Below, piece after piece: positions 1 to 64,000 of a stretch of DNA of 64,000 bases. The stretch comes from Moniliella sp. 'wahieum' (Eukaryota > Basidiomycota > Moniliellomycetes > Moniliellales > Moniliellaceae). The notes under the pieces are model-generated. The model was not told where the DNA came from. It saw nothing but the letters and a program-made list of their open reading frames with translations, and did not search any database. The stretch is taken from assembly GCA_003971905.1 (NCBI GenBank), contig RSEE01000007.1, forward strand, positions 620,001 to 684,000. Direction: 5' to 3'. Made by a program: the position numbers and the translations under genes. The first letter of the stretch is position 1, and each line of letters begins with the position of its first letter.

Positions 1-30
1 GCCATCGGGGCAGGCAGCACATCCCCTACC

Positions 31-1223
31 TTAATCCAACGTTCTCCGATCTTCTCGGCGCCGGCGTCGTCCATGACCATGGGGGGACGGGATCGGCCCA
101 TTCCGCCGCGTGGCTGGTGCCCGCTTGGCCTTACTGGAAGGATCGGATTTGCGTGGCCGCTTGCGTTCGGGCCAGGGGACGTGAGGACGAGTATGGAGGA
201 CAGGGGGAGTGCTGTGGACCGAACTGCGCGCCGCATCCTCATACAACGTCTCATCCAGCTCATCCGAGTACTCATCCACCTCACTGGATGCAGCACTTGC
301 ACTTCGATCTTGTCTCCTCCGGAAAGAGGTGCCAGGCTTGGCCGCGTAGGCAGCAAAGCCCAGGCCAGTGGAGAGGGGCTGGGGAGAAGAGAGACGAGGC
401 GCGTCGGAAGGAAGCGAAAATCCAAACTCTAGGGTTGAAGGAGGCGGAGCCAGACTCGCTTTCAGCGACACGGGATCCGTCGACTCGGAAGAGGCACATG
501 GAGGCGAGGTAGGAGCCAGGATGGTAGGGACGCTCACTGGGGTACCCCCCTCCGGAATAGATGAGGGAGTGCCAGTGGATGGCGCTGGTCCAGGCAAACT
601 GGATGCGGCCCTGGTCCAAGCCGGGCGGGAGAGAATGGCTTGAACTCGTTGGGCGTCGAGAGAGGCAGCGCTGGAAGCAGGTGGGGCGCCTTGGGGGCCA
701 GGCACTGGATCCGACGCAGTAATGGAGATAGCAGGGGAGGCCGAGCAGGCAGTGGCAGCAGCCGCGGCAGCTCCGGCGCCAGTGCCCGTGGTGGTGCCGG
801 CGGCTATGCCTGGCGCACTAGCGAGGGCGGGAGATGAAGGTGGCGGCACCGAAGAAGCATGCTGGGGGGGCGGGGTGCCGATGGAACTGGGCGGCCGAGG
901 CGGCGGTGGGGCTGGGTCGTCGTCAGGGTCGTCGGGGCAGTGAGGGCATCGACACGGGCGGTGAGGTGGCAGTGGAGCCAGGCGAGAGTGTCGGCAGGGG
1001 CATCGTGCGGGGAGGAAGCGGAGCGGGCGGCAAGGCCGGCCTTGATGTCGGTGAGGGCGGCGAGGTAGCCGGCGCGGTGGGCGGAGGCGGCGGCGGTGTG
1101 GGCGGAGCGGAAGAGGGAGGTGAGGTGGCGGGCGGCGGCCTTGAACTCGGTGGAGAGCCGCTCGGTGTCGACGGCGGCCGAGGAGGGATCGAGGGTGTCG
1201 CCGAGGCGTCCCAGCGAGTCCAT
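31..1223 (-). CDS. HAPSTR1/DUF4588-like protein (tentative), frame-broken
   Basis: Minus-strand gene read from the ATG at 1223. The first ~95 residues contain a helical core: EFKAAARHLTSLFRSA at about residues 26-41, then AGYLAALTDI, then LAWLHCHLTARVDAL. This resembles the conserved block of the HAPSTR1 (C16orf72)/DUF4588 family, in which a helix with FxxAAxxLTxLYK is followed by a GY..AL.D..WL segment. After about position 930 the open frame changes, and the protein continues as a long Pro/Ser/Ala-rich tail. The tail has acidic patches and a basic stretch (ERKRPRKSDPSSKAKRAP) that could be a nuclear localisation signal, ending at the stop at 31. Human HAPSTR1 works in stress signalling with HUWE1; whether that holds here is inference. 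The frame change is best read as a one-base sequence error, though a small missed intron is possible. A longer upstream start is open in the frame but the extra residues look like non-coding sequence. Confidence 0.45.
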
Positions 1224-2636
1224 CGCAGCGAGCGAGCGAGGGGAACAGCAGGGGGGGCAACAGGCGTGGCGGCAAGCGAAGCGATGGCAGACGCAGGCCC
1301 TGGCGCAGCAAGGCGGCGGCCCGATTAATGAGTGGTCGGTGGGCCTGCATGCTCCTGCAGGCAGCGGGGCAGTGTGTGTGCTCTGCCCCCAGCTAGCCCG
1401 GGCTGACGTAACCAATGTGATCAAATTTCCGCCTTGCCCGGGCAGGTGTGCCCGGCGTCCGCATGGGCGTCCCCCAGGTGGAGGCAGGCAGGTGGAGGCA
1501 GGCAGTGGAGGCAGGCAGTGGAGGCACGGCGGCGCGGGGGCGCTCTCGGCTGCTGCGGTGGCAGCCCCCCGTAGGGTTGCCCCGGCGCTAGGGTTTCGGC
1601 GTGGTACAAAACATCCTCCTGGCGCCGCCATCCGGTGACGGCTTGTTCCTTGACCACCAATCTCCACTGCAAGAGCACCAACCCCGCTATGTGTGATGCA
1701 TCTCTATGTGACCATGTGAACGCCTGCCTTCCCTGTCTCTCCATCCACCCCATCCCCGCTGTGGATGGGCCGGCACAGTTGTGCGCGTGTACCTCTAACC
1801 CGCCAGGAGCATCCTTTCGACCCTCTGCCCCGTCAGTCATGGTCTGGGATGTGCCTGCAGCCATTCTGCCCACCTTGCTCCATTTGAGGCCTGCGTGGTT
1901 CCTGAAGTGCTGCAAGATAAACCCTTTCGGGGGTGCCGCCGTGGCCAATGCCACTTCATGTGGATGCCAAGGTCTTGTCATTCATTCGCCTGCGGCGGTT
2001 TCTACGCCACGGACGTTATGCAGTGATGAGCGCGCCAACATTTCTTCTTTGCATAATGCATGCTCTGACCCACCCATCTCCTCTGCAAGGCGGGGATTTG
2101 CTGTGCATAGAGCTAGTTACTCCCCAGACCTTGACTTGGCCCCAGTGTTCTGAGGGTGCCCACAGGCCCATGTATGATCTGCATAGCGCCCTTTTCTCAT
2201 ATGGCCGAGCTGATCTCATCCGTCCAGCACACATCGGAAGTTTTATATCCACCGCAGGGATGTTGTATACCTGGGACGATTCGAATCCTTTGTGGCCAGG
2301 CATCCTTCGAGTCGCACTCTACATCGTTGCCTGCACCACGCTGACAAGGTCGAGGCATAGGACCACCGCTTGACATTGTCCTGCGTCCGTACGGCCTGGA
2401 GCAAGGGGGGATGGACGAAGTCAGGCCGCTTGGTCTTGTGGGGGAAAATAGACCAGGAACGTACGTAAGCCGCGATGGAACCCGGACACACATTTCAAAT
2501 TTCAGCCGCTATTTTTCGCGGCTGCCAAAAAAAAAAATACAAACGTGAGCCACACCCACAGGGAGGCAGTACCGCCCAGCCCACCCAACGGGTTGCCCCA
2601 CCCACCACCACCACCACCTTCTCCTGCCTTGCCCTC
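1224..2636. other. Divergent intergenic region
   Basis: This lies between the HAPSTR1-like gene (-) and DBP4 (+), so it should hold both promoters. I see no conserved ORF. Short G-rich direct repeats (GGAGGCAGGCA) sit near 1480-1525. At about 2503-2525 an inverted repeat (CAGCCGC, 9-nt loop, GCGGCTG) is followed by a run of A, in what is probably the 5' leader of DBP4. Confidence 0.5.
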
Positions 2637-5238
2637 ATGGTTACGGCCGACGACAGCCGCAAGCGTCGGCGCGCTGCGCCAGCAAGCCGCTCCAAGTCCA
2701 GCCGCACCATCCGCCGCACTGCGTTTGACGATGAGCTGGCGCGCATCCGCTCCGACATCCAGCACCTCGATCCCGCCCACCCACCCACCACCTTTGCCGA
2801 CCTGCCTCTGTCGCGCGCCACGCGCACCGGCCTCACCCGCGCCGGTTTCCGCGAGCTGACCGACATCCAGCAACGCTCCCTCCCGCTTTCGCTAGCGGGA
2901 AAGGACGTTCTCGCCGCTGCGCCCACGGGCAGTGGCAAGACGCTTGCGTTTGTCATTCCTCTTCTCGAACGGCTGCATCAGCTGCGCTGGGGTGCCACCG
3001 ATGGCCTGGGCGCGCTCATTATCAGTCCCACCCGCGAGCTGGCCATCCAGATCTTCGATATGCTTCGCAAGGTCGGCGCGCAGCACACGGCGCTTTCGGC
3101 CGGGATCATCTTTGGTGGCAAGGACTTTAAGGCGGAAGCGATCCGTCTCCCGCGCCTCAACATTTTGGTTGCCACTCCAGGCCGGTTGCGCCAGCACCTG
3201 GAACAAACGCCTGGATTTGATCCTTCCAACTTACAAATGCTTGTGCTGGACGAGGCGGATCGGAATTTGGATATGGGGTTTGAGGACGACTTGAATGGCA
3301 TTTTGCAGCAGCAGTTGCCGCGCAAGCCGGCTGGTGGCATCCATTCGCCTGACCAGCCGGGGCGTCAGACGCTGCTCTTTTCCGCTACGCAAACCAACAA
3401 GGTCAGCGACTTGGCCCGCCTCTCGCTTGACCACCCCGAGTTTGTCGCGGTCAAGGCGGTGGTCGAGGCGGCGGCGGCGCGACGAGCGGGCGGGGCCGAG
3501 GAAGGATCGACGGCCAACTTGGTCTTGCCGGCGCAGTTGTCGCAGCATTACATGCTCGTCGATCTACCCCGCAAGCTCGACCTGCTCTTTTCGTTTTTGC
3601 GCACCCACGTCAAGACAAAGATTGTTGTCTTTTTCTCCGCGTGCCGAGAGGTTCAGTTTGTGTTTGAAACGTTTTGCAAGTTGCGCCCTGGGCTGCCGTT
3701 GCTGTGCTTGCACGGCAAGCAAAAGCAGGGCAAGCGACTGCAGATTTACACCGAGTTTGGGCGCATGAAGCACGCTTGCCTCTTTGCAACCGACATTGCC
3801 GCTCGTGGTCTCGATTTCCCCTCGGTGGATTGGGTGATCCAGGTGGACGCGCCCGAGGAAGGGGATACCTATGTCCATCGCGTTGGGCGTACCGCACGAT
3901 ACGACAAGGCGGGCAACAGTTTGCTTTTGTCATGCCAGCCGAGAAGGAGATGGTGCTGGAGAAACTTGCGTCGCGTGGGATTCGTACCGCCGACGATGGC
4001 GAAGAGGGCGGTGGGGGTGCGCTGCGGTTGATCAAGCCGAGGGAAGGCATGATCCAGTCCATTGCGTCGCCTCTGCAGAGCTTCTTGTTCCAAGACCCGC
4101 AGCTCAAGTACTTGGGGCAAAAGGCATTTGTCTCCTATGTCCGCAGCCTGTTCCTAATGAAGGACCGGGCCAAGTTTGACCTGCTCTCGCTCCCGTTCGA
4201 TGCGTATGCGGAATCGTTGGGTCTTGCCGGCGCACCCAAGCTCAAATTTATCACCCAAGCTCAAAAGGAGAAGACAAAACAGGCTCGGATTGCCCGCGCC
4301 GAGGCCAAGAAGAATGCCAATGTGGCGAAACGCAATGGGGAACCAGTGCCTGTGCCCAAGCCTGCTTCGGACCAGTCCGGGTCCGAGTCCGAATCCGAGT
4401 CTGAAGCGGCGCCACCCGAATCGGAAGCGCAAGCGACTGCTGGACCTGCCAAGGTGCGCACCAAGTACGATCGTATGTTTGAACGCAAGAACGACAGTGT
4501 CTTGACCCCCCATTACCGCACCCTCGTCACCAGTGATGACGAGAGACGACCAGCCCGGCGCAAGGGTTCCATTCACGAGGACGAGGCGGACGATGTGTTT
4601 GAGCTGGCGCGGGCGGACCATGCGCTGGAGGGTGACGAGCAAGAGGACGTGGATGAGCAGGAAGCACGGGAAGCCGCGATGAACAATATGAGCAAGCGGG
4701 CGCTGAAGCGGGGCATGTCCAAGAAGGCCATGGCAGAGGCCGGCAAGCGTGGGATGAGTACCAAACTTACATTTGATGACGAGGGAGAAGCGCACGAGCT
4801 GTACGAGCTGCAAGATGAGGCCGAGTTTAAGAAAGCGGGTGATGTGGCGGAGCAAGCGGCGGCGCATGCCCAAGCTGAACGCGCCCGGCTCAGCGAACAA
4901 GATGTGGCGGACCGCGAACGTGTGCGGGAACAGCGGCGCGAGAAGCGACGGTTGCGCAAAGAGAAGGAACGTGAAGCCCGCGGGGAAGGCCGAGAGGAGA
5001 CCGAAGTCCAGGCCGCCCTGCCTTCGGACGCTGAGGAGGACGAGTGGGAAGAACCGGATTGGATCTTGCCTGAGGACGACGACAGTCCCTCGGACCTCGC
5101 GCTGCGACGGACGAGGAGAGCGAAGCGGAGCCAGGCGACCGGCCTCGCAAGCGCGCCCGCCATTCCGCTTCCCCCAATCCCCAGGGCGCTTCTTTGGCCG
5201 ACGACGAAGCGCTGGCCCTACAATTGTTGGGAGCCTAA
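2637..5238 (+). CDS. DBP4: DEAD-box RNA helicase Dbp4/Hca4 (DDX10)
   Basis: ATP-dependent RNA helicase of the nucleolar small-subunit processome; the yeast orthologue acts in U14 snoRNA handling and 18S rRNA maturation. The motifs are in order: Q-motif region (FADLPLS...TDIQQRSLPL), motif I APTGSGKT, motif Ia PTRELAIQ, ATPGRL, motif II LDEADRNLDMGF, motif III SATQTN, TDIAARGLDF and motif VI HRVGRTARY. GGKDFKAEAIRLPRLNILV and GALIISPTRELAIQ are diagnostic of the Dbp4 branch. The C-terminal half is charged and lysine-rich with SESESE blocks, typical of Dbp4, and ends LALQLLGA. The chosen start precedes a basic N-terminus; an upstream in-frame ATG at 2475 gives untypical residues. Two one-base frame breaks, near 3930 (just after motif VI) and near 5100, each need one added base. 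Neither is at a plausible intron. The gene converges on the UBP12-like gene. Confidence 0.93.
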
Positions 5239-5506
5239 CTTTCCTCTGTCTTTTGGCCCAAGGGTTGGACTACTACTACCTACTTCACTGTGCCGCTGCC
5301 CAGGTATACGAATCGCCTTTACAGATAGGTGGTAGCAATAACCCACGATGCTGGGGGGGGGAGGAGGAGAGGAGGGAGAAGCGAGGAAAAGAGAGGAAAC
5401 ATGGACAATGCAAAAGCAATTGGCAACACTATAAAACCGTGGGGGCACACGATGACGATTGCCGGGGCACACATGCGAGGCAAAAATGGGTTTAGGCCTG
5501 GGGGGA

Positions 5507-9502
<3,996 letters not shown>

Positions 9503-9758
9503 CTGCCTTCCCGTGGCCGCCGGGCAGCACCCCAGCGCACGTGATCTGCGTTTTTTTTTTCAGCCCATGCGGCCGCCGTTACGTCATCCGCCGCCACCCC
9601 CTTCCGCCTCCGCCGCCAAGAACCATTCCGCTGCCTGCCCCGCCCTCCGCCGGCTGCCTTTCACATGTCACCGCCAGGCGCATCACGTCACGTGCTGCTA
9701 ACCCTTGCCCCCCCCCCACAGGGGCACCGCCGCCTTCCCCACCCCCCCCATCTTTGCC

Positions 9759-11710
9759 ATGTCGTTGGCCCCTGCACACCGTCCCTCCCCACGCCTGACC
9801 CCGACCCGCCCTTGCCTCGGCCCGGCATGCCGCTCCGACCCCGCGCCACCAGGCCCAGGCGCCCGTAGACGCGCCGAGAAGCGCCCGCTGCAAGCGCTTC
9901 ATGCCGGCTTCAGTAAGGCGTTCGACTCGCTTCCCTCGTCAAGCCAATGGCCGGAGGCCGTGTACCGCTCCGTTGTGCTTGCCCCCGGACAGTTCGCCCT
10001 CGCCAAGGTGCATGCTATCATCCTCACCCCGCACCCACCGGTACTTGCTGCGCGTCTCCATCGCCACTGTGCTCTACTACCTGGCTCTCTTCTTGGCTCT
10101 TTTGGCCTACATTGGGTTCGTCAATGTGTGGGCGCCACATGCGGGCTTCACCAAGTCGGTCTGGTTGCAGTATGGGTAGGTTGACTAATTGCCTCTCTTC
10201 GCCAGTGTGGCTATGGTTTTCCCCATTGCTAACTCCCCTGTGCTGCCTCCCTCTAGCGAACCGGGGGCTCCGTATGCCCATTTGCACTTTACTCCCACTG
10301 CCGCCGACCGAAAGGCGTACTTGTTTGACAGCGACGAGCTTCCCTCCGAGTCCGATTCTACCTTTTGGACGATCAAGCGTACGACGTGACGCTTGAACTC
10401 CTCCTGCCTGTCACCTCGGCCAATGTGGATCTGGGCAATTTTATGACCACCCTGGAACTGTACAATGCCAACGGTTCCACTGTCTGGCGTGCGTCACGAC
10501 CGGTACGTTGAGCATGTCTAGATGGGGCGAGATCAAAGGTATTAACCAATACATCGGTCCGCCCCGCACCAGTCCATCTTACTCACTGAGCCCTCGCCTC
10601 TTCGGCTGCTCTCGAGCTTGGCCCGAGTAATGAAAGAGCCATCCTTGACAGGTCTGTTTGATTGGGCGTCGGGGAGCAGCCCGGGAGGGGTGAATCTGGC
10701 ACTCGCTCCGCTCACGTGGTCGGTGCCAACCCAAGTGATGTCCATTCCCCTTTTGCGGCGACGGGTGATGCAGCCGTCGCACTCGGCCCTCAGCTTCCTC
10801 GACCCGGCCACCGTGACGGGGCGAGACCAGGGTCGGGAACGGTCCGAGTGGGCGTCACCGGCATCGTTGCGGGTCACATCGGGCTTGTTAACCGTAGGCC
10901 GACGCGACAGCGATCGGTATTGGCCTTTGCGGGAAGGTGTGCAAGTGCAAGTCCAGCCGATCTCCTTGGGTCCGGGGGGGATACGTCGCGCTCGCGTGGC
11001 GAACTTCAGATCCTAATGGCCAACTTGCGATTTGATGCACAACTGACGGGGCTCCGGTACGATTTCTTCTCCTTTTTCGTTCCGATGGTGCTTTTGCTGG
11101 GAGTGGGACGCTGACCCAACATTCAGGTACATGCTTATTACCATCCATTTTTGTTTCCTTGCCTTTTCCATCTCTTTATCGCGCTGGAGCTGCTGATTGG
11201 CCTTGGTCTGTTGGTTGGGGTGGCCTTGTTCACGTCCACACCGTACAACACCTTTTGGGTATGGACCAGCTGCGACCCGAAATCCCCTTGGTCCACGCAC
11301 CCAGTCCGCCTTTGGGCCTAGCGCAGTCTGTGCGGCGACGAGGCCAGGCAGACAGGGACGAACGGGAGCATCTGTTGGGAGCCGGGTCGCCGCCCCGCGC
11401 CGCCTGCGAAAACGGAGGATACGGACAGCGATGGTGGGACGGTGACGGAATCGGGGTGGGGCATGACGGGCACGAGCGAAGGACCGCTGACGTCCGAGCT
11501 GGGCTACGACGGTACCTCTTCCACCGCCGATGACGAGGAGGATCTGGCGGAGATGTTCCCCCCGCTCCTCAGGACTGGGAGATGAACCTCGGTCCCGGCC
11601 ATGGCCGTGGCCAGAGTCTCGGACGACTTTCGGAGGCCACCGAGGAATCTACCAACCTCTTCAGTAACGGCAGCACCAGTGAGGGCTCCACCATTTCGGG
11701 CCGCGACTGA
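9759..11710 (+). CDS. Seipin (lipid-droplet assembly protein)
   Basis: ER membrane protein organising lipid-droplet formation (BSCL2/Fld1 family). The first membrane segment (RVSIATVLYYLALFLALLAY near 10055) is followed by the luminal seipin domain: KSVWLQYG-EPGAPYAHLHF, then AYDVTLELLLPVTSANVDLG, FMTTLELYNANGSTVW and SRPSILLTEPSPLRLLSSL. The conserved ANLRFDAQLTGLRYDFFSFF segment comes near 11020-11080, then a second membrane helix (IALELLIGLGLLVGVALF near 11177). The cytosolic tail is acidic and Ser/Gly-rich. Introns I can place are 10176-10256 (gives YG|EPGAPY in phase) and 10503-10572 (GTACGT donor). Frame breaks occur near 10050, 10363 (needs one T), around 10980 and around 11570. The start at 9759 lies in a Pro-rich stretch; an alternative Met at 9901 is in another frame. 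It is divergent from the UBP12-like gene by about 250 bp. Confidence 0.85.
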
Positions 11711-12490
11711 GATGAGGGGCTGACGTACCTCTCTCATCTTGCTTCTCCCTGTTCCTTGCTCTATCCTTCTTTCTCTTTTTACGATTACGACTTGTACGAC
11801 TTTTTGTACGACTGGGGATGGAGGCGGAGGGGGGGCTTCTCCTACCCTTTTCCTTTTCCTTCTTCTCTTTTTCTCCTTTGCCTCCACGGACGTGGCGAGG
11901 CGTACGACACTATTACGGATGTGGGTCGCGGCAGGGTACGTTGGATTGCCTTGCATGGCGCATGTCCACACCTCTGGCTCTCTCTCTCTCCCGCTGCCAC
12001 CCTTGTGTGACGATATACCCATTCTGATGAGGGGGAGCACCTCCCCTCTTTTTTGTCCTGTGCCCTCTGTCATCACCGGTCTGTGTACGGTGGAATGCCT
12101 GGCGGGCCGCATGAAAACGTATTATACAAAGAACGATCGTTTAGTCCTTGATCTGCATCACGGCTGCTGGCGGAGACTGCGGTAGGAGGGTGGAGGGTGG
12201 AGGGAACTATCTCTAGCAGGGAAGCATGACAGAGATAGGGAGGGGTGCTTTGCGGTCACTAGTATATTGCCAGAGGCTGCTGACATGTGACACTCGAAAA
12301 GGCCAGGTCTGTGTCTCTGAGATCTCCATGGGCCATAGCAACAAAGACACTGCTGTGATACGCTGTGGGCGGCGCTTAGCTATTGGGCGGCAGGGACAGG
12401 CGGCACCTTGCATGCATCCCGACCGGCGATGATGCGCGTGGGGCGCACGGCATACAACCATGATCTTATCATTCACCTTGTTGCTGCGAT

Positions 12491-12517
12491 GTCACTAGTC
12501 ACTAGTCACTAGTCACT
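12491..12517. repeat. Heptamer array, core ACTAGT
   Basis: Three and a half head-to-tail copies of CACTAGT at exact 7-bp spacing, isolated in an intergenic region. It has the same unit as the arrays at 31178, 47875 and 53281. Confidence 0.95.
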
Positions 12518-12930
12518 GCCCCCGTCCCCGCCTCCCCAGGGGAACAGTGTGGAGTTCTACTGGGGTCTCTTCCCCCCAGATGGACCCATCTAGCAAAGCA
12601 GACCCAGTCTTCTGGGCGAATCCCGCCGCTCCTGCTCTCGCCGCACGAAGAGAATGGGGCCCACGCCTGCATGATTCCCGCGCCACCCAAAGTCAATTCT
12701 CTCATCGGCGCGGCAAAGACGCGCGGGGGAGTGTCCCTTGCATGCCAAGTGGGGTTGTGCTGTGGTTCAACTGCAAGGCGGCGACGCAAGGGGTAGCTTC
12801 TGCACAAGTGCGAAGGGCAGAGCCGAGGATGCCGGCAGTACGACGCATGAGGTTGATGCATGAGATCTGGGGCGCCGCAGACACCCGGAAGTCTATATAT
12901 GCACAACAGAGCTGGTGTAGAAGCAGGAGG

Positions 12931-12966
12931 GGTGGTTGGTGGTTGGTGGTCACCGGTCACCGATCA
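12931..12966. repeat. Heptamer array, GGTTGGT then CACCGGT
   Basis: Two to three GGTTGGT units run directly into CACCGGT CACCGAT in the same 7-bp register. This is an example of one unit giving way to another. Confidence 0.75.
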
Positions 12967-13113
12967 CAGGTCGCAGGCGAGTCCTACTGCAGTGCTGCTC
13001 TGTTCTGCAATGCCTCCCCCTGGCGTGGCCGTGGTCGATGGTCGATGGACCCTCATTCCAAGTTGCTGGGGAGGGTCAATGCAACAGCATTGGAAGACGT
13101 ACCCATCTTTTGC

Positions 13114-13302
13114 ATATATAGACTCCTCTCGTCTCCCCACCCAACTCTCTCCTTCTTCCCGTCCCCACCCCCTTCTTTCCTCGCTCCAGGCCCCTAGAAA
13201 CGCTCACTACGGCATTCGCACTCTCTCATCCTTTCTCCTTTGCCCCCTCTTCGCACCTTCTCTTGTGACACACCGAGAGGAAAGAGTACGGCGTATCGCA
13301 CC
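13114..13302 (+). promoter_or_regulatory. Probable promoter/5' leader of the multicopper oxidase
   Basis: A TATA-like ATATATA (13114-13120) is followed by a strongly CT-rich leader up to the ATG at 13303. TATA plus pyrimidine tract is common in highly expressed or inducible fungal genes. The transcription start is inferred, not seen. Confidence 0.45.
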
Positions 13303-16103
13303 ATGCATTATTCCTCTATGTTCATCTCTCCGATCCAGGTTCTTGGCTTGCTCTCGGGTCTGGCATCCCTATCCACTGCATACGCAGTTGCCATTCCCAA
13401 CAATAACCCCCGTCCTGGTAAATCCCCGTCCCTAGCTGCCCCCGTATTGCTCTCGCGGGAGCGTGGCACCAAACAACAGCCACGTGCCTTTCGTGCCGTA
13501 GACCGCACTCTGTTCGGGCCTCGCTCCAACTCACAACAGGACAAGAACCCATGGCACACCGTCACCAAGAACGCCGACGGAAGCCACTCGCATGAGTACA
13601 ATCTCGTTCTCGAGCCCGCTGGCTCGCTCCCGACGGGTATTGGCGCAAGACGGACACGATCAATGGCAAGACCCCAGGTCCAACGATCGAAATTGACGAA
13701 GGGGACACGGTCACCATCCATGCCTACAATGACAACCCGTCCCAGATGACCCTCCACTTCCACGGAATCGAACTCAAGCCTTTCAATGACGGTGTGCCTG
13801 GTGTCACGCAGGTATGTTTCCTCCCCCTCCCTCTTTCCCCCTATCAATCATAGAAAAAAAGCACACACGTCAAGCTTCACAGGCTCGAGAAAGCTGACCT
13901 TTGACCGTTGTTTATGATGAAGTGGAACATTCTTCCCTACGGCACTACACTTATACGTGGCAAGCGCATCAGCATGGAGCATTCTGGTACCACTCGCATG
14001 CGCGTGGAACGTACGTATATGCATACATCTGACTTCATCTACTGGTATTCGTTGTTCTAGTCACATGTACTAACCAACTTTTTTTCCTGTTTTGTTGATC
14101 GTCATGGGTATTTTATTTTTGCTCTCTACGCATAAACAGCTATGCCGACGGTTCCCGTGGCTCGATTGTGATTCACCCCGCGCAAACGTCACTCGGCCAT
14201 GGAAGCTGATCAGCAGCAACAAAGCCGACCAAACGGCCATGGAGCAGGCGTATTCCAAAGCGGGTGTGCTTCAACTGCACGACTGGCGGCACGAGTCGCT
14301 CGACTCAGCGTTGGTTCGCTACCGCTACACAGGACAAGACCCGTACTGCATCGATTCGGTATTGATCAACTCGCAAGGTCGCATGCAATGCCCCGAGCGG
14401 GCTTCCTTGCAGCGCAGGGCAAAACCGGCATTGACGGCTACGATGGATCCAAGCTTGACCCTACCGGTTGCATTCCTCCCCGCGCCGGGTTTGTTGACAG
14501 TCTGTCCAATGTCAACCCGCGCGAATGCACCAACACCACCTCGGCCTACGGAGTATACCCTGCTTCCAAGTACGCTTCGGGCGATGGCAAGTGGGCTGCC
14601 TTCCACTTGGTCAACACGGCTTCGCAGCATGAGATCTGCTTTAGCATTGATGGGTATGTCCCGTTCCTCTCTGTTTTTTTTATATCTCTTGGCGCATACA
14701 TATGCATTCTATAGGGTGCGATGAGCAAAACTAACCGTCACTTTTCTTCTTTCAAGACACACCCAATACATTGTGGCATCCGACGGTCCTTTTGTCAAGC
14801 CCCAACAAGTGCAAGTGAGTGACCTGTCCATTGGGATGCGCCAAACTGTGCTGGTTCGACTGGATCAACCCAAGGGCCAATAACTATCCGGGCTGCGCTT
14901 TGCAATTCGCGGGAGCAGATCGCTTCGGGGTACGCCGTGTTGGACGTGGACGTCCCCAGTGACAAGCAGGGCTCGAGCAAGGCGCCGAAAGCGAGCCAAC
15001 AGGCACCGCAATCGCCTTCCAAACCAACCAGCAGCCTCGCCAGCAAGTCCGTGAATGCGGGCCCAGCCACCATCACACAATTTTCGGGCGAGGATGCGTC
15101 CCAGTTGAATTACCCTGCTGTGGCAGTATCCAACCCAGCCATGTCAGTACAGCCATACATGCCGGGCAGCGGTAGTGACGTCCACGGACTACCGCAAGCG
15201 CCTGCCAAGTGGTCCAATGGCTGGACTTCGGCCGATGGTCCCGTGACCAACTGGCTCCCCTCTTCCGACAAGACCAAGGTTTGGTTGGACTACAATGGCA
15301 AACTGCTCAATGGTGCCAAAGTACAAGATGACGTGACCCTTTCTCCCTTTCCGAGCCTATCTCCACCCCAAGGAAAGGCCGACTACACCTTCCGGGTAAC
15401 GATCAACGAAACCAATGCGGTCAGCTGGGCTTTGAACCAAGTGCCGTTCAACAGTCTCAACTACCAAGCCACCCCTCTTCTCTACCAGCCCCACGACCCC
15501 CGCCCAGGACCCCAAGCAAACGATCCTCAACGTCGAGGTGGGGAAGGTGGTGGACATTATCTTTGAGGACTTGGGCAACGGCGACTTTGCTGACGTCGCC
15601 CATCCCATCCACAAGCACCAAAACCCCGTGTGGGTGCTGGCGTTTGAACGAGGCAAGCGCTTTACTTGGTCAGACGTGTCGGCGGCCGCGGCGGCCAGGA
15701 ACCAGTCGGGCGTCAACCTAGTTGACCCGCCCAAGCGCGACTCGGGATGGTGCCAGTGGGAGGGTATGCGGTCACACGCCACTACGTTGTCAAGCCGGGC
15801 GCGACCATCCTGCACTGCCACCTGGTTGCGCACCACCAGAGGTACGTTTGTTGCCCCTCCCTTTTGCAACAGCACTGCGACCAGCACGCGCACATGCATA
15901 AGCTTGTCTTTTGGTGTTGTGGGTTGATATATTTACTGACGCGTTAACCCATCTCCTTGATTCCTTTTTCGTACAGCGGTATGGCCGTCGTATTCAAGGA
16001 GGGCGAGTTCGACGCGAGCACTGTGCCTGAGTGGGCGCGCACCTATCCCCATGCTATCCCTCCTTACGTGGACGAGGGTAAGATTGGGTTGGACGAACTG
16101 TGA
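13303..16103 (+). CDS. Secreted multicopper oxidase (laccase/ascorbate-oxidase-like)
   Basis: Copper enzyme that oxidises phenols, ascorbate-type substrates or metals while reducing O2 to water. The N-terminus (about 28 residues, ending ...STAYA) is a signal peptide. All four copper-ligand motifs are visible: MTLHFHGIE near 13750, WYHSHARG near 13990, HPIHKHQNPVWVL near 15600 and HCHLVAHHQSGM near 15815. The position after the last motif is Met, so the type 1 copper probably has a Met axial ligand. HPxHKHxN differs from the usual HPxHLHGH; I recall similar forms in fungal pigment-type oxidases. Clear introns are 13812-13922, 14011-14139 and 15842-15976; another near 14655-14757 is likely. Several one-base frame breaks occur (near 13645, 13950, 14190, 14400, 14880, 15520 and 15750). 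The gene ends FKEGEFDAST...GLDEL, stop at 16101-16103. The substrate cannot be told from sequence. Confidence 0.88.
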
Positions 16104-17319
16104 TGATGGATGCCCGAGAATTATCAATGCCAGCAGAGACCGGTCACCTTTTGCTTTCTGCTCCTGTGTTTTTTTTTTCGCTGGCACATCCACAACAACT
16201 TATCAAGGCAACCTCCCTTTTTGTTTCGATACTCTCATTGTGCTATAACTCTCTCCCTCTCCACACTGTGAAATGTGTGTATTATCCCTCAAATCCCCAC
16301 CTGATGACACTTCCTTTTTGCCATCCGTTTTTGTGATTATAAAATAGGCTCTACCCGCCTTATTCGTCTTTTATATCCCCTTGTCAGGCACTGTGTTTCT
16401 TCTTCAATCGTCTTGCGTGCTACCCTTTTCCAAAACAACACCCCCCCGCTATGCTGTTACCCTCCCCGCGCCCATACCTATATACTACTTTCCCAGCGCC
16501 ATACTCCGAGGCCTTTTTTCTTTTTTGAATCATTTTGGGCTTAACATGCCCACGTCAATAGACTAAGCAGGCATGGACAATTCTTCAAGAAACTGCCAAG
16601 GCAGGGTATATCTACTCGAGTAGAAGAGAGAGAGATATAGTGCAACAGCGAAAGAGATGAGATCGACAGGAAAGACCCCTCCGTGAAATTTGAAAGCTCA
16701 TCTCCATCAGTCTCTTTCGATAATAGTATGCAGTTGAAAGTGCGGGCTGTGGGCGTGGGCTTCGCATCAAATTGTTCGTGAAGTCCATGCTATACTAGCG
16801 ATAATCGATCATCTCGATAGTCGATCGTCGAGGTTCGACTGGCGATGATATCGATGTCAGGATGACAGGTATGTGACCGAAATGCAAGCGTCTGGGCAGT
16901 GTGCTCCGAGCCCAGCGCCGCCTGTTGGCCCCAGGAGACAGTCGCCTACTGCGCCTCACACTCGACGGCTGCCTGTAGCATGTATTTACGCCCCCGTTCA
17001 GCAGAGTGTGCACGGGGGCAGTGTGCGGGCAAGCATTTGTGAATGCAATGCAAATGTATATCGGACAGGCTGTTGCATGCTATGGCCATTCATTTTCATC
17101 CCACCATGGGGCTGACAGTGCCCCTCAGCCACATTCGTGCGGGGCAATGCACACCAATCCTACACTAATCTTTGGCGAGTAACTAGTCTGTGGGGCCTGC
17201 GTCAGATCTCAGGCATACAAGACACTTATACAGTTCCTGTGGGCCAAATGAATGCCACCCATCCCCACCACCCCCATTCCCATCCCCATCCCTACCACCC
17301 CCATTCCCAACATCCCAAT
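16104..17319. other. Intergenic region upstream of STT4
   Basis: This has a T-rich 3' flank of the oxidase (16140-16540), a 14-bp perfect palindrome at 16611-16624, and a cluster of ATCGAT/GTCGAT-like words at 16799-16862. A C-rich minisatellite with CCCCAT/CCCCATTCCC-type units sits at 17258-17317, immediately before the STT4 start. I see no gene. Confidence 0.5.
17258..17317. repeat. C-rich minisatellite at the STT4 5' end
   Basis: Imperfect tandem CCCCAT-type units, some separated by CACC/TACC. They sit just upstream of the likely STT4 ATG (17320). If translated they would give His/Pro repeats, which I consider leader and not protein. Confidence 0.7.
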
Positions 17320-20300
17320 ATGGACAGCCTCGACTCCACACCAATTCATCCTCGGTGAGCTTGCCCTCACCCTGGCGGCCCAGGCCGCAGCAGGCCAGCC
17401 TCCGCCCGATGGTCCACGTGCTGTCCTTGCTCCGTCGCAGCAGCCCTCTCCTACCAAGACTTTTTCCCTGGCTTCCGTTCGCTCCGAGATCGGCCTGGGT
17501 GATCTCGCCACGCTCGCAGCTGCCAGTGGAGAGGCCAGCCTGGCGGAGATCCAGCAAGTCTGCTCGACCAGCGCAAGCTCTTGACACCCTCCTTGACATT
17601 GAGATTGAAGAGTCAATGGCGTGGCATGGCTGGGCCCCGGCTGACCAGTTGGCATACTCGCTTGTCACCACCCTCCTCCGCGTCGCACGCCACGTCGAAT
17701 CGGAACGGGTGGCGTCAGTGAAGGCAGTGACTGGGTTTGCGCGCGAGCTGGTGGCCCGCTTGGTTGCCCCGGCAGGGGATGCCCACATCATGGCTACTCG
17801 CCTTGTCCCTTACTTTCACGGCCTGTATCGCGCCATCTCCAGCCTCGCATTCAATTGGGCCGATCACGAGTTTTAGCCATGAGCAAGGCGATGGAGCCGA
17901 TTGGCGCGTCGCCTCAAGTCCTGCGTCGTCGCTGAACGATGCACTGATCGTCTTGCCTGAGCAAGAAGCTGCGATGGAGCAGGCCACCTCACCACCCGCC
18001 GGCAAGCCAAGGCAACAGCCAACCCAGACAGCACATCCTTTGATACCCTCTTGACCGACTCGGATCAAGAGTCGTTGACGCACAGCGAGGAAGGGAGCTG
18101 CAAGACCACGCAGACGACGAAGCCTTCGAGTTTCGCACCTCCTTGCTGGCGTTTATGTGCGCTCCCACCGCCCGTTTTCAGGCCAGTTTGTGCTATGTGC
18201 AGGATTGAGATGCTGACCAGCATTCTCTCTCAAGTTTTGGCTCGCTTTGCCTCTGTCGCCGGTGGGGCGGCATTAAGCCTGACATCAAACCCCTTCACAC
18301 CCACCAGCTCCACACAGAGCTCGAGCACAACGCGACGGCCACAGCGAGCCTGGAGCAGCTGTTATCGTACCCTGTCGCTGCTATCCCGAATGAGGAGCTG
18401 GCCAAAGGCCTCAACGCTACCCTGGCTCTCGCTTCGCATGCATACCACGACACGTACCGTTTTGTCCTGAGTGAGCAATCCAGGGGCAAAACGAGATCTC
18501 CGTGGAGCTGTACTCGCTTGAGATTCTGTCTGAGGCGCTCAAGCTGTCCGCACTCTGCACCGTAGGCCAAGTGCGCTCTGCACCGCTCAGTACGCGGATG
18601 TGGATGGGGATGTCTTTATGCGTGTGCGGTCGCTTCTGTCCTGTCCGAGCAAGCACATCTCTACCAGCCTGTCTCCAATGCTCTGCACTGCAATCAACAG
18701 GGATGCTGGTGATGAACTTTTCCAACCTGGTGATGTCAATGACCAGCCAACTGCGTCGGTTCGTTACTACCCCTCTTGCCATGTTCGAGCCCGAGCCTGG
18801 GCAAGAGGATGAGACGTCCCCACTTCTCATCACGGCCGCCAAAGCGCTAGGGCATGTGTGACCGCCCATGGCAAGGAGGACCTAGTCGTCTCAACAGTAT
18901 ACACTTTGCTCAACTACCTGGGTCGTGACGCGGGGATGGCAACCGCAAACGGAAGTGGCTCGCTTCGCTCTGGCTATTCGCGTACAACAAGCCGAGAAGA
19001 TCGCTTTTCGGGCCGCACCGAAGAGCAAAAGGCATCCATTGTTGCCAACACGGTCGCCGTGGTCAGCCGCCTGGCGCTGGAGGTGGGGAAGATGGACGTG
19101 ATTAGTTGACACTGAGTATGCTCCTCCAGCGCCTCCGTGCTGCTGATGGCTTCTCCGAGGGACTCATTATGGTCAACATCGTCCCCCTTGCCATCGCCGG
19201 GACGCCCACTCGTTTGGGGAAGTGGTTCGCGCATTTGCGCAGGTTCTCCGCAGTTCCATGGCCGGCGGGATTCAGCGGCGCGGCACTGAGCTTGCGCATG
19301 TAGCCGTTTAGCTGGCTCAGGGCCTGCAGAGACGCAACGATACCACCCGCTCTACCGCCACGCCCAACGACGGGGGTGGAGAGGACTTGGATGGCCCGCC
19401 CAAGGAGCAGGACCACTGCTGGCTGCAAGGAACATTATCTCACTGAGTGCTTCAGCTTTTTGCGAGAAGGGCAAGCAGCTCAGGCTGCCAGCAACCATCG
19501 CGCCACATCAGAGGAGCAGCGCGAGCTTCGTCTCGAGGTGGCTCGGCTTTGCCCACCATAGCAGAACTGCTGCGCACCGCGACCTCAATCCGCAGGTGGC
19601 ACTAACAATGAGTTATTTCCCTGTTCCGCAACATGTGGTTCCTGTTGGTCTCTTTACCTGGCCAACCCCACAGTCGCACGGCGCGCAGCAGCTGTAGCGG
19701 CCGAAAAGGGATCAGAGTTGCTCCTCCCTACTGATGCCGGTCGACCCGGACGGGTGCATGCCATTGCCCTGGCGCTTGTGGCCGCTCAAGACGCCCACCC
19801 TTGTCCCGAGACGGCCCACAACTCCGAGACGGAGATTGCAATTCAATTCGGTGCTCAAGCGCAATCTGAGCACTACGACTCTGGATGCGCAACGCCGCTT
19901 GCTCGCCCAACGATCCCATCGCAGAGCGCGGCACCATTCGGTCTTTCAAACTCCCCAGGTCATTCTCCTTGACCATCTACAACATTGAGATCATCCGCAG
20001 TAGCTTGGACGGACGCCGTCGATGCTGTTTGTGGTACTTGTCAACGAGGGCCTCAAACACCTGTCTGTGTGGCTCCATGGACACGATTGCCGACAAGGGA
20101 CACAAGAGTGGCAAATCTGCAACCGCAGATGGCGGACCATAACATTGATCCACGTACCACGGACGAGATACAAAATTTGTTCCTTGGCACGGTCCATCGT
20201 GTTGCCAGGTCCGTCACATGTCGGCCAACGTGTTGGACAAGTTATTTGGCACTTACCCCACCTTGTTGTGCGACGCGCGACTTGTGACGTTGGTACTGGA

Positions 20301-23300
20301 GGTATTGACCCTGTTGCGCCGTGGGTGCGAGGCACAGTACACGGATGAGTATGCGCCTACCTACCGCTTTGTCTCAATCCGCGCCAACGTTGCCTTTGAC
20401 CTGAGCGATGATTACCGCCGCCGGGAAGAGATCCTAGCCGACTTCCTCCACCGAACGCGGGGCTACCTGCAAGCTGTGTTCGGCTTGCCCCCCTTGAGCT
20501 CAAGAGCATTTTAGAGTCGTACCTTTCCGACCACAGGTACCCCTCTGGCGCATACACCGAGTTGGGCAAGAGCGTCGCCGCTGAGCTAGCTCGCTCGGCC
20601 AGCATAAATAACCGGCGAGAAACCATCCTTCCGTCTTTGGGAGGTTGGACCGCCGATTCAACCAGTGGGCTCTTTGCCGACATTATCGCCAAGTCCAACT
20701 ATATGGGCGAGATGACGGGAATCCATTTGGCGCTCACGCGCGACCTGGCTGAACTCAAGGAAACCCCCACCACCGAATTCTCCAATGCGACAATTACCCA
20801 TGTTAAGGCCCAGCTGGCCGTGTGGCCCACGGAAGTGGTTCTCCCTCCCCTCTGTCCGACGTGCGCCGCCTGCTGTACCGTACCGTGCTCTAACAGTCTC
20901 CTTGCCCTATGTACGTTCGTGGTTCTTACATGCGTTTTGGCGAATACTGACCGAAGCCTATACCCTTTTGCTCCCATGCCGCGCCTCTCGATATAGATTG
21001 ACTTTGACCTTCTTCACTATGTGGTTGCCATCCCGGTTCGGATCTTTGACCCTCAAATCCTCTTGACGGCAAGCCATGCTTGGTCCTGGATCATCTCTGC
21101 CCGTCCTGCCACCGAGAGCAAGATCATTACCGAACTCGCTGGCTTGGGGTCGGACCATCGAGCATCGTCAAGGCCTCTTTTCGTCCACGCTCACCTCCAA
21201 GCATCCCTTTATAGAAAAAACCGAGATGAGCGCGTTTGACCGAGCCCGCATCACGGCCGAACAAACGTCGGCGGGCCAATTGTTTGAACCGCATCTTATC
21301 CTCCTTCGTTGCTTACCAGTCGGTACACAAGCGTTCCAGGCGCGAGACCCAGCTCTGGCACGCACCATTGTGCGCTTGTTGGATCAGACGGCGCAGGCGA
21401 CGGAGCGGATGAGCACCCATCCGTTGGCGCGTGAACTGCGGTTCGGCTTGGTGGCGTTCGGCTTGCGTGTGCTGCAAAGCAGCAAGTTGGATTTGTTTCA
21501 AGAGCATCAACTGCGTCTGGGGGTGTATCGGATGGCTTGGGCTTGGTTTGCTGTGCCGGCCCAATGGAGCTTTGGCAGCAATCGGGTGCAAGTCAAGGCG
21601 GAGATGGAGTGTGTTGCAAGAAAGTGTTAAGCTTGATGGGCCGGGATCGTCCTGCGACGGCGGAATCGCTCACTTCCTTCCCGCCCGACCCTGGGTACAT
21701 TCGCTTGGGGGGACACGGCACGGTGGCGCAATCCATCCAGACGGTTGGCGAGCAACGACAGGGATTGGTGCTGTTGCTAGAGAACGAGTTGTACCGGTAC
21801 TCGGTCTGGGCCAACCGATGCACACGGCCGAACGAGGGGCGGACTTGTGGGAGCAGCGACGAGCAAGATGACCGACGGTGCCTGGGTCGCGACGGTCCGG
21901 GTGGCATGGAACGCGTGTCCGCGGTGGTGTGCAGATGGCGCATCGGATCCAGACGACGCCTCTGGTTGCGCAAGAGGCCGGGCGCTTGGTGCGCGCTGAG
22001 CCGTGGCGGGTGGTGGACGTTCCAGAGGCGCTAGCGCTGTTGACGGATAATTACTTGAGTAGTGCCCTGAACGAGGGGACGGACCTGCATTGGTTGTTGT
22101 ACTGGGCCCGTCACGCCTGTGGAGGCGATTGAATTGTTCCAAAGCAAGTATGGCGCCAACCCGTTCTCTTCAGTACGCCATGAACACCCTCAAACACCAC
22201 CCGGTCGACTTGACGTTCTTTTATGTGCCGCAGATTGTGCAAGCGCTCCGATCGGACCGTACGGTACGTGGAGCATTTTATCTTGGAGCAGTCCAAGATC
22301 TCCCAGCTGTTCTGTCACCAGATCATTTGGAACATGCGTGCCAACAGTTACAAAGACGACGAAGCGTCGTTGGTAGAAGATTCGTTGAAGCCAACGTTGG
22401 ACCGGATGGTAACCTCGATCGTAGCCCACTTGTCGGGCGAGGCCAAGCGTTTACGAACGCGAGTTTGCCTTCTTCAACGAAGTGACCTCCATCTCAGGCA
22501 AACTCAAGCCCTTACATCAAAAAGTCCAAAGCCGAAAAGAAGGCCAAGATTGACGAGGAGATGGCCAAGATCAAAGTCGATCGTGGCGTCTATCTTCCCT
22601 CGAATCCAGATGGCGTGGTGGTCGATTTGGCGCGCAAGTCCGGTCGGCCGCTTCAGTCGCACGCCAAGGCTCCCTTTATGGCCACCTTCCAAGTGCGCCG
22701 CGCTGTTCCTCAGCCTGGAGCGGCGTTGGATGCGCAAGGCCAGGTGCCTATGATGGAGGTGGATGTGTGGCAGTCAGCCATCTTTAAGGTAGGTGACGAT
22801 TGTCGGCAAGATGTGTTGGCGTTGCAGATGATTGCCATGTTTAAAAACATCTTTACCACCGCCGGGCTCGACTTGTACCTCAACCCCTACCGTGTCACTG
22901 CCACCGGCCCTGGCACGGGGGTGATTGATGTGGTACCCAATTCGACTTCGCGGGACGAAATGGGTCGGGCACAGGTCAACGATCTGTATGCTTGGTTCCT
23001 CTCGAAGTTTGGCAACCCAGACAGCATTGCGTTCCAAAAGGCGCGTATCAACTTTGTCCAGTCCATGGCTGGGTACAGCCTGGTTTCATATATTGCCCAA
23101 GTGCGTGATCGGCACAATGGCAACATCATGATTGATGGCGAAGGCCACCTGGTTCACATTGACTTTGGCTTCCTCTTTGATATTGGGTACGTTCATTCTT
23201 TTGCATTTCATTGGAGACTGTTGTTGAATTGCTTGCGTATCCGACGAGAGCGAGACAAACGTCGGAGGACTGACGGTGGAATGCGTATGTGTGTGGGCAG

Positions 23301-23660
23301 GCCGGGGGGGATGCGGTTTGAACCAGACAGCTTCAAGTTGACATCGGAGATGATTGATGTGATGGGTGGGGGGAAGAGTCAAGGTTCAAGCTGTACTGCG
23401 AGCTAGTCGTCAAGGGCTTCCTCGCCATTCGCGAGCACGCCGACGGAATGATTTCCCTGTGTCACCTGATGCCAACCGAGCTGCCTTCGTTCAAGGGCGA
23501 AGCAACCATCGCTCGACTGCGCGATCGGTTCAAGTTGGACCTGAGCCAACGGGACGCGGCCAAGTACGCCGAGAGCTTGATCCACAATGCGTACAAAAAA
23601 CAACCGTTCGCCTACGATGGCTTGCAATATGTCCAAAATGGCATTCCGAGCCGGGCCTGA
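17320..23660 (+). CDS. STT4: Phosphatidylinositol 4-kinase Stt4 (PI4K alpha)
   Basis: Makes PI4P at the plasma membrane. The gene is about 6.3 kb, fitting the ~1900-2100 residues usual for Stt4. The N-terminal helical-repeat region is poorly conserved, but the helical (PIK) domain can be read (PVRIFDPQILLTASHAWSWI near 21030 and WGRTIEHRQGLFSSTL near 21145). The kinase domain has SHAKAPFMATF, VDVWQSAIFKVGDDCRQDVL, the YLNPYRV segment, catalytic loop DRHNGNIMID near 23108 and HIDFGFLFDIG near 23157. A 114-bp intron (23187-23300, GTACGT...CAG) splits FDIG|PGGMRFEPDSFKL. The protein ends AYDGLQYVQNGIPSRA with stop at 23658-23660. The proposed start (MDSLDST...) is supported by a following Stt4-like helix; frames change just after it. 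At least ten frame breaks run through the gene, all consistent with single-base errors. Confidence 0.92.
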
Positions 23661-24865
23661 GCCTCTTTTGGGGGTCATTGGCACAACTCTAGCCCTTTCC
23701 CAGTGCAGGCCACCACCCTTTGGTTTCGAACCATGTCCAGTTCTTCTCCTCCCTCAGACCCAATCCTGCCCCTGTCAAGATCCCCCACGCATACACCTTT
23801 TTTCGCTATGCACTTTTCTTCCACCAAGTCTTTTCTCAGTCTTTCTGTGTATCCTCACCCTCACTTCCCCCGGGGTGAGAGGGGATAGAACATCGGCAGT
23901 CATCCCACGCAGCGCCATTACATGATTTTCTCCCCCTCGCTTCTCGTCACAGGTCGCACGTCAATTAGACTGCCGCATGTAGGAAAGCAGATGCTATCAA
24001 TGGCCTCCTGCATGATGCATGTTTGAGTGGGATGGAGTATTAGAGCTGAACTTGGCAGACGGTGGCCCAAAGAATCAATGGAAGAGGAAATGAAGGATGA
24101 TGTCGATAATGACCCTGGCCTTTATAGCGCGCCACGAGCGTCCAAAAAGTCCCTCCACTACTGATCTTCTTCTCAGTCTGGGGCCAATCCAGCTCTGGTC
24201 ACTTCTTTCTCTACCACGGCGGAACTCCACGTAGCTTAATTACCGCGGGGTAACCGAACGAACCGCGGAAGCGTTGTTGACCCTCGCACACCTTGGTCAA
24301 TTGGCCGACTATTAGCGAGTTACGCCACAATCTACGGAATACTTCCTCTTGCGGACCAGGATTGCCTCCTCCTCTTATCCACCTCAGACGACCATAGCAT
24401 ACCAATTCAATTCGAACCATCAGCCTAGCCTAGGTCCTCCACCGCTCTGCGCCGAACGGACGGCGCACGGGGTAGTGGCAGAGGTGCAAGCGAGTGACAG
24501 AGTAGGACAAAGTTGTACAAAACGGGGGGGAGGTGCATGGGAGAGGAACAAGAAGCAAGGGGGAGGGGGGCGGAGTACGAGAGAGAGGGAGAGAGAACTG
24601 AGAGAGAGAAGTGTACAAGGTTCAGGTGGGCAGGCTGGGCAGCAGGAGAAGAGCAAGTGTGCGCTCTCGGTGTTGGCCCACCAGGAAAGAAAGGGACGAC
24701 AAGAGCAAAATAGATCGTGCGACAGAGAGCGAGCCTCCTTAAAGGGGGTTGCGAGAGTGGTGGTGGTGGGGGGGAGCGGGATCGCATAGATATTAGATTT
24801 TTGATCCAAGCGGCCGGGCATGGACCAACTTGGTGCTCCGCCGCGATGGGGTCGAAGCACCCGAT
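23661..24865. other. Intergenic region between convergent STT4 and exo-glucanase
   Basis: This is 3' flank for both genes. There is a pyrimidine-rich stretch at 23720-23880 and a purine-rich GA tract at 24540-24625. No conserved ORF or RNA gene was seen. Confidence 0.5.
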
Positions 24866-26817
24866 TCAATCGAAATCGAGGGGCTCTGCTACCCGTCGAG
24901 GCGTAATGGGCGTCGCGCATCGGACCACATGCGTTGGGCATGGTAGCAAGGTACGCCTTGGCACCCAAGGACGTGTTGAGTGGCGCAATGCCCATTGGGC
25001 AATCCATTCAACGAGTACTTGCATCTGGTTCAAGTCGCCACCCGCCTGGCGTCCTTGCCATTGCGGCACGGTCGAATTTTCCGTGCGCCAACTCCAAAGA
25101 ACCAGCCGGCTTGCCATCCGTAGGTAGCAGCTTGGTTGATAAAGTACGCTTTGCTCCACGTCATGTCGGTCAGCCGCTGGCCAAGGACCATTCCGTCTTG
25201 GCTGTGGGCACGGGGAAGCTAAGGTACGGGTCAATGTTGTTGCCACGCGGTTGTTGATCAAGGTCTGGTTGGTTTGGGCTGGAAGTTGCCCGGGTAGGGA
25301 TTGTCGTTGAGCACGAGCAACGACGCATTCTTGCCCGTGGCAAACGGCGCCCAAAATTGAGTCGGGTTGCTGACAAAGGCATGGTGGAAGTACATGGGCA
25401 GCTCGACCGCGGCAGCAGGGGTACACTTGCTCGTAAAATTGTTGTGTGATTTGCACCCGTTAGGCGTACCAAACTTGACCCCAATCGGTTCGTTGACCGG
25501 CGACACACCCGTCACGACCGACTTGTACTGGTTGGTGTGATCCACGAGATGAGGTTCTTGACGGTGGTCAGGCCACGCGCTTGGTTGGTCGAGTTGAACC
25601 AGTCGGGGGGACCGACATGTCCACTGCTCTGATCGCCCGACTGTAGAAGCGCGAGAGACGGACACGGGGCGCAGTCAGTACATCATGTGCCCTGGGAAAG
25701 GAGCGGTCCCGATCCAATCTACACCTGGAGGGAGAGAAGGCGGAGACAAAGGGCAAAGAAGAGAGGGGGGGGAGGGTACGTACCTGAGAGCCGGGCATCG
25801 CGTGCAGGTCAATCAAGGCGCGCATGCCGCGCTTGTAGAGCCAGCCAAGAATGTTGTTGAGGTGGATGAGCTGGGTCGAGTTGACGTACGGCTCATCGCC
25901 TTCGGTCGGGATCAAGGTCCAAAATCCAATGGGGATACGGAGGTGGTTGACGCCATGGGCCTGCATCAGGTCCAAGTCGCTCTCGACCAGCCAAGTGGAC
26001 CAATGCTGATCCAGCACCTCCTTGGCCTTGTCGGGGCCCAGCGCCTGGACAAATGTCCACTCGTCATGGGCGTTGGGCGCATAGGACACAAACCAATCCT
26101 CATTCATCCACCGTTCCAGGACAAAGTACCCACCCAACGACACGCCAACAATCTTGTTCTTGGGGTCGCTCGCATCCCAAAACGGAAGCGGCTCTACCGC
26201 CACTGGAAGATCGGGGGCGGCCTGGGGCTCCAGTTGCCAAAGCGAGCCTTGACGGCGGCCTGGTTGGGCAGGATCTCCCCCAGTGTAATGCCCAGGACCA
26301 TGGCGATGCAAAACAGAAAGAGGAGGACGAGGGAAGTGAGGCTTTTGGGATGACTTTTGAGATAGCCAATCGGGTCATTGTCAAACGTAACGGGGCCGGC
26401 GGCTCCAGACGGATCCTTTTCATTATAGTAGCCATAATCGTAGCCGCGGTCTACAAAGACGCCGTTGCCGTCTGAACAGCAACCTCGGGTTCGGGGGCGG
26501 GATGGTGCGCGGGCTGAAGTTCGGGCTCGGGGTCAAGAGCGACATCGTTGAGGGGAACAGTGTAGGAGGTGCTGGCGTACATCTGCTGCGGCCCGTAGAG
26601 GGAGGCGGCCGAGTAGGGGCCCTGGTCAAACTGGAGCGAAGAGGGTTAGCTATACTAGGCGGCAGGGCAGGCAACAGGGGATGGGCAGGCGGGGGACGCA
26701 CATCGTGGTAGGCAGTGGGAGGCGTGTCGGCAGCATACTGGCCGGGCAGGATCTGAGGCGGAGGGGGTAGCTGTCGGGGAGGGCAGCGCCAGCGTGCCAG
26801 ACGGGTTGCTGCTGCAT
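24866..26817 (-). CDS. Membrane-anchored GH5 exo-beta-1,3-glucanase
   Basis: Family GH5 (subfamily 9-like) glucan 1,3-beta-glucosidase trimming wall beta-1,3-glucan. It is a type II membrane protein. A cytosolic Tyr/Pro/Gln-rich N-terminus (starts MQQQPVWHAG at 26817) leads to a single membrane helix (SLTSLVLLFLFCIAMVLGIT near 26330) and an external catalytic domain. Domain motifs are KIVGVSLGGYFVLERWM, GVNHLRIPIGFW near 25960, ALIDLHAMPGSQ, GVSPVNEP (acid/base Glu, near 25500), LLVLNDNPY, TEWSLAS (nucleophile Glu, near 25190) and a LWSWRTEN segment corresponding to the WTWKTE motif. Introns are 26631-26701 (GTGCGT donor) and 25641-25783 (GTACGT donor). Frame breaks occur near 26770, 26463, 26220, 25555, 25190 and 25100. 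The 3' end is uncertain because the last frame is not resolved; 24866 is the limit of the longest open frame. Confidence 0.85.
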
Positions 26818-28710
26818 GGCGAGGGGAGGGGGAGGGGGGGCGAGGAGGAGGAGGGAGAGGTGGTGGGAAGAGGAGGGGATGGGGCAGAAAAAGTATCTTG
26901 CCTGTCGAGTGGTAGCAGCTGTCGCTCGCTCGGCTGGGCCGGGCGGGACTGGGTGAGTGCGTGTGCACACGCCTGGTCCTGCTCTGCAATATACGCCCGA
27001 GGGAGCCAAACGACGCACCAACGCCATGGCCCGCACGGGGGCAGTGGGCCTGGCGGCGATTCCCCTGCCGCAGAGAGGCGGTGGGTGGGCAGGGTGCAGA
27101 GTGGCGCGGTGCGGTGCGGTGGGACGGGGCGGCAGCGGCAGCGAGTGCCGTGCCGTGCGCCCGGCTGCACCTTCCACCTGCGGCAGGCGGGGTGCAGCAG
27201 GGTGCAGTGCCTGTTTGTGCCGCCGGCTCTGCTGCCTGCCGCACGCGAGCGCACGCCTGGCACGCCGGCCGCTGCAGGGGGCGAGCTAGTGCGGGCACCC
27301 CGTGCATGCTCGGGCATCGATCATGCATCCGATCATGCCGCTGGCTGCTGGCCCTCGTGTGGGATGGGTGCTTTCCCGATCCCTTTCAGATCTCAGTCGC
27401 TCAGCAGTCACTCTAGTCACTCCTAGTAGTCAGTACTCAGTACTCCCCGTAACCCAGTATCCAGCCGTGTCGAATGGGCATCGGTCACCGACATCTGCCC
27501 TCTGCCACCCCGTCTACGCGAGAGTGGCAGTGGTCCCATGTCACACGCGAGCGCATCGCAATGGCGCCCGCTGTGGCCGCTTGCCTCCCCAGGCGATCCC
27601 CCATTCGCAATCGGGGCTGAGGCACTGGGGCTCAGTCTGGCGCAGCGCTCAGCCGCTCAGCCGCTCACGTCCCGCTCCTCCTCCCCGAACGAGGGGGCCA
27701 GGAGCAGGGCCACAGTGTGATCCGCTGCTGCGCCATTGCAAACACATGTGGATGGCGGGGGGAATCCCCTCGTCGTCCTTCCCTCGGCCCGCCACCCCCC
27801 CCACACGGCTCATGTGGGTTTGAAAGCGCACCTGCGCCCTGGGGCCGGGCAGGCCTGGCTAAACGCTGAGCCAACGCTGAGCCTCAGCACTGACGTAGTA
27901 AGCACTACTGGTCTGCTGTGCTCCACCGACTCGTACGGACTCCGAGCGACCCCCTTCAAATTCTGACGCACACGCTTGCTATATTATCCGTCCCGGCGCT
28001 GTTGTGCCGACGGGGTCTGAGGCCCTGAGATCCTGAGATCTGAAATCAACGGGCCCTGGGCACTGTACACACCGAGTCCATCTGAGTACCTGAGTACACA
28101 CGCTACAACCGCCGCTCCCCTCTCCAACCGCGCTCTCTCTTGTGCTGCTCTCAGCTCGCTGTGGCTGGCTGAACGGGGGTATTACGCGTTACGCTGGAGA
28201 GGGCACTCACCATCACACACCCTTTTCATATCCATGCACCATGCATCACCCAAACGTCACGCATCTAAGTTTTTCCCTATCGTCTATCGTCCCTGTCACA
28301 TCCACATCACGCACATCACAGGTCCCAGCACCAAACTTTTTACACAGCCAAGCACCATCAGCGCACCAGTATACCCAGTGCATCAGCACCATCCCATCGG
28401 AGCAGGAAGGCGCATGAGCACGAGATCGGAGCAAGCGAAGCATGGCGATGGGCGATGACGTTGAACGTTGACGTTGACATGCATTGAAATTCAACCAGCC
28501 CCAGATCCCACAGGCGCCCCGGCTCCAGCATCCCATCGAGTCTGAGATCTGCCATTTCATCTGAAATCCGGCCAGAGTGTGAGATGCGGGTCGTGTAGAT
28601 CGAAGTCAATCCTAAAGCAATCAAGCTCAAGCTTCAAGCTTCAAGCGCCCAGTCGTTGATCTTTCCCGTCACCGACATCGGCCATGCCTCCTTGGCCCAC
28701 GTGTCCGCGT
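26818..28710. other. Intergenic region between exo-glucanase start and NMT1 end
   Basis: This is a G/C-rich, low-complexity stretch near 26820-27280 with long open frames on both strands that show no family resemblance. Weak heptamer-like words appear at 27389-27446 (including two CAGTACT units) and 28020-28095, and a CAAGCTT pair at 28626-28647. I see no gene. Confidence 0.5.
28621..28647. repeat. Heptamer array, core AAGCTT
   Basis: CAAGCTC followed by two CAAGCTT units and a partial CAAGCG. It lies in the 3' flank of NMT1. Confidence 0.85.
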
Positions 28711-31002
28711 TCACACCATTGTCACACCATTCCCACTCCCCCACTCGTCCGGGCGCGTGCGGGCCCGCAGCGCACGCCCGAGGCTGTCTCTCGTCACGCC
28801 CGCCGGCAGGGTCTGGCCGTCGGCCAAGGCCTTCATCGATGCCTTAATGTAGTCCACCATCGGGTCCGCTTCGGGCTCGCGCGGCCGGTTGCCCATCCCC
28901 CCCGCGACGGGACGCACGTTCCAGTTGAACAGGTAGAAGCGCAAGAAGCCACTGCCCGGACCAAACTTTTGCTCGGTCAGGAACATGGGGTTGTCCATCA
29001 CCGTCAAGCAGTTCATCACATCGAACCCGGCCTGCACAGCGCCGCAAAACACACCCACAAACACACACATAAAACCTGGTCAGCGAACCCTTCTTATCCA
29101 CGGCATCCTCCCTCCCCCGCTACCCCCACCTGAGCCAGACTTACATTCTTGGCTACAATCGATACGTCCTGCACCAACTCGTTCAGTCGCGCTCGAATCT
29201 TCTTCTTGGATTCGGGCGACTCAAAGTCCCACTTGAGCACCCCCTCTTCGTCCTCCGCTTCAGTGGCGGACAAGGTGGTGGTGTTGGACAGCTGGTACGG
29301 TTCGGCGTCCTCGGGCACGGGCTTTACCTCGGGTGCAGTGGCATACGCCCAGGACGGCGGCGCTGCTGCGTTCCTGCCGACGCGGAGGTGGAAGCCGAGG
29401 CGAGGCCGACGCACCGGCGGCGGCATGGTCGTCAAACGCCACGTCCGTTGCATAGTAGAACAGGTAGGCAGCGTTCACAGCATCGTACTTGTCATTGTCC
29501 AGGATGGAGGACGGCAAGGAATAGAAACTGATCACGTCGGTAATCTTGCCCTGTTGTTCCACCACATAGGTCCAGGTGACTTGCTGGTGGCGGTGTCCGT
29601 TCCCGGCACCGTTCTTGCCATCGTTCTCACCCTCCCGTCCACGGCCCGAGAAGAGTAGGTGAGCCACCTCCTCGTCCCCAAAGCGCGGGGCCATGTCAAA
29701 TTTGCGCAGGTACCGGCGCAGCAGCTTGGCCACCTGACCAATATCTTTTTCTTCCATCTCGCGCCAGCCCGGAGTCGAGGTGATGGTGGGCAGGTCATAC
29801 CGCTTCACATACTGGTCGCGCGCCATGCCCTCGGGCACAGCGGCAAACCCAATGTCCAACAGTTTTTCCACCTGCAACGAGCGGTGGTAGTACCGTGCAC
29901 ATGACATGGGCGTCGGGATCACAATTCCGCCCGTGTAGATGGCTTGGAACACGCCCGTCAAGTGACATTGGCGCGTCACTTCTTTGATCAGCACGGGCGC
30001 CAAGCGCTTGGCGCGCAACTTTTTGTGCACGCACAAAAGTTGATCTCGGTCGAGCGGTACGAGACGTTGCGCACCCGGATCTCATGCGGGATACCCGCAA
30101 TGAACCCGACCAACTTGCCCGTCGACTTGACCCGCACACCCACGTGCCACGACTTGTGATAACCAGGATGCTTGAGCGCCCTGGCATGCGGCGCGCGCCA
30201 AATAGTTTACTAGGTCAGTCACATTTCCTGTTTCCCAGGGTGCCTACTCCTCCTTTGTAACGGCCAGGAACAAGGGAGAACAACGTACCAATGGAGAAAC
30301 TCGGGACTGTAGCGGAAGCGCAAACTCTCTTCTTCGTCCTCGGCATAGTTGCCATACAAGAGTTCATGCAGTTCCGCCAAGTCTTGCGAGTCATCAATGT
30401 CGACCTGCACCCATTCAAAGTCCGGTGGGAGGGGCAAGGGGGGGTGGAGATCTCCGACGCTGGCTGAGCCGGCTGGATCGGACCTTCTTCCTGGACAGCC
30501 AACGACTTGGCCACCGGCTGGGTCTTCCAAAACTTGTGTTCTTCAATCGCCTTGATCAGTTCCTCTTGCGACGACCCGGACGCCTGCTTGGCATCCAGAC
30601 GCGCCAACAACCCAGCCGCATTCTCCCGCGTCACTTGGGATGCCATGGCCGGGCCAAACCGAGCTGCAATCTGCGCCCGCACCAAGTCCAACACCGCATC
30701 CGTCCTCGCGCCCCCGGCCGAAGGCGCAGCACCAGCACCCGAAGCAGCACACCCGAACCCGACCCGCCTGCTTCGACAACAGCAGACTCGACATTCGCAC
30801 CGGCACCATCGGCCGCGGCTGCCTCGCGTTTCTTGGCCTTGGCACGTTCGCGCTTCTTCTTGTTCTTCTTGCTGGCCGCCGACGGGGCCGCGTCACCGGC
30901 CGCATCGGCATCGACGCCGGCATCGGCCGCGGCGGAAGCAGGGCGCGTGTCCGGGTCCGAGGCGCTGGGGAGGTGGGTAGGGTCGACAGGGGGGGTGCTC
31001 AT
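28711..31002 (-). CDS. NMT1: Glycylpeptide N-tetradecanoyltransferase (N-myristoyltransferase)
   Basis: Transfers myristate from myristoyl-CoA to N-terminal glycines of proteins such as Arf GTPases; essential in yeasts. The N-terminus from 31002 is acidic then Lys-rich ([17 protein letters not shown]), a ribosome-targeting-like segment. Conserved landmarks are HKFWKTQPV near 30535, [37 protein letters not shown], the signature [20 protein letters not shown] near 30040, [27 protein letters not shown], and [15 protein letters not shown] near 28940. Introns are 30181-30288 (GTACGT) and 29032-29144 (GTAAGT). One T is missing at about 30035, which would complete EINFLCVHK; further breaks lie near 30690, 30440 and 29400. 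Two oddities are that the usual KFGxGDG reads KFGPGSG, and that about 45 extra residues stand between the final strand and the C-terminal GVTMV. Confidence 0.93.
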
Positions 31003-31177
31003 GGGGCGGAAGGATGGTGGGAGCCGAGTGCGGAGTAGCGCGCGCCGAGCCGCAAGCCGCTCTGTTCCCGGCCGAGCGGCCCCGGATCATCGATCATCTT
31101 CCGGCGCTTGCTGAGGTAAGCACGATGGGGCGGCTGTGCCACGTCATATGTTCCACTGCACTCACTCTGGAGCCGCC

Positions 31178-31200
31178 TAGTCACTAGTCACTAGTCACTC
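31178..31200. repeat. Heptamer array, core ACTAGT
   Basis: Tandem CACTAGT units (about three) about 175 bp upstream of the NMT1 start codon. They have the same unit and spacing as at 12491 and 53281. Confidence 0.93.
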
Positions 31201-31395
31201 GATGATGGGGCGACTCTTCCCACGACATCCGGTGCACAGTGGGCATGAATTGGTGGGCGTCGGGCAAACGTTCCGACTATAGGGGGGCGGGGGGGAGGAG
31301 AGAAAAGAGGGGAGAGAAAAGGAAAGTCAAACGAGGAGAGAAGAGGCGAGGCCAAGTCGGGCAAAGGAAAAAAAAGAATGGTGACACGTGCGAGA

Positions 31396-31457
31396 TGACG
31401 ATGATCGATGATCTGTCGATGATCGACCATAAAGCTATCGCTTTTGAAGCTTGAAGC
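31396..31457. repeat. Mixed heptamer stretch, cores ATCGAT and AAGCTT
   Basis: GATGATCGATGATC, a diverged middle, then GAAGCTTGAAGCT. Two different cores of the same repeat design sit side by side. Confidence 0.75.
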
Positions 31458-31781
31458 TGGGTTAACCAGGAGCCGGTCCACCCAACGACAACGAGCTAGC
31501 AAGCGCAGCGGGAAAAAAGCTAGATTGGTAGACACCGTGACAACGCATGCCAACAAAACCATAACAACCAAAACCATAACAGAGACAGGACGGCTCGTGG
31601 CGTGGTGGGCTGGAAGGTCCGGAGGGTTCCTGTGATTCCACAGACTCCCGCCCCTGCCTTCCACCACGGGGAGGGGCAGGGCAGGTATGGTGGACCACAG
31701 ATGGAAATGCGAGAGGAGGAAATGACGAGGAGAAGGAGAGAGAGAGAGAGCATCCGAAGAGACGATGCGAAACAGCAGTGA

Positions 31782-34193
31782 TTAGTTTTGCTCTTGACCT
31801 TTGTTCCAGCTGGAGATGTCGCATTGAGGCTGGTGGTTGCCAATCTGGGCCGAAGCGTAAGCGCGCGCTTTGGGCACCGCCCGCGTGGGGCTCCCAGGGT
31901 TTTTGGACAGAGTGGCACTGCATCCATCTGGGTTGAGTCGGTTGCGCGGCCAATCGGCACCATACCCGCCCTGGCCGCCACCCCAGAGGGTATAGTTGGG
32001 ATTGGTGTAGGCTTCGAGGTGGCGATTGATGTAGGCTGCGGTGGGGTAGTCGGGTGGGTCGCACCCAATGTTGGTCTTGCCTGCCGGCTGGTACACGCGA
32101 ACAAAATCAATCTCCATTGTCGAGGGCCACACCAAGTCTTTCCAAGACGGCGTGCCAAAGTTTTGCGAAATGCCCACGTTGGCGAGAATGTACATGGGTT
32201 CGGGTGGGACGGGCCGTGAGGAAATTTGAGACACTGGGTCGGGAGCCAGTTGTTCGGGAGTCAGGCGCCAAGCGGGCTTCCCACTGGCTTCCCACTGGAT
32301 GTACCCGCCGTGACCGGGTTGGTACTCGACCGCATACTCGGTAAAGATACCGGTCGAATTGTCGGGCAAGGCAAGAATTGGACGCCTTGCTGGTCTGTCG
32401 GCGTCACGCCCGACATGCTCTGCTGTGTGATTTCACCGTGTACGAGTTAGCGATCGCATGCGGGTTGAGTAGCATGGGCGGGGCCATAGGACGGTAATAG
32501 GCACTATTCACAAAAACAAAGCACACAGCAAATGTCCCACGTCAGTCGCACTGGCATGGCAAGGTGTACAGACAAGCAAGAACAAGCAAGCAAGAACGAA
32601 GAAAGAGACGTACTTGTACGGAGCAAATTGCCCCGACTGCGAGACGGTCATTCCCTCTTGCGAGTTGACCTGGGCCTCAAACAGATCAATCTCCGGTGCC
32701 ATTCGACCGGCATAGGAGCCGTTGGGGAACTGCGGCCCCGGATGGTCGTCGCCTGGACAGGTGCACGCCGACAGACGCTGGCCCGGGAGGAACGAAAGGG
32801 ACTTGGTCAAGTGCTTCTGGTTGAAGCCACAGTTGCCCAACTTGGTCGTGTCGGGCAACAAGGTGACGGGATCGGTCTGGTTGGGCAAGGTGCCAACGTC
32901 ACACGCGTCGTAACTGTATGGCCAGGTGCCTTCGAGCGTGGCGCCGTACCCGGCGCGTCCCAGGTTGCCCATCAGCCATACCGCAGGCCAGAGACCGGCT
33001 ACCTTGGCCTTGCCCGGTAGCCGGACACTGACGACCAGCACGCCGCCCGTAAAGCAAAACTTGTTCCACGATTGGATCATGCCGCCACGAAAGTTGAGGT
33101 TGTGTTCCGGGTGTTGGCTCAGGGTGAGCTGCAACGCGCCATTGGCGGTAGTGACCCCAGCAGGGTCGTACCACTCGTAGTTGTTGGTGGCCCAGTAGTG
33201 CAGGTCGACCGCTTCCCAAAATGCGTCATCGCCCGGGTAAAAGCTACGGCCCGGGGTATTGAACTCGTCGGAAAAGACGAGGTTCATCGTGCCTGAACCG
33301 ACGGCGGCAGGACGCGTGTAGGCGTCCTGAGGCGTGTCGGGATCGATCAAGGTGGTGCGCACGCCTGGAATGCTAGACACTTGGCCCGAGCCATTGGTAC
33401 CGCCGGGACCAAAGCCGCCGAGCGAGTCGTGCTTCGTAGAGAAGGCGGTAAAGATGGGGTAGCCAGCAAACAGCATCAGCAGCGCACCAATCAGGATGAG
33501 CATGGTGGCAATGTTGAGCGCGCCTCGGGCGCTAATGCCTTGGCCCTTGCCACCCTTCTTGTCGTCGTTAGGACCAATGCGGTGCAGTTCGTCATCCAGG
33601 TCACCCAGCTCATTGTAGTACATCGCGTTGAGCTGCATGTTGGATCTACCAAGCCGTACCGCGACGCCGATTCCGGTGCGACTGTGCCTTCCTGTGAAGA
33701 AGTGGAGACAACAGTTGTGTGGGAAGGGGTGGCCGACTGCGACGATGCGCCGGCGAGGCGCGTGTGTGGATGCCCAGCCCATGTGCGGCTGAGTCGGGAG
33801 AGAGGAAAGAGGCGCCTGCAGAGAACTGAGAGAGGGAGGTAGGCATCTCGGGGGTCAGGCCCTTCCGACTCGAGTCGGCCTGCGACGGGAAGGTGGCCAG
33901 ACCGGCCCAGCTATCAGAAGGGGAAGCATAGCCGTCCGTTGTCCATCAGAGAGTCTTGCCCGACACTCTGATGGGGAGGCAATGTCGGCGTCGACAGCCC
34001 AGGCAGAGCGCTTGCGGGTGTGCTGCTGTTGCTGCTGGGTGCCCTCGGGACCGGCGGTGGAGGTGGAGAAGGAGGTGGCATGCCGCGGGGCGGGGGTGCT
34101 GGTGTGCTGGGGGGATTGCTGCTGGTAGAGAGCGTGAACATAGGGCTCGTAGGAGCCCTCGTCGTACGCCTGGGGATCTGGCGGCGGGTTCAT
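31782..34193 (-). CDS. KRE6: Kre6/Skn1-type beta-glucan synthesis protein (GH16-like)
   Basis: Type II membrane glycoprotein of the SKN1/KRE6 family (PF03935) needed for cell-wall beta-1,6-glucan. The cytosolic N-terminus is Pro/Gln/Ser-rich (starts MNPPPDPQAYDEGSYEPYVH at 34193). It is followed by one membrane helix (IATMLILIGALLMLFAGYPI near 33480) and a luminal GH16-fold domain: NLVFSDEFNTPGRSF, DLHYWATNNYEWYDP, MIQSWNKFCFTGG, LPGKAKVAGLWPAVWLMGNL, the catalytic-type PEIDLFEAQV near 32690 and SQSGQFAPYN. The C-terminus has PMYILANVGISQNFG, MEIDFVRVYQ, IGCDPPDYPT and NPNYTLWGG. One intron, 32504-32613 (GTACGT...TAG), splits PY|N in phase. Frame breaks occur in the N-terminal tail (around 33850 and 33740) and near 32390. 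KRE6 and SKN1 are not distinguishable here; the symbol names the family. Confidence 0.88.
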
Positions 34194-35079
34194 GGCGGCG
34201 GGAGAAGGCTGGACGAGGCGACCCGGAAACGCTGACGTTCAGAAGAGAGGTGGGGGGAACGGAAGGAGGCAGGAGGCTGGAAGGGCCAGTCCGATCTCAG
34301 AAGCCCAGCGGTCAACCACCGAGCTGTGCTGTGCAGGCTGTTCGCACGCGCTATCGCTGTCCACTGCTGCGTCCTGCTGCGTCCCCAACGCCTGCCACCC
34401 GCGGCTCGTTGAGGGCACACTCGGTACGTCCTCTGACTAGCACCATGCACGCCCAGCGCCACGTACTTACTGCTGGACCGAGCTGAGGTACTGAGCAACA
34501 TCTCTGAGTGCCTCCGACCCCCCGCCGCACCACTCCAGCGGCGCCAGCGCCCAGCCCGTCTGCGGACGCAAACCGAACACCATGCCTGAAACAGCCACGC
34601 AGGCGGCGGGTGTGGACAAAAGCACACTTGCTCTGTCCGGCCCGTCCCTCGCGTCGCAGAGCTCAGGCGCCCAAGTTTCAAGCCTTGAACAGCTCCAAGA
34701 CCTTGCTGGTGTGGGCGGGCGGCGGGGGAGACAGGCCCAGTGCCCGCGTGAGCCAGCGAACACCCTGGCTGCCGGGGCGTTTGCCAGGCTCAGCGCGCTC
34801 AGCTGGGCCTGAGGCTCGCCTCAGCCTCAGAGCGCCCAGGCGCTCAGACCGGCACTTGCCACCGACAACTGGCGGGGAGCCAGGTCTCACATCTCACCTG
34901 CTCACTGGTCGGCGCATTGGCTAGTGGCGGGTGCAACAGGGAGCGACTTGGCGTGGAGAGCAAGGGGCGGTACACGGGTTGCACCGTGCTTCTCCCCGCC
35001 CTGGCCAATTGTCGGTGGTCGATCCTCCTGGGCACCGCCAACACCCCTCCACACTTCGATTGACCACCCACAGCATCGA

Positions 35080-35104
35080 TCTTGAGCTTGAAGCTTGAAG
35101 CTTT
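35080..35104. repeat. Heptamer array, core AAGCTT
   Basis: TTGAGCTTGAAGCTTGAAGC followed by TTTTG: two exact and two near copies of GAAGCTT at 7-bp spacing. Confidence 0.88.
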
Positions 35105-35261
35105 TGACCTACTAGCTAGCTTTACTTGTGGGTTGAAGCTGTTGAAGCGCTGGCGCGATGGCCAAGTGGTCTGGCTTTTGGGTGGCTGTGTGGGGGGACA
35201 ATGCTGGCACAATGCCGGTAACAATGCTGGCAAAACTGGGCGAATGGGACCGCGTCCTGAG

Positions 35262-35372
35262 TGATCGATCTAGTGATCGGAGTTGTTGACGAGTTGGGCT
35301 TCTTTTCGTAGCACTGATGATCGATGATCGATGAACACGGATGTTGATCGATGATCAAGGATGCATGATGCG
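35262..35372. repeat. Mixed heptamer stretch, cores ATCGAT and ATGCAT
   Basis: Scattered AGTGATCG and a tandem GATCGAT array near 35318-35333 (GATGATCGATGATCGATG), then GATCGATGATCAAGGATGCA. Unit changes are visible over about 100 bp. Confidence 0.8.
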
Positions 35373-36192
35373 TGACGCCCACACCAGCCTCTGTTCGTCT
35401 CCTGCGTCCTCTTCCTGTGCCTGCAGGCTGGGCGGAGCACTAGCGGAGCTGCTCCATGCTTGGAGTTCACCCGGGTACACTGCCGCCATGCACATCTGCC
35501 TGCGCCCCCCTGGTGTGCGCCGGCGTGGCCGGCTGTTCTCTTGCACCGACAGCAGGCGGCCAGCAGAGCAGTCCAGACGGCGCGCCTGGTGCTCGCGCTC
35601 GCACGCTTCGCTCCCGCGTTCTGAATCTGAGAAGGCTAAGATCTGCCTCTCAGATCTAACGCGTAACGTTCAACCATCCAAATATTCTGGTTCCAGGATC
35701 GTTCGAATGCCGACAACGCCGATGAACTTGACCGGCGAACATGCTGTACGGACTGGTTGTTTACGCCGTTTACGCGGTTACGCTGCATGTGAGAAGCTTG
35801 AAGACTTTTGGAATTCTGGACGCTGCAACTGAGAGTTGGACACGTGTATTGTCCAGCCCTGTACCTGACTAAATCGATTCCATGACCGGATCGGCGCATG
35901 ATGCGCACCATGCGCCCAAGGACTGGGAGGACTTGGAGGTCAGATATACGAGCACGTGACCAGGCGTAGCCTTATTAGGCCTTAGGTGGTCCTGGCGTCT
36001 ATCGTCATGCATGACACCATCCGTCAGCGCGTCAGCTGCGATACTAGTTATCGATTATCGCCGATAGCTACCCTATACGACCCCTCTACCATCTCCTCGT
36101 CGCACACATCCATTCTACTAACCACATTGCTCGTTACCAGTGAGGTGTTACCACCGACGTTTAACACGTTTAACGCCGCTTGGACCACTCAA

Positions 36193-36215
36193 CTGTGAAC
36201 TAATTTAGTTCACAG
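36193..36215. other. Perfect hairpin at the acyl-CoA dehydrogenase stop codon
   Basis: Arms CTGTGAACTA and TAGTTCACAG separated by ATT. The right arm overlaps the complement of the stop codon, so the mRNA would carry a 10-bp stem right at the end of the coding sequence. Confidence 0.85.
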
Positions 36216-37635
36216 GTGAGGCTTGACGCCGGCCTTGGCGAGGAGAGCGCGGGTGCGCGCGGCCAACGCTTCTGCTCTGCCACCAGCGCTGGCGCACGGC
36301 GTAATTCGATCCGGCCCAGTTGGTGCAGATGCACCTCGTCCGGCCCGTCCGCGTAGCGCAGGGTACGCAACCCAGCCCAGAGCGTGCTGAGGGGCGTGTC
36401 CTGGCTGATGCCCTCGGCGCCATACGCCTGCATCGCACGGTCACAACCGCCAGCGCGGTCCGCACGACGGCGACTTTGCTCATACCAATGTCACGCAGCG
36501 CTTTGGCATCGCCCGTATCAATGCGGTGAGCCGCCATGAGGACCAACAAGCGTGCCTGCTCATTTCCATCCGGCTCTGGGCTATGAGCGAGATGATGGTG
36601 CCATGATCCGCACAGTCGCTTGCCAAACGCTCGCTTCTTCTCGTCCGTCGCGCGCAACAGCATCAGGTCCAGCGCCCCTCGGCCGCGCCAATTGACCGCA
36701 TGCAGGGGGATCCGGCCCGGGTCCCAGACGACCTTGCACCACCTCAAATCCCCGGCCCCAACCAAGGACAATGTTCTCCTTGGGCACACGCACCCGGTCA
36801 TACACCACTTCCTGTGACCTTCCGGTGCATCATCGTACCCAGCACTTTCATCGCCCGCACCACCTTGACGCCCTGCGTCGGCAGGAACCAATACGAGCGA
36901 CTGCTGCCGGTGCCGGTTGGGGTTGTTGGCATCCGACTTGCCCATGACCAAGTGAATCGCACAGCGCGGGTCCCCGCGCCTGAAATGTACCACTTGCGAC
37001 CGCTCACCACCACCTCGTCACCTCGACTGTCAGCGAAGTTCAATGTTGGTCGCATCCGACGAAGCGACACCAGGCTCGGTCATGGAAAAGGCACTGCGAA
37101 TCTTGCCCCCAACAGGGGCTGAAGCCAACGCTCTTGCTGTGCCGGCGTACCATATTTCGCCAGCACCTCTGTCACACCAATTCCCAAGTCAGCAAATCGT
37201 GAGAAAAAGACAAACAACAAGGGGGAGAGGGTAAATAATACGCACCCATGTTGCTGTGTCACAGGGCAGAGCAGTTGAACACCTCGGAAGCCAGATGGCC
37301 TCCGCGGCCCATCAGTTCGGCCATGACGGCATACTCTAGAATGGAGAGGTTGGTGCCGTGGAGTGGGTACTTGGACTTCGCAGGAACAGGTTCCATAGGC
37401 CCTCGGCCTTGGCTTTGGCCTTGAGTTCTTCTGTAATGGCAGGGTAGCTGCTAAAGCGCTTGGCTGGGTCCAGGGGCATCTGCGCTTGGAACACAGCCTC
37501 TGCGGGGTAGACGTGCTCCTCTAGGAAGGCAATCAGCTTGCGCAGCACCTCTTTCCCGTGTGGGGTGAACCGGTCGGCGATGAGAGCCCAGGCAGAGGGA
37601 TTGATGTACCGTTCAATGGGATGGGGGGTCGACAT
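36210..37635 (-). CDS. Acyl-CoA dehydrogenase (ACAD10/11-like)
   Basis: FAD enzyme introducing the alpha-beta double bond in acyl-CoA thioesters. The start at 37635 gives [20 protein letters not shown], then [14 protein letters not shown] and EGLWNLFLR. Next come [59 protein letters not shown] (FAD/substrate segment), [23 protein letters not shown] and [20 protein letters not shown]. The C-terminal helices include [66 protein letters not shown] and a final [11 protein letters not shown]. The C-terminal PHL could be a weak peroxisomal PTS1-type signal; mitochondrial placement is the alternative. One intron is 37167-37245 (GTGCGT donor). Frame breaks occur near 37390, 37050, 36972 (needs one G), 36780 and 36290. 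Confidence 0.88.
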
Positions 37636-38538
37636 GGTTGGCCGTGCGCAACAGGGGAGGATAGAAGCAAGAGGTGATGGGAGAAAAGGGGGAAGGGGAG
37701 GGGGGTGGGGTTGGGGAGCAAGGTAGGGTAAATGAAAGCGGGGTTAGGGGCTTCGTTGCGGCCGGTGGCGGGGAAAGGGTGTAGCGGTTGGAGTGGGCCA
37801 CTGCGCTGAGCTGGAGCGCTCAAGCCAAGACGGTGTCTTCGAAAGGGCAGTTGCGTCCATTTGGTTGGGCCGAGCGGGTCACCGGGCGCCGGTCAACCGG
37901 CTCGGCTGCAGCCGGCCAATGTTTCAAGGTTGTATTCTATGTGCTGCCAGTTGCCCATTGCCCCTGTTTGGCCCCAGTCGAATCAACCGGCATCTGCAAC
38001 CTCCACCTAAGCGGCGGACCCAACACTCAACCGTATGTAATAGGTCCCCATCCCTGCTTAACAACACTCCCCCCCCCAGCCCGTTTTGTACACTCATTGT
38101 CGTCTCGCCAAACCGCAAAACGATTGTCACATAAAAGTAAGCCCACCCCAATAGACCATCTCTTTTACCCTCTTCGCACATCCAAGAGCTGTAGGTGACG
38201 CCAATAATACGCCGCTTTTCTCGCATTTCCCCCCTTTGCCGGAAAAAGAATGAGCCACAGGGAGAAGACACAGACAAAAGATCGACCGCCACTGAGATCC
38301 GGCCAGTCTCCGGCCAGTCTCCCAATTAATCCTTCCTATTAGGAAGGGAGGTTTATTAGCCTTTTATTGCTGGCACTGGGACACCCGCATTACCGATACT
38401 CAATAATGCGAGAGAAGAGTAGAACGAAAGAAGACTAACGATAGAAACGGGACAGCCCTATCTCCTTCCTCCATTGCTGTCCAAGGCCGAGGACTAAAGA
38501 GACAATATGCCTCATCTGTGCGTCCACATAGAAATGCG
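37636..38538. other. Intergenic region
   Basis: This is promoter side of the acyl-CoA dehydrogenase and 3' side of the F-BAR gene. An 11-bp direct repeat (GGCCAGTCTCC twice) lies near 38302-38323. A short inverted repeat (CCTTCCTA/TTAGGAAGG) lies near 38331-38347. No gene was seen. Confidence 0.5.
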
Positions 38539-40151
38539 TTACGTACCACTCCCATGAAAAGCAGAAGGAAAGTATCGTTGAGGGGTAAGAAGATCCCGTG
38601 ATTTTGTGGCTTCGTCGGCCTGTTGGTTCATCAAGTTCTCCTCGTGGTATAGTGACGCGATCTGCTCGGGACCCTTCTCTTCCTCCGAGCGACGCGAGCA
38701 AGAGAATAAGGTAACGGCATGGCCAGCATCTGATGGTGATCCGACGTGGCTACCCTCACGTGACTTTTTCAGGATTGAGGGCAAACGAGACGAGTCCCTC
38801 CCTCTGGAGACCAGAATGGGAGATACAAAGCTGTCAATGGGGGGTTGAAAAGAATGGGTCGGTGCGCGCAACTGAGGTGGGGTATCGATGGGTGGCAAGG
38901 ACACCACGGGTGAAATGGGAGTTGGGTTGTACGGATCCCCCCGTTCATCAGAGATCGGGGAAGGGGGGAGGGGTGGCACGATCCTCTGCCTTCTCTCTTG
39001 GGTGGAAGAAATGATTTCGCCCTTCCTTTCCACTTGCGGCGTTCTTCCAAGGCGACAGAAGAAGAATCTGATTGATTTTCTGCGCTTTTCTTGCGCTGCG
39101 CAAGGCATGGAGAAGCCAGGCTTGATTGGTGCCAGCTCGGAGGTGGCACGTTTCCGAAGGGGCCTTCCGCGAAGCCGGGATCAGATGAGGACGGTGGTTG
39201 GAGGGTGTGAGAACGAGAAATAGTATACTGATCTGATCCGTCCGCGGTGGGGCTCAGCGTCGGTGGGAATAACGTTGACCTATCCGATCCTCAACGAGTG
39301 CCTGTGATGGGAGTAAAAGCCCCCGTTGCTGCTCTGAGAAGAAAGGGGGAGGGATGACCCAACATGCGGGGGTGACAGAAGGGACGCGACATAAGAGAAG
39401 ACATGGGCGCAGAAACACGAGTTTGGGCAAAGTGTGCCATCGCGGCATCAATGTTAAACGCTAGGGCCCCTTTGCGAGCTGTGTCAGCAATGCCAATGAG
39501 CTGTTGGCCCAAATTGATCCCATCGGTGTGGAACTTGGTCATCACATTCTTCAACACCAACAGACGCTCCGCATCCGCCGTTTGAGCTACGGAAAATGCC
39601 GCACTTGCTTCTCGCCTCCATTGGGACACTACCTTGTCGCGATCGTGCTGCAACAGAGCGACTCGTCGAGAGGACAGGCGGCGTACCTGGAAGGACGCAG
39701 CACCCAAATTCTTAGTCTCTCGAACGAGGCTGGCTTCGATCAGATTCAAAGCCCGTGCTGTATCGTGCAATCGGTCTTCATGAGGCGCAAGCTGCGCCCA
39801 CGCCCCCTCGTCGGGGGCTTTGCAGAGAGAACGTTGACATGCCTCACTCTCGAGCGACCGTGCGGTATAAAGTTGTGACACGGTGATCAGCTCTGAGGCC
39901 AACATGTCGAGCACAGGCTGCAACCCGCGCGGGACCGAGCTCTGATCAGAGAAGAACGGTTGCTCGCCAAGCTCGGCCAGGGCGGTAGCATGGGCTCGGT
40001 CGAGAGCGGCTCGCTTCAAAAAGTACTCGCCCAGCTCATCCCCTAGTGCAATGGCGTCGCGGAAGCGTTGCTGTAGCAGTTGCGTCGCCATTCTGGGGTC
40101 GCCGTTGCTGAGCGATTCAGCATAAAGCAGCGGTGCTGATTTGGTCGTCAT
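38539..40151 (-). CDS. F-BAR (FCH) domain protein, Pro/Ser-rich C-terminus
   Basis: Membrane-curving adaptor by fold. Read from the ATG at 40151, the N-terminal ~270 residues fit an F-BAR domain: RFRDAIALGDELGEYFLKRA and LDRAHATALAELGE form the FCH core. They are followed by long helices (LASELITVSQLYTARSLESE, APHEDRLHDTARALNLIEAS, VRRLSSRRVALLQHDRDKV and LLVLKNVMTKFHTDGINLG). After about 39290 the frame changes and a Pro/Ser-rich tail follows (SPTADGSDQYT, then PPLPPSPISDERGDPYNPTP and SRLPSILKKSREGS). I see no SH3, RhoGAP or kinase domain. The boundary of the tail and the 38539 stop are uncertain. Members of this family act in endocytosis or cytokinesis; which role applies here cannot be told. 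Confidence 0.6.
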
Positions 40152-40605
40152 GGCAAGCAACCGTGTGGTGGGATGGCGAAAGAAGTGGCGCACAGGCACC
40201 ACCGGAGCTGGGTGGTTGCCTTGTATATACTTACTCATGTGTGTGGGGCAAAGCAGGGCGGGACACTTCTCTCCGAGAAAGCGGCCAATGACCAATCTGA
40301 GATTATTCATCGGTGACGCTTGAAGCTAACTTGGAAGCCGAAAGGGGCATCCCCTTCGCCCGCCCCTTCCCATCTACAGCCCTACTACCAGTTGTCGTTC
40401 CAATCCATCTGTTCATAATTGGATGGCAGGAGGAATGACCGATTTTGTGCATAAGCGTAGAACATGTCTCTCTCTTTCTCTCTCTAATGAACGTGAACAA
40501 TTTGAGGCCTATACACGTGCCCCCGCATTGCCATATTATCATAGTAGTTCGTACCACATGTTTTTTGAGGGATGGATAGAAGTACACCAACGACAGCAGG
40601 GCGCC
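40152..40605. other. Intergenic region between F-BAR start and PAF1 end
   Basis: About 450 bp with a short CT/TA-rich stretch near 40470. It should hold the F-BAR promoter and the PAF1 3' end. Nothing else was recognised. Confidence 0.5.
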
Positions 40606-42628
40606 TCACTCGTCCTCGTCCTCATCCGCATCCCCCTCGCCTGCATTGGAAGCAGAAGCGCCAGAAGCCGCTTGGCGGCGCTGACGCTTTCCTTCGGGCA
40701 CCGCGTCGTCCTGGCCCTCAGCCTCAGCCTGTAGCGCCGCCAATTCGTCGTCCATCTCTTCTGGATCGGCGTCGGAACCAGCGTCAGAACCCGAGTCAGA
40801 GCCCGAGTCAGAGCCCGAGTCAGAGCCCGAATCAGGTGCCTGGCGCTTGGGCGAGGGTGATCGGGAGGACGCAGAACGATGCAACGAAGCATCACGGGCG
40901 CGGGAGAGGAGCGCCCCTCCTCCTCTTCCGCCTCGGCCATGGACACATCCTCATTGCCGTCCACCTTTGTGTGCGGGGGCGAGGGGCGCCTGGAAATGGG
41001 CGTCGAGGCGGCGGAAGATGCAGCTTCTTCTGGCTCAGAATCGGACAGCTCGGGTACCAGGGTAGGGTCCAACTGGTCCACCTCGCGACGCGAGCGCCAT
41101 GCCTTACGGAGCTCGTATTGGGACAGAGCTCGGTCCGTCGCTTGCACACCGGCCCACATATCCGGGTAACGAGCCGAGTCGGTGCGTTTCAGGCGCTTTT
41201 GGCGCAATGTGTACTGCATCGCCACAGGATGGTAGTAGGCCACCGGACGTTTCTTTCCACTTCCCACAAGGGGCGGGGCGTGACCCTTCTTTTCCAATTG
41301 CTCGGCCTGCCAGTCGGATTGAGCCTTGCTCGCCACCGGGGCATCCCCTTCTTCTGTCAATACAATCACATACTGACTTGCCTGGGCTTGACCCGCATTC
41401 TCCCCGGCTTGATAGTCGCGATGGAACTTGAACTGGGTCATTGCCGATTCCGGCGCTTGGCCATCCTCAATTTCGTCCAGCGCGACCAACTCGCCCTTGA
41501 TTCGACGCTCCTTGAGTTTGGCGACCGCAATGTCATCGAGTTGTTCTTGGCTGAGCTGCTCAGACTCAGCTTCTGGCTGGGGCGAAGGAGACCTGGGTTT
41601 GCTTTCATTGTCCGATTCCGAGTCGCCAAAGAGCCCCTCGTCGTCTATCTCCCTCATTAGCAGGTTTGGACTTGGATTTGTTGTGCTTGGTCCGGGGCTT
41701 GCCATTTCCATTCGCAGGAGGCGGGGCATCCTTCTCATCCCCCGTTACGAGATAGAGGCTGATCCGCTGATCACCACCATGGTTGACGGGGCGCAGGATG
41801 GCCTCAGCGACGCGGGGATCAGCAACAGGTTGACCTGCACGTGTTCGTCCGGGCCAATCCTGGAACCGGACCAGCTGATAGTCGGTCGCCCACGTATCCA
41901 CATCGGGCAAGAACTCGTAGGAAGCAACAGGCTGGAGATGGGGCTTGGTCGGGTGCCGCAAACTGGCCAAAGAACTGTCCTGGACAGCAGCAAATGTCTC
42001 GTTGATTCTGGCCACTGCTGCATCACGCGACGTGTCAACGTCCATAATATCCTCTTGGTCCACACCGGCCTTGCGTCTGGCCGCCTTTTCGGGGGTGGCA
42101 CCGTGTTCGTTCCTTCGCAGCCACGCAGCATCCGCACCCGATTTGCGCGAGATCATGACGGATGACATTTTCGATGCAACCGCCGACGAGGACGCAGGCA
42201 GTGCTGCAGACAAGGGAGTGAGCAAGAACCGATCCTCTTCATCGATCTCGAGGGTGTCGACATCAGGCAAGGTGCGCGGGGCAAAGTGGTTGATGTCGCC
42301 AGTCCAGACGCCCGGAAAAGGGGTGAGGTCCATGGGGATACCGCCCTCTGCATTGACGAGGACGGGGAGCTGGTTGGCGCGAGCCAGACGGTCGGTGAAG
42401 GTGATGGCCAGATCGCCGCCGACGCGACTTTGGGTCTCGGGGCCATCGGCGTAGCGTGCAGCAGAGACGCTGACGCGCTGGAGCTTGGGCGGGAAAGGCG
42501 GGAGAGGGAGCGGGTTGGGATACCGCACGCGGTCGATGAGCTCGGTCCTAACGCAGCGCGTTAGCAATGAGCGGTGGAGCGGTCAAAGAGGGGGGAAGAG
42601 ACACGTACTGCTTGCGCTCGCTACTCAT
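40606..42628 (-). CDS. PAF1: RNA polymerase II-associated factor Paf1
   Basis: Subunit of the PAF complex that travels with RNA polymerase II and supports H2B ubiquitination and H3K4 methylation. Exon 1 is tiny (MSSERKQ, 42628-42609). A 61-bp intron (42548-42608, GTACGT donor, GCTAAC branch, TAG acceptor) leads to TELIDRVRYPNPLPLPPFPPK, the hallmark PAF1 opening. Downstream are MDLTPFPGVW, DEEDRFLL, HLQPVASYEFLPDVDTWATD, FKFHRDYQA, KRPVAYYHPVAMQYTLRQKR, and the acidic Ser/Glu C-terminus with an SDSG repeat (12-bp units, 40796-40835) and KRQRRQ. Frame breaks lie near 41650 and 40880. It is divergent from RSM19 with about 206 bp between start codons, so the two probably share a promoter region. 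Confidence 0.92.
40796..40835. repeat. 12-bp coding minisatellite in PAF1
   Basis: About three to four near-perfect copies of a 12-bp unit (GAGCCCGAGTCA on +) encoding SDSG repeats in the acidic tail. The length is a multiple of 3, so copy changes keep frame. Confidence 0.9.
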
Positions 42629-42834
42629 GGTGGCCTGGCAGAGACAGGAATGGACGAACGATGGGGCCAGCCGTGGCTACCGTGCTGGCGGGAGGCGGAA
42701 TTCTTGGCTGATAATCCGCTCCGAGGCATGCCCTCCGGGGCGTCACGTGGGATTACGTACTGCCTCCCCACCGGCTGCGCTTGGCGTCCACAGCGTTTTA
42801 AAACACGGCGGCAACCACATACACTGGCTCCCAC

Positions 42835-43406
42835 ATGCTGCCCTCGGCTGTGGCATGGCGGTCGGCCTGGAAAGGTACGTTGGGTTGTTCCCTGCGTGGG
42901 ATGTGCTGTGCTCCGGACGGCTCCTTTTCATACAGACCCCTACTTTGTGGCCTTCCTCAACCTAGCGGATGCGCTGTTCAACAACCGCGCCATCCGCACC
43001 AACGCCCACTCCTGAACAGTTCTTCCCAACTTTGTAGGGTACGTCGCCGCGTGTTTGCATCACGCTCTCTCACCTCCTGCCCTCGCACAGCCTCAAGTTC
43101 ATGGTTCGCAACAGCCGCGTTCACTTGCCCGTGGTGGTCACGGAAGAAATGATTGGCCACAAGTTGGGTGAATTTGCCCCGACGCGGAAACGCTTCTCAG
43201 CTATGGCATCTCGCTTATTTCCTGACCCCCCGCCCCCCTTGTTGTTCTCTGGTCGCTTTGCACTATTAACCCCTGAGTCCTCAGGAAAACCAACGCGAAG
43301 TAAGTGCGTATTTGCATCCATATGTATCTCTCCATATCTACCCCTTCCTGGGGGTGCAGCATCCCCTGGGTCGACGACAACGACGTTTCTCCCATCCGTA
43401 ATATAG
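42835..43406 (+). CDS. RSM19: Mitochondrial ribosomal protein uS19m
   Basis: Small-subunit protein of the mitochondrial ribosome. Exon 1 encodes [13 protein letters not shown]. Intron 1 is 42875-42935. Exon 2 gives [25 protein letters not shown]. Intron 2 is 43039-43090 (GTACGT). Exon 3 gives [20 protein letters not shown] and [16 protein letters not shown], the diagnostic uS19 C-terminal signature. Between S and TVLPNFVG there is an in-frame TGA (43012-43014), not explained by an indel, where relatives usually have Cys or Ser. After KRFS the frame stays open to 43406 with residues untypical of the family, so the true end may be near 43200 or lie past an unrecognised intron. The gene is divergent from PAF1. 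Confidence 0.85.
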
Positions 43407-43732
43407 TTTTTTCTAATCGTCTTGACCAAACGGCGTCACGCGCATCGCGCACGAAAATGCCGTACAGGGGCATATGGCTCAACGAGGAAGTGCTATCGGA
43501 TGATTCTTAAGTCCCTTCGCAGCCTCAGGGTAGTGCTGGGGTTCCCTTGCACGGCCCTCGGTGGATCGCGAAAGAGTTCCGATCGCAGGCGCGCGCGCCC
43601 TGCTCGCTTCATCTCCCTTCTCTCTCCTATCTCCTTCCCTTCAACTCAGATGTTGCCTGAAGACTTGTGGCTCACCCCTTTGCCTTCACGCCTGTCTGAA
43701 GGCTGCTTTGCAACTCATCCATAGGATCGCGA

Positions 43733-44041
43733 GTGCTCCCAAGTCGCACTCTATCTTTCCATCTGCCCAGTCGCGCGAGCCTTCCATCAGCCGCGTCGGT
43801 TCTCCGTACCACAGCATGTCGCGTGGGTTCCGTTCACAGCCACTGCCATGCCTCAGCCCTGGACGTGTCTGTCCGCTCCACTGCATCTACCCGTCGCTCA
43901 GCCCCGGAGGCTTCAGACACGTTACTACCCTCCAGCCGGCGTATACGCAGCCTTGCCACGCGTGCAGCCGCCTCGGCTTCACGCCCAAAGGCTTCTCCTC
44001 GCTCGGATCCACCAAGTAGCCCAAGCCCGAAACTACCGTAA
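43733..44041 (+). pseudogene. Possible first exon or gene fragment, mitochondrial-presequence-like
   Basis: The open frame starts MLPSRTLSFHLPSRASLPSA and is rich in Arg/Ser/Ala and almost free of acidic residues, like a mitochondrial presequence. It includes SSRRIRSLATRAAASASRPK and meets a consensus GTAAGT donor at about 44040. I could not find a matching downstream exon, so this may be an orphaned 5' part. A diverged copy of its last ~85 bp occurs near 46780-46870. The family is unknown. Confidence 0.3.
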
Positions 44042-44699
44042 GTCGTCTTTCATCTAAGGGATTGTCCCCCCTCTCTTCTTGTCCTCCCCCCTCTTCTTGG
44101 CCTCCCCCCCCCACCCTATTTTTGTCGCAAAGACCCTTGCTTTCCACATCTCCTCCTTGCTCCACCACTTCTCCTCCTTGCTCCACCACTCCGCGGCAGC
44201 CTTGTGGCCAGGGCGACGGCAGACCGTGGGCGTGGATTGAAGGGGTACCGTGTGCGAGTGTGGGCGTCGGTGTCGCAATGGGGGCACCGGCGGGGAGTAC
44301 GGGTAGGGGGCATTAAGGGGGTGGAGGGACGCGTCGACGCGACTCTGTCATATGCCCGATGATTGGCGTGGCCCGCCCCGGCCAGTCACGTGTAGGTCGG
44401 GGCAATAGGGTTGTTGGCACTTTCTTTCCACCCTCCGATATGGAACTAAGAGATGAGCCAAAGAGCCTGAGTTGAACTACCACAAGCGCCTGCAATCTGG
44501 AGGGACCGTCATCGCGACGGTATCCTTTTGTCGGAAGTAGAACCAAGACAACAGTGACACGCGAAGCTAGCAGGACCTATTTCCTGTCATGAGGGCGTGA
44601 TCACTGAGCTACTTATATAATCCTAGACAAACTGACGAGGAACGACGGGACCAATGGGCAGGGGTTGCATAGTAAGGCAATCGCTGAAATCGAACGTAT

Positions 44700-45723
44700 T
44701 TCACCACTCCATGGTGCCTCTAGTTGTCGGGGCGAAGCCGTGGCGGCAGCGGCCCAAGCAATGGCCTACCACCAGAATGTGGCATCTCATGTGGCTGGTG
44801 AAGAGACCGATAACTGGTGTTGCCGCCACCAATCGAGCTGTTTCTTCCATATTTTCTCCGTCCATCAGCACCGCCCTCACCTCCACTCATTCCAGGCGCG
44901 CCCGGCATGGTCCTAGGACCTGAACTCAGTGCGCAGCCCATATATGCCTCGATTGTGCTTCCTGGCTGGATCGATGTATTAACGACTTTTCATCAGATCA
45001 CCTGCGACGGCCTGCCGCTGGACAAGACGGTTAACATTTCCGGGTATACAATGTCCGTTATAATATGGGGGCTTCATCCCAGCGATGGGGGCGCACACCG
45101 ACAATGACATGCCCCTCGAATGGGCTGGCATATCTTCTTCCAGAGGCGACTTCGAAGCCGAGCACCTGGCCCGCGAGTACATCCCCAATAATAGACGTGT
45201 GGTCTGTATCTTGGATCGTCTTCTGGCCCCCACAATTTGCCTTCCCCAATTATCATAGCTCAGCGTAACTGTGTCCCCATATGTCTTCGGCTCCAGCTTC
45301 TCAGCATGCCGCCCACGATGCATCAGCCATCGCGCAGCCCAGGATGGGCCCACGTATACCATCAACAAGCCCTCTTCAGTCTGATACTCACTCTTCTGGC
45401 CATGCAGCTTGCCTGGCCGCCCTCACCTCGGTCAACCTCTGATGTACCAAGAGGTGGTCAAGCACAATATGGTGGAAGTATGTAATGGTATATCTTCCTA
45501 TTAAGTATTCGTTGAACGATAACTTTTTTCCCAATTCTGCATATGGAAGTCTTTTTGTCTCTGGCAAAAAGCTACTAAGCTTGACCGTTATCGCTATACC
45601 GAATTGCCCCCTGTGTCGGTGGCAATGAACCAGTTGCATGTTCAGAAAAGAGTCTTTGGTTGGCATGCATGACCTTACATCGATCCACACCCTCTCTGGG
45701 GTGGAAACTGTGGCCTCAACCAT
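44700..45723 (-). pseudogene. Unrecognised decayed coding-like region
   Basis: Overlapping minus-strand frames give protein-like stretches, such as VWIDVRSCMPTKDSFLNMQL, YVGPSWAARWLMHRGRHAEK, TYGDTVTLSYDNWGRQIVGA and LAGQVLGFEVASGRRYASPF. The last three follow each other with frame changes, as in the broken real genes. A Gly-rich segment (PGMSGGEGGADGRRKYGR) follows toward the 3' end. I do not recognise a family and there is no clear start. It could be a frame-broken real gene or a pseudogene. Confidence 0.3.
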
Positions 45724-46599
45724 CTACCTCCTCTTCCTGGGTCTGTTGATGGAACTGTTACGGGTCACTGTGGGCTGGCTCGCCCACACAACCCATCTCC
45801 TCCGTTGCCCGGAGCATGCTTCCTTCGACCTGTGCGACCAAAATCGAGTCCCTTCCGTACGGTTGGGGAGATCTGTGCGTGAGCTTGGAGTCCTTATACT
45901 CATCTTATTCAACTTCAAATATTTGTGGTCTTTGGTTGAGCGCAAGTGAGCTCTAAGGTGAGCTGCCGGATCTGGACGTCGACAGTCATCAGTCCTGACC
46001 CGCGGGCGTCTCTTCGTCGTTGTGAGATTCTACCCTCTTCATGCCTTTTGCGTTTTGGTGTGAGGGCGGAGACCTGCCCATTACTTTCCGCATTATTCCT
46101 TGTTTTGCTATTTCTGTTCTCAACTGAGTGCTGGAACCTTTTGCTCCTTTTGAGAGTCATTCGCCTTTATCCCTTCCTCTTTCTATGTTGCATCCATATC
46201 ATTGATGACGGAGCTTAAGGCTGGGACGGGGGGAAAGCTACGTCTAAACCGAGAACCGTTCTTCTTGCGGGAGTTACTTGGAAGCGCCCCAAGCTTAAGG
46301 ACTCGCCCCCCGATTCCGTACCCTAGGAAGCGCGTGTGGACACGGATGAACGTGGTTGGCAAGGAACCATTTCTGTAAGATGTTGATTCCGTCAAAAAAA
46401 TTCCCGTCGGTATGTGTACCCTTTTGTTCTACGTTATTTTCTGCTAGCGGTGGGCTATTTTGTATAGCAACATATCTCCTTGCAAATCCATTCTTGAGAC
46501 CCACTAGGCAACGCCCGTGCTACTCCCTAGTAGTTCACCGGCAGTCCCACCGATCTGCTTTAGCAACCACATCTTGGCTTTTCCGAATTCTTTCGTCCA

Positions 46600-46875
46600 G
46601 GGTTTCCTTTGCCGTCGATCTCCATCCAGCTTTCAATCTCCTCTCTGTGCGGATGCCGCGCGCTATCCTACAAGAATTGAGTGGCTCTGTGACAGACTTG
46701 TCCGACCTTTTTTGGCTACGTCAACCTTCCGCAACCTTTCAAGGTCTGCATCTAAGGCACGGTGGTCCGACTCGTTCCAGAAGGTGCATATACAGCCTTG
46801 CCACGCGAGCCGATGCCCAATATTTGAAAGGCCTCACCTCGTTCTTGCCGCTCGGATCCGCCAATAATAGCGTTC
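46600..46875 (+). pseudogene. Diverged duplicate of the 43.9-44.0 kb segment
   Basis: The words ATACAGCCTTGCCACGCG and GCTCGGATCCGCCAA match GCAGCCTTGCCACGCG and GCTCGGATCCACCAA at 43960-44020, with alignable sequence between them (AAAGGCxTC-CTCG). Substitutions and small indels are numerous, so the copy is old or has been mutated. Confidence 0.5.
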
Positions 46876-47854
46876 ACGTTTTTGGTAACCGTGAGTGGAC
46901 CCTCCTCCTTGATGGGAAAGAACCCATAAACCGTGGGCTGGGCTCTAGTTCTGGGCCGATGGATATCCATATTTTTCAAGCCCTATCGTGTCCAACTTGC
47001 CGGCTAACGTGATGGAGATAACCAGGCGCCAAAACTTGAACTATCTCTCACGTATTAGCCATCCTGATCTGTGTATTCACGTGTACTGCCCCCCTGCCGT
47101 TCAGAAACGGAGCCTCTCTTTCACCGTCTTTCTCCACCAACTTCAATATGCAGCCTGTTGTCGGCTTCTTTGCCTGCGCTGAGGCTCGACAACCACATTC
47201 CGCAAAAAAAAGACAGAAGGAGCTTACCTCTCGTCCGTATTATCGAGCGCTTCTGTCTGCTCTGTTGGCGTTGACCAAGTTGACGGGTGCGGGGAACCCA
47301 GTCAGTGAAAAGCACCCTACTATTACATTCCCAGCATCCCACGCACTGTCCGTTTGGAGCCACTGTCCTTTCTTTGGGCACTCCGTTTTTTCCTGTGCTT
47401 TGTGGGGTCTCGTGAATATGAGCGAACTTGACGTTCTGATATCCAAGCATAAAACACTTCGGAGGAGACCAAACTTGCCCTTACCGTGGAGGGGCCCGCG
47501 TTGCTCCAGAGGGGCGCAACCTCTGAGTGTCAACATGCCACCCACGCCTTGCTGAAGCTTCACTGATGAGCTTGATGCATGATGAATGGTGGCGGATATA
47601 TATGGGTATAACTAGAATCCAGCTGTGGTATAGGGAGACAAGTGGGCATGCTGGCAGTGGGTGCAACATGCACATCAATCAACACATATGGGTGGTGGCA
47701 ACCGGTGCTGCACCAATGCTGGAGACGCACTTCAACGTCTAACAACTGTACGCGCCACCCAGAAGAACAGAAAGGTGCAGCGCATGCCCTGCAGTCGAGT
47801 CGGACCGATCGGACTGTGGCGTTGGGCCGATGTGGCAGCTGTGGCAGGCGAATG

Positions 47855-47896
47855 TGATGCATGATTGCATCAGTACTCACTAGTCACTAGTCACTT
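47855..47896. repeat. Heptamer stretch, cores ATGCAT, AGTACT, ACTAGT
   Basis: GATGCATGATTGCATCAGTA leads into two to three CACTAGT units. Three cores of the family appear in 40 bp. Confidence 0.85.
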
Positions 47897-48795
47897 AGGG
47901 GAAGCATGGCTGTGAGAGCTGCTACCCCGCCGTAGCCGCAGTCTCTCGCCAAAGCTGCTGCGCATCGCCAGCTATCGTCTTCTATTCCGACTGCTTCCAG
48001 AGTGGTACAGTGTCAATTGCATGCCAATATTCAATCGATTTTGACTCTTTTTGTGCATATACCATTGCTTAAGGCGCTTATAAGGCCTAATTACTAACTG
48101 CTGCTATTATTATGGTCTGCGCCTGCTTATACAACCCGTGTGCGTCAGGGGCCTATAGCTAGTAATAGCTGTTGCTCGAGCGATAGGAAATGGTGTGTTG
48201 GGGGGAGCAATTGATGGTGTGGCTTGGGCTTTTCTGTGCCTGACTTTCTGAGGCCGGGGGGAGATCGGACAAAAAGGAAGACAGATTGTGTCACACGCGC
48301 CACTGGACAAGAAGAGTGCTCTCGTTGGGCCAATTGTGTGGCGTAGTAGAAAAGTCTGATGGGCTCTGGACCAATGGTGGCCAGCTTAATGTTGTTTGAG
48401 CTGTGTATCGCAGGCCGTGGCCCGCCGTGGCCGGGGGGCGCACGTCCCAGTTTTAGATATACTTTCTGAAGCGTTCCTACAGTTCATGCATTTTTGGTCC
48501 ATTAGTAACCATAATGCCGCCAAAAGCTCACAGTGAACTGAGAGATCGATTTGAGAGTTGCCGCCAGGGAGGGCCAAGAAAGTTTGGCAACGCGTGATCT
48601 AGCCCGAAACGAACCCGGTGGGGGGGCAGCCAGGGCAAGGCGGTGTATAGGATAGAAATAGCGCAGTCTTTACTGCCTCTCCGCCAGTCATTTACCGCCT
48701 AAGGGTATGGTCCTGCGGCGCTTAATCGTCCCAGACAAGAGGCGTCCGTTCCCTGGTACATACATAGTCATCGATGCGATCATATATATTGAGTG

Positions 48796-48915
48796 CTGAT
48801 GCGCTGATGCACTGATGCACTGATGCATGATACTGAGAGTACGAGTTCCTGATTACATTGAGAACTGTACTCAGTTGAGTACTCAGGTACTCAGTACTCA
48901 AATCTCAGACTGAGT
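48796..48915. repeat. Heptamer/octamer arrays, cores ATGCAT and AGTACT
   Basis: GCTGATGC then CACTGATG 8-bp units end in GATGCATGATAC. They are followed by a cluster of TACTCAG words around CAGTACTC (48865-48915). Confidence 0.75.
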
Positions 48916-48944
48916 ACCGAAGGCTTGACGCTAGCTTGAGATCT

Positions 48945-49095
48945 TGAGAAGAAGCTTGAAGCTCTTGAAGCTAGCTAGCTTGAAGCTCTTCGAGGGGTTG
49001 AACGTGAACAACGTTGAACGTTGAGACGTTGGAGGAACGATGCATGATGCATGATGCATGATACTCGTGTAATGCATGATGCGTGATGTATGCAT
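48945..49095. repeat. Heptamer arrays, cores AAGCTT, AACGTT, ATGCAT
   Basis: GAAGCTTGAAGCTCTTGAAG (48950-48975), then CAACGTTGAACGTTGAGACG (49011-49030), then three GATGCAT units (49040-49062) and further GATGCATGATGC near 49075-49100. Three cores lie within 150 bp. Confidence 0.9.
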
Positions 49096-49377
49096 GATGC
49101 CGCATGCCAGCACATGTCAGTGTCAGCGCAATCCCGCATGTACCTGAATCACACGCGCCGCACAGGGATACTAGTCACTAATCGAGCGCTCAGCCATCAC
49201 GCGTCACGCCGCCGCTGTCTTCTACCTAACTTTTCTCCCCATATTCTGTCTTTTAGTACGGGCCTCCTCTGAGGATGCCCGAGGCCTGAGGCTGAGGCTC
49301 TTCGGCCTCAGGCCGGCCTCAGACTCTGAGGCATGATGGACTTGATGGGCTTGATGTAATCCCCCCTAAATTTGGAC

Positions 49378-49470
49378 CGTCGTCATCGAGCGTCATCGCG
49401 TCATCGACGTCATCTCTCTTTTTTAGTAGCTTGAGAAATCAACGAAGCTTTTGAAGCTTGAAGCTCAAAC
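49378..49470. repeat. Heptamer-like arrays, GTCATCG and GAAGCTT
   Basis: Repeated CGTCATCG words (49380-49415), then GAAGCTTTTGAAGCTTGAAG (49445-49465). Confidence 0.75.
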
Positions 49471-50113
49471 TACGCGTTTGGCGCTTGTAATGAAGCTTTA
49501 TGTGCGTGATGAAGCAGATCGTTGATGGCATGATGTCCAACTGGCGAGCCCTGACGTTGCGAGGTCAGAGCTGAGAGGAGAGGTCCTCGGGCCTTGGGCG
49601 TTATCTGTGGGCTCAGAGTGTGGCAAAGTTCCGTGCAACGCTGGAGTCCACTACATTTGTCGTGTGTTGTTATATCAATATCGCCGGTCGCGGTCGCCGG
49701 TCGCGTGTTGCGAAAGCTGTTGTGTGGTGTCGGGTTTTTGTCGGTTACGCGTTCCCTTACCACATGCCAGTGACATTTATACCGGCTAAGTGGACGACGT
49801 GGGATTTGCTCTCTATTACCACCATCGAAGTTAGGTCTTACTGCGGCGAGCGCGCATCCGGTCCTATACTTGTGGTATTCTGTGACATCACAGGTATCAT
49901 CGGTACCACACGCGCCCAGCCACGCATTATCAGCGATTGTGGTTTTCACTATTCTTCATTTCGCTCTATTTGCCATGCCGAAGAGAAGCAATCGGTTGTT
50001 GGGGCTGTGTGGGTCACATTGGAGGAGATTTACTAGTAACTCTGGGAGCGCGGGGGGCCTACTCGTTCACAGGTGCATTCTCCTTCCTAAAAATATATTA
50101 TTGTGGAGGACTG

Positions 50114-50140
50114 GCCTTAGGCCTTAGGCCTTTTCACTCT
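50114..50140. repeat. Heptamer array, core AGGCCT
   Basis: Two exact AGGCCTT units preceded by a partial copy (GGCCTTAGGCCTTAGGCCTT). The spacer base is T/A, not C/G. Confidence 0.88.
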
Positions 50141-50704
50141 TTCGCCCGACCTTTAGTTTCCGAGGCCTACTCATATATAACTACTGAAGGCTGTTCGAAC
50201 CCCTACATTTTCCAAGTAAGAAATGAGGCCTGACGCCTGAAGGGCAGGAGGATCTGAGGCACAAGGCACAGGTCTGAGGGCGAGAGGCCTATAATAGACC
50301 TCCACCCATTATTCTAAAAAGTTCAACCACGAGAATATCGACCTGGCATTTGTTGCATCGTAACCAACTGTGGATGCCATCAGATGGCCTCTAAAAGAGC
50401 TAGGGAGCTGTTCACGAACACGGAGAGTGAACGAAGTATCCAGTGGTGGAAGCGGTATCGGTTGTGGAGAGAGAAGACAGGAGGAGACGCGAACATAGGA
50501 GCACAAAAGGAAAGCGCAGGTGCGCCGCCAAAAACACTGAGACCTACTGCCAGCGTCGCATAGAGCCTGCCTAGGTCAAGCTAAGCGCTGACATCAACAC
50601 ATCACCACAGACTATATTGCTTTGCTTCTCTTGAGGGTTTTCATGAATCCTTTTGGGGTCCTCTGGTCCGCCGCATCACATATGAGTCACATCGTGATAT
50701 CGGT

Positions 50705-50970
50705 GTGTCAACGTTCAGTACGTTCAAAACGTTCAACGTTCAACTCGCCTTTTCTCTTCAAGCTTCAAGAGCTTCAAGCGAGCTTCAGGCAAGCTTCAAG
50801 CTTCAAGAGCTTCAAGCTTCATAAATCATCGATCAAGTCGATCAAGCCTCAAGCTCTCAAGCTCTCAAGCTTCAAGCTTCAAGAGCTTCAAGGCGCACCC
50901 TCTGAGGACGAGTACTGAAGTTCGAACCTTCGGCTTGAAGAGCTTAAAGCTTGAAGCTTGCAGAGCGTGA
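50705..50970. repeat. Large compound array, cores AACGTT, AAGCTT, ATCGAT
   Basis: It starts with AACGTTCAACGTTCAA, then about 130 bp built from CAAGCTT and a longer CAAGAGCTT variant, with ATCATCGATCAAG in the middle. It ends with the reverse orientation (GAAGAGCTTAAAGCTTGAAG). The AGAGCTT form is a 9-bp variant of the heptamer. Confidence 0.9.
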
Positions 50971-51257
50971 AGAGCTTGATCGTTAGCTTGAACCTTACCG
51001 AGCGTCGCTTCTCCGTCTGTCGCTTCCGTCCAAGTGGCTGACTGTTTTGCAAGGAAGGGCTTCCACGTGCGCCCCCTCCTCTGTTCGAGCCATTGGGGCT
51101 AAGCCTTAGCGCCCTTAGCGCTATGCTAAGGACAGGGACAGTGCGGGGCTTGATGCGTGGGGCTGGTGGGGCGTGGGAGGGCGTGGCCTAGCGTGGAATT
51201 GGCGGCGAATTGGCGTGGCGCGTTGGAGCAGCAGGTTGGAACTGTTGGAGCCGGTAC

Positions 51258-51395
51258 ATGGTGACCGGTGACCGGTGACCGGTGAAGCTTGGCTGAGGCG
51301 CTGAGGTTACCGGTTACGCGTTACGCGTTACGCGTTACGGGTGATTCGATTAATGATCTTTGACGTGTGACATGTGACATGTGACAATAGTGACA
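51258..51395. repeat. Heptamer arrays, cores ACCGGT, ACGCGT, ACATGT
   Basis: Three GACCGGT units (51262-51283). After a short gap, ACCGGTT passes in register into three ACGCGTT units (51309-51338). After another gap comes GACGTGTGACATGTGACATG (51362-51385). Confidence 0.95.
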
Positions 51396-51423
51396 CGTGG
51401 CGTGACGCCATGCGTCATGCATG

Positions 51424-51478
51424 CCACCGGTGACCGAGAACCCAGAACCGGGAACCGGGAACCGAGGACCGAGGACCG
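51424..51478. repeat. Degenerate heptamers, ACCGGGA and ACCGAGG
   Basis: CCACCGGTGACCGAG, then tandem AACCGGG and GACCGAG 7-mers. They keep the 7-bp period although the palindrome is imperfect. Confidence 0.75.
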
Positions 51479-51704
51479 AACGGCAGGGGTCTGCGGCGCG
51501 CATTCCACAGTTCCGGCACACCCTTCTCTTTGCACGCACGTACACGAGAAGAGACACATTAGTACTTTTACGTACCGGCTGTACCCGTGATTCTTGCACC
51601 GGCGACCGGTGACAGATCACCCACATCTGTTGCCGGCATCATGCATCACACATACATCCAGTCTCAGATCTGATTTCCCACGTGTCACGCTCACGCCCCT
51701 ATCA

Positions 51705-51870
51705 CCTAGTGTCACATGTCACATGTCACATGTCACCTGTCCCGTGTCCCATGTCACAGTCACATGTCACATGCAATACACACCAGTACCCAGTACTGAA
51801 CTCAGTTGAGTTACTCAGACTGAGTGTACTAAGCGTTGAGTGTTGAGTTAACACTCAGTTACTCAGTACG
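51705..51870. repeat. Heptamer array, core ACATGT, followed by AGTACT-type words
   Basis: Three to four CACATGT units (51712-51738) with CCTGTCC and CCGTGTC variants, more CACATGT (51760-51772), then a 70-bp zone of ACTCAGTT/AGTACT/GTTAAC words. Confidence 0.92.
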
Positions 51871-52317
51871 CGAAGGGCTCTGCACTTGGTACACTTCTGC
51901 TTGGCATGACGCTTCACCATCAACATGCAATCGGCATGTGCATGATAGTTGCCTCTGCGTCTAGAAAAGACAGTCATTTGCTTTTGGGCGGGGCAGGCCG
52001 ATGCCTAAAAGTTGTGGCAAAGACCAACATGTGCATGTTGTGATTCCGGGCGCGATCATCGATCCATGGAAGACTGGCTGAAGACGATGAACAGAACGAC
52101 AAGAGAGGATGATATGCGGAGTATCCCAACAGAGAAGAGGCAAGATATAAAGGAGGAATTATAGCCGTTTGTAAGGAGATGCATGATCCACTTGAAGAAC
52201 GTAATGCTATTGACATGATGTCTGTGTAGTTGCAATGACGCGCCAACCCAGCGAGAACCTCTGTAAGCTGTGGCCCTGTAACATGTAATGCATGGAACCT
52301 GTATATATATCCCCTTT

Positions 52318-52410
52318 TTCAAGCTTCAAGCTTCTCGGTGTCCAAAGTATACTGTACTCATCCCTACTCTCAGTACTCCGTACTCAGTTTGAGGATCTGA
52401 GTACTCAACA
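52318..52410. repeat. Heptamer arrays, cores AAGCTT and AGTACT
   Basis: TCAAGCTTCAAGCTTCTC (52319-52336), then CTCAGTACTCCGTACTCAGT and GAGTACTC further on. Confidence 0.85.
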
Positions 52411-52979
52411 GATGCAACGTTCAAACCCCTTCCAGATCTTATTCTCAGCTGGTTATCTTGTTGGTGATACCTGATGGTGGCAACACACACACTTCAGAGC
52501 AAAGCAATTTAAAGCGCGTCTCTCCACCAACGTGTCTCGTCTCGATTTCCTTGCTCATCGGGTATATCTCGCCAGTAGCCATCATGCATCACGAGTCACT
52601 AGCTTCTTTTAACCTTCGTTCTATATCCAGCGGCCCGCCTTCCTTCTTCCCGTCCGGCCTTGCAATGGAGCGCGCCTGCATGAGAGCCTATTAGGCATGG
52701 TACATACGACAATTTTTGGCCACGGATCTTCGCCGAGACAAACTGTGGTGTCCTCTCCCTGAAATCCCATTCCGGCGTCCGGCCTCATATTCAATGCACG
52801 CTAAGAATAGAGTCTGTGGTTCCGTAGGCGTGCAAGGCCACACCTTTGTATAATCAGCCCCAGCTGCCCCAGCATGTTCAGCCAGGCTCAGCCTGCCTAT
52901 GCAATAAGCGCCCACACCGCTCACATGTCACAAGCATCACATCCCAACTACCCCACAGCCACAAAGATACGTGCAACAT

Positions 52980-53016
52980 GTGAGACTAGTGACTAGTGAC
53001 TAGCTAGTGACTAGGA
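52980..53016. repeat. Heptamer array, core ACTAGT, G orientation
   Basis: Two GACTAGT units, a CTAGCTAG junction, then GTGACTAGG. It is the reverse-complement orientation of the CACTAGT arrays elsewhere. Confidence 0.92.
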
Positions 53017-53139
53017 CTCCGCTCCGCGGGCCTATTAGATCTTAGAAGAGACTTTATCGAATGCACCCCCAGAGAAAGGGACCCACCAGAGCCACACTAG
53101 AGCCACCCTGGGCCCTACTATCACCACTGGCCGTTCCTG

Positions 53140-53356
53140 TTCCCAGTACGCAGTACACTCAGGCCTTAGGCTACTCACGCGTCACGTACTCAGTACTGAG
53201 ACTCAGTACGCACCGTTATTGAACGATGATCGATGATCGATGAAGCTAGCGATCGATGAAGTTCACTAGAGTGAAGCTTGAAGTCACTAGCTAGTCACTA
53301 GTCACTAGTCACTAGTCACTGGTCACGGTCATCGATCATCGATCATCGAACACTGG
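53140..53356. repeat. Densest heptamer mosaic (AGTACT, ATCGAT, AAGCTT, ACTAGT)
   Basis: AGTACT-type words at 53140-53215. A continuous mosaic at 53222-53356 follows: ATCGATG x2, ATCGATG, AAGCTTG, then ACTAGTC x4, ACTGGTC and ATCGATC x2. The register of 7 is kept across most core changes. Confidence 0.95.
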
Positions 53357-53713
53357 TACACATCTGTAGGTGACCGGTGACTCCTGCGACGAGCGACAAT
53401 CGATCTAATCCATGGATGGAATGCAATCCGAAGTAGCACATCCTGTACCGTGTGTGAAATGTGGCGCGTCACAGCCTGACGGGCCTGACGAGTGCCGAAC
53501 AGGGCCGTGTCTTCCCTTCTCACATTCAGAATCTTCATACCTGTCGTTCCAAGGGGGGGGAAAGGGGCTACTAGGATGGCTGCAGTCTCTATCTGCTCTC
53601 AGGCATCAGGGAGGCCTCGGGCGCTCAAGCCGGTCAGGCCTCGGGCTCTGTCCTGCCATTTTGCCTTTATAGACTCTTCCCCCCGTCGTTCGCGTTCACG
53701 GATCACGCCCATG

Positions 53714-53740
53714 ATGGCATGTCACATGTCACATGTCACG
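53714..53740. repeat. Heptamer array, core ACATGT
   Basis: Three CACATGT units at 7-bp spacing (GTCACATGTCACATGTCAC). Confidence 0.92.
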
Positions 53741-53857
53741 AGGATATCAAGTGATTGGGACTTCAAGTGTCCGGCCGCACCTCGGTCCAGAAATCCCCCA
53801 AAACACACTCCCGAAGAGCTGGGCAGGCAAGTGTCGTGACCAAGAGTTAATTCGTTC

Positions 53858-53895
53858 AGCATTGAATATTGAATATTGAGATCTGAGATTGATCG
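53858..53895. repeat. Heptamer mosaic, cores AATATT, AGATCT, ATCGAT
   Basis: Two AATATTG units, one AGATCTG in register, AGATTG, then ATCGATC. It is a compact example of core replacement. Confidence 0.9.
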
Positions 53896-54155
53896 ATCGT
53901 CTTGGTGGCTGCTGGCGGAGGTTGGGGCGGGGGCCTGTAAGACTCTGGGTGTTCACATGTCACACAGTGGGACTGAGTAACTGAGTACTGAGTCTTTGTA
54001 CTGTGACGCCAGAGGCGCCTGATGCTCTTAGGCCCACCAAACAGTGGCGGTGCGGCCAGCAGCGCTTGCATAATGCTCTGTAAACACGTAACGAGAGTGT
54101 GGCGCCCGCCTTGTCTCTCCTTTGAGGCTGAGCGCGCTGTGAGCGCTGTGAGCGT

Positions 54156-55867
54156 TGGACACCGCTAGAGTGCACCGAGCCCAGAGAGGCACCCTCGGTC
54201 CTCAGTCTGAGAATACTGAGCCCTGGCCTGGGGAGTACGCCGTAACAGCATCCCATCCCATACTCCGCCTCTTCGATCGCCACTTCTCAGATCTCAGGGT
54301 CTGTGTCGGTTGGTGTGGGCCATGCTGGGCCATGCTAGGCCACGCGTCGCACATGCATCGGCCGCCTATTGTCACCATGCCACATGTCATGCCACCGTTC
54401 AAGACAGGCACTTCCCCAGCCCAAGAGCATGGGCGCCTTGCCCATGTCACCGGTCACCACACGCCCCGCCCAGCGCAGCGCTGGCTATATGCCGCTCGGC
54501 TGGTTCGCTGCCCTAGACCGCACAGTCCGTGCTTCCCCACAGCCTCCACCCTCCCATCGACGCTGGCGCCCGCTTCCCTCTGTCCGTCCTCGGTGGCCAG
54601 CTTCTCCGCCGTCTCTCCCTTAGAGTGTAAACACTCGAGGCCAAGTCGGGCCCGGAAGAGCAACCAGGCCTCATTGGGAGCAGGGTCCAACCGCCAACCA
54701 ACATTGAGAGTCTCTCGCCGTCGGAGTTTTCAAAGGGCCTACGCGCTCGTGGTTTGCGAAGCCGCCGCCAAGTTTTCCGCCCTCTGCTCTCTTGGACACC
54801 GATTTGGGGCACTTTCTTTGTTTCCGGCCTCTTCCGCGCCAGTTGAGCACGTCAACCAACTGGTGAGGCCGCCCGCTTCTTCACCTCGCCCATCTCCTCC
54901 TCCTTCTCGTTCTCCTCAGTCGCCTCGCACGTAACGCGGCCATCCACCAACGCCTCCATGGCCCCGCCTCCCCATCCTCCTCACGTCCTCCGCGCGCTCC
55001 CAACGAGACACTCGCGACACAGCATGACCTTGAGCGTCCGACCAGAGCCGACACGCAAAACCCACCAGCAGTTCATGGCCCCTCAATCGGTTAGGCCTTC
55101 TTCCGGGACCTGTGGGACCTTCTTCCGAGCCTACCGCCAACCTGCCTCTACGTTTGCCGCCGCCTCTGTCCCAAACCTCTCCAGGCCGCTGCACCCCAGC
55201 TCAGCCTTGCCACAGACGACACCGCTGCAGCACCTTATGTATCCCCACCTCCTGGCCCCCCTGCCTCGCACCGCCTCCTACCACCCTCGCTCCTCTCCGG
55301 TCTCGCCCGCCCCTGGGGCGCCCACTGTCTCGACCGCCTCTTGCCCCTCCTCCCTTGAGCCGAACCGAGGTCGATCAGCCATCTAGATTCGACTTCTCTC
55401 CCTCCATCACCCACGCCCACCTCGACACGACCTCGAAACCGATCCTAGACTCCCTCCTTCATCCTCCTCCACTCACCATCTGAGCACTGGCTCCGAGTGG
55501 ACACGCCCAGGCCCGATTAGCTCGGCTCCTGGACAGCACATGTCGGGACAGGAGGCTGAAGAAACAAGATTCCTCCAACCCCGTTCCTCGGATCGCGCGT
55601 GGCCTGCATCAGGCACCTCTTTCCACTCCACCTCAGCGCTCCTTCTCTCTGGCACCCCAATGGCCGAGCACGACCGATAGGATCTTCCCCATATTCGCGG
55701 GAAGAGTATCTCTTTCGTACCGAGCACGGTGGATCCAGTGTTGGATCGGAAGTGGCCACCTCGATTCGTGAAGCAGAACCGCGGGGGTTGACCAAGGTTC
55801 TTCATTAGCACGGATCCTCAACCCTTCCCGTCGCCCTCCGGGCTCACCTGATGATCCCGAAGCCACA
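54156..55867. other. Leader region of the Zn2Cys6-PAS gene, possibly coding in part
   Basis: 54.9-55.85 kb is Pro/Ser-rich in several + frames (for instance MAPPPHPPHVLRALPTRHSR at 54958). It may be the low-complexity N-terminus of the transcription factor, broken by indels. I found no domain and cannot decide between coding and leader. Confidence 0.4.
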
Positions 55868-57524
55868 ATGTCCGTATCGGCCAGCGGTGTGCACCGCGAC
55901 TCTGGTTCTTCTGCTGTTGCTCTTTCCATCCCCAAAGTACTACCACCTCATCGGCCTCCGGGGGGAAAAACGCCGAGCAGGCCGTCGACGCCAATTTAAG
56001 TACTTGACAGACCAACCCCTTTCTTCCCAAGGTAAGGAAGCAGCCAAGTCGAAAGATGTCGAGGTGCGCAAGAAGGTTAAGCGAGCCTGCGTGTACTGCA
56101 AACGAAGCCATATGCCCTGCTCTTCATTGCGCCCGTGCGTGCGTGTGTCAAACGAGGGATTGCTCACCTCTGCAAGGACGAACCTTTGTCAAACGAGCCC
56201 GCTCGTCTTCCCCCACCGAAAAGCGGATTTGAGCCCAACAGTTTTCCGCCTCAACCCTCGGCGACGGATGAACGTAGGGTCGCCCAACCAGATCCCGGCA
56301 TACGAGTCAAGCCGGAATCAGAAGAAATGCCAACATCCGCTTCGCAATCATTCTTGCCGTCGTCTCTGGTGGAGACAACTGGTATTACACCTCCGCCTAG
56401 ACGGTCTCTAACAGCCAATAAGAGCCCGATGCGCGCATTGGCAATTCCCATTTCGTTGATTACCCGTGTGGGCGCGACCGATCTTGACTTTTTGCCTCAG
56501 GATGATGGCGGACAAAGCGAACGGATCTTGAATCGGGCCATTTCGGATGCCCTGCATGTCTGCGAACTCTTGTCAGGTCAAGAGACTGCTCTAGTAGAAG
56601 CGATGCTTGACAGATCCCTCACTCCTTGTCACGAGTAAGTGCCCATCCTCCTTTACCCGTCTTTCCTTCTATCCCCTCCATCCACTCTCGCTTCTGAAGG
56701 ACTAATCATATGCATCTACAGACAAGACGACAGCATGCCTATGCAAAAAATGTTGCAGCATCACTCTCCTTTGCGTCGCCTACTTCGATATCCTCAAAGT
56801 GTTCTGGGAGAGGAAGCACTGACGTTGGTGGCTTTGCATGTGGACTGGGGCGATGACTTAGGCCCATGGGGGTACGGTCAGTTGGCCATTTGGCTCAAGC
56901 ATGAGCTTGAGGACAAGATGCGCCAAGCATTCGACCGTGCCTTGGGAACCATCCGTCTTCGATACTTGCGCCTGAGTCTGTCTCTGACGGAGGAACAATT
57001 GGAATCAGCGCAGCGCTCCTTCCATACCAGCCTGTCCCATTATCGTCTCAATCTCTTTGACTCGGTACCGCACGCTATGATTCTCGTTTCTCGCACCGGT
57101 GTCGTCTTGGCTGGCAATCGACGGATGTGCGATTGTCTTCATTTGGCGCCTCAGGCGATTCATTCGGGTCAGTTGCTCTACTTTGATCTGGTCGCTCGTC
57201 CGGACGTGATGCGCGTGGTGGAGGCATACGCTTCCTCTGTCTTGTCTCTCCTCCTGGATCAGCTCCGGTCCAGGCGACCATGGACTTGGCCTCAGGTGGT
57301 TCCTTTACCTTAACTCACGACTTTATGTGGACCGACTGGCTTACCTCCATGGCACCCAAGCCTGGAACCACAAAACCATGGACTATCACCGCGGTGCCAA
57401 CCACGAACTTGAAGATGGTTCTCCTACCGTTGTGCACTTCCGCGGCCTGGTCACCCTCCAACTCGTCGGTGACTGCTCGGGCATTCCCCCCTTTGTTGCT
57501 GTTTATGTCGTTGTGCTATCTTGA
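55868..57524 (+). CDS. Zn2Cys6 transcription factor with PAS-like domain (Ert1/Rds2-like)
   Basis: Nuclear DNA-binding regulator. The Ser/Pro-rich N-terminus leads to a Zn(II)2Cys6 cluster: KRACVYCKRSHMPCSSLRPC, then after a missing T near 56143, CVKRGIAHLCKDE. All six cysteines are present. A linker with Ser/Pro follows, then a 87-bp intron (56635-56721, GTAAGT donor). The conserved C-terminal half has ALHVDWGDDLGPWGYGQLAI, a helix ending ESAQRSFHTSLSHYRLNLFD, and the PAS-like core SVPHAMILVSRTGVVLAGNR with RMCDCLHLAPQAIHSGQLLY. The end is frame-broken near 57275; the last sensible frame (DYHRGANHELEDGSPTVVHF, GLVTLQLVGDCSGIPPFVAV) stops at 57524. Ert1/Rds2-type factors control gluconeogenesis and carbon-source switching; that role here is inference. 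The start may lie further upstream. Confidence 0.75.
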
Positions 57525-59048
57525 GGCCATCCCCCTTATACCACTCGCACTTTGGTATACCGCGCTCCACCCCCAATTTCTTGCCCCTTGAGTATTGAGT
57601 GCCTGGGCTATTCTATGTGTATACCACTCCTTCATATGCGTGGCGGCTTTTTGCCACCTGATATTAGGCGAGATACGTAAGAAAAATGGAGATATACTAC
57701 GTTGGACGCATGAATTAATGAATGACCTTCAGCGCATCATATTGGCTGCGACCCAGGCGTGACGCGTGAGCGATATATGATAGGAGAAAACTGGTGCCTG
57801 CCCTACCCGCCCCTTTAACGACGGCAGTTGCTCCGTTTTCACATTAGCACGCGCGTGCGTGCGCCCACCATCGTCCGTAGCGAACCGTTCAATCGGCGAT
57901 CAAAGCCGGATAAATTATTTGGGTTCCATTGTTTCTCCCTGCTGGGAGGAGGGACCATATTTTTTCAACTATACTGAGAAAGAGCTGGGTCATCGCGTCA
58001 TCGACCGTCGGAGCCTGGAGAGGCGAGGGAGTGGCGGCCAGTCCGTGGGAAGATACGCGTCCTTTTCCCTTGCCAACTGCTTCGCCATCTGAGCTTGTCG
58101 GCCTCGTATTGGGTCTGTTGGACCTGGGCCACAACTGTCGCTTGGTCTCGGTGGCAATCAGCGCATCAACACAACCTTTGGTCCGAGACGGGCTTACTTG
58201 TACCCCACTGGAGTGCCGGGCAAAAGTGACATGCAGTTGCCGATTTTTGGCTGTTGACTCATTTGTATGTGAGTGTCAAGGGGCGATGGAGGTGAGTCAC
58301 ACACTGATCAGACGCATCATCGATCATCTCCAGTCGACTTCTATATCCCGATAACCCCTACTATATATGAGGGGACGGTGGCAACCAGGGGTGCCACATA
58401 TGTGTATGCGCACAGATTCCCGCTAGAGCACTCACTAAAAACAGTCCCGCGTGAATTAATCCATCGAAAGTCCAGAGCGTTGCATTTCGGGCCTGCTGTA
58501 ACCTGCTGCACCTCTGGCGTGTTGAGCGTGTGCCCCGTAAATCATGGGTTCCCTGCGGCCGTTCGAGAGGAAGCGGGAGAAGGGATTTTTGGTCCGTGGC
58601 GAGCCCAAACTCTTTCAAGCATTCTGGGATCTTCGGATTCACATTCCAGCTCTGGCTCTGATTATTAGATCCAGATAGGAAGCTTCTCCATCATATATTG
58701 ATGTGTGCCTCTCCTCCGTCCCCCCCGGAAGCACCTCTTTTGCAAGGGCTGTATTTCTTTGCTAAAACCATGGATGCCTTCGGGAGCTGTCGCGTCGTGG
58801 ACTTGACAATAACACTCTCGCCTAGTGTCGTGAGCAAGACGATATGAGCGGTAAGGGATTATTGAGTGGAGCGAAATGGATTGGAGGGGGGGTGGCTACG
58901 TCACAGGAGGGAACGGAGGTCAGGAGAAGCGGAGGCCGCGCGCACGCGCGGGCTACCCTCTGCCCCAGTGCCCTGGGGCGCACCCCGGCAGCCTCGGCAA
59001 GCTGTATATTTACGTCAGTACGTTAAAGCGTTAACGCGTTAGGGTTAG
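57525..59048. other. Intergenic region upstream of NOP2
   Basis: No conserved ORF. A short ATCGATCATC word sits near 58317-58327. The first exon of NOP2, including its start codon, should lie near the right end. A candidate ATGAGCG|GTAAGG stands at 58843, but its phase does not fit without an indel. Confidence 0.45.
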
Positions 59049-60812
59049 GCAAAGGGTAAAGTTTCCGTGCCCGGAAAAAAGTTTAAGGGCACGAAGGCTA
59101 AAAAGGATGCCCTTCGTCAAGTGGAAGAGGGTGCAGATGACGAGTCACTCACTTCGGAGCAGATAGCTTTCTTGGACGGGCGATGATGCTGATGAATTGG
59201 AGGGGTCGTCGGACGAGGAAGGGGAGGGGGAAGACGAGTTTGACAGGGAGACGGAAGACGAAGAGGAGGCCGTATAGGGGCCAATTCGACCAACGGTGAT
59301 GAAGACGACGACGACGATATGATGCCCCCCACCCTGCAAGATGCCGAAGAAAACATTGCCGCACTCCAGGGTACAGACCTGAAGATTGTCCAGCAGCGTA
59401 AGCAGGAGACTGTGACGGTCCTGACCAACTGGAAGAACTTTGACAAGTCGGACATGAGCGGTGCTCGGAGTCGGGCAGAGTATGTGGAGATGCTGCTCGA
59501 AGATATCTGTTCCTACTCTGGCTACAATCGGTTCTTGGCCGAGAAGTTTTTTGTCCTTTTCGCTCCCGCCGAGGTACGTGATGTGCTTAGTGGCGTGAAT
59601 TCAATTTCCGCACCGTGCTGACGTTTGTTGGAATCTCTCTTCGGCACTGGAGTTTTTGAGGCGAACGAGGTGCCTCGCCCTGTCACAATCCGCACCAACA
59701 CCCTAGGCACCCGCAGGAGGGACTTGGCCCAAGCGTTGATCAACCGCCGTGTGTCGCTGGAGAGCCGTTGGGGGAGTGGTCAAAGGTGGGGCTGCAAGCC
59801 TTTGAGTCGTCGCTATCTGTGGGTGCGACGCCAGAGTATTTGGCCGGGCAGTACATGTCTTCATCCTTCCTTCCTTCCTTCCTTCCTTCCTTCTTTTTCC
59901 TTCCTTCCTTCCTTCCTTCCTTCCTTCCTTCCTTCCTTGCATGCATTGGCACCGCAGCCGGGGGACCGGGTGTTGGATATGGCATCTGCACCCGGCGGCA
60001 AGTCAACGTACCTGTCGGCGCTGATGCAGAACACGGGGGTGGTGTTTGCCAACGGCGCCAACAAAGCGCGCACCAAGTCGTTGACGGAAAATGTGCACTG
60101 GTTGGGATGCAAAAATGGTGGTGTGCAGCTACGATGGTCGTATGTTCCCCAAGGTGACGGGCGGGTTTGACCGCGTTCTGCTCAACTCGCCTTGCTCTGG
60201 CACTGGGGTGATCAGCAAAGATGCCAGTGTCAAGACCCACAAGGGTGAGCGCGATATGCAGTTGCTCACCCACTTGCAAAAACATCTGATCTTTTGCGCC
60301 ATTGACTCCATCAATATCCGCTCGCCGACGGCGGGGTACGTCGTTTACTCGACCTGTTCGGTCTTGGTTGAGGAAGACGAGGAAGTGGTGGAATATGCAC
60401 TGCGCAAGCGGCCCAATGCCAAGCTCGTGCCCACGAGCGTCAACTTTGGACAGGTTGGTTTCCCCTCCTTCCGGGGCAAGAAGTTTGACGCGAAGATGCC
60501 GCTTACCAAGCGGAGATTTTGACCCACGTGTGCACAATCTCGATGGCTTTTGTCGCCAAGCTCAAAGTCAGCCCCCGCGACAAGACCCACCATTCCCCCA
60601 AATATCAGGAGGAGGAGGATCCGCAAATGACCTACTTTGGCTCCCGTTCAGGCGCAGCCAACCCCGCCTCCACAGGCAAAAACAAGAAGGTTGCCGCCGC
60701 GAAGGCGGGCGAGTCGCTGTTCAACGATGAGGATGAGGATGCCTCCTTGATCCAAAAGTCGCTGGAACAGGCCAGCAAGAAAAGGAGCAAGGGCAAGTCT
60801 TCATCTAGGTGA
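59049..60812 (+). CDS. NOP2: 25S rRNA (cytosine-C5) methyltransferase Nop2
   Basis: Nucleolar SAM-dependent m5C methyltransferase needed for 60S assembly. Exon 1 is not found; the visible part begins after a TTAG acceptor with AKGKVSVPGKKFKGTKAKKD and acidic repeats. Then come LTNWKNFDKSDMSGARSRAE, LLEDICSYSGYNRFLAEKFF, an intron (59574 to about 59652), FEANEVPRPVTIRTNTLGTR, KVGLQAFESSLSVGATPEYL, PQPGDRVLDMASAPGGKSTY (SAM site), GFDRVLLNSPCSGTGVISKD (motif IV) and YVVYSTCSVLVEED (motif VI, nucleophile Cys). The tail is Lys-rich, with stop at 60810-60812. Two oddities: motif IV has Asn where Asp is expected, and a TTCC microsatellite (59864-59939) lies inside the coding sequence. Several frame breaks occur (for example near 59185, 59275, 60115 and 60520). 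Confidence 0.92.
59864..59939. repeat. (TTCC)n microsatellite inside NOP2
   Basis: About 18 tetranucleotide units with one interruption (TTCTTTTTCC). In every frame the array reads Phe-Leu-Pro-Ser. It falls at the place where relatives have a short SSFLP segment between the N-terminal part and the SAM-binding fold. Confidence 0.95.
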
Positions 60813-61706
60813 GCTCAAGCCTTGGCTGGCCAATAATGTGTGGGTATACGTGACTAGCATAATATATGGGGGGAGTATAGGTGGACACATTGCGCAATGA
60901 TAGGGGGGATGGAGCATTAAGGGTAGACCGTAAAGGTGCCCACACTGCTACTGTTCTTAATCTTTTCAGCCCTATAGTTCCCATCCAGCCGCTGAATAGG
61001 TGAGTCGACGGAAGTGCCCGGGCTGAGGCGACCACAGAGGAGTAGCAAAGGTCGCAGATGGTGTCTGGTGGTAGATGTTTGCACCGAATGCGGCGCAGGC
61101 AGGCGGAGTTTTGCGCTGCGGAATCTACGCAATGACATCATGGCCCAACGTCCAACGTCCAACACCGCCACCGGCTCCCGCCTGCCCAGTTCGGCCGGCT
61201 TGTCCGGTTGCGGTTGTGGCCGGTGTGGCACAGGGCCTGCCCTTTAAGGCCCGACGGCAGTGAGTGTCTCGCTTGAAGCCTGCGGCTTGAGGCTCTAGCC
61301 GAGCCTGCTTGCCGGGAGATTGGAGAGGCCGTGGCCGCAGACACGGGCACTGGCCCGTGTCCGGCCCCCGTGGCGGCGCGGGGGTGAGCTCGCCCGCCCC
61401 AGGGTGCAGGTGGCCAGGGCTGCCCCCGTGCCCCAACTGCGCGCCGCAACCGAGTGCTCCCTACTACTCCGCATGCCTGCCTGCCCTGCCTGCCCTGCCT
61501 CCGCCCCGCGCTTGTTGATCTCCGTAGAGAGTCACTGGTCACTGGTCACCGGTCACCGCGTAGTGCACTAGTCAGCCACTCGGGCATCAGGCCTCGGGCT
61601 GCTCCATCCCAGTCGTGTCAGTCGCCTCCTTTTCTCCTTTCCTCCTTTCCTCCCACCCACCATCTCACCCTCATCATCGCCCCCGCCTGCACCATCCCTC
61701 CGCTGC
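60813..61706. other. Intergenic region between NOP2 and SCH9
   Basis: A G/C-rich stretch without recognisable coding sequence. It contains the CACTGGT/CACCGGT heptamers at 61529-61560 and CT-rich tracts from 61625 that may be the SCH9 leader. Confidence 0.5.
61529..61560. repeat. Heptamer array, CACTGGT passing to CACCGGT
   Basis: Two CACTGGT units followed in register by CACCGGT and CACCGCG. The imperfect core becomes the perfect ACCGGT palindrome by one substitution. Confidence 0.9.
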
Positions 61707-63681
61707 TTGGCCCCCGCCCCTACTGCCCCTTCTTGCTCTGCACTGTGCTCTGGCGCCCCGAGTCCACATTGTCCGTCTTACGATCGCCAGCCTCATCAGA
61801 AACACCTGCCCAGCACTCGGTTTCCGTCGCGCCCGCCCCGCTTGCCCCCCGCCACGCCGTTACTGTTGGCTCTCCTCTCACCTCGCGGCGACCTTCTTCA
61901 TGATGCCCCCTCTCCCACGAGCCAAGAAGCCCCGCCCCCAAATACCGTCTCTGCCGCTGTCCCCCAAGGCCAACTCTGCGTCACCGTGCACGGCGCGCGC
62001 AACCTGCCAGCTGCGCCCCGTCGACCTTACATTGTGGTGAGCTACGACAAGAATGAGTATGTCGGCCATGAAGAGTTGTGTCCCACACACACTGGACCAG
62101 GCTCCGATTTGGCCTCTGCCTCGGCCGTTGCCCAGTCCAACCCAATGTGGAACGATGAGGTGGTGTTTGATGTGACGTCCGCCGGCCCCAAAGTTCTTGT
62201 TTCGGTTTACGACCGCTCTGCCGACGATGATGGCTTTCTGGGCATGCGCGACATTACCCCACTGTTGCAGGACCAGCATACCAGCGAGCAGTGGTATCCT
62301 CTGATCGGCCGAAAGTATGCGTCCGAGGGCGGGCCGTGCCCAGTGGAAATGCTTTGGAAGAGCGGGGCGAGATCCTGGTCAAGCTTCGATACGACCGCCG
62401 TCCGCGCCGCAAACTCACCGTGCGCGATTTTGAGATGATCAAATGGATCGGAAAGGGCACGTTTGGGCGTGTCTTTCAAGTTCGCAAAAAGGACACACGG
62501 CGCATCTACGCAATGAAGGTGCTGAGCAAGCGGGACATTGTAATGAGGAAGGAAGTTGTGCACACCATGGGTGAACGCAAGATCCTGGAACAATCCCTGT
62601 CATGCCCTTTCTTAGTCGGCCTTAAATTCTCCTTTCAGTCTTCCACGGAGTTGTTTCTGGTAACGGACTACAAGTCAGGGGGCGAGCTGTTCTGGCATCT
62701 TCAGCGTGAGGGTCGCTTTACAGAGGAACGCGCCAAGTTCTACATTGCCGAGCTCGTCCTTGCTTTGGAGCATCTACACAAATACGACATTGTCTATCGT
62801 GACCTCAAGCCCGAAAACATTCTCCTCGATGCAACAGGTCATGTTGCGCTCTGTGATTTTGGTCTATCCAAACCCGACCTGGGCAACGGACAGCGCACCA
62901 ACACGTTTTGTGGCACCCCCGAATTTCTTGCACCCGAGGTACTGCTCGACGAGGCAGGGTATTCCAAGATGATCGACTGGAGCTTGGGCGTGTACGTGGT
63001 TTTTGTCCCTTCCGCTGACATGCTTGGGCACGCGGTCTGACTTGGATTTCTTGGATAGTTTGCTTTTTGAGATGTGCTGCGGCTGGTCTCCCTTTTTTGC
63101 CGAAGACACCCAGCAAATGTACCGAAACATCTGCTTTGCTAAGATCAAGTTCCCACGGGGGCGATCGGGGATGATGGCAAGCAGTTTGTCAAGGAGCTTC
63201 TCAACCGCAACCCCAAACATCGTCTCGGATACTTGAACGATGCTCTCGACCTCAAGCGACACCCCTTCTTTTCCAACCTGGACTGGGACTTGCTCGCAAC
63301 CAAAAAGATCCCGCCGCCCTTCAAGCCGCTTGTCGAATCGGAGGAGTCGGTGGTCAACTTTGATCCTGAGTTTACCGCCACCGATTTGCGCTCGGTGGTG
63401 CACGACATGGAGGGGATCGATTTGGCAGAGGATGCTCAAGTCGGCCATGACCATGGAAATGAGGAGGATGACGATGCTTCTCTTCGGCACTGCAGCGTCG
63501 GTTTTCAGGCTTCTCCTATTCAGGTAAGGACGATGGTACACCCGTCGGTGGCAGGTCCCGCCGTGGATCGGCTTTCACTTCATCCCTTGCCTTTGGGGGG
63601 GGCATGTTGTTTATGACTCCTCTCCCAGCCGAGGAACCGGCGCCTTCATTACAAGATCCTGTGGTTGGACCACAAGCCTGA
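61707..63681 (+). CDS. SCH9: AGC protein kinase Sch9 (C2 domain plus kinase)
   Basis: TORC1/nutrient-controlled Ser/Thr kinase, functional counterpart of S6K. A Pro/Ser-rich N-terminus is followed by a C2 domain (GQLCVTVHGARNLP, RPYIVVSYDKNEYVG, NPMWNDEVVFDV, VLVSVYDRSADDDGFLGMRD). The kinase domain has FEMIKWIGKGTFGRVFQVRK, YAMKVLSK (ATP Lys), SGGELFWHLQREGRF, VYRDLKPENILL, CDFGLSK and activation loop TNTFCGTPEFLAPEVLLDE. Intron 62992-63058 (GTACGT...TAG) splits SLG-V|LLFEMCCGWSPFFAED. The AGC tail reads PPPFKP, FDPEFTA and the hydrophobic motif FSGFSY near 63500, reached only after a frame correction; stop at 63679-63681. C2 plus CCGWSPFFAE marks Sch9 and not Ypk1. Breaks lie near 62355, 63160 and 63495. 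DWSLGV lacks one residue of the usual DFWSLGV. The start is uncertain. Confidence 0.92.
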
Positions 63682-64000
63682 GTTCCTTCCCCGCAGCGTG
63701 ATCAACCTCATCATGCCTTCATACTACTCTATACCGACAATATGTAAGCGCATTTCGTTCTCCGTTATTCTCAGGGGCCACCCATATGCTATTGTTTCTA
63801 TACTCTTGCCCCTGCATTGCTTTCCTCCCCTTGGTTTCCTTACATGGGTTTCCTGTACTGAAGCCCACTCTCCATTGAGAGTGTAAAAGGGCAAATCAGA
63901 CAACCTCACTCTTCTTATTATGACCAATACACACACTGAATAACTCTTCTTCCCATGGGATCGGTTGACATATACATTCGTCACATGAAGAATGCGATGT
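63682..64000. other. 3' flank of SCH9
   Basis: A T-rich sequence with no ORF of interest; it runs off the window end. Confidence 0.5.

Follow-up and report, generated by a model that had tools for sequence, protein, structure and literature searches.

This fungal genome carries short arrays in which a 6-bp palindrome of the form ANNNNT recurs every 7 bp, and our analysis confirmed this 7-bp rule, which holds across the genome. A more accurate description works at the level of the junction: a duplicated TNA-centred 7-mer with two palindromic (P) nucleotides at one edge. We propose that the arrays are iterated excision footprints of a hairpin-forming transposon, a reading in which the junction pattern is observed and the enzyme inferred, and which has in our view about an even chance of being correct.

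Palindrome arrays in the window and across the genome

Counting a pair wherever the same 6-bp palindrome recurs at exactly 7 bp, we found 31 pairs in the window (the whole 64 kb stretch of DNA analysed), versus a mean of 0.29 and a maximum of 2 in 100 dinucleotide-preserving shuffles, the null that the initial annotation had proposed for its claim of 7-bp palindrome arrays. All 31 pairs have the ANNNNT form, and 11 of the 16 possible cores are used. These 11 cores had been assigned to positions 48780..54155; the number holds for the whole window, whereas that interval contains 10, as the AGTACT pair at 27432 falls outside. The interval itself is a cluster in non-coding DNA, made up of single scars and arrays of palindromic heptamers. 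Twenty-three of the 31 pairs lie in 48700-54200, where the 100 shuffles gave 0, and 44 of the 82 scar positions in the window fall in two 2-kb bins, those that begin at 50000 and 52000. No Pfam match was obtained for the two cluster ORFs tested (49473-49949 and 54155-54931).

The cluster contains three-unit arrays of ATGCAT (spacer G, 49040..49059), ACCGGT (spacer G, 51264..51283), ACGCGT (spacer T, 51316..51335), ACATGT (spacer C, 51714..51733) and ACTAGT (spacer C, 53297..53316), and two-unit arrays of AGGCCT (spacer T, 50119..50131), AACGTT (spacer C, 50728..50740), AAGCTT (spacer C, 50867..50879), ATCGAT (spacer G, 53229..53241) and AATATT (spacer G, 53865..53877). Seven more arrays lie beyond it, at 12494 (three ACTAGT, 12494..12513), 27432 (two AGTACT, 27432..27444), 28629 (two AAGCTT, 28629..28641), 31183, 35091, 35320 (two ATCGAT, 35320..35332) and 47879. 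The single spacer base is mostly C or G, as had been described, and T and A are also found.

The rule held in an independent sample of 20 stretches of 10 kb (200 kb) from contigs C1-C7, taken at round coordinates that were fixed before the sequence was seen. Spacing 7 gave 50 pairs, 47 of them ANNNNT, with at least one pair in 17 of the 20 stretches. Spacings 6 and 8-13 gave 6, 4, 2, 0, 4, 5 and 2 pairs, and the sole other spacing with a comparable excess was 14, which is twice 7 (17 pairs). Genome-wide, ACTAGTNACTAGTNACTAGT was found at 344 places versus 2 for the reversed pattern. With 15 of the 16 possible core dinucleotides present in 264 kb, the arrays are indeed alike in geometry and not in sequence, as first suggested. 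Since they differ between haplotypes and are scattered across the sampled contigs, a library artefact is unlikely. The host fungus is placed nearest Ustilaginomycotina (the smut lineage).

Single scars and the TNA-centred duplication

The other haplotype (C54:43866-79451) is colinear with window positions 28140-64000, with 96.6% identity over 32,818 aligned columns, and the sizes of the indels between the two show a local peak at 7 bp (n=16, versus n=6 at 6 bp and n=5 at 8 bp). Of 27 indels of 7-9 bp, the 25 with clean flanks were scored against a formula in which a 7-mer W (NN-TNA-NN) turns into W, then its two final bases in reverse complement, then W again minus 0-2 bases. The formula fits 15 of these 25, all 15 of them TNA-centred (11 single events and 4 array steps), and the remaining 10 lie outside it. 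If the two added bases are read as a reversed, a complemented or a straight copy, 2, 4 and 5 of the same indels fit. The bases are copied in reverse-complement orientation, which partly bears out the initial proposal that the generating process reads self-complementarity. The formula was derived from these indels, the 200 kb sample provides a separate test of it, and the direction of the indels is unpolarised, as two haplotypes were compared with no outgroup. Formula events occur at ~1.4% of the frequency of base differences (15 versus about 1,106 in 33 kb, two haplotypes) and make up a notable share of the non-coding change between haplotypes.

Some of the arrays listed above vary in unit number: the other haplotype has one unit less at the ATCGAT (53229) and AATATT (53865) arrays, one unit more at the AACGTT array (50728), and is without 21 bp (three units; indel at 51313) at the ACGCGT array. 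In seven single events the unit is made at sites that carry no repeat, and the homology there falls short of the insert length. Two scars of the plus strand, TTAGA-TC-TTAGA at 53035..53046 (W is TATTAGA, followed by TC and W minus 2) and TCACG-CG-TCACG at 53175..53186 (W is ACTCACG), are 7 bp indels missing in the other haplotype. Single events arise at sites without a prior palindrome, TATTAGA and ACTCACG among them, which speaks against the suggested annealing or extension of pre-existing palindromic 3' ends. Both 7-mers are intact in three single events, all 9 bp indels, namely CGTCAGG-CC-CGTCAGG (53475..53490, minus strand), CGTCATC-GA-CGTCATC (49399..49414, plus strand) and CTTGAAG-CT-CTTGAAG (48955..48970, plus strand), the last of which has 9 bp of flanking homology and may alternatively be a plain 9-bp tandem duplication. 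One base is lost in CGTCAGC-GC-GTCAGC (36022..36036, plus strand), an 8 bp indel. Altogether 4 of the 11 single fits (C54 44217, 44412 and 75695; window 48960) allow a second reading as plain tandem duplications, because the homology at their flanks matches the insert in length.

The length of the duplication is sharply limited. TNA-centred P2 products in 264 kb number 281, 32, 23 and 0 at 5, 6, 7 and 8 bp (164, 19, 9 and 0 in the 200 kb alone), versus third-order Markov expectations of 1.0, 0.7, 0.2 and 0.0, and the only P2 duplications longer than 7 bp are 4 of 9 bp, all inside ACTAGT or ATCGAT arrays. The filler between intact non-palindromic TNA-centred 7-mers complements the edge of a copy in 20 of 20 cases if it is one base long (200 kb: 11 of 11) and in 16 of 22 if it is two (200 kb: 9 of 14). 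Among exact 7-mer repeats, which served as a control, one-base filler fits in 11 of 12 TNA-centred cases versus 7 of 29 others, and two-base filler in 4 of 6 versus 12 of 42. TNAnn is present in 45 of the 78 P-type 5+2 junctions, and the ten flanking bases on each side of these 45 show no marked base preference. An excess is also seen for P2 products lacking TNA (121, 27 and 18 at 5, 6 and 7 bp, versus about 27, 9 and 4); some of them are arrays read out of phase. Furthermore, a 3-nt addition fits 55 sites in which C, G or A replaces the first T, and T is therefore preferred and not required. Pairs of intact TNA-centred 7-mers separated by five bases, which are not P-type, were found 22 times versus 1.3 by chance (both strands), and 2 of the 11 such places sit in a 12-bp repeat at 40771-40835.

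Possible origin of the scars

A fixed-length duplication combined with 2-nt P nucleotides is the excision signature of a hairpin-forming transposon. In the mechanism proposed here, the first two steps are visible as a pattern in the junctions: a 7-bp NN-TNA-NN site is duplicated, and the junction gains at most two bases, reverse-complementary to the edge of one copy, and the other copy loses up to two bases, giving insertions of 7, 8 or 9 bp. With two added and two lost, the product is TNAnn-n'n'-TNAnn, that is, the unit first described as ANNNNT plus one spacer. The new n'n'TNAnn site is fully palindromic and a second event there adds one identical unit, so that repeated events can build an array without slippage. 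The cause would be a DNA transposon of the cut-and-paste type that makes 7-bp, TNA-centred target-site duplications and whose excision would leave the flanking ends sealed as hairpins. A nuclease of the Artemis/Pso2 type would open the hairpins about 2 nt from their tips, after which one strand would be ligated directly by end joining, so that one end would keep its 2 palindromic nucleotides and the other would drop its 2 outer bases. The initial annotation had also considered an enzyme that cuts or joins at 6-bp palindromes; an enzyme is the right direction, with TNA as the site and the palindrome as the product. On a broader level, we tentatively suggest, with less than even confidence, that this fungus has a mutational system by which the DNA is opened at TNA, via hairpin-sealed ends that lie 7 bp apart, and is left with palindromic scars of a V(D)J-like kind, and no such system was found in the literature searched. 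Because each scar is in its turn a fully palindromic site, the process could reinforce itself and write a whole class of satellites alike in geometry but not in sequence.

The lack of an inserted element or a transposase match counts against transposon excision. A search of about 330 kb (<1% of the genome) for inserted elements having both 7-bp duplications and terminal inverted repeats left none, as 20 raw hits fell to 0 after a complexity filter that could remove real ones too, and none of 15 listed haplotype gaps of at least 28 bp was recognised by eye as a transposon with a 7-bp duplication. Pfam searches of the genome gave no match to the hAT dimer domain, Plavaka, KDZ, MULE, PIF/Harbinger or hAT RNase-H, with a positive control that worked for MULE and PIF only and not for the other four, and the two hAT families, PF05699 and PF14372, matched neither this genome nor any control genome. 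On the supporting side, the Pso2/Artemis DRMBL family has one matching exon in the genome (E 1.3e-4).

The same junction data, and the absence of any element or transposase match, would also be accounted for by a host or selfish nuclease making 7-nt staggered breaks at TNA, where fill-in duplicates the 7-mer, end processing adds the palindromic bases and nothing is inserted; the fairly uniform product fits one such dedicated activity. However, loopless palindromic additions without a prior inverted repeat are generally known to need a sealed hairpin, which plain nucleases do not make, and a 7-nt stagger centred on a symmetric, near-minimal motif is the kind of pattern typically produced by transposase strand transfer. 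We consider this nuclease unlikely, albeit worth keeping in view. Replication template switching, in which the polymerase copies two to three opposite-strand bases at TNAnn before resuming five to seven bases upstream, gives inverted and direct copies in one step with no transposon required, and the 3-nt inverted copy at sites without the first T fits as a subclass. It seems rather improbable to us, as no prior inverted repeat was noticed at the single-event sites inspected, intact duplications outside arrays stop at 7 bp, and straight, reversed or merely complemented filler is not favoured in the same indels.

Ordinary microsatellite slippage of a 7-bp unit, helped by hairpin folding as in CTG repeats, agrees with the whole array steps among the haplotype differences (4 of the 15 fits, and the 21 bp at 51313) and with the four single fits readable as tandem duplications, and it may add to arrays already formed. 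Slippage should leave ends at any phase, whereas array ends are phased at TNA borders and the lengths of TCA runs have maxima at 12 and 19 bp (the two commonest of 202 runs being TCAnn-n'n'-TCAnn and its mirror, 28 each), and slippage is therefore not the expected source. Its being the origin is very improbable: the seven single events at non-repeated sites largely refute it, no self-complementary excess was found at periods 5 and 9, and the TNA restriction is left unexplained. The scars lie mostly outside genes, with 1 of 82 inside the seven Pfam-matched ORF spans that cover 20% of the window, as might be expected of functional protein-binding arrays kept by selection. Yet 15 of the 16 core dinucleotides are used, haplotypes vary freely and flanking preference is not marked, which makes such selection hardly credible, and we found no evidence for the protein-phased array envisaged at the outset.

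If the arrays are iterated excision footprints, short satellites would be made scar by scar through break repair and not by polymerase slippage, which would be a new origin. The arrays would then log past breaks, with the site (TNA), the stagger (7 bp) and the hairpin-opening position (about 2 nt) all readable, and fungal hairpin repair could be studied from sequence alone.

Relation to known systems

In RAG/Transib coding joints (V(D)J), even-centred P nucleotides of about 2 nt arise at hairpin tips on the element border, and RAG and Transib duplications are 5 bp. The fungal scars are similar in their even-centred ~2-nt P nucleotides at the presumed element border. Intact duplications here reach 7 bp, centred on TNA, and so do not match the 5-bp RAG/Transib duplication.

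Ac/Ds footprints in Candida are described as short deletions or P-nucleotide insertions, and excision involves hairpin ends, for which the Artemis-related Pso2 has been implicated in yeast (PMC5873905). Artemis is reported to cut hairpins either at the tip or at a distance of 2-4 nt from it (PMC13041557). Like the Ac/Ds footprints described for yeast, Candida and plants, the scars combine a target duplication, P nucleotides and small junction losses. Unlike them, the fungal duplication is 7 bp, whereas hAT duplications are usually 8 bp (PMC12730594), and the palindrome has an even centre that falls on the 7-mer edge, whereas the published Ac/Ds footprint palindromes centre on the complement of the border base (PMC5873905). 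Array building from footprints is not described in the Ac/Ds passages of the latter source. Five single events losing 0-1 bases centre the palindrome at the 7-mer edge and so do not show the Ac/Ds-type centre; for 3 of the five, a tandem duplication is no alternative reading.

The basidiomycete hAT7 and Kyakuja elements, which belong to the same phylum, have 7-bp target-site duplications (PMC12730594), in agreement with the duplication lengths found here. They are reported from Pucciniomycetes and Agaricomycetes, and the words 'Ustilag' and 'smut' are absent from the main text of that source. In the present fungus no hAT or KDZ domain was matched, in searches without a working positive control.

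Repeats with similar geometry are known elsewhere. CTG/CAG hairpin-prone repeats and in-vitro palindromic repeat synthesis share a self-complementary unit plus one odd base, and cyanobacterial heptamer STRRs are 7-bp-period repeats. CTG/CAG expansion and in-vitro synthesis enlarge an existing repeat, whereas the fungal unit arises at single non-repeated sites. Many bacterial genomes contain ACTAGT plus one spacer base at a 7-bp period (ACTAGTN arrays). Such prokaryotic arrays have one core, whereas the fungus, with 15 of the 16 dinucleotides, has no one fixed unit; at 121 prokaryote and viral loci, which were chosen for ACTAGT, this core accounts for 1171 of 1182 scar-type matches.

Self-complementary heptamer arrays and the TNA rule

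The palindrome arrays are real and far above chance. Within the window (C7:620001-684000 of G000, an assembly of 69.5 Mb in 223 contigs), 31 pairs of identical 6-bp palindromes lie exactly 7 bp apart, as compared with 0.29 expected from 100 dinucleotide shuffles, and 23 of the 31 fall in 48700-54200, where the 100 shuffles gave none. The initial annotation had proposed that the arrays share a geometry rather than a sequence, namely ANNNNT palindromes recurring at exactly 7 bp, and this held against the shuffled null, with all 31 pairs being of ANNNNT form and using 11 of the 16 possible cores. In a further 200 kb (20 stretches from contigs C1-C7), 50 palindrome pairs, 47 of them ANNNNT, were found at spacing 7, compared with 6, 4, 2, 0, 4, 5 and 2 pairs at spacings 6, 8, 9, 10, 11, 12 and 13, and 17 pairs at spacing 14, which is twice 7; no 8-bp palindromes were repeated at spacings 8-13 in these stretches. 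In the window and the 200 kb taken together (264 kb), 62 of the 84 period-7 tandem runs are fully self-complementary, against 18.2 expected from shuffled units, while the corresponding counts for periods 5, 8 and 9 are 0/23, 0/7 and 0/6, and no clear excess was seen at any other period from 3 to 15. Over the whole genome, three-unit ACTAGTN arrays number 344 (2 for the reversed control), and the degenerate 12-mer TCASGSSTCASG, which stands for 16 strings of which two obey the rule, occurs 3,562 times on both strands (208 for the reversed control). In the literature searched, no description of such palindromic heptamer arrays was recognised. A long perfect array of a non-palindromic heptamer, GCACCAA, lies outside the window at L006:9014-9123.

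The arrays follow a triplet rule. When TNA triplets with the same middle base lie 7 bp apart, the enclosed 4-mer is palindromic in 114/192 cases for TCA, 104/177 for TGA, 16/30 for TTA and 11/21 for TAA; the median over all 64 triplets is 4%, and the next highest after TNA is ATG (29/175). Were self-complementarity alone favoured, the perfect 10-bp palindromes of the form TCA-NNNN-TGA, in which the second copy is the complement, should also be common, but a palindromic core is present in only 10 of 61, as opposed to the 114 of 192 for TCA-NNNN-TCA. Thus, it is the direct TNA repeat, not palindrome length, that counts.

The ends of the runs are phased. Among 202 runs of the TCA and TAA forms on the two strands, the top start and end combinations are TCAnn-n'n'-TCAnn and its mirror n'n'TCA-nn-n'n'TCA, with 28 runs each, and the lengths of the 177 TCA runs peak at 12 (40 runs) and again at 19 (11 runs). 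Exact TNAnn-n'n'-TNAnn occurs 285 times, compared with 1.0 in third-order Markov sequence (both strands, array units counted). TNAnn is present in 45 of the 78 single junctions consisting of five bases plus two P nucleotides (the reverse complement of the last two bases), and the ten bases on each side of these 45 show no marked base preference. The first T is favoured but not absolute, since at 55 sites it is replaced by C, G or A, with a 3-nt addition ending in T.

Haplotype differences and duplication length

A second version of the region, colinear with the first, is found on contig C54. The simplest reading is that it comes from the second nucleus of a dikaryon, and this copy appears to be an allele rather than a duplicate. 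Alignment of window 28140-64000 with C54 gave 32,818 columns with 96.6% identity and 531 indels, which show a local peak at 7 bp. Of the 27 indels of 7-9 bp, the 25 in which each flank matched in at least 8 of 10 columns were analysed, and 15 fit the formula in which a 7-mer is followed by the reverse complement of its last two bases and by a second copy minus its first 0-2 bases, whereas ten do not; because the formula was derived from the same indel table, it needs the separate tests given below. With the two added bases reversed, complemented or copied straight, 2, 4 and 5 of the 25 fit. In all 15 fitting indels a fitting 7-mer has T at position 3 and A at position 5. Four of the 15 are array steps and 11 are single events, with two bases lost in 6, one in 2 and none in 3; for four of these 11 a plain tandem duplication is an alternative reading, the homology being as long as the insert. 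Events that seem to add 1 nt and lose one base were considered as a separate class, but nearly all of the listed cases inspected belong to the 2-nt class, the lost base already matching. Any single pair may reflect a gain or a loss; the genome-wide excess requires gains. Two longer stretches, of 763 bp (window 49438-50200) and 188 bp (52284-52471), are missing from the other haplotype, and no clear target duplication was found at their ends. A TCCT tetranucleotide array of ~19 copies at window 59864-59938 is also unequal in length between the haplotypes.

The duplication extends to 7 bp. TNA-centred duplications with two P nucleotides number 281, 32, 23 and 0 at lengths 5, 6, 7 and 8 in the 264 kb (Markov expectation 1.0, 0.7, 0.2 and 0.0), and 164, 19, 9 and 0 in the 200 kb alone. 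Four reach 9 bp, all within ACTAGT or ATCGAT arrays where the core is doubled or overlapping. Products lacking TNA show a smaller excess (121, 27 and 18 at lengths 5, 6 and 7 versus about 27, 9 and 4), and some of them result from reading the arrays out of phase. Pairs of intact, non-palindromic TNA-centred 7-mers are separated by no base in 8 cases, one base in 20 and two bases in 22 (one strand), by three bases once and by four never. All 20 one-base fillers (11/11 outside the window) and 16 of the 22 two-base fillers (9/14 outside) are complementary to the edge of a copy, for which we estimate chances of ~44% and ~18%. Under a stricter criterion, which counts only exact 7-mer repeats, the filler fits in 11/12 TNA-centred cases and 7/29 others when it is one base long, and in 4/6 and 12/42 when it is two. 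Longer fillers, of five bases (22 versus 1.3, both strands) and six bases (8 versus 1.3), are not of the edge-complementary kind. The five-base-filler places, in which the 7-mers are 12 bp apart (e.g. window 17586, 27325 and 35266), are likewise in excess; a 12-bp repeat at window 40771-40835 accounts for 2 of the 11 places.

Proposed mechanism and candidate sources

Palindromic additions that have no loop and no evident earlier inverted repeat are of the kind that opened hairpin ends leave behind (P nucleotides), and a fixed-length duplication around a symmetric motif is the mark of strand transfer by a transposase. The combination of the two points to an excision footprint. We infer that insertion would duplicate NNTNANN and that excision would seal both flanks into hairpins, each of which would be opened ~2 nt off its tip, leaving a 3' end that carries n'n' on one side and a 5' end that starts at TNA on the other. 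Ligation of the opened strand would give TNAnn-n'n'-TNAnn directly, and, since it could take place on either strand, both mirror forms would be explained. Because a new event at n'n'TNAnn would remake the identical unit, arrays could lengthen with the core unchanged. The anatomy of the junctions is itself observed and accounts for the arrays at the event level; the causal agent is a reasoned proposal. A Pso2/Artemis-type exon is present in the genome.

The scars thus resemble the excision footprint of a hairpin-forming transposon. They are set apart from those of hAT elements, whose palindrome centre is odd, by their even centre, with no hAT domain matched in searches that gave no match in control genomes either, and from RAG/Transib, whose target-site duplication is 5 bp, by their duplication of 7 bp. 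The proposed mechanism is backed by reports on Ac/Ds footprints and Pso2 (PMC5873905), Artemis hairpin cleavage (PMC13041557) and 7-bp duplications of basidiomycete hAT7/Kyakuja elements (PMC12730594).

A 3-bp (TNA) duplication of PIF/Harbinger type was considered since TNA is symmetric, but intact duplications as long as 7 bp speak against it, as they do against a 5-bp duplication alone, and both accounts are rejected. An LTR retrotransposon of ~3.6 kb (L016:2862-6499) has many copies with 94-96% identity and distinguishes the haplotype pair C3/C79, being missing at the matching C79 place; it is not the scar source, since its direct terminal repeats are 178 bp long and its duplication is put at ~5 bp (shared flank up to 8 bp). 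Accounts of the arrays through tRNA, Rfam or Pfam families were dropped: the window gave neither a tRNA nor an Rfam match, and both ORFs tested inside the array cluster lacked a Pfam match. Pfam matches elsewhere in the window are to SPB4-type helicase, ubiquitin protease, SKN1/KRE6, Paf1, PI3/4-kinase and protein kinase, a set that marks the DNA as fungal; among the best 120 of 3,581 relatives of the KRE6 reading frame, the closest is from Tilletiaria anomala (69% identity, 77% of the query) and none is near-identical, which would put the fungus in the Ustilaginomycotina.

No transposon with a matching duplication was found in the <1% of the genome examined at letter level. A screen of about 330 kb, including the other haplotype, for inverted termini accompanied by a 3-10 bp duplication gave 20 raw hits with a 7-bp duplication and zero after a complexity filter, and no transposon was recognised by eye in fifteen haplotype gaps of at least 28 bp. 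Six transposase Pfam families (hAT dimer, Plavaka, KDZ, MULE, PIF/Harbinger and hAT RNase-H) had zero matches genome-wide with introns ignored, four of which, all except MULE and PIF, were also without a match in control genomes. Two further repeats were noted on L019: a dispersed repeat of ~235 bp (4842-5076), whose ends are not definable, with about 20 further copies at roughly 77-83% identity among the matches listed, and a 3.2-kb member (4589-7778) of a multi-copy family that is found on C5, C23, C91, C11 and C110 and is missing at the matching C16 place.

ACTAGTN arrays in prokaryotes and viruses

ACTAGTN arrays of at least four units are present in many prokaryote genomes (at least 109 stretches, L039-L147) and in 12 viral contigs (L148-L159), an abundance that we estimate to be far above chance. 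These 121 loci (0.88 Mb), chosen for the ACTAGT core, contain 594 ACTAGT pairs at 7 bp versus 3 with other ANNNNT cores, and the ACTAGT core accounts for 1171 of their 1182 scar-type matches. Since other cores are nearly absent beside the one used to choose the loci, these arrays are single-sequence satellites, in contrast to the fungus, which uses 15 of the 16 core dinucleotides. The spacer of this single-core heptamer satellite can be any base, and the arrays are scattered over many unrelated bacterial genomes.
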